The position numbers were made by a program, and so were the translations under genes. DNA of 27,552 nucleotides. Source: a virus. The stretch spans positions 1-27,552 of IMG/VR virus record IMGVR_UViG_3300024265_000180; one strand, 5' to 3'. Shown in pieces: positions 1 through 27,552 of the stretch (its first letter is position 1; every line of letters starts with the position of its first letter). Under the pieces are notes generated by a model. The model was not told where the DNA came from and did no database searches. It saw only the letters and a list, made by a program, of their open reading frames with translations.

Positions 1-76
1 CTGTCGTGTAACAGTGACTCCTACTGGTCATTCCAATACATTCGAGATTTCCTTTCGTGTTTGAAATGGCCGGGCT

Positions 77-493
77 TCAACCGGCTGTAGCTAGACCGCA
101 GGTTGCGTCGTCATATTCAAACGTGCTTATGCCAGGGCAGTGAACGACGTAGTCGATCCCGTTGCGCTCCATATTGCCAATCAGGATATCTGTATTACCG
201 GGCACCGCACCTGCCTTCACATCCTCTAGGCTCAGCTTCGTGCCATTCAGATACATTGTCTTGCCCTCGACTGTATCTGTGAGCGTCTCGAATTTCTCGC
301 CGTCTTCTCGTGTTGCTGTCTGATACGAATACGCGACAAGCTGATAGGCGAATATCAACCGACGCAAGTTGTTAGATTCCATGACGTCGGCAATTTGCTG
401 TGACACGCTCTTGTCTGGCTCACGTTCAGCCGAGAATGACTCAGAGAAAAAGCCCGGTTGGTAATGGAATTTGATTTTGTGTTCTGTTCGCAT
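77..493 (-). CDS. Hypothetical phage protein (138 aa)
   Basis: I do not recognise a family. The start is the ATG at 493, which follows a clear ribosome-binding site (GGAG, six bases upstream); the frame stays open further upstream, but that extension is Arg-rich and would overlap the next gene. The product looks soluble, with an acidic central helix-prone part (residues about 25-50) and a C-terminal part rich in Gly, Asn and Asp. No membrane segment or signal peptide is visible. It is the last complete gene of the leftmost minus-strand series; 52 bases separate it from the gene that starts at 773. The reading frame and start are well supported; the function is unknown. Confidence 0.6.
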   Translation of the reverse strand: MRTEHKIKFHYQPGFFSESFSAEREPDKSVSQQIADVMESNNLRRLIFAYQLVAYSYQTATREDGEKFETLTDTVEGKTMYLNGTKLSLEDVKAGAVPGNTDILIGNMERNGIDYVVHCPGISTFEYDDATCGLATAG

Positions 494-545
494 GGCAACT
501 CCGTGTGTTCGTGTTTCACTCCAGGTTCGCGGCCGCTCGTGCCGC

Positions 546-773
546 TTAGCCAAGCATCTTCTCCGCGATGTCTTCGATGCTGTACTTGTCGCCGATCGCA
601 AGTTGCAATTGTTCGCGGCATTTGCGTAGTGCAATCCGTTCGGCCGACAGCGTTTCTCGCAGTGTTTCGATTACCCCTTGCAATTGCGCGATGTCTTCTT
701 TCGTGGTTCGTGTGCGCTTGGTTGCGTCGGCCTCGGGTTCTGTGGGATCGTCTGCCGGTGGGTTTGGTTTCAT
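546..773 (-). CDS. Small coiled-coil protein (75 aa)
   Basis: The start at 773 is set by AAAGGAG followed by AAACGTG directly before ATG. The first 25 residues are Pro/Asp/Thr-rich and probably disordered. Residues about 25-65 form a charged heptad-like helix with regularly spaced Leu and Ile (IAQLQGVIETLRETLSAER region), so an oligomerising coiled coil is likely. There is no catalytic motif. Many phages encode such short helical proteins in early regions, but I cannot assign a role. A small hairpin (805-820) lies between this gene and its upstream neighbour. Confidence 0.6.
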   Translation of the reverse strand: MKPNPPADDPTEPEADATKRTRTTKEDIAQLQGVIETLRETLSAERIALRKCREQLQLAIGDKYSIEDIAEKMLG

Positions 774-804
774 CACGTTTCTCCTTTGTTGGTGTGTTCT
801 AAAA

Positions 805-820
805 TGGGCATCCGTGCCCA
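805..820. repeat. Intergenic hairpin TGGGCA-TCCG-TGCCCA, copy 1
   Basis: This is a perfect 6-bp inverted repeat around a 4-base loop, in the 216-base gap upstream of the gene at 546-773. The same GGGCA-TCCG-TGCCC element occurs at 2174-2187, also just upstream of a small minus-strand gene. There is no T tract on either side, so it is not an ordinary terminator. The rest of the gap (821-989) holds no other feature that I can support. Confidence 0.5.
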
Positions 821-989
821 GCGGCGACTCGTCCAAGCGCCGTCCGATCCGTCGGAGAGTTTCGCTCTCGATCCATCACGTGCCGGGCGTCCGTGCGCGG
901 TTCCTGCGCCGCGTCATGCGGCGATGTTTCAAAACTCCTAACCCTGCGCGACCGCAGACAAGGGCGGTACAGTGGCCGCGACTTACGGG

Positions 990-1925
990 CTAGGAGCCCT
1001 CCGATTGTTCCGCTCTGTTGTTTGCGGCCTCGGCGCCGTGCTTGTCGAGTAGCTTGTCGGCGATGATTGCCATAGCTCCAAGTGCATCAACGTAGTCGGG
1101 TCGGGTCATGCCGCTGCCTATGTGGATATCCATAAACTCACGTGCGACGGAGTGAATCACACTAGCCACTTCGCGAATCGCGATCGTCTCGGGCGGTATC
1201 GATATAAACGTATCGCCAACGGCATCGAGCGATGCGGTCGTCTCGACAGCCGGAGCGATTTCCGCATCTTCGTTTGTCCACGTCGCTATTACGCGACCGG
1301 TACTGTCACGTTTGCCCTTGATCGAGAATAGGCTCACGTGTTCGCCTGTGACTTCTGCGGCAAGGTCGGCGAGGGCACCGGCAACAACGAGCGATGCCGT
1401 ATCAGCGAGGGCGCCTGCGAGGGACGCCACCCGTTTGTAAAAGACACTGCCGCCGCGTGTTCTGGTTGTCGCCACCCATGACGGCGGATCAGTGGTTTGT
1501 GCCCAAGAGATTTCAATCTCGGCTACCGGCAATGGTTGCTCAACTGCCGAAGGGCTAAGCTTCTCGGCCATCGCCGTGTGAGCATTCTCCCAAGCGTTAT
1601 CGGCTTCTGGCTTGGGTTCTTGTTCGAGCGGGGTGAACTCATTCAGGGCAGTGCTAAGTGTTTGACTACCACGCCCGACGTATTGCGCATTGCCTTTATA
1701 GTACGAGTGATACTCGATGCCGTCGCGGACGCCTTGCAGATAGACGTCACGCGTCACGCGTTTGAGTCCACTTAGCTCCAGAGAGGACATAGCGATTAAG
1801 TGATTTGTCCTCCAACTTGCGATTTGTTCGTACGCTGCCTCACAGTTTAGTTCGATTTGTTCGTACGCTGCCTCACAGTTTAGTTCGATTTGTTCGTACG
1901 CTGCCTCACAGTTTAGTTCGTTCAT
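990..1925 (-). CDS. Hypothetical protein with triplicated N-terminal 11-aa repeat (311 aa)
   Basis: The start at 1925 follows GGGAGACGAACG, a ribosome-binding block shared with several other genes here. The N-terminus is three identical copies of the 11-residue unit NELNCEAAYEQ/IELNCEAAYEQ (residues about 2-34), encoded by three identical 33-base units. The middle (about 100-160) is Pro/Glu-rich. Residues about 175-210 are rich in Ala and Leu (SLAGALADTASLVVAGALADLAAEV) and could be an amphipathic or weakly membrane-active helix. I do not recognise the C-terminal half, which looks like a folded alpha/beta domain. Function unknown. The repeat could be tolerated because it encodes a helical, acidic tail. 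Confidence 0.6.
   Translation of the reverse strand: MNELNCEAAYEQIELNCEAAYEQIELNCEAAYEQIASWRTNHLIAMSSLELSGLKRVTRDVYLQGVRDGIEYHSYYKGNAQYVGRGSQTLSTALNEFTPLEQEPKPEADNAWENAHTAMAEKLSPSAVEQPLPVAEIEISWAQTTDPPSWVATTRTRGGSVFYKRVASLAGALADTASLVVAGALADLAAEVTGEHVSLFSIKGKRDSTGRVIATWTNEDAEIAPAVETTASLDAVGDTFISIPPETIAIREVASVIHSVAREFMDIHIGSGMTRPDYVDALGAMAIIADKLLDKHGAEAANNRAEQSEGS
1821..1919 (-). repeat. Three perfect 33-bp tandem repeats in coding sequence
   Basis: Units at 1821-1853, 1854-1886 and 1887-1919 are identical base for base and begin GATTTGTTCGTACG on the plus strand. They encode 11 codons each, so changes in copy number keep the frame of the gene at 990-1925. Perfect identity at synonymous positions points to recent expansion or ongoing slippage. 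Confidence 0.9.
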
Positions 1926-1938
1926 CGTTCGTCTCCCA

Positions 1939-2151
1939 TTATGGTTTCGTGACATAAGATTCCCACATCTTGCGATATGCCACATGGGCGGCGTCGCATC
2001 GCGCAAATGCTCTGCCGAGGTTGATTTTCGCCACCGCAATATCATCCATCTTTCCCATGCCAGCCCTGATATTCCAGCAGACTTCCACGTAAGCGATGGC
2101 ATCCGCATGGGCTAGCCGCAAATGTTCAAGGTGCTCAAACGTGGTTGGCAT
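1939..2151 (-). CDS. Small helical protein (70 aa)
   Basis: The start at 2151 has the GGGAGACGAACG ribosome-binding block immediately upstream. The product is predominantly alpha-helical, with His- and Ala-rich segments (HLEHLRLAHADAIAYVEVCW and AFARCDAAHVAYRKMW) and no membrane segment. It looks like the short helical bundle proteins common in phage early operons. No family recognised. It ends 13 bases before the start of the repeat-bearing gene (990-1925), so the two are probably co-transcribed. Confidence 0.6.
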   Translation of the reverse strand: MPTTFEHLEHLRLAHADAIAYVEVCWNIRAGMGKMDDIAVAKINLGRAFARCDAAHVAYRKMWESYVTKP

Positions 2152-2173
2152 CGTTCGTCTCCCGTTTTTGAAT

Positions 2174-2187
2174 GGGCATCCGTGCCC
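2174..2187. repeat. Intergenic hairpin GGGCA-TCCG-TGCCC, copy 2
   Basis: This is a second copy of the element at 805-820, with a perfect 5-bp stem and the same loop. It sits between the stop of the gene at 2202-2543 and the ribosome-binding site of the gene starting at 2151. In the minus-strand transcript it would form just 5' of the ribosome-binding site, so an effect on translation or mRNA processing is possible. Confidence 0.5.
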
Positions 2188-2201
2188 GGTGGGCGATCCG
2201 T

Positions 2202-2543
2202 CTAATTTGTTGCCACTGCCTGCTCGTCGTCGAGGCGTTCGCGTTCTTCGTCTGCGATTTCGTCGTTGAGGATTTCCCGCTGGGCCTTCGTGATTGCCGC
2301 CTTCAATTCATCGGGCGTGCTTCCCTCGACGTCTCGCCTGGCGAGACAGTCGCCACATTTTTTAGTCCTCGGCTGTTGGTTATCGAAGTCGCCGATCTGT
2401 CGTAGCGTGCCACCGAAGACGCCATTATCTTCGCGGCAGAGATTGACTGCCCAATCACCACACTCAAAGTTAACCGCCACCTCGGCCTCGTCGTTTGCGG
2501 CCCAGTTCTTCGCGGCGTTGGCTATCGCCTCGTTTCCTCGCAT
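2202..2543 (-). CDS. Hypothetical acidic protein (113 aa)
   Basis: The start at 2543 follows AAAGGAGAACACG, the second ribosome-binding block type used in this genome. The first half contains a beta-like stretch (EVAVNFECGDWAVNLCRED) and two Cys that do not form an obvious zinc motif; a later CGDC pair (about residue 65) might pair with them. The C-terminal 45 residues are a highly charged helix (ITKAQREILNDEIADEERERL) likely to be a coiled coil. No family recognised. The stop codon of the upstream gene overlaps the ribosome-binding site, so the two genes are tightly linked. Confidence 0.6.
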   Translation of the reverse strand: MRGNEAIANAAKNWAANDEAEVAVNFECGDWAVNLCREDNGVFGGTLRQIGDFDNQQPRTKKCGDCLARRDVEGSTPDELKAAITKAQREILNDEIADEERERLDDEQAVATN

Positions 2544-2554
2544 CGTGTTCTCCT

Positions 2555-2776
2555 TTAACATTCGGATTCCATTGCCCGCCTTAGCTTGTCGCTACGTTCG
2601 CCGTTGTCGAAACGACGCCGTAACATTTGGCACCGCTTGTATGTCCCGGCGGATTCAATCTGCGACAAGTTGCTGCCATCGCCAAGGCTGAGCGCTCGCC
2701 TTGCGGCTTGTTCTTTTATGAGCAGATCGAATATCATCGCGATCCACCGACGCTTTATTTGATTCGTCGTGCTCAT
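2555..2776 (-). CDS. Small basic helical protein (73 aa)
   Basis: The start at 2776 has AAAGG eight bases upstream. The protein is rich in Arg, Lys and Leu (KRRWIAMIFDLLIKEQAARRAL, then YKRCQMLRRRFDNGERSDKLRRAM) and is likely all-helical; nucleic-acid binding is possible from charge alone. No recognised domain. Its TAA stop overlaps the ribosome-binding site of the downstream gene (start 2543). Confidence 0.55.
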   Translation of the reverse strand: MSTTNQIKRRWIAMIFDLLIKEQAARRALSLGDGSNLSQIESAGTYKRCQMLRRRFDNGERSDKLRRAMESEC

Positions 2777-2790
2777 CGTTGACCTTTCGT

Positions 2791-2967
2791 CTAGCGTTCA
2801 CAGCAGTAGGCATTGTGCGCAATCTGCTTTGTCGGCCCGTGGCGATGCACGATCTGCCCGGCGTGAACCATCACATCACAGTTGGAACATTTTCGCCTTC
2901 GGGTCTGACGCGTGAGATACCAGTCGCTCTTTTCGTCGGCGATGATTGTTGTGGTGGTGGTCTTCAT
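2791..2967 (-). CDS. Small putative zinc-binding protein (58 aa)
   Basis: The start at 2967 is chosen for the GGAAAGG ribosome-binding site eight bases upstream; an upstream in-frame ATG (2988) lacks one. The N-terminus is a Thr run (KTTTTT), then a basic stretch (TRQTRRRK). The C-terminal half has CSNC, several His (HAGQIVHRHG) and a final CC pair, spaced like a treble-clef or short zinc-finger fold. Such mini-proteins are frequent in phage early regions. The exact role (DNA, RNA or protein binding) cannot be read from the sequence. Confidence 0.6.
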   Translation of the reverse strand: MKTTTTTIIADEKSDWYLTRQTRRRKCSNCDVMVHAGQIVHRHGPTKQIAHNAYCCER

Positions 2968-2984
2968 GGTAATCCTTTCCGGCG

Positions 2985-3395
2985 TCACGAAACATCGATC
3001 CTGTACTGAGCAACCAGCGTCGTAATCTGCTGATCCTCGCCAACGTTACGCTTGCGATGTCCGTAGAAGACGAGCGCGCAAACGAAACAGCCTGTTACCT
3101 CGTCTTCCGACCGCCGGGCGTTGACGTTGCATTCAAACCCAACGACGTTCGGCACATCGTCCGTGAAGGCGTCGACCAATTCTATCTCGACGTCGTCGAT
3201 GTCGTACCATTCGACGTAACCGGGGACGCCGCCGCAAGCGGACGTCTCAGGCTCCGGCGGTATCACGTCACACTCAGCCCAGCACGGCACCTCAGCCCAG
3301 AGACATTCGCGGATTTCATCGGCGTATTCGATCGGTTCGCGATTCACTGCCGTCGGTTGCGTTGTCTTCAGGGTGGGGATGTAGATATCGTCCAT
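2985..3395 (-). CDS. Hypothetical acidic protein (136 aa)
   Basis: The start at 3395 follows AAAGGGAGAGCC. The product is strongly acidic, particularly residues about 70-105 (YDIDDVEIELVDAFTDDVPN), and has six scattered Cys, including CFVC near residue 110, that could bind metal with earlier Cys. It has no signal peptide or membrane segment. An acidic, DNA-mimic-like composition is compatible with an inhibitor role, but this is conjecture. It follows the XRE regulator gene closely. Confidence 0.55.
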   Translation of the reverse strand: MDDIYIPTLKTTQPTAVNREPIEYADEIRECLWAEVPCWAECDVIPPEPETSACGGVPGYVEWYDIDDVEIELVDAFTDDVPNVVGFECNVNARRSEDEVTGCFVCALVFYGHRKRNVGEDQQITTLVAQYRIDVS

Positions 3396-3427
3396 GGCTC
3401 TCCCTTTCGTGTCGCCCCGGTTGGCCC

Positions 3428-3646
3428 CTACTCGGATTCTCGACCGGCGAGCCAGTCGAGCGAGACATCGAGCACCTCGGCGATGCGGGCGGCTCGGGTC
3501 AGCGTCGGCTCGCAGCCGTCGCGCTCGTAGCTCTGCCATGAGTTGTTGGGGACGCCGGATTTTTTGGCGGCGGCGTACATCGTGAGGCCCTTTGCCTTGT
3601 GGGCTTGGGCGATGCGGCGGGCGAGCGGTTTGCGGGATGTGGTCAT
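3428..3646 (-). CDS. XRE-family HTH transcriptional regulator (72 aa)
   Basis: A single Cro/CI-type helix-turn-helix fills the protein: the first helix around residues 7-19, helix 2/3 in MYAAAKKSGVPNNSWQSYERDG (about 23-44), then the conserved ending LTRAARIAEVLDVSLDWLAG. The length fits a stand-alone HTH without an oligomerisation domain. It probably represses a nearby phage promoter, although no clear operator is visible next to it. The start at 3646 overlaps the stop of the upstream gene by four bases (ATGA) and has GGGGAGACACCCC upstream. Family call secure, target unknown. Confidence 0.85.
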   Translation of the reverse strand: MTTSRKPLARRIAQAHKAKGLTMYAAAKKSGVPNNSWQSYERDGCEPTLTRAARIAEVLDVSLDWLAGRESE

Positions 3647-3951
3647 GGGGTGTCTCCCCGGCGACTGTCTCGGTCGATCCAGTCGATGGCGGCGTGCCAG
3701 TGTGCCTCGTCGCAGTTGCCGAGTATGTCGGGGTAGATGCCGGCGAGCGACTCGCCCTCAGTGGTGCGGCGGACGATCGTGCCGATCAACACCCAGGCGG
3801 CTGGTGACAACTGCCGCGATTGTAAGTCGGCTTCGGCGCGCTCCATTGCATCCATTGCCGCCACCGCGCCATAGTCGCCGGCCAGTGCGCTCTTGACGCG
3901 GGCAATTGCCCCGTCCTCGTTTAGCTCGCGATCTATGCGGTCGTCCATCAT
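3643..3951 (-). CDS. Hypothetical protein (102 aa)
   Basis: The gene ends in a 4-base overlap with the XRE regulator gene, so the two are translationally coupled. Starts at 3951 and 3948 (Met-Met) are both possible; GGGAG lies about ten bases upstream. It is a mixed acidic helix protein (VAAMDAMERAEADLQSRQLSPAAWVLIGTIVRR) with a Trp-rich end (AHWHAAIDWIDRD). No family recognised. Its position suggests it could be a partner or co-regulated gene of the repressor. Confidence 0.6.
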   Translation of the reverse strand: MMDDRIDRELNEDGAIARVKSALAGDYGAVAAMDAMERAEADLQSRQLSPAAWVLIGTIVRRTTEGESLAGIYPDILGNCDEAHWHAAIDWIDRDSRRGDTP

Positions 3952-4020
3952 TGGTTTTGGCTCCCGGTTTGGTGGTGTTGCTTAGCAGGCAGTGTCGTCT
4001 GCGGCGGTCCTGGCTGGTGG

Positions 4021-4446
4021 TCAATCCCGGCCCTCTCGCATCGCCCGGGCCAGCGGCCTATTGGCGATCTCATTGCGGTGGTGATCGGCGGCGGCGTCCC
4101 GCTCGGCGGCCGCGGCCGGATAGTCTGCCACCCATTGGGCGGCCAGGCCGTCAGCCTGCTGCCTCAGGCAGACAGCCTGCGCGTAGTCGTTGTCCTCGAC
4201 GTCCTCGGCTCGCGACCGCAGCCGCTCGATCTCGTGCCACGCCGCCTCGTCGTCGCTGCGGTCGTCGCTGCGGTCGTCGCTGCGGGCCACCTCATAACTC
4301 AGCACCTCGCCGCCCCCAGCCTCGCGGGTTGCGTCTTGGATGCGGGCAAAAATCTTGTCGTTCAGGCCGACGGGGAATTTGGCCGATACGTCTACTTGCT
4401 CTAGGTCGCCGTTTGGCCGTTTGATTGTCAAGGTTGTGGTAGTCAT
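4021..4446 (-). CDS. Hypothetical protein with SDDR repeat (141 aa)
   Basis: The start at 4446 is preceded by CGGGAGACGAACA. The N-terminal 40 residues look like a small beta domain (TTTLTIKRPNGDLEQVDVSAKF). Residues 54-64 are the repeat SDDRSDDRSDD, encoded by three 12-base units (4251-4286). The remainder is a long charged helix (EIERLRSRAEDVEDNDYAQAVCLRQQADGL) followed by an Ala-rich tail. A protein-protein interaction role is plausible, and no enzymatic motif is visible. Unknown family. Confidence 0.6.
   Translation of the reverse strand: MTTTTLTIKRPNGDLEQVDVSAKFPVGLNDKIFARIQDATREAGGGEVLSYEVARSDDRSDDRSDDEAAWHEIERLRSRAEDVEDNDYAQAVCLRQQADGLAAQWVADYPAAAAERDAAADHHRNEIANRPLARAMREGRD
4251..4286 (-). 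repeat. Three 12-bp tandem repeats (CGTCGCTGCGGT)
   Basis: Units run at 4251-4262, 4263-4274 and 4275-4286; the last differs only at its final base. They encode SDDR repeats in the surrounding gene and keep its frame. Confidence 0.85.
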
Positions 4447-4525
4447 TGTTCGTCTCCCGTTGTGCCCCTCTCTCCCCCTTGTCTGCATTCATTGTACCAC
4501 ATCCACGGCCAATTGCAATAGGATT

Positions 4526-5098
4526 TTAACTCGATTCCAGCGGCATCGGCAGATATTCCGCCGGATGGTCGGCTAATTCGGCCAAAACAATCTCCGTTCG
4601 AGGTGCATCCCCGCTGGCCGCGATCACGGGATACGCCCATTTCAGACTAACCTGATTATCGTCGTGCCAAGCCCCGGCGGTCGTCAGGGCGTCTAGGACG
4701 GCTTTCTCGACATTGTCGACGTCCGGTTTTTTTGTGTGCCAACGTGGCGGATAGGGCCGCTTACGGGCAGCCTCGGCCTTTGTGAGCGGGAACACGGCCA
4801 TGATGGTGATGGCAATCGGTCCTGTGAGCGGATCGATCTGCCGGCGTGCTGCTTGGTAGGCCGTCACGATGGACGCCTTGTAGTCGTCGACGGGGTGCTT
4901 TGGCGTGTATGGCGCCGACCGGCAAAACTGGCGTACGATGCGATGTAAGTCTGTTGCACTTCTCAGCACAAGAATTGCCGCAAACATTGCTGCTACGTTG
5001 GTGATGATCGTGCGAAACTTCGCCCGGGGTTGGCCGATCGGAACGCCCAGCACGATGAAGCTCGTCATCGTTTCAGGTTTGATTAGGTCGTTTATCAT
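4526..5098 (-). CDS. rusA: RusA-family Holliday junction resolvase (190 aa)
   Basis: RusA cuts four-way DNA junctions as a dimer. The family signature is complete: KKPDVDNVEKAVLDAL (about 123-138) followed by AWHDDNQV (143-150), giving the acidic residues D126, D128, D136, D146 and D147. The N-terminal strand IVLGVPIGQPRAKF also matches. Between it and the usual YTPKHP motif lie about 30 extra residues (30-61) with a hydrophobic patch, which is longer than typical RusA proteins. The start at 5098 is favoured by a GGAG site eight bases upstream; an ATG at 5116 overlapping the upstream stop is an alternative. Fits phage recombination or DNA packaging clean-up. Confidence 0.9.
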   Translation of the reverse strand: MINDLIKPETMTSFIVLGVPIGQPRAKFRTIITNVAAMFAAILVLRSATDLHRIVRQFCRSAPYTPKHPVDDYKASIVTAYQAARRQIDPLTGPIAITIMAVFPLTKAEAARKRPYPPRWHTKKPDVDNVEKAVLDALTTAGAWHDDNQVSLKWAYPVIAASGDAPRTEIVLAELADHPAEYLPMPLESS

Positions 5099-5112
5099 TC
5101 GGTTGACTCCGT

Positions 5113-5232
5113 TCATCCTTTCATGTATTTCAACCATTTCCCGACAATCCATGCAATTACCAGCAGCCCAGCGGCTGCGACTATCGCTTCGGGAAGTGTG
5201 GTTGGCTCGGCCTTGGCAAACAGATAGATCAT
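5113..5232 (-). CDS. 39-aa single-pass membrane protein
   Basis: This very short gene is coupled on both sides: its ATG (5232) overlaps the upstream stop as ATGA, and its TGA overlaps an ATG of the rusA frame. AGAGG lies seven bases upstream of its start. The product has a short polar N-terminus, one hydrophobic helix (IVAAAGLLVIAWIVG, about residues 18-32) and a basic C-terminal tail (KWLKYMKG). The charge pattern suggests Nout-Cin. Similar tiny proteins may be holin-like, antiholin or host-membrane modulators; the location next to rusA does not decide this. Confidence 0.55.
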   Translation of the reverse strand: MIYLFAKAEPTTLPEAIVAAAGLLVIAWIVGKWLKYMKG

Positions 5233-5540
5233 TCGGTTACCTCTGTTTTAACATCCAATTCCAGCCACTCGCACAACGTATCTTCATTGGCGGCTTCTCC
5301 GGCCGCGATGATTCCGCCACCGGCATCAATGATGCCTGCCGGTAATCCGCCCCACGTCACGTGCGCAGTAAACGGCGCGATGCCTTCTAGCGTCTCATTG
5401 GTCGGATTGAGCCGAACATACCATCCGGCATCGGGCGTGCCGATGTACAACATCCGCTGCGGAAAGGGCGAGCCGTACTTGCGTGCGCAGCACTCGGCTA
5501 TCAAGGCAAACGATTCGGCCATACGCATTAGTTGGCTCAC
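5229..5540 (-). CDS. Hypothetical phage protein (103 aa)
   Basis: A GTG at 5540 overlaps the upstream stop (GTGA); an ATG at 5528 with GGAG 11 bases upstream is a possible alternative start. The central part is Gly-rich (WGGLPAGIIDAGGGIIAAGEAANEDTL), with a predicted beta structure before it and an acidic C-terminus. No known domain. It is the third gene of a chain of overlapping genes (6273 to 4526) that ends with the resolvase. Confidence 0.6.
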   Translation of the reverse strand: MSQLMRMAESFALIAECCARKYGSPFPQRMLYIGTPDAGWYVRLNPTNETLEGIAPFTAHVTWGGLPAGIIDAGGGIIAAGEAANEDTLCEWLELDVKTEVTE

Positions 5541-5848
5541 TCCGCTTTGGCGATGGCTGCTTCGGCATCTACGAATGCGTCCGGCTCGCCGTCGATGAAT
5601 ACACCACGTTTCTTAAACACAGTGTCGCAATCTCTGTAAACAGCCAACATGTTATTGCACGCCGCCAGCAACTCATCGTGAGCGTTGCACGCGCGGACGA
5701 TGAACTCGGCGTTCAGCCTGGTTTCATCGGCGGGGCTTTGGTTCATTGGGGTGCAGTCGCATACACTGCACTCGTCGTTACCGACTATTTCATAACAACC
5801 ATCGCCTGAATACCGATACTTGTAAGGTGTTGGTGTGTGCTTGCTCAT
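5537..5848 (-). CDS. Conserved phage protein of unknown function (103 aa)
   Basis: The protein has the layout of a widespread phage family: an N-terminal HTPTP start, a short strand region (YRYSGDGCYEIVGND), then a helix that includes LNAEFIVRACNAHDELLAACNNML, the counterpart of the usual ANA-LIAAAPELLAAL motif. Two Cys (SVCDC) are an addition I do not know from the family. The role of the family is unknown, although it is usually encoded in early or recombination regions. Both ends overlap neighbours by four bases (ATGA upstream, GTGA downstream). Confidence 0.75.
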   Translation of the reverse strand: MSKHTPTPYKYRYSGDGCYEIVGNDECSVCDCTPMNQSPADETRLNAEFIVRACNAHDELLAACNNMLAVYRDCDTVFKKRGVFIDGEPDAFVDAEAAIAKAE

Positions 5849-6273
5849 CCGTCCGCATCCACATCAACTTCTGGCCTCACATTGCCCACCGGTATCTCGC
5901 CGCTACTTTTGATCGTCATCGTGCCGTGTTGATGATGCAGCAAAACGATCTCTTGATCTTCCAGGTCCACCGGATTGAACGTCAGGCGTACGGACACATC
6001 GCTTGCGCCGAAACTCAACCTTGCCGTATCGGCACTGCCCACCACTGACACGTCCTCGACACCCTTTAATTTCGTTTGCCCCTCGCCGTCTTTCCTGTTG
6101 ACGCGGTCTAATCGCACGGCGATACGTCGCTTGACCAATGCCCCAAGAGCTTCTTTGTCGTTGAAGTCGTTGCGCTCAAACTTCACGCCAAGCGATACAG
6201 TTTCCACACCGTGTGACACGCCCATAAAACGCACGGGCACTTTGATTCTCAGGCTACTCGTTTTTGCTGACAT
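5845..6273 (-). CDS. Hypothetical beta-rich protein (142 aa)
   Basis: The start at 6273 follows AAAGGAGAAACACG, a strong ribosome-binding block. The sequence alternates hydrophobic and charged residues throughout (SLRIKVPVRFMGV, SVRLTFNPVDLEDQEIVLLHH), predicting mostly beta strands, and there is no membrane segment. Several phage genes upstream of single-strand annealing or resolvase genes look like this, but I recognise no family. Its stop overlaps the next start, so it heads the 6273-4526 coupled series. Confidence 0.6.
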   Translation of the reverse strand: MSAKTSSLRIKVPVRFMGVSHGVETVSLGVKFERNDFNDKEALGALVKRRIAVRLDRVNRKDGEGQTKLKGVEDVSVVGSADTARLSFGASDVSVRLTFNPVDLEDQEIVLLHHQHGTMTIKSSGEIPVGNVRPEVDVDADG

Positions 6274-6290
6274 CGTGTTTCTCCTTTTGG

Positions 6291-6479
6291 TTATCGCGTT
6301 CGGCGTCGCACAGTACGGCGCCGCTCTTGCCTTTCCATTCTGCCACTGGGGTTGTGCGAATAATCACCGCCCTCATCGGGCTCCGTGTCAAAGAACATGC
6401 CGCACGTCCGGCAGTAGTAATCCTCGCCTTGCTGGATGCCAAAGCGTTGGCACTTCGGGCAGCGTGGTTTATCGTTCAC
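6291..6479 (-). CDS. Zinc-ribbon protein (62 aa)
   Basis: The pattern CPKCQRFGIQQGEDYYCRTCG gives two CxxC knuckles 15 residues apart (Cys 7, 10, 22 and 25), a classical zinc ribbon, followed by an acidic stretch and a very basic tail (ERQERRRTVRRRTR). Nucleic-acid binding is likely. The start is a GTG (6479) overlapping the upstream stop, with GGAAGG about ten bases before. Many phages carry such mini zinc ribbons; the target is unknown. Confidence 0.7.
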   Translation of the reverse strand: MNDKPRCPKCQRFGIQQGEDYYCRTCGMFFDTEPDEGGDYSHNPSGRMERQERRRTVRRRTR

Positions 6480-6694
6480 GATTCACCGCCTTCCGTTTTG
6501 GGTTCGTCGATATGGGTGCCATGGCCACTCAGCACTAGTTCAACCGCTCTGATGAATGGGGTGTCTTTTAATATCGGGCTCAATGGTTGCTTGCTGTTTA
6601 GCTCTTCAATGTTTTGCACGCAAAATGAATGGCAAACCAATTCACTGAGCGCCCTGTAATAGATGATCGTTTGCACTTCGGCTGCCCCTTGCAT
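6476..6694 (-). CDS. Small hypothetical protein (72 aa)
   Basis: The frame is open and coupled to the zinc-ribbon gene by a four-base overlap, but the start is doubtful: ATG at 6694 has no good ribosome-binding site, whereas GTG at 6676 lies about ten bases after AAGGGG. The product has a central helix and two Cys (LVCHSFCV). No family recognised, and the acidic C-terminus has no features. Moderate support from gene order only. Confidence 0.45.
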   Translation of the reverse strand: MQGAAEVQTIIYYRALSELVCHSFCVQNIEELNSKQPLSPILKDTPFIRAVELVLSGHGTHIDEPKTEGGES

Positions 6695-6765
6695 CGCTAG
6701 CGCATCGTTGCGTTGGTGTTCGGCTCAATTTTTAATTCCCAACAAATCATCATGTTTGGCCCTAA

Positions 6766-7227
6766 TTAAGACGGCCCTTTTTCCCATTCGTCGGCAGCAC
6801 TTTTCCAGTAAGCTATTTGGGATTCTGGAGTTTCCAGCGGATCGATGGCGTCGCCGATCGATGCGTCCCCCGCACGAACAGCCAAGTGTTCCGCGTGGCG
6901 ACGCTCGGTATCAGCTTCCGCTTTGCCCTGTCGCTCGTACGATCGATCCCACAACTCACGCTGCTGTGTGTTCGCTTCGTTCTGAGATAGTGTCAGGTGG
7001 TCGATGCAATCCATCAGAGCCCGGATGCCCCATTGCTGCGCTGCCTTGATGCGCTCCAATGGGTTTTGCCCGTTTACGTGATCGTCTTTTACTTTCACAG
7101 CACACCCGTCATCGAATACGATGAGCCACCATATAAACTCACTGTCTGACTCTTGGCACACACGGCGTACTTCAGTCGTGTTAATGTGTTCGAGTTCGCC
7201 ATTGTCGTGCCTTGTTACTTCAATCAA
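6766..7227 (-). CDS. Hypothetical protein (153 aa)
   Basis: The probable start is TTG at 7227, preceded by GGGAGACGAAACATA and overlapping the upstream stop as TTGA. The N-terminal 60 residues look like a small beta-rich fold (VTRHDNGELEHINTTEV, FIWWLIVFDDGCAVKVKDD). The second half is helical and charged (LTLSQNEANTQQRELWDRSYERQ) with an acidic end. Unknown family. The conserved ribosome-binding block is read as codons by the previous gene, a compact arrangement seen again elsewhere in this window. Confidence 0.6.
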   Translation of the reverse strand: MIEVTRHDNGELEHINTTEVRRVCQESDSEFIWWLIVFDDGCAVKVKDDHVNGQNPLERIKAAQQWGIRALMDCIDHLTLSQNEANTQQRELWDRSYERQGKAEADTERRHAEHLAVRAGDASIGDAIDPLETPESQIAYWKSAADEWEKGPS

Positions 7228-7475
7228 TATGTTTCGTCTCCCTTTTTGTTTGGTGGTGACATCCAGCCCGGCGCAGTAGATTGCTGGGGTGTGGTCTTAT
7301 TAGCTTCTAGCTCGGCGATATGTTTGGCGGCCGCTACTAATTTTTCAACGGCGTCTCGTGATGTATCCATGCTTTCGTCCAGCAACCCTTGGAGTGTTCG
7401 TATCTTGATCTGCTGTTGCCGAACGATCGTCAATGCTTCACCAAGTCTGTCAATCGCTTCGGCTGCTGTTGTCAT
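7224..7475 (-). CDS. Small coiled-coil protein (83 aa)
   Basis: The start at 7475 has GAGGAGGC nine bases upstream. Residues 5-60 form one long helix with heptad-spaced Leu/Ile (AIDRLGEALTIVRQQQIKIRTLQGLLDESM and onwards), almost certainly a coiled coil. A short Pro/Thr-rich tail ends in GDETY, whose codons carry the ribosome-binding block for the next gene. No enzymatic motif; probably a structural or regulatory oligomer. Confidence 0.65.
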   Translation of the reverse strand: MTTAAEAIDRLGEALTIVRQQQIKIRTLQGLLDESMDTSRDAVEKLVAAAKHIAELEANKTTPQQSTAPGWMSPPNKKGDETY

Positions 7476-7488
7476 CGCACCCGCCTCC

Positions 7489-7761
7489 TCAGTCGCTTAG
7501 GTCCAGATCAAGCTGCCCACTGCTGCATTCTGGGCAGTAGCCAAGATGCGTCCACCAGTGCCCCGGCTCGTCGTCGTATAAAAACACGTCATCCAGCCGC
7601 GCACCCTTCGGCCAAGGAAACAAGGAGCACGCCGGAATGTCCACCAACTTCGCCGCGCGTTCTTTCGGGACCGGGTCGGGGCCCACGTCGGTCCAGCCCT
7701 TCGGCCGCCGCTTCACGCCGTCGGCTTCTTCGGTGTCGCATGTTATACACGCCAGCCTCAT
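7489..7761 (-). CDS. Small zinc-binding protein (90 aa)
   Basis: CITC near the N-terminus and CPEC near the C-terminus (about residues 6-9 and 77-80) can make a four-Cys zinc site. Between them lie a basic loop and a Trp-rich strand (PGHWWTHLGY). The start at 7761 is supported by GGAGG eight bases upstream and by the ATGA overlap with the previous gene. The fold resembles phage mini-proteins that bind nucleic acids or host enzymes, but I know no close family. Confidence 0.65.
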   Translation of the reverse strand: MRLACITCDTEEADGVKRRPKGWTDVGPDPVPKERAAKLVDIPACSLFPWPKGARLDDVFLYDDEPGHWWTHLGYCPECSSGQLDLDLSD

Positions 7762-7997
7762 CGCTTATCCTCCAGCAGTAATTGTTGCGGACGACGCCAC
7801 TGGGCCGCATTCGTTGGTCGGCGGGCATCAACCCTCCGCATGATGTACTCTTCAAAATGCCGAGCCGATGCGTGTGGCAGTGACGGCGTCGATATCGTGA
7901 CCATGCCCGTTAGTGGCCCCGACCGTTGTAGACGTCGCGACATTGCGAGAAACTCGTTTTCGCTGAAATCTGAGAACTCATCGTAATAAAACATCAC
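7758..7997 (-). CDS. Small hypothetical protein with RRLQRSGPL motif (79 aa)
   Basis: The start at 7997 is coupled to the helicase-loader-like gene (ATGA overlap) and the stop overlaps the next gene. The motif RRLQRSGPL (about residues 21-29) recurs exactly in the otherwise different protein at 22445-22684, encoded there with different synonymous codons. An aromatic, acidic N-terminus (FYYDEFSDFSENEF) precedes it. No known family; it may be a partner of the replication proteins encoded immediately upstream. Confidence 0.6.
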   Translation of the reverse strand: MMFYYDEFSDFSENEFLAMSRRLQRSGPLTGMVTISTPSLPHASARHFEEYIMRRVDARRPTNAAQWRRPQQLLLEDKR

Positions 7998-8611
7998 GCG
8001 GGCACCTCTGGCTTCGACCCATCAAACGGGTTGCCGAAAATATCGAACACGTCATCGTCGAACGTCCCCGGCCGATACTGGCAGCCGACCGTCCCATTGC
8101 TAGCGATTTCATCGCCACGCTTGCACGTACACGCCGCTATACTCTTGTGCTCTTTGCCGTCACGCATTCTTACGACCATCAACCGGCCGCGATCTTTACA
8201 CTTGAAGCACAGCAGCCGACGTGGCCTGCCGTTTTTTGTGAACGCCCAATCCAGGTGACCGTAGAAATCTTCCGGCCGCGTCTCCGTGCCCGGCAACATT
8301 ACTTGGTCGTAAGTGGCGTCGCGTTCGCGTGCGATCCGTTTGCCACGTTCGTTCATTGCGACCGTCAGAATGAATGCGGCAGTGTCTTGCGGTGTGTGTG
8401 GGCGCAGCGTTAGGTCTTTTGACATCCGCTTTGTCGCGGCGACCACGTCGACGTATTCGGCGTCTTTGAGCGTGCTGGACCAGACGGAGAGAATGCCATT
8501 GGTGCTCGGATCACCGGCCTTGGCGTTTTCAAACGACACCAGCCACGTGTTGACATCCGGGAATGTCTGGATGTGTAGTCCAAGCCAGAGGTTGAAGTCT
8601 TCGCGGGTCAT
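7994..8611 (-). CDS. Phage helicase loader-like protein (205 aa)
   Basis: The N-terminal 85 residues (MTREDFNLWLGLHIQTFPDV and on to the TPQD motif, about 72-76) match the pattern of small phage replication loader/inhibitor proteins related to SPP1 gp39-like folds, in which the helical domain starts MTRE and ends PPT/RPHTP. Residues 135-163 hold a CxxCKDRG...CTC zinc motif (C135, C138, C161, C163), also common in replication accessory proteins. It would place the replicative helicase at the origin bound by the organiser encoded just upstream. The C-terminus is acidic. The family name is from memory, so moderate confidence. Confidence 0.6.
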   Translation of the reverse strand: MTREDFNLWLGLHIQTFPDVNTWLVSFENAKAGDPSTNGILSVWSSTLKDAEYVDVVAATKRMSKDLTLRPHTPQDTAAFILTVAMNERGKRIARERDATYDQVMLPGTETRPEDFYGHLDWAFTKNGRPRRLLCFKCKDRGRLMVVRMRDGKEHKSIAACTCKRGDEIASNGTVGCQYRPGTFDDDVFDIFGNPFDGSKPEVPA

Positions 8612-8820
8612 GGTTCGTCGCCCTCAACTATGGGTTGTTCTGTAATGGTGCGCGGATCACCTGTATACATGCTTGATGCGGGACGGTTGTTTCTCCCGGC
8701 GTCATACCCAGCAACATACGAAAGTAAATGCACCCACCAGATAATCACGGCAGCAATACAGCACACCCCTATGCCAGTAGCCATGCCGCCTGCCCACGTC
8801 AAATTCTCTTTCGTACTCAC
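8608..8820 (-). CDS. Small single-pass membrane protein (70 aa)
   Basis: A GTG at 8820 overlaps the replication gene's stop as GTGA and is preceded by GGAGG nine bases upstream. Residues about 10-36 (AGGMATGIGVCCIAAVIIWWVHLLSYVAG) form a long hydrophobic segment; the rest is polar and acidic, with the N-terminus short and basic. It could be a holin-like or membrane-anchor protein, but its position between the organiser and the loader genes is unusual for a lysis gene. Function unknown. Confidence 0.6.
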   Translation of the reverse strand: MSTKENLTWAGGMATGIGVCCIAAVIIWWVHLLSYVAGYDAGRNNRPASSMYTGDPRTITEQPIVEGDEP

Positions 8821-9686
8821 CGCGAATCCTCCAATCGAAGTTGATCGTCCGGCCCCAGTTCGTCCGTATCTTGCCGGCTAGGCATCGCCCGCCCGACTTC
8901 TTTTTTCCAGTCTGCCTGTGGGCGGGTCGCTCGCCAGTTTGCGGGCCGGTTGCTCATCATTTCCGGCCAAAACGCCTCGACCAGTTTCTGGAACCAATTC
9001 CCGTCCCGGATTCGTCCAAACAGCGACGGCAGCACGAACCAGCCCGTGGCGTTGATCCAGACCTTGTGCTCGGTCATGGCTTCAAAAACCTCAGCCCGGC
9101 GGTCGACGAGATATTCCCGCCTCACATCGTCCGCCCAAGCAGCCAGGAACGCTGTGACCAGTTCGGTGTTGCGGGGCTTGCGGATTGTGGGCTTCAACCC
9201 AACCGCCTGCCACTTCAACAACCACTCATCCAGAATCGCCGCTTGCTCGTCTGACAATTCTTTCTTCAAAGAAGAAAGAGAAGATGAAGAGAGAGATGAA
9301 GAGAGAGATGAAGAGAGGGTAACGCTGGCACCGTTACCTTTTCGGGTCTTTGATTTCCGTGCCCGGAGAGCCGTAAGTCCTCTGTCTTTGGCACTTTGCG
9401 ATATGTGCCGCTCGAAATGGACAATCTGCCAACTGCCTTTTACCTTCTCAATCCACCCCACTTTCTCCAGGGCAGAAACAAAACCGGGTGCGCTCAGGTA
9501 ACGGTCAAGTAGCGCAAAAGTAACGCCACGAGCGTTACCATTCTCAGTTTGGCGGTCGAACCAACTCCAGAGCCGAATCAGCTTTCCGACGACGTCGTCA
9601 GGGGTGATATCGAGCAGTTCAGCCATTTCATAGACTTCCGGCTTCTCGGGCAGTTCGTGGGTCACCTTGATCCATTGGGACGCCAT
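8817..9686 (-). CDS. Phage replisome organiser / replication initiator-like protein (289 aa)
   Basis: The N-terminal 110 residues match a phage replication-protein family: WIKVTHELPEKPEVYEMAEL, then VVGKLIRLWSWFDRQTENG, a winged-helix-type DNA-binding domain, and FERHISQSAKDRGL. A Ser/Leu-only linker (about 124-140) connects to a C-terminal helical domain (about 141-289) likely to recruit the helicase/loader. The start ATG at 9686 is the family's MASQWIK; a longer in-frame GTG at 9725 is possible. The downstream loader gene agrees with an origin-opening function. The linker DNA has palindrome plus iterons (9259-9317) and may be the origin itself. Confidence 0.75.
   Translation of the reverse strand: MASQWIKVTHELPEKPEVYEMAELLDITPDDVVGKLIRLWSWFDRQTENGNARGVTFALLDRYLSAPGFVSALEKVGWIEKVKGSWQIVHFERHISQSAKDRGLTALRARKSKTRKGNGASVTLSSSLSSSLSSSSLSSLKKELSDEQAAILDEWLLKWQAVGLKPTIRKPRNTELVTAFLAAWADDVRREYLVDRRAEVFEAMTEHKVWINATGWFVLPSLFGRIRDGNWFQKLVEAFWPEMMSNRPANWRATRPQADWKKEVGRAMPSRQDTDELGPDDQLRLEDSR
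9259..9279. repeat. Perfect 9-bp palindrome in replication gene linker
   Basis: TCTTTCTTC (9259-9267) is the exact inverse complement of GAAGAAAGA (9271-9279), with AAA between. It directly precedes the three 12-bp iterons and lies in the coding region of the replisome-organiser gene. Confidence 0.8.
9282..9317 (-). repeat. Three perfect 12-bp direct repeats (candidate origin iterons)
   Basis: AGATGAAGAGAG occurs three times without mismatch (9282-9293, 9294-9305, 9306-9317). The units encode part of the Ser/Leu linker between the DNA-binding and helicase-recruiting parts of the replication protein. In phage lambda and its relatives the origin lies inside the initiator gene at the equivalent place, with iterons for the initiator. 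That this site acts as an origin here is inference. Confidence 0.65.
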
Positions 9687-9749
9687 ATCCGTTCCGTGGC
9701 TTTCCAAAAAATCGCCGGCCGCCACCGTGGCCAGAAAATCGCCAAGACG

Positions 9750-9812
9750 TCAGGCCAGATAGGCGGCGGGCGCGGCGTGGGTTCTTTCGGCAAGTGACGT
9801 CTTGGCTGTCAT
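9750..9812 (-). CDS. Possible 20-aa leader peptide upstream of replication gene
   Basis: A short open frame (MTAKTSLAERTHAAPAAYLA) starts at 9812 close to a predicted promoter and ends in TGA; the frame after the stop continues unbroken into the replication protein. No good ribosome-binding site is visible. It could be a leader peptide, part of an interrupted longer N-terminus, or chance. Low confidence. Confidence 0.25.
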   Translation of the reverse strand: MTAKTSLAERTHAAPAAYLA

Positions 9813-9819
9813 GGGGCCA

Positions 9820-9848
9820 ACTCTACCGACCCGCCGGGGGGATTGCAA
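9820..9848 (-). promoter_or_regulatory. Possible sigma70-type promoter for replication genes
   Basis: On the minus strand TTGCAA (9848-9843) and TAGAGT (9825-9820) lie 17 bases apart, each matching four of six consensus bases. It sits in the 138-base gap (9813-9950) between the antitoxin-associated gene and the replication genes, which fits the start of a replication transcript. No repressor site recognised. Confidence 0.3.
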
Positions 9849-9950
9849 GACGAATCCTGGAAAAGATGCCGGCGCAAAGCAACTCACCACAATACCGGGC
9901 ACACGAAGCCTTAATGTGCTGGCAAGCAGTAGGTTACAGTCGCGCATCGG

Positions 9951-10190
9951 CTATGGTTCCTTCAGCCGCCTCATCCTCGTCACAGAACAAGCCGGAATTG
10001 TAATCAGCCCAGATACTTGGACATCATCCGAGCCACTGATTGCGCCCATGTTCGGCGCTAGGCTCTTGGTCTTCTTGCCATCAGAAACCAGCCAGCCCAC
10101 AGAGACGCAATGCACGGCTCTAGGCTTCCTAACGTCTTCGAGAAACTCCCACGTCGGCTTAGGCTGAACGCTATCAACCCACTCGATCAT
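9951..10190 (-). CDS. Small phage-type protein in toxin position (79 aa)
   Basis: The protein has the pattern IEWVDS...FLEDV...CVSVGWLVSDGKKTKSLAPNMG...SGLITIP...VTRMRRL, which I recognise as a small, widespread hypothetical family. Its function is not known to me, and the layout suggests a compact beta-barrel-like fold. It overlaps the 3' end of the Phd/YefM-like antitoxin gene by 17 bases, the place where a toxin would be expected. Starts at 10193 (GTG) and 10190 (ATG) are possible, and neither has a strong ribosome-binding site. A related protein (10864-11121) is encoded nearby without an antitoxin partner, so a toxin role is uncertain. Confidence 0.65.
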   Translation of the reverse strand: MIEWVDSVQPKPTWEFLEDVRKPRAVHCVSVGWLVSDGKKTKSLAPNMGAISGSDDVQVSGLITIPACSVTRMRRLKEP

Positions 10191-10470
10191 CACGAGCGGG
10201 CATTGTTTGCGAGTTTTCACGGACATCCTCGTGCTCATGCAGGCGCCCACATCGGATGTCTTCCAGGCTTTTCCGAAGCATCGAGCTTGCATCTGGGTCA
10301 GACAAGATTTCCATGGTCTCAAAGGTTGACTCCAAGAAATCGGCATCCACGATCGCGAAAGCCCGCTTATTGTGCCGCGTGACCCAGATCACTCTATCCT
10401 GGCTGAGTCGCTCGTCGATTTTAGCGAGCTTTTTCTGGGCCTCAGAAATGTCCAGAGTTGCGGTATTCAT
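10174..10470 (-). CDS. Phd/YefM-family antitoxin-like protein (98 aa)
   Basis: The family pattern is clear. The N-terminal DNA-binding half is DISEAQKKLAKIDERLSQDRVIWVTRHNKRAFAIVDADFLES (about 7-48), where V/IxVTRHNK corresponds to the ITRxGKP motif. It is followed by TMEILSDPDASSMLRKSLEDIRCGRLHEHEDV (about 52-83), the toxin-neutralising segment. Such proteins repress their own operon and bind a ParE, RelE or Doc type toxin. No such toxin gene is adjacent; instead the short gene at 9951-10190 overlaps its end. The start at 10470 is the family's usual N-terminus. It may be an orphan antitoxin or part of an unusual pair. Confidence 0.8.
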   Translation of the reverse strand: MNTATLDISEAQKKLAKIDERLSQDRVIWVTRHNKRAFAIVDADFLESTFETMEILSDPDASSMLRKSLEDIRCGRLHEHEDVRENSQTMPARDDRVG

Positions 10471-10517
10471 GTGTTTCTCGGTCGTTAGAGTGAAAAAGAC
10501 GCCAGCAGGCCGAGAGT

Positions 10518-10539
10518 CAACCGGGGACAAGCCGGGTTG
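10518..10539. promoter_or_regulatory. Imperfect dyad upstream of the antitoxin-like gene
   Basis: CAACCGG and CCGGGTTG form an imperfect inverted repeat around GGACAAG, about 48 bases upstream of the antitoxin-like start. Phd/YefM antitoxins bind palindromic operators at their own promoters, so this is a candidate operator. No T tract follows on either strand, so a terminator is less likely. The remainder of 10471-10642 shows nothing else. Confidence 0.25.
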
Positions 10540-10642
10540 GGAGACGAACGGCACAGATACTGGCGTCGATCCGCCATGCGGGGCGTGTTGGCATCGTATC
10601 GAAACTAGGGGGCGGCTGCAAACCGTGCGGAATCGCCCGGTC

Positions 10643-10867
10643 TCACTTTTCCTTCACCACCACCGCAAACACCAGCGATCCGCCCGCCTTGCTGTGCCGT
10701 TGCAAGCAAACCCGCTTATCACCACATTCATGCCAGCCGAGGTCGAGCAGACGCACAAGAGCCCGTTTGGCCCCCTCTCTGCGGTCACCAGCGGCCCCGT
10801 AGTCTTCGTCTGCCTGAATGTACGCATCGAGCGCGGATCGCTCAGCGGGCGTCTGGGGGGCTCTCAC
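10643..10867 (-). CDS. Small basic protein (74 aa)
   Basis: A GTG at 10867 overlaps the upstream stop as GTGA, with GAGGA eight bases before. The longer frame upstream is disfavoured because it would lie wholly inside the neighbouring gene. The protein has a helical N-terminal half (PQTPAERSALDAYIQADEDYGAA) and a second helix containing RREGAKRALVRLLDLGWHECGDKRV, ending in a hydrophobic strand (GSLVFAVVVKEK). No recognised family. It is co-transcribed with the genes from 13767 down. Confidence 0.55.
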   Translation of the reverse strand: MRAPQTPAERSALDAYIQADEDYGAAGDRREGAKRALVRLLDLGWHECGDKRVCLQRHSKAGGSLVFAVVVKEK

Positions 10868-11121
10868 GTGGAGTCCTCGTCTTTTGGCCGCTTGAACACA
10901 ATCATCGAGACGATATTCGCGCGCGGGATATTCAGAACAAACCGCCAACTCTTGTCCAGTGGGTTGTAATCCAGGCCGATTGATACGGTATCCGCGTCCT
11001 GCCGGATCAACATTCCGACGCTTTCTAGTTCAATATGCGGGACGACTTCGCTTTTGGTAATCTCGCCGCGCTGGTAAGAAGCATCACACCAGCGAACGTA
11101 GGCAATCTTGCGTTTCTTCAC
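10864..11121 (-). CDS. Small phage protein related to the 9951-10190 product (85 aa)
   Basis: VRWCDASYQRGEI...IELESVGMLIRQDADTVSIGLDYN...LNIPRANIVSM follows the same order of motifs (VRW-D, SVG-L, IP) as the protein at 9951-10190, so the two look like distant paralogues of one small phage family. The function of the family is unknown to me. The start at 11121 overlaps the upstream stop (ATGA). A strongly polar C-terminal tail (KRPKDEDST) follows the core. It lies between an AT-hook protein and the antitoxin cluster. Confidence 0.65.
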   Translation of the reverse strand: MKKRKIAYVRWCDASYQRGEITKSEVVPHIELESVGMLIRQDADTVSIGLDYNPLDKSWRFVLNIPRANIVSMIVFKRPKDEDST

Positions 11122-11468
11122 GCGATCCTAGCCTTTGCGGCACGCTGCCGCTCCGCGACGTTGATTTCCCGGACGAACACCGCCATTGTCCGCGTCAGGT
11201 ACGATTCAGACTCAGGCGGTAAGGCGATAAGTTCCATCATTCGGAAGCCCACCGCGTCTTTGCGGGCAATTTGCATCACAAGGTCTTCTGGGGATTCAGT
11301 GATAGCAAACGAGTATTCTCGATACGGGCTGCTGTGGCTGTTCGGCTGCGATGCCCGGGCGTTGGCTTCGCCATTGGGGTTGTGGATTTTCAGCGGCGGT
11401 ACTGGTTCGGGCGGCGGCTTCTTTTTCGTTTTCGAGCCCGGCGGTCGGCCTCGGCGTTTCTTGGGCAT
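11118..11468 (-). CDS. AT-hook-containing protein (116 aa)
   Basis: Residues 3-12 (KKRRGRPPGS) are an AT-hook-like minor-groove DNA-binding motif, followed by a Lys/Pro-rich linker (KTKKKPPPEPVPP). The remaining part is helical and hydrophobic (SYLTRTMAVFVREINVAERQRAAKARI) without a known domain. The gene lies directly after terL in transcription order, in the phage packaging region, so a DNA-packaging or DNA-binding accessory role is plausible. The start at 11468 has AGG about 11 bases upstream, which is weak. Not a typical TerS. Confidence 0.65.
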   Translation of the reverse strand: MPKKRRGRPPGSKTKKKPPPEPVPPLKIHNPNGEANARASQPNSHSSPYREYSFAITESPEDLVMQIARKDAVGFRMMELIALPPESESYLTRTMAVFVREINVAERQRAAKARIA

Positions 11469-11548
11469 TGGTCTGTTACCTGTCCGTGGGGTCGGGTATG
11501 GTGGCTTCTATCGGAGTCCCTTGCCCAGGGATTTCGGCGTCCTGTAGT

Positions 11549-11586
11549 GCCGGGCGGGACGCATGATGTTTCCCGCTCGGCTTTTT
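11549..11586 (+). terminator. Strong intrinsic terminator on the plus strand, downstream of terL
   Basis: GCCGGGCGGGA (11549-11559) pairs with TCCCGCTCGGC (11571-11581) with one mismatch, and TTTTT (11582-11586) follows on the plus strand. It lies just beyond the terL stop (11594). No plus-strand gene lies upstream within reach, so it may stop antisense transcription into terL or end an unseen small RNA. On the minus strand the hairpin lacks a T tract. The rest of the gap 11469-11593 holds nothing else. Confidence 0.65.
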
Positions 11587-11593
11587 CTGCGCC

Positions 11594-13063
11594 TCAGAAT
11601 ATCGAAGGCATCGACGCCGGATCGATAATCTCGGCCACCTCGAATTCGTCGGCGTACCTCATGCCGTAGATGATTGCGTAGGCCAACGCGTCGATCTGGT
11701 CACAAGTCTGGTCTTTAAGGCCACGCCAATGCAATAGCTCTCCGCGAAAGTCACTCCACCACGGGCAGGCGTTGGTGGCCTGGCTCGGGAAAAAGACGCG
11801 ATTCTGTTTATACCACTGCTGTAGTGGAACTGAACGGCTTAGCTTATCACTTCGCTCTGTTAATTGCTTCACTTTCTTGGACGCTGGCTCCAACGGAATC
11901 ACTACGCCGGGTGGCATTTCACGTAGCATCGTTTGATATATCGGCAGGCCGAGGCCGGTGTTCTCACAGCCAACCAGCACTGGTTGATACTCCCGGTAGA
12001 CACGCTTTGCTAGCGTAATTAAGTCCGGGGCCTCGACACGCACACGCTCAACGTGCCTGAGAAACGCCATGCCGCGCTCCATGCACATATCGACGATGAC
12101 GATAGCCGAGTAGCTTGGCGGCTTGCCTTTCTCTTCGCGGTCGCGGTCTCGAGCCGTGCCAGCCGGATCGATCATCATCAACCTAAAGCACTCAGATTCG
12201 GCGACGGCTGCCAGCGTTGAGCCGTCGATGTCGATAGCCCGATAGATGTGATCCCCACCGTGTTGGTAATATCGCATCGCGTCGGGTGGGAAGATGCCGG
12301 CAATCGATACAGTCCAGTCGCCTTGTTCGAGTTGGGCACGTTCGACATCGTTAAGGTTGCTGAGGCTCAGACGGTAATCTTCGATGTCGAGCCCGGGGTT
12401 ATCCTCCAATCGCGATGGCACGAAGACTCGGCCACTGTCGAGCGTGTAGCTCATTTTGTATTTGCCGGCTAGCAGATCAGCCTCGGCTTCTTTTGTGATG
12501 AAACGTTTCTTGACCCATTCGTGGCCATCGCCGCCGGGATTGCTGGTGGCCCGCATTCGTATCGGTATGCCGACATCGCGGAGCTTACGTTGCCGGGAAA
12601 ACAGGTACGTATATTGACCTTCGGAAAATTGCGTCAGTTCGTCGTACGCCACAAAGTGATATTGCGTGCCTTGGTAACGCCGTTTGTGCGCCTCATGCGC
12701 CATGTAGGCAAAACGAATGACGGCACCACTGGGGAAGATAAACTTCTTTTGCCCTTCATTCCAATAGATGCCAGGCTTGTGTTGCCACCACTGTTTTGCG
12801 ACGTCCATAATCGCGTCTTCTTGGGCGAGGTCGGTATATGTTCGCCGGAAGATTATCGCTTTGTAATTCGGCCACGAGAGATACTGCGAGGCGGCCATTA
12901 AGATTCCCAAACTTTTGCCACCACCTGCTGCCCCGCCCAGGAATACTTCACGCCGATCAGTCAAATCGAGAAAATGCCGCTGCCGTTTACTCGGCGTTAT
13001 CGGACACCAATGCTCGACGTCATCCGGCTCGGCGAAGCTAGGCGTGCCCGTTGCTGCTGTCAT
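11594..13063 (-). CDS. terL: Phage terminase large subunit (489 aa)
   Basis: TerL is the motor and nuclease that cuts and pumps DNA into the capsid. Numbered from the start at 13063, Walker A GGAAGGGKS is at about 43-51, and Walker B HFVAYDE ends in D141-E142. The coupling motif ATSNPGG is near 172-178. The nuclease domain has D299 (MMIDPAGT), E367 (CENTG) and D458 (DQIDAL), the expected three acidic residues. The frame is open upstream to an ATG at 13183, but that would overlap the preceding gene by about 146 bases; the ATG at 13063 overlaps it by only 26 and is preferred. Length is normal for the family. Downstream is the AT-hook gene. Confidence 0.95.
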   Translation of the reverse strand: MTAATGTPSFAEPDDVEHWCPITPSKRQRHFLDLTDRREVFLGGAAGGGKSLGILMAASQYLSWPNYKAIIFRRTYTDLAQEDAIMDVAKQWWQHKPGIYWNEGQKKFIFPSGAVIRFAYMAHEAHKRRYQGTQYHFVAYDELTQFSEGQYTYLFSRQRKLRDVGIPIRMRATSNPGGDGHEWVKKRFITKEAEADLLAGKYKMSYTLDSGRVFVPSRLEDNPGLDIEDYRLSLSNLNDVERAQLEQGDWTVSIAGIFPPDAMRYYQHGGDHIYRAIDIDGSTLAAVAESECFRLMMIDPAGTARDRDREEKGKPPSYSAIVIVDMCMERGMAFLRHVERVRVEAPDLITLAKRVYREYQPVLVGCENTGLGLPIYQTMLREMPPGVVIPLEPASKKVKQLTERSDKLSRSVPLQQWYKQNRVFFPSQATNACPWWSDFRGELLHWRGLKDQTCDQIDALAYAIIYGMRYADEFEVAEIIDPASMPSIF

Positions 13064-13466
13064 TAGGACCGCCGCCAGATTGTTCGCCGCTTGCTTTTCC
13101 CGTGAGGTCGTCAAGCTTGGCATCAATTCGCGTAAGCAGGCGAGCCGTTTCGTTGCTAACGTCGTAGGGGCCTGATTCGACATCGATTATATCGCCGGGG
13201 CCAGTCTTTTCTTGGTGATCTAACTCCATCTTAACCCATTGGCGGATTTCGCTTAAACCACGAATAGCCAGTCGCGTGTTTTTGTTGGGCTCCTTTCCCT
13301 CATCGGCCCTGACCGTCGCATCCTTGGTTGCGCCTGCCAACCATACTAACGAATCCGCGACGGTTTGGCTCTGACCGTCCAGCGCACGGATCGCGGTGCC
13401 CAGCAACCGCAGATCATGCCGGCTGGTCGGATCAAGGTTGCGCAGCATGTCGTCGGGGTCAGTCAT
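13038..13466 (-). CDS. Hypothetical protein in terminase-small-subunit position (142 aa)
   Basis: The start at 13466 overlaps the upstream stop by eight bases. The protein is helical from about 10 to 90 (SRHDLRLLGTAIRALDGQ and onwards) with a polar, Gly/Asn/Ser-rich tail. Its position directly before terL is where the small subunit usually lies, and the size fits, but I cannot point to a TerS DNA-binding motif. Treat TerS as a positional guess. Its 3' end overlaps the chosen terL start. Confidence 0.45.
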   Translation of the reverse strand: MTDPDDMLRNLDPTSRHDLRLLGTAIRALDGQSQTVADSLVWLAGATKDATVRADEGKEPNKNTRLAIRGLSEIRQWVKMELDHQEKTGPGDIIDVESGPYDVSNETARLLTRIDAKLDDLTGKASGEQSGGGPNDSSNGHA

Positions 13467-13767
13467 CGACGGGCTCGTAAGTTTTCGCGAAGATATCGGG
13501 TTTGCATGGGTACAGTTCGCCGGCAACGCCCTGGATGATCCAGTCGTCCCAGTCGACGATCATCACGCCTTCGAGCGTCGCGATTGCCAGGAGGTCGGTG
13601 CCGTCCGATTGCGGATAATTTCTCGCCCATACCGAGCCGGGTGTCCCGCACTCTTCGTTCCATGCTATGTTTAGCCACTCTGGCCAGTCGACATTATCGC
13701 CGCGACGCTCTTTTATCATCTGGAACGCTTCGACAACGACTGGTTTCTTGCGGTATTTGTTGCTCAT
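13459..13767 (-). CDS. Conserved phage protein (102 aa)
   Basis: The protein carries a well-conserved pattern known from many phages: KYRKKPVVVEAFQM at residues 4-17, WPEWL near 28-32, then IQGVAGELYPCKPDIFAKTYEPV near the end. The family function is unknown, though it is often found with early or packaging genes. The start at 13767 follows GAAAGGGAAAACG. The sequence is close to full length for the family. Its stop overlaps the next gene by eight bases. Confidence 0.85.
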   Translation of the reverse strand: MSNKYRKKPVVVEAFQMIKERRGDNVDWPEWLNIAWNEECGTPGSVWARNYPQSDGTDLLAIATLEGVMIVDWDDWIIQGVAGELYPCKPDIFAKTYEPVDD

Positions 13768-13778
13768 CGTTTTCCCTT

Positions 13779-14135
13779 TCAAATCGAAGCCAGAATCTTA
13801 CACCGCAACGTAGCCTTGCCAGCATCCGGCTCGTCCAAATTCTCGCAGGCTTCGCCGATATCATAGCTGACAACGTCGAGCCCCAGCTTAGCATCTATCG
13901 CCGCAACTTCATCGCGAAGGCTCGGCTGGAATCCCGTCTCAGCCCAGACGACGAATCCAACGGGACTGAATCGATGCGTCCATTCGGGGTGCTCGCCACG
14001 GATGCCACCCCAATGCTCGACGGTCCACGTGGCGCCCGGGCATGTCTTCACGGCATCCCGCAGCAACCGCACAAAGCTGTTATTTAGCTGCGACTTCTGC
14101 TTTTCGCTGTCGTTTTTCTTGGTTTCGGTGGGCAT
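13779..14135 (-). CDS. Hypothetical phage protein (118 aa)
   Basis: This is the first gene of the leftward transcription unit, right beside the divergent promoter region. It starts at 14135 after a purine-rich AAGAGAGAGCCC. The N-terminus is polar and basic (ETKKNDSEKQKSQLNN), then an alpha/beta-like body with GATWTVEHWGGIRGEHPEWTHRF. The run CPGATW...GGIRG is reminiscent of small nuclease or regulatory folds, but no family can be named. Seen only from gene order as a plausible early or late operon leader. Confidence 0.55.
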   Translation of the reverse strand: MPTETKKNDSEKQKSQLNNSFVRLLRDAVKTCPGATWTVEHWGGIRGEHPEWTHRFSPVGFVVWAETGFQPSLRDEVAAIDAKLGLDVVSYDIGEACENLDEPDAGKATLRCKILASI

Positions 14136-14190
14136 GGGCTCTCTCTTTTCGCTGATCGCAGTTTTTACTATTGACGCCGGAATGTCAAAG
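14136..14190 (-). promoter_or_regulatory. Candidate promoter and TTGAC-N8-GTCAA dyad for leftward genes
   Basis: On the minus strand TTGACA (14189-14184) is a consensus -35 box, with an A/T-rich stretch (TAGTAAAAACT) downstream that could supply a -10 at 15-17 bases. The -35 lies inside an inverted repeat TTGAC (14171-14175) / GTCAA (14184-14188), which also reads as a -35-like TTGACG on the plus strand. A repressor binding here would control both divergent units. Candidate only. Confidence 0.4.
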
Positions 14191-14257
14191 CCGTAATCTA
14201 CCGGGCATGAATCCTACGATAAGCCTACCAAAAACCGGCTTGATCCTGTAGAATGCG

Positions 14258-14283
14258 AAAAGGCCTCGTGTTGCCGAGGCCTT
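14258..14283 (-). terminator. Hairpin with T tract (minus strand), before the plus-strand cassette
   Basis: AAGGCCTCG (14260-14268) and CGAGGCCTT (14275-14283) form a perfect 9-bp stem around TGTTGC. On the minus strand the stem runs into TTTT (14261-14258), so it can terminate leftward transcripts arriving from within or beyond the cassette. Together with the terminator at 17188-17220 it brackets the plus-strand genes. Confidence 0.6.
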
Positions 14284-14317
14284 CTCTAACACATCACAAC
14301 CTGGACTAGAGGTCACG

Positions 14318-14857
14318 ATGGCTGCCACGATTCTATTCGATGGCGTCGAATACCGGAAGATACCGGAACACGACGGCTACGCGGTTAGTCGCGATGGTCA
14401 GCTTATCAGTTGCCGGGTTACCGGCCCAGGTGCCGGCCTCGGCAAGTGGCGGCGTCTATTGGGCAGCACCAACAACGATGGCTACAGGCAGGTCTCCCCT
14501 TGCGTCAGTGGCGTGCCGGCGAAAAAGACGGTCCATGCGCTAGTGTTGCTGACGTGGGTCGGACCCCGACCCGACGGAATGGAATGCCGGCACCTCAACG
14601 GCAACAGGATCGACAACCGAGTAGAGAATTTAAGATGGGGTTCGCGCGCCGAAAACTTGCAGGATAGGGAGACCCACGGAACCGTAGCGGTCGGCGAGTC
14701 CAACGGCCTAGCTAAGCTAACCGAGTCAGAAGTTCGTGTGATAAGAGACCTGATTCGCGTGAAGGTTGCTATAGCCGAGATTGCCAGACTGTATGGCGTA
14801 GGAACAACCACCGTGTGGAACATCGCACACGGCCGGACGTGGTCGCACGTTAAATGA
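14318..14857 (+). CDS. HNH endonuclease with NUMOD4-like start and C-terminal HTH (179 aa)
   Basis: This enzyme type nicks or cuts DNA and is typical of free-standing homing endonucleases in phages. The N-terminus (about 9-35: EYRKIPEHDGYAVSRDGQL) matches a NUMOD4-like DNA-recognition motif. HNH residues are H73 (VHALVLLTWVGP), H92 (CRHLNGN) and N100/N104 (NRIDNRVENLRWGS). Residues about 133-175 contain LTESEVRVIRDLI and a GVGTTTVWNIAHGRTW helix-turn-helix. GAGG lies six bases before the start. It is the first gene of the only plus-strand cassette and may have brought the cassette in. Confidence 0.85.
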   Translation: MAATILFDGVEYRKIPEHDGYAVSRDGQLISCRVTGPGAGLGKWRRLLGSTNNDGYRQVSPCVSGVPAKKTVHALVLLTWVGPRPDGMECRHLNGNRIDNRVENLRWGSRAENLQDRETHGTVAVGESNGLAKLTESEVRVIRDLIRVKVAIAEIARLYGVGTTTVWNIAHGRTWSHVK

Positions 14858-14887
14858 CAATAACCAACCAAAAAGGGAGACGAAACG

Positions 14888-15286
14888 ATGGCAGCGACCA
14901 AAACGCGGCAACCCATCACATTTCCGGTGATGCGTCAACGTATTGAAGTTGCCGCGATACAACACGACGATCTAGTGCAAGTTTCCGGTGGTCGCTTCGG
15001 CAGGGGTCTGTGCGGGGAGTCAGTCGCCGATTATTTCCCGGAACTTGAAGGTAAGCGAATCGCCAGGGCGTGGTTCACGATCCATTTCAGCGACGCTAAG
15101 GATCGTGTACCGTTCGTCTTTCATTGGCGGCCGGTGCGCTGGGGTTACGCGCCATTCTCCTGCTACGTTAAGGATGAGTGGGGACACATTCCACGATGTA
15201 GCCACGCGCTTATAGAGTGGGGACACATAAAGGGCCTCCGCGACGGCGACGAAATCTTTGTGTCGTGCGAGTATATCGAACGTTAG
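14888..15286 (+). CDS. Hypothetical protein with internal EWGHI repeat (132 aa)
   Basis: The start follows GGGAGACGAAACG, the same block that precedes several minus-strand genes, so the cassette shares this genome's translation signals. Residues about 76-95 contain WRPVRWGYAPFSCYVKDEWG, and the EWGHI element occurs twice, encoded by 14-base direct repeats. The middle strand region (IARAWFTIHFSDAKDRVPFVFH) suggests a beta-sheet domain. I do not recognise a family, and no membrane or secretion signal is present. Confidence 0.6.
   Translation: MAATKTRQPITFPVMRQRIEVAAIQHDDLVQVSGGRFGRGLCGESVADYFPELEGKRIARAWFTIHFSDAKDRVPFVFHWRPVRWGYAPFSCYVKDEWGHIPRCSHALIEWGHIKGLRDGDEIFVSCEYIER
15176..15228 (+). 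repeat. 14-bp direct repeat GAGTGGGGACACAT inside a gene
   Basis: Identical copies at 15176-15189 and 15215-15228 lie 39 bases apart (13 codons) and keep the reading frame. The GTGGGGACACAT word resembles motifs I remember from REP-like and transposase-associated repeats, but no transposon is visible. Confidence 0.7.
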
Positions 15287-15313
15287 AGCAACTGAACCAA
15301 CGGAAGGGTAATC

Positions 15314-15631
15314 ATGTGTGAAGGCATGAGTGAAAAAGACTTAGCCGACGGTTACGATGTCGCGGCTGCATTGACCAACGGGGACGACGTCTATGGCGAC
15401 TGCCTGAAATACATCGCAGAAATCCGCCGGCTGCTGGCCGAGAACGCCACGCTGCGGGCGGTGTGGAATCGCATCCCCAAGACGCATCACAGGCGTTCTA
15501 ATTTCACGTTCGATCCAGAGGATGTTTGTGTTGTCTGTAATGGGCCGTGGAAATTCAACGAACGCGGAATCACCCACGCCCCCGACTGCCCAATCGCGGC
15601 GGCGGAGAAACTAATGGAGGACAAGCCATGA
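15314..15631 (+). CDS. Coiled-coil plus Cys-motif protein (105 aa)
   Basis: GGAAGGG lies nine bases before the start. Residues about 29-50 (GDCLKYIAEIRRLLAENATLRAVW) are a Leu-zipper-like helix. A Cys/His cluster follows at CVVCNGPW (about 72-79) with HAPDC (about 88-92), enough ligands for a small zinc site. The combination resembles small phage DNA- or RNA-binding proteins. Its end overlaps the next gene's start by four bases (ATGA). Confidence 0.6.
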   Translation: MCEGMSEKDLADGYDVAAALTNGDDVYGDCLKYIAEIRRLLAENATLRAVWNRIPKTHHRRSNFTFDPEDVCVVCNGPWKFNERGITHAPDCPIAAAEKLMEDKP

Positions 15632-15909
15632 CTAAGCCAATGAGCGACGAACGTTTTGATGAGATTAACCGGCTCTGGGAAGAAATGTTTGACGGTCGAC
15701 GAGGCGTAGACGCAAAGTGGCTTGGAGAATTTGTCGAAGAAGCCGTCGCTGAAATCCGCCGGTTGCGGAGAATATACGCAGCGTGCAAGAATGACCGCGA
15801 CCATATGTATCACAAGTGCGACACGTATCACGAACGCATCGTTAGACTGGAAGACCAACTACGCGACGTCTATGAACCAGACGACAGCAAACAGGACGGC
15901 TTACCATGA
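15628..15909 (+). CDS. Coiled-coil protein (93 aa)
   Basis: The start ATG at 15628 overlaps the previous stop and is preceded by GGAGG. The sequence is mostly a long charged helix: DEINRLWEEMF near the N-terminus, then LGEFVEEAVAEIRRLRRIYAACKN, then HERIVRLEDQLRD. Its local resemblance to AEIRRLL in the preceding gene suggests the two could pair through coiled coils. No enzymatic motif. Coupled by ATGA overlap to the next gene. Confidence 0.6.
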   Translation: MTKPMSDERFDEINRLWEEMFDGRRGVDAKWLGEFVEEAVAEIRRLRRIYAACKNDRDHMYHKCDTYHERIVRLEDQLRDVYEPDDSKQDGLP

Positions 15910-16355
15910 ACATCCAGAATAGTTCCGCGCTGAACAACGACGTGAAGTGTTACTCTTTCACTCTCGTTTTGTCGGGTGTTGACGAGTTGACGGACGACGT
16001 AATGAATGCCCTTTTCGAGGCAGGATGCGATGACGCAACTCCGTTTGTGAGGGCAAAAACGTTTTACCTGGGATTTGATCGGGAAGCTCATGCATTGTCG
16101 GAGGCGATTCAGACCGCTATCGACGATGCCCAGAAAACAGGCCTAGAGGTCGTTCGGGTAGTGCCTCCAGAGGGGGATGTGATTGACACATTCAATAAGT
16201 TGCTACAAGCAAAAAGGATTCTTACCCAGGAGCTATGGACTTCGCTTGATGAATCCTCCGAAATTGATCGCTCGAAAGCAAGCGTCCTAAAAGGAATTGA
16301 GAGTTTTGCCCATTCATTGCTTCAAGAACTGGAAGACGTAGACGAGGGCAGCTAA
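15906..16355 (+). CDS. Protein with FTLVLSGVDELTDDV domain, C-terminus divergent (149 aa)
   Basis: Residues about 15-88 match a small domain that I know from bacterial HTH-type proteins: FTLVLSGVDELTDDVMNALFEAGCDDATP, then FDREAHALSEAIQTAIDDAQKTGLEVVRVVP. In those relatives a DNA-binding HTH usually follows. Here the C-terminal 60 residues differ: an acidic helix (LLQAKRILTQELWTSL) replaces it and no HTH can be seen. The start overlaps the upstream stop (ATGA). Possible regulator or antitoxin-like factor; function uncertain. Confidence 0.7.
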   Translation: MNIQNSSALNNDVKCYSFTLVLSGVDELTDDVMNALFEAGCDDATPFVRAKTFYLGFDREAHALSEAIQTAIDDAQKTGLEVVRVVPPEGDVIDTFNKLLQAKRILTQELWTSLDESSEIDRSKASVLKGIESFAHSLLQELEDVDEGS

Positions 16356-16625
16356 AGAAGTTGTTTCGCGAACCTACAAGTCGCCACACGGCAGATATTC
16401 AGCGGCTTAGAGGATTCGTTCGAGTCGTACTATCAGGCCGTGAAGCGATCGAACCGTTACGGCTCCACGCGACCGCTCAACGTTCATATCCCGGTGACCG
16501 ACGTCGAAGAGCCGCTCGTGCAAAACGTCTTGCGGAAGGCTCACCGCGTCGAAGCAGACACGCGGGAGCAAGAGATTCTGTTTCGGGATTCAAGCGGGCA
16601 GTCTGCCGCACATTTTGTGTTGTAA
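16356..16625 (+). pseudogene. Open-frame remnant following the stop of the 15906-16355 gene
   Basis: After the TAA (16353-16355) the same frame is open to a TAA at 16623-16625 and contains a protein-like sequence (LEDSFESYYQAVKRSNRYG, then VTDVEEPLVQNVLRKAHRVEADTREQ), with no ATG start and no ribosome-binding site. A GTG at 16440 lacks one too. It looks like the C-terminal remnant of a truncated gene or of a gene once fused to the preceding one. Family not recognised. Confidence 0.4.
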
Positions 16626-16760
16626 GTCCAATAGCCACGTCATCAATCACCAACTAGACACTTGGTATGATGTGACAGTCCATGTGTAACGACTTAGCAC
16701 GCGTGATTTGTCGTAAGTGTAATCGCGTTGGTCGGACCAAGGCGTGTTAAGTACCCTCTG

Positions 16761-16793
16761 TATAATTACTAATGAACACGGGGTGTCATTAGT
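16761..16793 (+). promoter_or_regulatory. -10 box and operator-like dyad before the 16812 gene
   Basis: TATAAT (16761-16766) is a perfect -10 hexamer, although no good -35 lies 16-18 bases upstream. Immediately downstream is the inverted repeat ACTAATGA...CAC-GGG-GTG...TCATTAGT (16768-16793) with one bulged base. Its position over the expected transcription start suits an operator. The stretch 16626-16760 shows nothing else that I can support. Confidence 0.5.
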
Positions 16794-16811
16794 TAACGGA
16801 GGGTTACGAAA

Positions 16812-17084
16812 ATGAAAGTGGCAATCGAATGGAAGCGCGGACGAAGGGGGGAGAATTACACAGCCGACACGATGACGTACGAATCACGGTGTCGCAAGTT
16901 CCGCCTGGTCCGGCGGACTGGGAAGTTTGACGGTGGCCAGGTGTGGTACTACGCACTGGCCTGTCGCGGCGGTTGCTGGCGAATGATCGAGACGCACCGC
17001 AAGTACCGGACACGCCGTGCGGCCGAGCGGGCGATTGCACGGAAGGGGGTGGCTCGTGGCCCAACTCTGCGAATTGTGGGATAG
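16812..17084 (+). CDS. Small highly basic protein (90 aa)
   Basis: The start has GGAGGG nine bases upstream and lies under its own promoter/operator. The protein is very rich in Arg and Lys (WKRGRRGENYT, RCRKFRLVRRTGKF, KYRTRRAAERAIARKG), with Cys at CRGGCW. The last 40 residues resemble a small RNA- or DNA-binding domain. No family recognised. It is the last intact gene of the plus-strand cassette and its dyad suggests tight repression. No T-rich terminator of its own is visible on the plus strand. Confidence 0.6.
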   Translation: MKVAIEWKRGRRGENYTADTMTYESRCRKFRLVRRTGKFDGGQVWYYALACRGGCWRMIETHRKYRTRRAAERAIARKGVARGPTLRIVG

Positions 17085-17187
17085 GTACGCCGGAGTGCCG
17101 TGGGACGAAAGCCGCTCGATGGCCCGCAGACAGCCACGATTGAAGATCGCATCACGATCCGGTTGCCGACCACGGCTGACCGCATAG

Positions 17188-17220
17188 AAAAACGCCCGCC
17201 GGCCTGGAGACCGACGGGCG
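17188..17220 (-). terminator. Intrinsic terminator of the rightward gene block (minus strand)
   Basis: On the minus strand CGCCCGTCGG pairs with CCGGCGGGCG (17220-17211 with 17202-17193, one T-G wobble) around an 8-base loop and runs straight into TTTTT (17192-17188). It is well placed to end the minus-strand transcript whose last gene stops at 17274. It also faces the plus-strand gene ending at 17084. The stretch 17085-17187 shows no gene. Confidence 0.8.
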
Positions 17221-17273
17221 CAAGTGGCAGACAAGGCGCGACTTCGCGGGGGAGTAGCCGACCCCGCCCTTGC

Positions 17274-17573
17274 CTACCGGGGCGACGGCTGAGGGTATGG
17301 GCCGAATAATGCTCGCCAAGTATTCCGCACCGGTCGGCCGGGAAGCCCCCAATACGGAACCTGTGGCAGCGTCACGGGCTGTGGGGCCCAAACACGGCCC
17401 AACGGGCCTCGCCAGTAGGCAGCAGCGCCAGCAGCCGCCCGGGGGCTCTGGGGGGCTGCCACTCCGGGAATGGGTGCCTGGCAGTTCTGGCACGATGGCT
17501 GGGCGTAGGCCGCTGTCGAGGCCAGCAGCAACAGCGTGGTGATGCCGGCAATCAGAATGGTTGAAAATCTCAT
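17274..17573 (-). CDS. Secreted Pro-rich protein (99 aa)
   Basis: The start at 17573 follows CGGAGACAATC. Residues 1-24 are a good signal peptide: Arg at position 2, hydrophobic core (ILIAGITTLLLLAST), cleavage after AYA. The mature part has CQNC near its start and is Pro-, Ala- and Gly-rich (PIPGVAAPQSPRAAAGAAAYWRG), with no catalytic motif. Such short secreted proteins with YWRGPLGRVW-type stretches are common in planctomycetes. It could be a phage-carried envelope factor. It is the last gene before the terminator. Confidence 0.65.
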   Translation of the reverse strand: MRFSTILIAGITTLLLLASTAAYAQPSCQNCQAPIPGVAAPQSPRAAAGAAAYWRGPLGRVWAPQPVTLPQVPYWGLPGRPVRNTWRALFGPYPQPSPR

Positions 17574-17612
17574 TGATTGTCTCCGTGGGTTAGGGTTCGT
17601 GGCTTGCTGATA

Positions 17613-17957
17613 TCAAACCGCGTGGGTGCCTTCGACTTTGCGGGCTTCGCGGTCTGCCGTGCGGCGGTTTAGGCACGCCAGTGCTTCCAGTAGCTTGCCG
17701 TTTGCTTCTGCGTTGTCATCACAGGCAGATTCTGACAACTGGTAAGATTCAATCCGATCGATCGCCACCATGATGATGTCTTCGACGAAGGCACCGTTGG
17801 GCGGAAGGCGGACATCACCACGGCCCAGCGGGCCATCTTGCCAGCTAACCATAAATCCGACGCCGTGAGTCATGCCGCCTGCTGGATTGCCGTCGTCGTC
17901 TATGTCGTGGCGGGCGAAGATGGAGCCAGCCTTGCCATCTAATTCGTTTGTCTGCAT
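17613..17957 (-). CDS. Acb2/Tad1-like domain protein, putative anti-CBASS/Thoeris sponge (114 aa)
   Basis: Members of this family bind cyclic nucleotides or cADPR-type signals made by CBASS and Thoeris defences. The C-terminal helix pair (about 86-112) reads NAEANGKLLEALACLNRRTADREARKVEGTH, matching the family hairpin, whose end is RTxxREARxVEGTH. The core before it (VSWQDGPLGRGDVRLPPNGAFVED, about 37-60) is the usual binding part. The start at 17957 follows AAAGGAGAAACG. It fits a phage countering host signalling immunity, but no relevant host system is seen. Recognition is from memory; the ligand is unknown. Confidence 0.7.
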   Translation of the reverse strand: MQTNELDGKAGSIFARHDIDDDGNPAGGMTHGVGFMVSWQDGPLGRGDVRLPPNGAFVEDIIMVAIDRIESYQLSESACDDNAEANGKLLEALACLNRRTADREARKVEGTHAV

Positions 17958-17967
17958 CGTTTCTCCT

Positions 17968-18189
17968 TTAGGGTTCGTCGGTAACTTCCAAATCGGGCGT
18001 CTGTGTCTCGCCAAGCAACTCCGGCAACGAATCCCGCAACAACTCGACGGCGTACTTAGCGGCGACGTGCGACTGCCTGATCGGTACATGCCAATCATCG
18101 GCGTCCGCATCTTGCAACTGAAAGGCGCGATCCCATACGCGGCTGTATTGTTCTAAGATTGCAGCCTTGATCGCTTCGGAATGTTTCAT
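17968..18189 (-). CDS. Small acidic helical protein (73 aa)
   Basis: GGAG lies eight bases before the ATG at 18189 and overlaps the stop of the upstream gene. The N-terminal helix HSEAIKAAILEQYSRVWDRAFQLQ is followed by VPIRQSHVAAKYAVELLRDSLPELLG. Both helices are amphipathic, and the tail is acidic (TPDLEVTDEP). No known family. Immediately upstream of the Acb2/Tad1-like gene, so it may be part of the same accessory function. Confidence 0.55.
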   Translation of the reverse strand: MKHSEAIKAAILEQYSRVWDRAFQLQDADADDWHVPIRQSHVAAKYAVELLRDSLPELLGETQTPDLEVTDEP

Positions 18190-18193
18190 CGTG

Positions 18194-18658
18194 CTACTCC
18201 ACAAAATCTAGATCGTATAGGGTGTCCGTGTCTGTGTCTTCAAACTCAGCGGCTGGCGTCGCATCATCGGCAAACCACGTTGCGATTAGACCAGCAATCG
18301 GACCAGCAGCACACGCACCTAGCACCGCAGCAATCAAGGCCGTACTCGCCATCTTGCCAACACCGGCGCCGTGATAGTTGTACGTGTAGTTCTGGTTGTC
18401 GCCGGCTTGTAAGCTGTCACCCATATCGTCACCAACAGCGGCCCCGGGGTTTGATGCCGATGATGTCTGACCGCCGCTGGCCAACTGAGCAAGACGAATG
18501 CTGGCCATCTTGTCGCGGATGCCTATGGTTTTTCTGGCGCCTTGCAATTGCGATAAGCTCCGCAGGCCAACCAGCGCCAGCCCCTTGCGCCAGACCGAAT
18601 CATGCGTCAGCTTCGGCTCGGGAATCTCCGGCGGTGTCGCGAATTCCGAATTCGGCAT
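18194..18658 (-). CDS. Membrane-anchored protein with Gly/Ser-rich centre (154 aa)
   Basis: The start at 18658 (ATG) overlaps the end of the preceding gene by 59 bases and has no clear ribosome-binding site, so it may be wrong. The middle is low-complexity (ASGGQTSSASNPGAAVGDDMGDSLQ). A hydrophobic segment (ALIAAVLGACAAGPIAGLIATWF, about residues 104-126) follows. The acidic C-terminus (EDTDTDTLYDLDFVE) is long enough to be external. It could be a virion or envelope-embedded protein. No family recognised. Confidence 0.5.
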   Translation of the reverse strand: MPNSEFATPPEIPEPKLTHDSVWRKGLALVGLRSLSQLQGARKTIGIRDKMASIRLAQLASGGQTSSASNPGAAVGDDMGDSLQAGDNQNYTYNYHGAGVGKMASTALIAAVLGACAAGPIAGLIATWFADDATPAAEFEDTDTDTLYDLDFVE

Positions 18659-18827
18659 CGATCGTATCCAATAGTCCGCCGATCTTTGGGGTGGGAATTG
18701 TCTCGCCGTTGTGAAACGCCCAGTCGGCTGCTGCGGCGTCCCCAACGGCTTGCACAAGTATCGACGTCGATATTCTCGAAAGTGTTTCGAGTGCAGCGAC
18801 ATCATCCGTGGTAGGTTCGTCGGCCAT
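18600..18827 (-). CDS. Small hypothetical protein (75 aa)
   Basis: The start at 18827 overlaps the upstream stop (TAATG). The sequence is acidic and helical at the N-terminus (DDVAALETLSRISTSILVQAVGDAAAADWAF) and Pro/Gly-containing in the middle. Its final 59 bases overlap the proposed start of the next gene. No recognised domain. Function unknown; grouped with the other small proteins around the protease gene. Confidence 0.5.
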   Translation of the reverse strand: MADEPTTDDVAALETLSRISTSILVQAVGDAAAADWAFHNGETIPTPKIGGLLDTIDAEFGIRDTAGDSRAEADA

Positions 18828-19042
18828 TATCCACCGGCGCCCGGTGAAACTGGACCGCCCGGCGTGCTCTTGACGGACACTTCGCGGACGCCCATCGACT
18901 GCTGCATCGTGACTAGGTTTTTGTCACGCTCGTAGTTCAGGTCTTGGATTCGTGCGAACGACTCAGCATGTTGCAGAATCAGATCGCCAATCTTTCCGCT
19001 AGCGACCATCGACTGTTCGTGTAACATTTCGGCTTGTGTCAT
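18827..19042 (-). CDS. Small helical protein with Gly/Pro tail (71 aa)
   Basis: Starts at 19042, twelve bases after the protease gene's stop, with a purine-rich GAGAGAGAACGAAG upstream. Residues about 3-45 are helical (EMLHEQSMVASGKIGDLILQHAESFARIQDLNYERDKN). The end is GGPVSPGAGG. It is likely an oligomeric helper to a neighbouring protein; no family recognised. Confidence 0.55.
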   Translation of the reverse strand: MTQAEMLHEQSMVASGKIGDLILQHAESFARIQDLNYERDKNLVTMQQSMGVREVSVKSTPGGPVSPGAGG

Positions 19043-19054
19043 CTTCGTTCTCTC

Positions 19055-21082
19055 TCACTCAGGGGGTTGTTGCGACGGTAGTCGCATCTTAAACGTAGGA
19101 CTGACCACTTGGCCATCCTCATCTACAAATGACTGTTCGCTGCGAGATACAGTGCCATCTTGGTGATGTATCTCGATCACAATGGGGGGCAGAGCGGCCG
19201 CCACGGCTCCGACAATGTCGTCTACTTCTGGCGTGATGCCATCGGAGCCGGGATCACCGGGGCGGCCAGGCTGGCCGGGTTCACCAGTGGCGCCTTTTTC
19301 CCCCGGTTCACCCTGCAACCCACGGTCCCCTTGCTCGCCTTTGATGGCGTCAATCTTGGCCGTCAGCGTTGTGATCTGCTGAATGAGCGTGTTGAATTCG
19401 ACTTTAGTGACGTAGATCGATGCGGCCGTGCGAGTTGGCTTCGGTTGCGGTCTTGTTGGCTGTGCAACCCGTCGAGTTGGTTGCGTATAACATGGTTGGC
19501 CGATTTGGCAATTTTGCGTTTGATTGACGTACTTAATGGCAGCGTGTACTTCGCGAAGCGCAGCGCCGTGCGTGCCGTCGGTGCAGCGACGCCCTTCTGA
19601 ATCAATCATCCCGTAATCGTCTCCCCAGCGAACGCCAACCAATTCACCAGATTGATTGAATACCCCGCCGCCGGATTGACCATTGAAGGATCGGACTTTG
19701 AACAAGGCCATCGGTCGGCCGTTGGGAAGTTCAAGCGTGGTTCCTCGGTCAGTGCGTTCTGTATATCGCGACTCTTGAAAGCGAAGTTGCAGCGAACTAT
19801 GCGGGTAGCCAGCCAGTGAAACCGACTCCCCCTCGCTCACTTCCGCCGCTACACTCACCCACGGCACCGGCTGGTCAGTCTTGATAATCGCCAGGTCGTG
19901 TCCCTCTGATCGGTAGATACACCGGCCTGTTGCCGTCGTGCCTGTGGCCGGGTGGCTGACCGTCATCGGCGCACCGGGAGCATCACGCACGACGTGTGCG
20001 TTCGTGATAACGTAGTTGGGGTCGATCGCTGTGCCGCTTGCTTTGGATCGCATCCCGCCACCCTCTGCGACGTAGACGATGTACGATGCCCCATCCGGCG
20101 TCGTCATGCCCGCTGGTTGCTCACCCTGTTCGGTGGCCACTGACGCCACAGCAACCACGTCAGCGGCGGCGTCAGGCTGTAACGATGCAACCCACACATC
20201 ATGCAGGCCAGCGATATCAACGCCATAATGCCGCTCTGTCGCTTCGACCCACTGCCCGTCATCGAGGCCATCTTCAAGGTAAGACACAAAATGACGGCGC
20301 CCCTCTGTCACAGTCTCAGCCTGCCCAATCAGGAACGCCGCAATTGAATATCCCTGTGCGTATAAGGGCATCACATCCGGCGGATACTCCGTCATCGCGT
20401 ACATGCGACTGAGCGGAATCCCGCGACGTGTCCGCAAGAAATGGATCAACGCCGCGTCATGCTTTGTACGTTCGCTAGCGTGTTCAACCGTCGTGCAAGC
20501 CCCTTCGTCGGCCCAGCGTGGCAATGGTTCGCGGAAGTGACTGGCGAAAATTGTGTGCGTCACTTCGTGGGGAATGACGCTATCAAGAATTCGTTGGGGG
20601 CTGCCTTGGACCCGCATATTCCACCTGCCAACGCGGCCACCATCAAATACAAAACGCGTCATGCCACCTGCGCCCATGTTGCCAGCCGTCACTGAGATTG
20701 GGCAGGGTTGCGACCACTGCGCCAGTTCCGCCCCCAACCAGTCGATCGCTAATTCACGTCGGCACGTCTCGGCCGTGTCTGCGACCCTTTGCGCCCACTC
20801 TTGCGATGATGCCGAGACGATGAAGTTAGGCGTGCGAGCCGAGGCGCCCCAACACGGCGCCACCAAACACAGCAGTATGCCAACGGTCGTGATAAGGCGA
20901 GACACCAGCGACGAAGGGTGAACCAAGATGGTATCGCCCATTTCAATCGGCTGGTTGCCGAGCGGTGGAATGTGGAACGCGATCCGTGGGTTGTCGTTGC
21001 AACCATCGCCATCACGCAAGCGGCTCGTGCCTAATTCTCGGGTGCCTTCAATGTGTGGCACGTGTTTGATGACTTCATTCAT
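19055..21082 (-). CDS. Metallopeptidase-trypsin-like protease-collagen fusion, membrane-anchored/secreted (675 aa)
   Basis: Order: about 57 polar residues, a hydrophobic anchor or signal (about 59-80), a gluzincin-type metallopeptidase domain (85-300) with HEVTH at 172-176 and the third ligand in WADEG (E193), then a trypsin-like domain (320-520) with H363 (ITNAHV), D396 (GHDLAII) and S470 (NGQSGGGV). A Thr/Pro-rich linker and coiled coil (about 525-580) lead to a collagen Gly-X-Y stretch (582-615) and a short C-terminal domain. The metallopeptidase part resembles secreted planctomycete proteins. Excellent ribosome-binding site (GTAGGAGGT). A phage-encoded surface or tail-like protease is plausible, but a host-derived gene is equally possible. 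Confidence 0.8.
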   Translation of the reverse strand: MNEVIKHVPHIEGTRELGTSRLRDGDGCNDNPRIAFHIPPLGNQPIEMGDTILVHPSSLVSRLITTVGILLCLVAPCWGASARTPNFIVSASSQEWAQRVADTAETCRRELAIDWLGAELAQWSQPCPISVTAGNMGAGGMTRFVFDGGRVGRWNMRVQGSPQRILDSVIPHEVTHTIFASHFREPLPRWADEGACTTVEHASERTKHDAALIHFLRTRRGIPLSRMYAMTEYPPDVMPLYAQGYSIAAFLIGQAETVTEGRRHFVSYLEDGLDDGQWVEATERHYGVDIAGLHDVWVASLQPDAAADVVAVASVATEQGEQPAGMTTPDGASYIVYVAEGGGMRSKASGTAIDPNYVITNAHVVRDAPGAPMTVSHPATGTTATGRCIYRSEGHDLAIIKTDQPVPWVSVAAEVSEGESVSLAGYPHSSLQLRFQESRYTERTDRGTTLELPNGRPMALFKVRSFNGQSGGGVFNQSGELVGVRWGDDYGMIDSEGRRCTDGTHGAALREVHAAIKYVNQTQNCQIGQPCYTQPTRRVAQPTRPQPKPTRTAASIYVTKVEFNTLIQQITTLTAKIDAIKGEQGDRGLQGEPGEKGATGEPGQPGRPGDPGSDGITPEVDDIVGAVAAALPPIVIEIHHQDGTVSRSEQSFVDEDGQVVSPTFKMRLPSQQPPE

Positions 21083-21224
21083 CGCAGCTACCTCCTACGT
21101 CGTCGTGTTCTGGCAAAAACACCTGTTTTCTCTCCGCCTCGCTGACATCGTCCACTATGGCTCGTGAAAGTTCTTCGAGGCTCATTGCCAGCAATTCTTT
21201 CATAATCGTAGGTGTCTTACTCAT
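21075..21224 (-). CDS. Tiny acidic protein (49 aa)
   Basis: ATG at 21224 overlaps the upstream stop by eight bases, and its TGA overlaps the protease gene's start by eight bases; its last codons contain the protease gene's ribosome-binding site. The protein is helical and acidic (MKELLAMSLEELSRAIVDDVSEAERKQVF). Translation appears to link the membrane-protein genes to the protease gene. Unknown family. Confidence 0.5.
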   Translation of the reverse strand: MSKTPTIMKELLAMSLEELSRAIVDDVSEAERKQVFLPEHDDVGGSCDE

Positions 21225-21330
21225 CGAAGTAGACTCCCAACAAGTACAGCACCACAGCTAAGATGTTAAACGACAAACTGGCGGTGATGATTGAAATCAC
21301 TAGGTTAGTGTATTGGTTTCGACTCAGCAC
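21217..21330 (-). CDS. 37-aa membrane protein
   Basis: The GTG at 21330 is preceded by GGGAGACTGCT, a good ribosome-binding site; the longer frame starting at 21411 is less likely because it would overlap the upstream gene fully. A single hydrophobic helix (about 11-33: ISIITASLSFNILAVVLYLLGVYF) almost fills the protein. It could be a holin-like or regulatory membrane peptide. Its position between a papain-like enzyme and a protease suits a lysis or envelope module; this is inference. Confidence 0.5.
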   Translation of the reverse strand: MLSRNQYTNLVISIITASLSFNILAVVLYLLGVYFDE

Positions 21331-21511
21331 AGCAGTCTCCCTTCGGCGTTTCTTCGTGAGCGGCTGAGCAATTGCATGGCGTGATGCGTTCTCTTGTGCG
21401 ACGCTCAGCATCTCTTTCTAAATGTTCGCCTAGCAATGTGCCGACAAACAACATAGCCAAGCAAGCGCCGATAATGAGCATGTGGTCGATTATATCTTGA
21501 TTCAATTTCAT
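21305..21511 (-). CDS. Small membrane protein with Cys-rich tail (68 aa)
   Basis: The start at 21511 overlaps the stop of the papain-like enzyme gene (ATGA), with AGGA nine bases before. Residues about 11-28 (MLIIGACLAMLFVGTLLG) form one transmembrane helix. A basic/acidic helix and a tail with CNC and CC follow, possibly metal- or disulfide-linked. Candidate holin or spanin-like role from location and size only. No family recognised. Confidence 0.55.
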   Translation of the reverse strand: MKLNQDIIDHMLIIGACLAMLFVGTLLGEHLERDAERRTRERITPCNCSAAHEETPKGDCCAESKPIH

Positions 21512-22122
21512 CCCGGCTGAATCCTCATCGCCCCAGGTATGAACAGCCCGCCACGGTAATGATCGCACGGTTCTGTCGAGTGGCTTGCCAGACCGTCGGT
21601 CGGGTCAATGCCTTGTTGGTTCCACGCACGATCAACCGCATCGGTGCAATACGGCGGATACTTCGATATGGCATTGTCGTCTGTGATCGTCGGGAACAAC
21701 AATCGTAACCCACGCATCCTAGACAGCCCAACGCGGATCACATTCCAGCGACCGTAATCGAGGCCCGTCATATCCCACATTGCATCGGCAGCACGTACGC
21801 CATCGGCTTCGGGCCAGTGCTCCCGATCGACCGGGAACCAAGAGATATGACCGGGATAAATGCTGAGTTGTAACGCGAAGTCGACAGCCCGGACGCCACG
21901 ATATTCGCGCGATTCGAGCAAGATGATGCGGTCTTCGTGAATGTCCGCCATGCCCTCGTGCGAGTACGGGCAGCGGCCATCACGCTGTATTCGGGCGGAC
22001 ATAGCCCCCTCACCCTCAAACAAAAAGGCGTCGCCCGGTCGGATGTACGGGGCAATTTCACTGAGTCGCGGTTCCTGGAGCGGCAACCCAGGCGGCAGCG
22101 CGATGGCCTGTTGGTTACTCAT
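21508..22122 (-). CDS. Papain-like NlpC/P60 (C92/YiiX-type) putative cell-wall enzyme (204 aa)
   Basis: The pattern suits permuted papain-like enzymes: RPGD at 28-31, SHEG with H55 (PYSHEGMADI), E70 in RIILLE, YPGHISWF, then YCTDAV with C159. These residues are the usual catalytic Cys/His and the conserved GD. Family members split peptides or amides in murein or other substrates; for a phage this could be a lysin or tail-associated lysozyme, but planctomycetes use unusual walls, so the substrate is unclear. No signal peptide is seen. The start at 22122 has no good ribosome-binding site, so it may be elsewhere. Confidence 0.6.
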   Translation of the reverse strand: MSNQQAIALPPGLPLQEPRLSEIAPYIRPGDAFLFEGEGAMSARIQRDGRCPYSHEGMADIHEDRIILLESREYRGVRAVDFALQLSIYPGHISWFPVDREHWPEADGVRAADAMWDMTGLDYGRWNVIRVGLSRMRGLRLLFPTITDDNAISKYPPYCTDAVDRAWNQQGIDPTDGLASHSTEPCDHYRGGLFIPGAMRIQPG

Positions 22123-22143
22123 GGGCGCGTTATATCACTGACT

Positions 22144-22434
22144 TCAATCAGCGACAACGCAATTTGTGGACCGCTTGGCTTCGATTGCCCGTCGTGTGCG
22201 ACAGATTACGCACGGGCGGAAATGAACTAAATTGCCGCAACCAGAACAGCGAAACGCCTTTTTGCGATACTCTGGCTCCACATCGATTATCGCTGGTAGC
22301 TCGGCGTCGACTATTTCCCCGCGCAGAATGCGACCGACGACCGTACGGCTTAGGTCGGTTGCTTCGGCAATCTGTCGGTGACTAAGGCCGAGCTTGCGTG
22401 CCTCATGGACACGGCGGATACGTTCGTCTGGCAT
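22144..22434 (-). CDS. HTH plus zinc-ribbon DNA-binding protein (96 aa)
   Basis: Residues about 5-40 (RIRRVHEARKLGLSHRQIAE, then SRTVVGRILRGE) form a resolvase/sigma-like HTH. Residues 63-78 have CSGC...CVIC (C63, C66, C75, C78), a zinc ribbon. Proteins of this build occur frequently in planctomycete genomes and probably regulate transcription or bind DNA sites. The start at 22434 follows GAAGGATCG. Its target is unknown; it lies between the papain-like enzyme gene and the recombination block. Confidence 0.75.
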   Translation of the reverse strand: MPDERIRRVHEARKLGLSHRQIAEATDLSRTVVGRILRGEIVDAELPAIIDVEPEYRKKAFRCSGCGNLVHFRPCVICRTRRAIEAKRSTNCVVAD

Positions 22435-22444
22435 GGTCGATCCT

Positions 22445-22684
22445 TCAGTCAGCCGCCCACAAGAGAAACGCTTCATCCATCACATCGGCGAGCGTGCTTG
22501 ATTCAGCAGTCGTCGGTGGCATCATCATATCGAGGTCACCAGTGTTGATGACCCTGAATCGCGGCTCCGGCAGAGTGCCACCTTTTGAAACTACGTCGAT
22601 AGAAAACTGCAACGGCCCCGACCGCTGGAGCCGTCGCAGTATCACCTCGCATTCATCAATCGCTGCGCGGTCTTGTTCGTTCAT
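22445..22684 (-). CDS. Small protein with RRLQRSGPL motif (79 aa)
   Basis: The start at 22684 overlaps the upstream stop (TAATG). Residues 17-25 are RRLQRSGPL, identical to the motif in the product of 7758-7997 but with different codons. The remainder (LPEPRFRVINTGDLDMMMPP, then an acidic helix) has no known domain. Coupled to the upstream SH3-like gene; role unknown. Confidence 0.55.
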   Translation of the reverse strand: MNEQDRAAIDECEVILRRLQRSGPLQFSIDVVSKGGTLPEPRFRVINTGDLDMMMPPTTAESSTLADVMDEAFLLWAAD

Positions 22685-23040
22685 TAGGGGGTCGCGGGTG
22701 GCACCGGATCGGCTTGCGGTTTTCTATCAGGCTCATCTGAGGGTGGCGCTGTCCGGCGAGCGACATCCGCTTCAAGTGCCTCAGTCTTTGCCGCTTGGCC
22801 CTTTTGGTAGGGCATCCACTCGCACCAACGTGATTCGTCGGGCCTATCATCTTCGGGCTGCAATAACAGGATGTCCGTCAGGGCATGTGCTTCACCTTCA
22901 CTGTCGAATACTCGCAAGTTGACGCGGCGTGAGTTGTATACATGCGTAACGATTGCTGCGAGCGGACCGGTGCTCGGCTCTGGATGATCTCCTTTGCTTG
23001 GCCAATACCAAACAATACGCCCTACGGTTGGTCCAATCAT
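22684..23040 (-). CDS. Small phage protein, SH3-like N-terminus (118 aa)
   Basis: The start at 23040 follows AAGGAGAACCC; an earlier ATG at 23088 would overlap the csrA fusion's stop (ATGA). Residues about 3-55 (TVGRIVWYWPSKGD and on to PLAAIVTHVYNSRRVNLRVFDSEG) match a common short phage domain of unknown function, expected to be an SH3-like barrel. The C-terminal half is acidic and Pro-rich (DEPDRKPQADPVPPATP). Moderately secure as a phage gene. Confidence 0.7.
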   Translation of the reverse strand: MIGPTVGRIVWYWPSKGDHPEPSTGPLAAIVTHVYNSRRVNLRVFDSEGEAHALTDILLLQPEDDRPDESRWCEWMPYQKGQAAKTEALEADVARRTAPPSDEPDRKPQADPVPPATP

Positions 23041-23084
23041 GGGTTCTCCTTGGTCTCGTGACAAATAATAGATACCCCGTTCGT

Positions 23085-23444
23085 TCATGCGGTGGCCGAA
23101 TCACTTGTAGTCAGCATAACCGCGTCGATGCTCGGGTATACATGCCCGTTCCCACAGGTGTCGTTACCGTTTATCCGCCGCTCTCGCACTGCGTACGGAG
23201 CGTAACAATGAGGGCAAAACACCCTGTACTTGGCAGTTGCAGCTTCGTCTACTTCGACAGGCTCAGACTTGGCATCAATCAACTTCTGAATGTCGCCGCG
23301 ATTGATAGGTACATCCGGTGGAGCGTCGATACCAATCCGCACCTTATCGCCGCGAATCGAGAAGACCATGATCGTGATGCCGCCCTTAGCGAAGCCGCCA
23401 TTGATTTCAATCGTTTCACTTTTCTTGCGTGAGAGAATCAGCAT
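23085..23444 (-). CDS. csrA: CsrA domain fused to a zinc ribbon (119 aa)
   Basis: CsrA dimers bind GGA sites in mRNA leaders and block or alter translation. Residues 1-60 are complete CsrA: MLILSRK at 1-7, GITIMVFSI, VRIGI (35-39), AP at 41-42 and INR with R49, which corresponds to the RNA-contact Arg near residue 44. An extra 4-5 residues (GGFAK) are inserted in the first loop. Residues 77-101 add CPHC...CGNGH (C77, C80, C97, H101), a zinc knuckle absent from ordinary CsrA. Start at 23444 with AAAGG nine bases upstream. A phage-encoded post-transcriptional regulator is likely. Confidence 0.85.
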   Translation of the reverse strand: MLILSRKKSETIEINGGFAKGGITIMVFSIRGDKVRIGIDAPPDVPINRGDIQKLIDAKSEPVEVDEAATAKYRVFCPHCYAPYAVRERRINGNDTCGNGHVYPSIDAVMLTTSDSATA

Positions 23445-23489
23445 GGGTGAATCCTTTCGGTTTGAGTAAATCCGTTTGACTATGCCATT

Positions 23490-24380
23490 CTATTCCAAAT
23501 CAGGTGGCAACAATTCGCCCGTCGCTTGGCAACGTTCGGGCGCACGAGCATTCTCGGGCGATTGCGTTGCCGGGACAGTGAGTGCATCGGCCACGGCATC
23601 CGTCTGGCTCTGGCCTTCGATTTCACGTGTGGCGACGTCGACGTCAAAAGGATCGTCGGCACCTTCGATCGTCAGTAGTGGCAACTCGGGAGCGATGCCG
23701 GCCTCTGTCGCACTCTCAAAGCCAAGCACGTTCGTCATTTCGGGCGACTGCGGTAAGAAGTCGGCGAGGATGCGGATTGCCTTTGCTTGCCACATCTCCG
23801 GCTCCCACTTTACCCAAGGTGATGACGGCTTATCCGATCCACGAGACATCGCTTTACGTTTCATTATTTCGCGTTTGGGCACGACAACGAACACCTCGCC
23901 GCCGGTTCTCAAAATAGCCTTTGCCCAGACGCACACCAATGCGCCGGGGTCATCTTCTAGTGTCGCCTTGTGCGCGATGTACTCATTCGATCCCGTGCCT
24001 TTCGAGTAGTTGAACTCGTCGTGTTCGTAGACAACTTCGGCCTCAATCTTGGCGACAAGGCCGGAGCGATACGCCAAAGCGATCATGCCCTGATACTGGA
24101 TGATGAGCGTACAGGTGTTGCCGAATGGCACCAAGGCGAAGTCGCGGCCATTGGGCTCCAGCTTCATCGAAGCCGCTTGCATCACTGCCAAGCCGATCGA
24201 TCGTGGTGTGCAACTGGCCAACTCTGGTGATCGCTCAATGGCGTTCATCACGAACGCACGCCACAAAGCGGGCTCGGCGCCAACCGCCGCCAACCGATCT
24301 TGGATGGTTGGTGATTTGAAGATGACCCCCATCGTCTCCCGAAACTGCCCGACGTTTGCAATCTGTCGATCGCGTGGCAT
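23490..24380 (-). CDS. recT: RecT-family single-strand annealing protein (296 aa)
   Basis: RecT coats and anneals single-stranded DNA in phage recombination. The core motif is intact around residues 61-107: IGLAVMQAASMKLEPNGRDFAL, followed by LIIQYQGMIALAYRSG. Family hallmarks continue with KWEPEMWQAKAIR near 190-210. The last 90 residues are Asp/Glu/Ala-rich and probably disordered, as is common in RecT. AAAGGAGACAGGAC precedes the start at 24380. The partner exonuclease (26021-26962) lies a few genes upstream, giving the typical exonuclease/annealing pair. Confidence 0.9.
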   Translation of the reverse strand: MPRDRQIANVGQFRETMGVIFKSPTIQDRLAAVGAEPALWRAFVMNAIERSPELASCTPRSIGLAVMQAASMKLEPNGRDFALVPFGNTCTLIIQYQGMIALAYRSGLVAKIEAEVVYEHDEFNYSKGTGSNEYIAHKATLEDDPGALVCVWAKAILRTGGEVFVVVPKREIMKRKAMSRGSDKPSSPWVKWEPEMWQAKAIRILADFLPQSPEMTNVLGFESATEAGIAPELPLLTIEGADDPFDVDVATREIEGQSQTDAVADALTVPATQSPENARAPERCQATGELLPPDLE

Positions 24381-24459
24381 TGTCCTGTCTCCTTTGGCTA
24401 CTTGAAGATGCCCCTAATCGCGGTTGTATTTTAGCGTGTCTGCTGGGCAGCGGTCTAGG

Positions 24460-24669
24460 CTAATCACTACGCATATCCGGCTTAAACCACGCGTCATAAA
24501 GCGCCTTCCGCTTGGCGATAGACTCAGGCGACCAATCCCCAAAGACGGGCTCGTACGTCCATTCTTCGCGTTTGGCTTTTCTCGATCGCATTGCCCAGCC
24601 TATACACCAGCCGAGTGCTACCGACGTAAGCGCGACTACGCTGGTCACGCATATTTGAGTCGCTGTCAT
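24460..24669 (-). CDS. Small single-pass membrane protein (69 aa)
   Basis: ATG at 24669 overlaps the upstream stop (ATGA); another ATG at 24678 is equally possible. Residues 5-29 (QICVTSVVALTSVALGWCIGWAM) are a transmembrane helix followed by a basic RSRKAKR stretch, suggesting cytoplasmic C-terminus. The rest is Trp-rich and polar (EEWTYEPVFGDWSPESIAKR). No recognised family; position between recombination genes gives no role. Confidence 0.6.
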   Translation of the reverse strand: MTATQICVTSVVALTSVALGWCIGWAMRSRKAKREEWTYEPVFGDWSPESIAKRKALYDAWFKPDMRSD

Positions 24670-25229
24670 GTCACCCATTCCACGGCGTCGATGACGTCCG
24701 GTTTTAGATTGTGCCTACCTGCGACGGCGACAAAGCCTACTTTTGATACAATCATGGGCCATGTCGCACTTTCGAGGACATCATTCAGGCCTTCGCTACC
24801 GCCGTTCGCCCGATACCGCACCACCGCATCAAACACGGCCTGCAAGCTGGGCTTTTGCGTGACGGGCTTAGTATTTGCCCGACGAGACGCTTCGCGGACT
24901 TCCGCGAATGCGTTGCCGATCTCGTCCTCAACTTCCGCCATACCTTCGACAAACTCTTCGCCGATTGCCGCCAGTTGTTGGCCGCATCGTTTGCGCTCGG
25001 CATCTGGCCCATCAAAGAATTCCACGGCCTCGATCAGTTCGACCTGCATCTTGCAATCTTCTTTCAGCCGCTCGACTTCCGCTTCCAGTTCGGCGACGCG
25101 GTGTTCGTATTTCGCGAACTCACGTTGGTCTGATTCCAGTTCGGCAATGCGTTTCTGCAATCGCTCCGCCGCGTTCCGCCACTCGTTTGCGTGGTTGTGC
25201 ATCTTCGCTTGGTCGTCACTCATCGTCAT
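24666..25229 (-). CDS. Long coiled-coil protein (187 aa)
   Basis: Residues about 15-110 form a strongly charged heptad coiled coil, including RLQKRIAELESDQREFAKYE and VAELEAEVERLKEDCK. The C-terminal 60 residues (VTQKPSLQAVFDAVVRYRANGG, then DVLESATWPMIVSKV) look globular. No known family. ATG starts at 25229 and 25223 are both possible. It overlaps both neighbours and may scaffold phage recombination proteins. Confidence 0.65.
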   Translation of the reverse strand: MTMSDDQAKMHNHANEWRNAAERLQKRIAELESDQREFAKYEHRVAELEAEVERLKEDCKMQVELIEAVEFFDGPDAERKRCGQQLAAIGEEFVEGMAEVEDEIGNAFAEVREASRRANTKPVTQKPSLQAVFDAVVRYRANGGSEGLNDVLESATWPMIVSKVGFVAVAGRHNLKPDVIDAVEWVT

Positions 25230-25527
25230 TCTCGCTTTCGTCTGGCATCACTGCTTCATACGCCACACGATACGCCCCGCCGTAGTCCGGGATATTGTGT
25301 CCCCCGTGCGTCTCCAGGCGATGCACAATCATGCGCAGTGCTGTTTCTAATTCGTCGACTCGGGCACAAACTTCTTGACACAGCGGCGTCGGACACTGGA
25401 TGAAACCGGTGCGTCTCTCCGCAGCGTGGGCAACATGAGCGGCGAAGTTTTTTGTCCATGCTGCCGGTCGCCCGTATTTTTCATCCGGTATTACGATTAG
25501 CTCTGCGACGTTATCGTTGAATTCCAT
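25216..25527 (-). CDS. Hypothetical protein (103 aa)
   Basis: ATG at 25527 lies 11 bases from GGAGGAG; a GTG at 25530 is possible. The first 45 residues look like a small beta region with basic patches (KYGRPAAWTKNFAAHVAHAAERR), followed by two Cys (CPTPLCQEVC) and a helix (ARVDELETALRMIVHRLETHGG). The C-terminus is acidic. No family recognised. Stop overlaps the coiled-coil gene and the start overlaps the upstream gene. Confidence 0.55.
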   Translation of the reverse strand: MEFNDNVAELIVIPDEKYGRPAAWTKNFAAHVAHAAERRTGFIQCPTPLCQEVCARVDELETALRMIVHRLETHGGHNIPDYGGAYRVAYEAVMPDESENDDE

Positions 25528-26024
25528 CACTCAGGCTCCTCCAGCGGGCCGGCCCATTTGCCGGCCATTGTTTCCAGGTCACGCCCAAATGGGGCGTAAC
25601 GCTCCCAGGCAAACAACGCCCCACACACGTCAACAACTTCACACAACATGAATTTGCCATCAAAATACAGAAACCACCCCAGATCGGTCGGCAGTTCGGT
25701 TGTGTAGGTTAGCTTGGTCATGGCTTCCGCCATCCGTGACGTCCCTCCGTTTTCAATGCGGCGTTTGCCTGCTGTCCAGCCGAAATAAAATGCGTACCCT
25801 CGACTACACGCTGGACCACGTTCTGGACCCGTGATTACAAGATGGAGACTACCATCTACTTGACCACCTTTTCCACCGATGACTTCGATCTCCATAGTTA
25901 TATCTCCCTCCCTAAAATAATCATCAATGTGACTTATCATTGGGCCAATAATTTCTGTCTCGTCGGCATCAAGTTCGATTCGGCACTCGGAGCGATCATC
26001 TTCTTGTTTGGCTTGTTCGTTCAT
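25527..26024 (-). CDS. Hypothetical phage protein with C-terminal WAGP-type module (165 aa)
   Basis: AAAGGGAAACG precedes ATG at 26024, which overlaps the exonuclease stop. Residues 1-60 are acidic (ECRIELDADETEIIGPM, then DDYFREGDITMEIEV). The last 60 (LPTDLGWFLYFDGKFMLCEVVDV, then FGRDLETMAGKWAGPLEEPE) resemble short GWYxxx...WAGP domains often found at the C-terminus of phage proteins. Function unknown. Follows the exonuclease directly. Confidence 0.6.
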   Translation of the reverse strand: MNEQAKQEDDRSECRIELDADETEIIGPMISHIDDYFREGDITMEIEVIGGKGGQVDGSLHLVITGPERGPACSRGYAFYFGWTAGKRRIENGGTSRMAEAMTKLTYTTELPTDLGWFLYFDGKFMLCEVVDVCGALFAWERYAPFGRDLETMAGKWAGPLEEPE

Positions 26025-26962
26025 CGTTTCCCTTTCGGCTTTGATATCGACAACTTCTTGTGCGCCTTGCGATCGTACGCGACCTTTGACGCCTCTATCT
26101 GACTCCGCTTCAACACGTGCATCGGCTTACCGTCGGCTGCCAGCAGTTCGCACGTCTCGGCCGTGCCCATTGCGGCAATGAGCCGTAGGCGGTGAATCTC
26201 ACGGGCCTTGGTCAGCTTTGTGATCCGCTTGCCGTACTCTTTGTAAGTCGCGACCGATCCGACCAAATCGTCCGAGCAAAGTTGGATCGACTCGCCTTTG
26301 ATTTCCACACGATCCAGGATGGCCTTCGCTGAGGCGTGGCCAAAGTCGATATCAGGCGGAATATCCGTTTGCACCAATTCCCAGAACGCCGTCAGACGCC
26401 CCAGGAGCCCGTCTGCGAGCCGCTGGTTGAATTCGACCCGGAATAGCCTGTACTCGTGCGGGGACACGCACACGTAGACGTCGGTCGTCTCACAGCCGGT
26501 CACCAGCATTTGTAGATGGACCTGGATCACCCATTCGGGGAATATCTGGTCACTGCCCTCTTCGCCGAGCTTCATCGCCTGTGTCCAGTGGGCGAGTTTA
26601 ATCTCGACGCCACGCTTTGCCTGAGTGACCATTGCGTCGGGTGTTGATGCCAAAAAAGGCCAGCGTAGGCTCTCGTACATCGGGCAGGGGTAGGTCAGCC
26701 GATCGTCAACCGTCAGTGCGTATTCGTCCGCAATGACCGGCTCGAATGCCTTGCCGCGTCGCATGTAGTCGTTTTGCTCTTCGCCGTCGGTGCGGCCTGT
26801 TTTCTCTGACCAGATATCGTACGGCTGGCGACGATTCGACATCCCGCAGATTGCAGCCGCATCGCTGCTGCCTATGTGCTTTGAATGCTGCACGAGCCAG
26901 TCGCCTGTGTAAGTTGGATCGGCGATTGGCTGGCAGACGGATTTGTCTGGGGTTTCAGGCAT
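26021..26962 (-). CDS. YqaJ-type phage exonuclease (313 aa)
   Basis: This enzyme resects double-strand ends for recombination with the annealing protein. Motifs: HIGSSDAAAICG (about 29-40), RGKAFEPVIADEY with E74, the D109-E120-K122 triad in TPDAM and VEIKL, and a Gln (Q147) in WVIQVHLQML. These are the lambda-exonuclease-like active-site elements. Length is usual for the YqaJ family. The start at 26962 has CGGGAGACGAGAC upstream and overlaps the XRE gene stop. RecT lies downstream (23490-24380) as the expected partner. Confidence 0.88.
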   Translation of the reverse strand: MPETPDKSVCQPIADPTYTGDWLVQHSKHIGSSDAAAICGMSNRRQPYDIWSEKTGRTDGEEQNDYMRRGKAFEPVIADEYALTVDDRLTYPCPMYESLRWPFLASTPDAMVTQAKRGVEIKLAHWTQAMKLGEEGSDQIFPEWVIQVHLQMLVTGCETTDVYVCVSPHEYRLFRVEFNQRLADGLLGRLTAFWELVQTDIPPDIDFGHASAKAILDRVEIKGESIQLCSDDLVGSVATYKEYGKRITKLTKAREIHRLRLIAAMGTAETCELLAADGKPMHVLKRSQIEASKVAYDRKAHKKLSISKPKGKR

Positions 26963-27311
26963 GTCTCGTCTCCCGTTTTGGTTGGCCTAAGTCGCGTCTC
27001 ATTCTAGCAAATAACTCGGGCAACGTGCGTAAGAATTCCGGGTTTTCGGCAAGGTCGCTTGGGATGCGCCCGTTCTCTGCTGCCGCCAAATCAAACAGAT
27101 TGTACCAGTCATCGGATTGACGCTCGACGCCAAGGCACACCAGCAACCGGCAGACGACATATTCGCTGACGGGCGGCAGTCGTTTGCCACGTTCAAGCGT
27201 ACTTTGATTGGCTGGGTCATAATTGTGCTCCAGGCAAAATGACCGCAGCGTTATCTCTTGCGACAACCTGAGCCGCTTCACCATTTGCCCGAACGTTTCG
27301 TGGTCTGACAT
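26955..27311 (-). CDS. XRE-family HTH regulator (118 aa)
   Basis: An HTH fills residues 5-58: FGQMVKRLRLSQEITLRSFCLEHNYDPANQSTLERGKRLP, including the TLRSFC helix and the ERGKR turn. The C-terminal half (VVCRLLVCLGVERQSDDWYNLFDLAAA) is a second helical domain, probably for dimerisation. AAAGGAGTAGCA precedes the start at 27311. It is close to a LexA-like gene and to the recombination genes, so it may control the early promoter beyond the window edge. Confidence 0.75.
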   Translation of the reverse strand: MSDHETFGQMVKRLRLSQEITLRSFCLEHNYDPANQSTLERGKRLPPVSEYVVCRLLVCLGVERQSDDWYNLFDLAAAENGRIPSDLAENPEFLRTLPELFARMRRDLGQPKRETRHA

Positions 27312-27313
27312 TG

Positions 27314-27552
27314 CTACTCCTTTGCGTACGCTTTAACTGCCGCTTCTAACCGCTTGAAATGGAAGATGTAATCATCGACGTCATCCTCCAACAAATGACG
27401 GGCAGCAGCGACAAGTTCGCGTTGCCGATCGTCCAGTGCGTTTTCAGCCATGACGTTCAAGAGCCGGATGCCACGCGACGTATCCGGCAAAAGCTCGATG
27501 CACCCTTTACGCTCCAATCGTTGAAGGTGACCGGCAACGATTGGAGCGTAAA
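27314..27552 (-). CDS. LexA-like winged-helix protein, 5' end cut by the window
   Basis: The frame reads to the window edge. VAGHLQRLERKGCIELLPDTSRGIRLL matches the recognition helix and wing of LexA-type winged-helix domains (the usual pattern is HLxALERKGxIxRxxxxSRxIxLL). A 45-residue helical C-terminus (DRQRELVAAARHLLEDDVDDYIFHFKRLEAAVKAYAKE) follows, without the LexA protease domain. It is truncated, so its start and any upstream domain are unknown. The last 18 bases belong to an inverted repeat and may not be genuine. Confidence 0.65.
   Translation of the reverse strand, partial: YAPIVAGHLQRLERKGCIELLPDTSRGIRLLNVMAENALDDRQRELVAAARHLLEDDVDDYIFHFKRLEAAVKAYAKE
27506..27552. repeat. Perfect 18-bp inverted repeat at the window end
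   Basis: TTTACGCTCCAATCGTTG (27506-27523) and its exact inverse complement (27535-27552) are separated by 11 bases. The right arm ends exactly on the last base, so an assembly fold-back or a true palindrome is possible. Confidence 0.8.

Follow-up and report, generated by a model that had tools for sequence, protein, structure and literature searches.

The question raised by this locus is what a phage does with a single gene in which two different proteases are joined to a collagen-like stalk. Our window, that is, the whole stretch of DNA that was analysed, is the IMG/VR record IMGVR_UViG_3300024265_000180 of 27,552 bases, in which terminase, RecE, RecT and RusA genes are recognised by Pfam and PHROG profiles. 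The main gene occupies positions 19055..21082 of the minus strand, which also carries each of its parts and each neighbouring cassette or terminase gene located below, and its frame runs over 675 amino acids with zero internal stops. ORF and Pfam analyses describe its product as a gluzincin domain followed by a trypsin-like domain, a coiled coil, a collagen-like stretch and a C-terminal helix-hairpin, with predicted export. A second contig of the same phage, IMGVR_UViG_3300028610_000602 (49,984 bases), is 99.996% identical to the window across 27,539 bases and contains the main gene at 100% identity; it additionally encodes a major capsid protein and virion-morphogenesis genes. The phage location given in the original prediction stands. 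Because the whole gene is identical in this second assembly, a frameshift artefact, with two separate genes in place of one, is unlikely.

The gluzincin (Peptidase MA-like) domain spans residues 82-302 (20177..20839). Its HEVTH zinc motif (residues 172-176, 20555..20569) is conserved across hosts and phages, and the third zinc ligand, E193, is encoded at 20504-20506. The catalytic residues H172, E173, H176 and E193, as well as H363, D396 and S470 of the second protease, were all found at the numbering originally proposed, so both active sites appear intact in sequence. The Pfam model Peptidase_MA_2 reaches only 18.3 bits (E 0.002) on the window protein, below its 32.4-bit cut-off, which is exceeded by the relatives encoded in viral contigs L099 (44.8 bits) and L122 (35.0 bits). 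The assignment is nevertheless secure, since the domain is homologous to the L099 protein (44-45% identity) and its AF2 model, with a pLDDT of about 97, matches known gluzincins in fold: VIA-align gave Z scores of 14.1 with M30 lugdulysin, about 13 with M9 collagenases, and 10-12 with M1-type enzymes. With the whole model, Foldseek gave merely E about 5e-3 for the gluzincin, and it was VIA-align that settled the assignment. As modelled, the phage domain thus appears to share its fold with lugdulysin and the M9 collagenases.

The trypsin-like domain covers residues 333-492 (19607..20086), with the intact triad H363/D396/S470. Trypsin_2 matches at residues 348-484 with 71 bits against a cut-off of 27.6 (E 2.3e-19), and the Pfam Trypsin model is also above its cut-off (9.7e-9). 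The AF2 model of this domain is of low confidence, two trypsin rows having been misaligned in the input, and is uninformative on the trypsin fold. A coiled-coil-like helix at about residues 563-586 (19325..19396), read from AF2 secondary structure at low pLDDT, precedes the Gly-X-Y stretch at residues 582-617 (19232..19339). The latter comprises 11-12 triplets and is far beyond chance, since among 20,000 randomly shuffled versions of the protein a single one reaches even 6 consecutive Gly-X-Y triplets; the collagen stretch originally placed at 582-615 therefore stands. The Pfam Collagen model scores 26.0 bits at 582-615 against a cut-off of 27.2, so that, of the three profile searches that had been suggested, the one for trypsin returned a match above its threshold and those for Peptidase_MA_2 and collagen fell below theirs. 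The protein has a sixth part that had not been listed, a C-terminal helix and beta-hairpin module at about residues 618-650 (19094..19231), supported by AF2 and by alignment. Residues 620-638 were considered as a membrane segment, marginal by hydropathy, and this was rejected, as AF2 gives a helix and then a strand.

The N-terminal hydrophobic stretch was originally called a membrane anchor, but a cleavable signal peptide is the better reading: hydrophobic residues 59-77 are followed by ASA just ahead of the mature domain, a placement that fits that of the exported host homologs. In the reading from M48 to A81, the predicted signal peptide is encoded at 20840..20941, its cleavage being presumed from hydropathy and from its position in those homologs. 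The choice of start codon is divided, with a strong Shine-Dalgarno-like sequence (aggagg, 21091..21096, 8 bases ahead of the ATG of M1) favouring M1 and homology favouring M48. A predicted signal peptide agrees with a secreted enzyme, one of the options that had been offered.

To place the gluzincin domain among cellular proteins, we searched host genomes with a bait alignment that included three synthetic variant rows, used solely to fetch real loci. Gluzincin relatives are encoded by 477 of 500 pattern-matched genome stretches, and the best 80 of the 477, with 52-64% identity, are all from Planctomycetota, mostly Pirellulales, except for two titled only "bacterium". The identity between the window domain and host proteins is about 52-66%. 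Based on these comparisons, we firmly assign the domain to a planctomycete host family, which makes a planctomycete bacterium the most likely host of the phage. The host genes (L015-L094) encode a signal peptide, an MA domain and a Pro/Ala-rich tail and are widespread in Pirellulales and related planctomycetes; their function seems undescribed. The phage protein resembles them in its HEXXH motif and glutamate, its fold and the position of the signal peptide. However, the host proteins examined end in the Pro/Ala-rich tail, whereas the phage protein adds the trypsin-like domain, the stalk and the hairpin; in the best 80 host loci the reading frame has neither a trypsin match nor a collagen run. 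Matches were obtained in 108 of 392 planctomycete genomes, where the trypsin-only ones were located elsewhere and zero spanned both proteases; the domain order was thus not common in the host genomes searched. In our tree, the phage gluzincins branch off at the base of the host group or outside it, a placement that the long branches make unsure and that is compatible with a single origin. A recent capture from a host, in which the phage sequences would be nested among the host ones, is unsupported by this tree, subject to the same long branches.

Whole-protein searches with the 675-residue product gave a single full match, the second contig of the same phage; the other matches were weak and covered only the trypsin or only the collagen part, in named phages and plasmids. 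Likewise, the window protein and a thioredoxin-trypsin fusion gave only single-domain matches among 50,697 phage records. The viral scans, which used short exact-type patterns and may have passed over further cases, returned no gluzincin and trypsin fusion other than that of the window, and we found no description of the two-protease combination or of its cassette in the literature searched. The parts are known singly, and what appears to be new is the combination and the cassette. The original prediction had missed the shuffled phage family to which the protein belongs.

The gluzincin is present in twelve further viral contigs (from two scans, the second of which mostly re-found the results of the first). 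It is fused to thioredoxin in L097, L101, L122 and L123, and weakly so in L099; to collagen in L100; and in L102 and L121 a coiled coil is its sole companion. With the trypsin domain as query, 46 other viral loci were recovered, many of them encoding exported trypsin fusions, some of which end in a C-terminal membrane segment. Trypsin and collagen are fused in L130, L134, L145 (with two near-copies), L171 and L175, and thioredoxin and trypsin in L149, L159, L162, L166 and L168. The trypsin-like domain of the window occupies the position held by thioredoxin in L099, L101, L122 and L123. Judging from these sequences, the main gene belongs to an undescribed family of modular phage genes, where a single slot appears to hold an exported fusion drawn from gluzincin, thioredoxin and trypsin on a collagen or coiled-coil stalk. 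The slot is found after a gene for a permuted-papain (C92/YiiX-fold) enzyme or a lipase, usually upstream of terminase, and the fusions are predicted to end either in their own membrane segment or in a hairpin accompanied by a separate membrane-protein gene.

The closest likenesses to the window protein differ in what they leave out or exchange. The uncharacterised trypsin and collagen proteins of L130, L134, L145 and L171 have Trypsin_2, collagen and the C-terminal helix-hairpin in the same order by alignment, and in L134 and L145 a membrane partner lies downstream as in the window; unlike the window protein, they lack the gluzincin. The fusions of L149, L159, L162, L166 and L168 are, like that of the window, exported, stalked and placed behind a C92-fold gene, but they have thioredoxin in place of the gluzincin and their own C-terminal membrane segment. 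A secreted trypsin-like protein with a segment that by eye resembles a copper-amine-oxidase N domain was also seen beside phage structural genes at L005 5722-6486, probably from a Firmicutes phage.

The order of genes around the slot recurs. A C92-fold gene lies directly upstream of the fusion in L097, L100, L102, about a dozen distinct trypsin contigs and the window; in L098 it is found a few genes higher upstream, and in L099 and L122 it is replaced by a class 3 lipase. After the hairpin-type fusions (window, L123, L145, L134) comes a further gene, whose product has a single membrane segment and, in several cases, a DTDTDT-like tail. A family of 301-residue proteins comes after several fusions that have their own membrane segment (L097 7528-8433; starting at L096 11588, L100 10896, L101 4266, L102 11399, L158 1895, L165 2767 and L175 9166) and was not found beside the hairpin-type ones. 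Often next in line are holin-like proteins and nucleases of the SNase, NUC1 and PLD types, several of which have signal peptides (SNase in L099, L122 and L123; NUC1 in L096 and L097), and terminase follows the cassette in most loci within the stretch fetched. Some loci also encode an exported protein that has no Pfam match and looks CAP-like by eye (L096 8751-9944, the N-terminus in L097, L098 7761-9938, L128 8696-9265); in L096 and L098 it has a gene of its own upstream, and in L097 part of it is joined, along with thioredoxin, to the gluzincin. One cassette-bearing record, L158 (IMGVR_UViG_2509276002_000001), has an IMG number that suggests the genome of an isolate, in which case its host may be culturable.

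In the window, the main gene lies between RecT and terminase, adjoining genes for exported enzymes. Its upstream neighbour (21508..22122) encodes a putative permuted papain-fold enzyme, identified by alignment, AF2 and Foldseek (E 1.6e-7 with 3kw0 and 8.8e-5 with YiiX, 2if6). D31, H55, E70 and C159 are invariant, the invariance of H55, E70 and C159 having been checked over six homologs. YiiX and the C92 family are permuted NlpC/P60 enzymes (PMC3142127); the neighbour resembles them in fold and in the conserved His, Glu and Cys, but its sequence is too distant for Pfam PF05708, which does not match the window copy and gives 24.3 bits against a cut-off of 27 for that of L102. The neighbour protein of the window has no evident signal peptide, and no relative of it or of the 301-residue protein of the cassette was found in the 50,697 phage records. 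The neighbour gene is separated from the fusion by a short ORF and two tiny ones for membrane proteins: by hydropathy, a 68-residue protein with an N-terminal membrane segment (21305..21511; no PHROG match), a candidate for a holin- or spanin-like topology, and a 37-residue protein with a single membrane segment and a GTG start (21217..21330). Directly downstream of the fusion, a 71-residue soluble protein (18827..19042) resembles by eye a 93-residue protein in the same place in L134. The membrane partner, ending EDTDTDTLYDLDFVE, is encoded at 18194..18508; homology and HMM searches found its homologs after the hairpin-type fusions of L145, L123 and L134, with 45% identity over 44 residues to that of L145 (E 3e-6 in a tiny set). 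Further on are a small secreted Pro-rich protein of 99 residues with a CxxC motif (17274..17573), similar in appearance to one in the same place in L145, and the terminase large subunit (11594..13183; Pfam/PHROG), which marks the phage origin and the position of the cassette. Elsewhere in the window, ORF 990-2108, without a Pfam or PHROG match, contains a 33-base in-frame tandem repeat at 1820-1920 (ELNCEAAYEQI three times). In the second contig (L008), an intein-like segment splits a Mu-F-like head protein at 895-2931; it scores 21.5 bits with Intein_splicing, which is below the cut-off, and has N- and C-terminal splice-like motifs recognised by eye.

The place before terminase, the export, the permuted NlpC/P60-fold hydrolase and the holin-like neighbours make this arrangement resemble a lysis cassette. 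Our preferred reading is that the product of the main gene is a stalked enzyme with two proteases, exported via Sec and belonging to a phage of planctomycetes, and that its cassette functions as a lysis cassette would, a proposal in which our confidence and our doubt are about evenly balanced. If the cassette is a lysis module, ordinary endolysins should be missing from these phages. Amidase_2, NLPC_P60, Phage_lysozyme, M23 and SLT matches were found in none of the 27 cassette-bearing records (1.04 Mb), which are fragments, so that missing endolysins may lie outside them, and in which distant families were not covered. Phage_lysozyme and Amidase_2 alone were found in 9 of 24 trypsin-only viral records (0.84 Mb), and the difference between 0/27 and 9/24 gives a Fisher p of 4e-4, with a control set not matched for host. 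A holin match was obtained in L134 (phrog_689, E 7.5e-4) and a weak Rz-spanin match in L122 (E 0.004); most small membrane proteins of the cassettes have no clear holin match, and PHROG identified neither holin nor spanin in the window.

The wall of planctomycetes has been described as a disulfide-bonded protein sacculus (PMC2754498), wall preparations contain cysteine-rich YTV proteins (PMC8567305), and Planctopirus limnophila can do without most of its genes for peptidoglycan synthesis (PMC10632474). The enzyme would be exported via Sec to the periplasm, where its stalk may trimerise and the protein would be tethered to the membrane by the C-terminal segment of the fusion itself or by a separate membrane partner. 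The proteases could then cut the cysteine-rich protein wall; in relatives, thioredoxin could reduce wall disulfides, and the papain-fold enzyme or lipase may attack lipid or residual peptidoglycan. We propose more tentatively, at somewhat less than an even chance for the joint claim, that planctomycete phages lyse their hosts without classical murein hydrolases, the disulfide-linked sacculus being dismantled by shuffled, tethered protease, thioredoxin and trypsin fusions with the help of a lipid- or peptide-cleaving permuted-papain enzyme or a lipase. Compared with holin-endolysin-spanin cassettes, the phage cassette is alike in its place before terminase, its small membrane proteins and its papain-fold hydrolase, but no classical murein hydrolase was found in it and proteases, thioredoxins, lipases and nucleases are present instead. 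Several observations count against lysis: peptidoglycan is present in planctomycetes (PMC4432640), the window has no clear holin or spanin and its papain-fold protein lacks an evident signal peptide, a lysis module would not be expected to include the exported nucleases (SNase, NUC1, PLD) of related cassettes, and proteases that leave the cytoplasm early would have to be held in check until lysis.

Those nucleases are among the points in favour of the main rival, an exported module for envelope remodelling or superinfection exclusion, which we consider rather unlikely. Its proteases would trim receptors on the host surface or proteins of incoming phages, the envelope would be altered by thioredoxin and lipase, and the exported nucleases, which have signal peptides in several cassettes (L099, L122 and L123 for SNase; L096 and L097 for NUC1), would cut DNA entering the periplasm. 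Membrane-tethered ectoenzymes suit a standing surface function, and the isolate-like number of L158 hints at a resident prophage. However, the position just ahead of terminase, in the company of holin-like proteins, fits lysis better, as do the five endolysin families missing from the 27 records, and casual inspection of the genes around the cassettes showed neither an integrase nor a repressor. We find it improbable that the enzyme is an exo-protease taken over from the host to nourish the infected cell or to release virions bound to particles: the gluzincin is indeed a widespread exported protein in planctomycetes, but in our tree the phage copies do not lie within the host group as recently captured ones would, the stalk, the partner genes and the constant location are typical of phage, and a tether would be unnecessary. 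The tail-fibre-borne protease trimerised by collagen, another option of the original prediction, is very improbable, because the PHROG tail-fibre profiles match only around residues 558-636, that is, the Gly-X-Y stretch and its flanks, while the product has a predicted signal peptide, the gene adjoins an exported-enzyme cassette before terminase rather than tail genes, and the collagen of the same slot continues into a membrane segment in L100 and L175.

The preferred reading, in which the cassette serves lysis, bears on how viruses break planctomycete cells and on what share of the planctomycete wall is protein and what share is peptidoglycan. With its single slot for interchangeable proteases and thioredoxins, and with none of five classical endolysin families seen in the records that carry it, this conserved phage cassette offers candidate enzymes for planctomycete sacculi.
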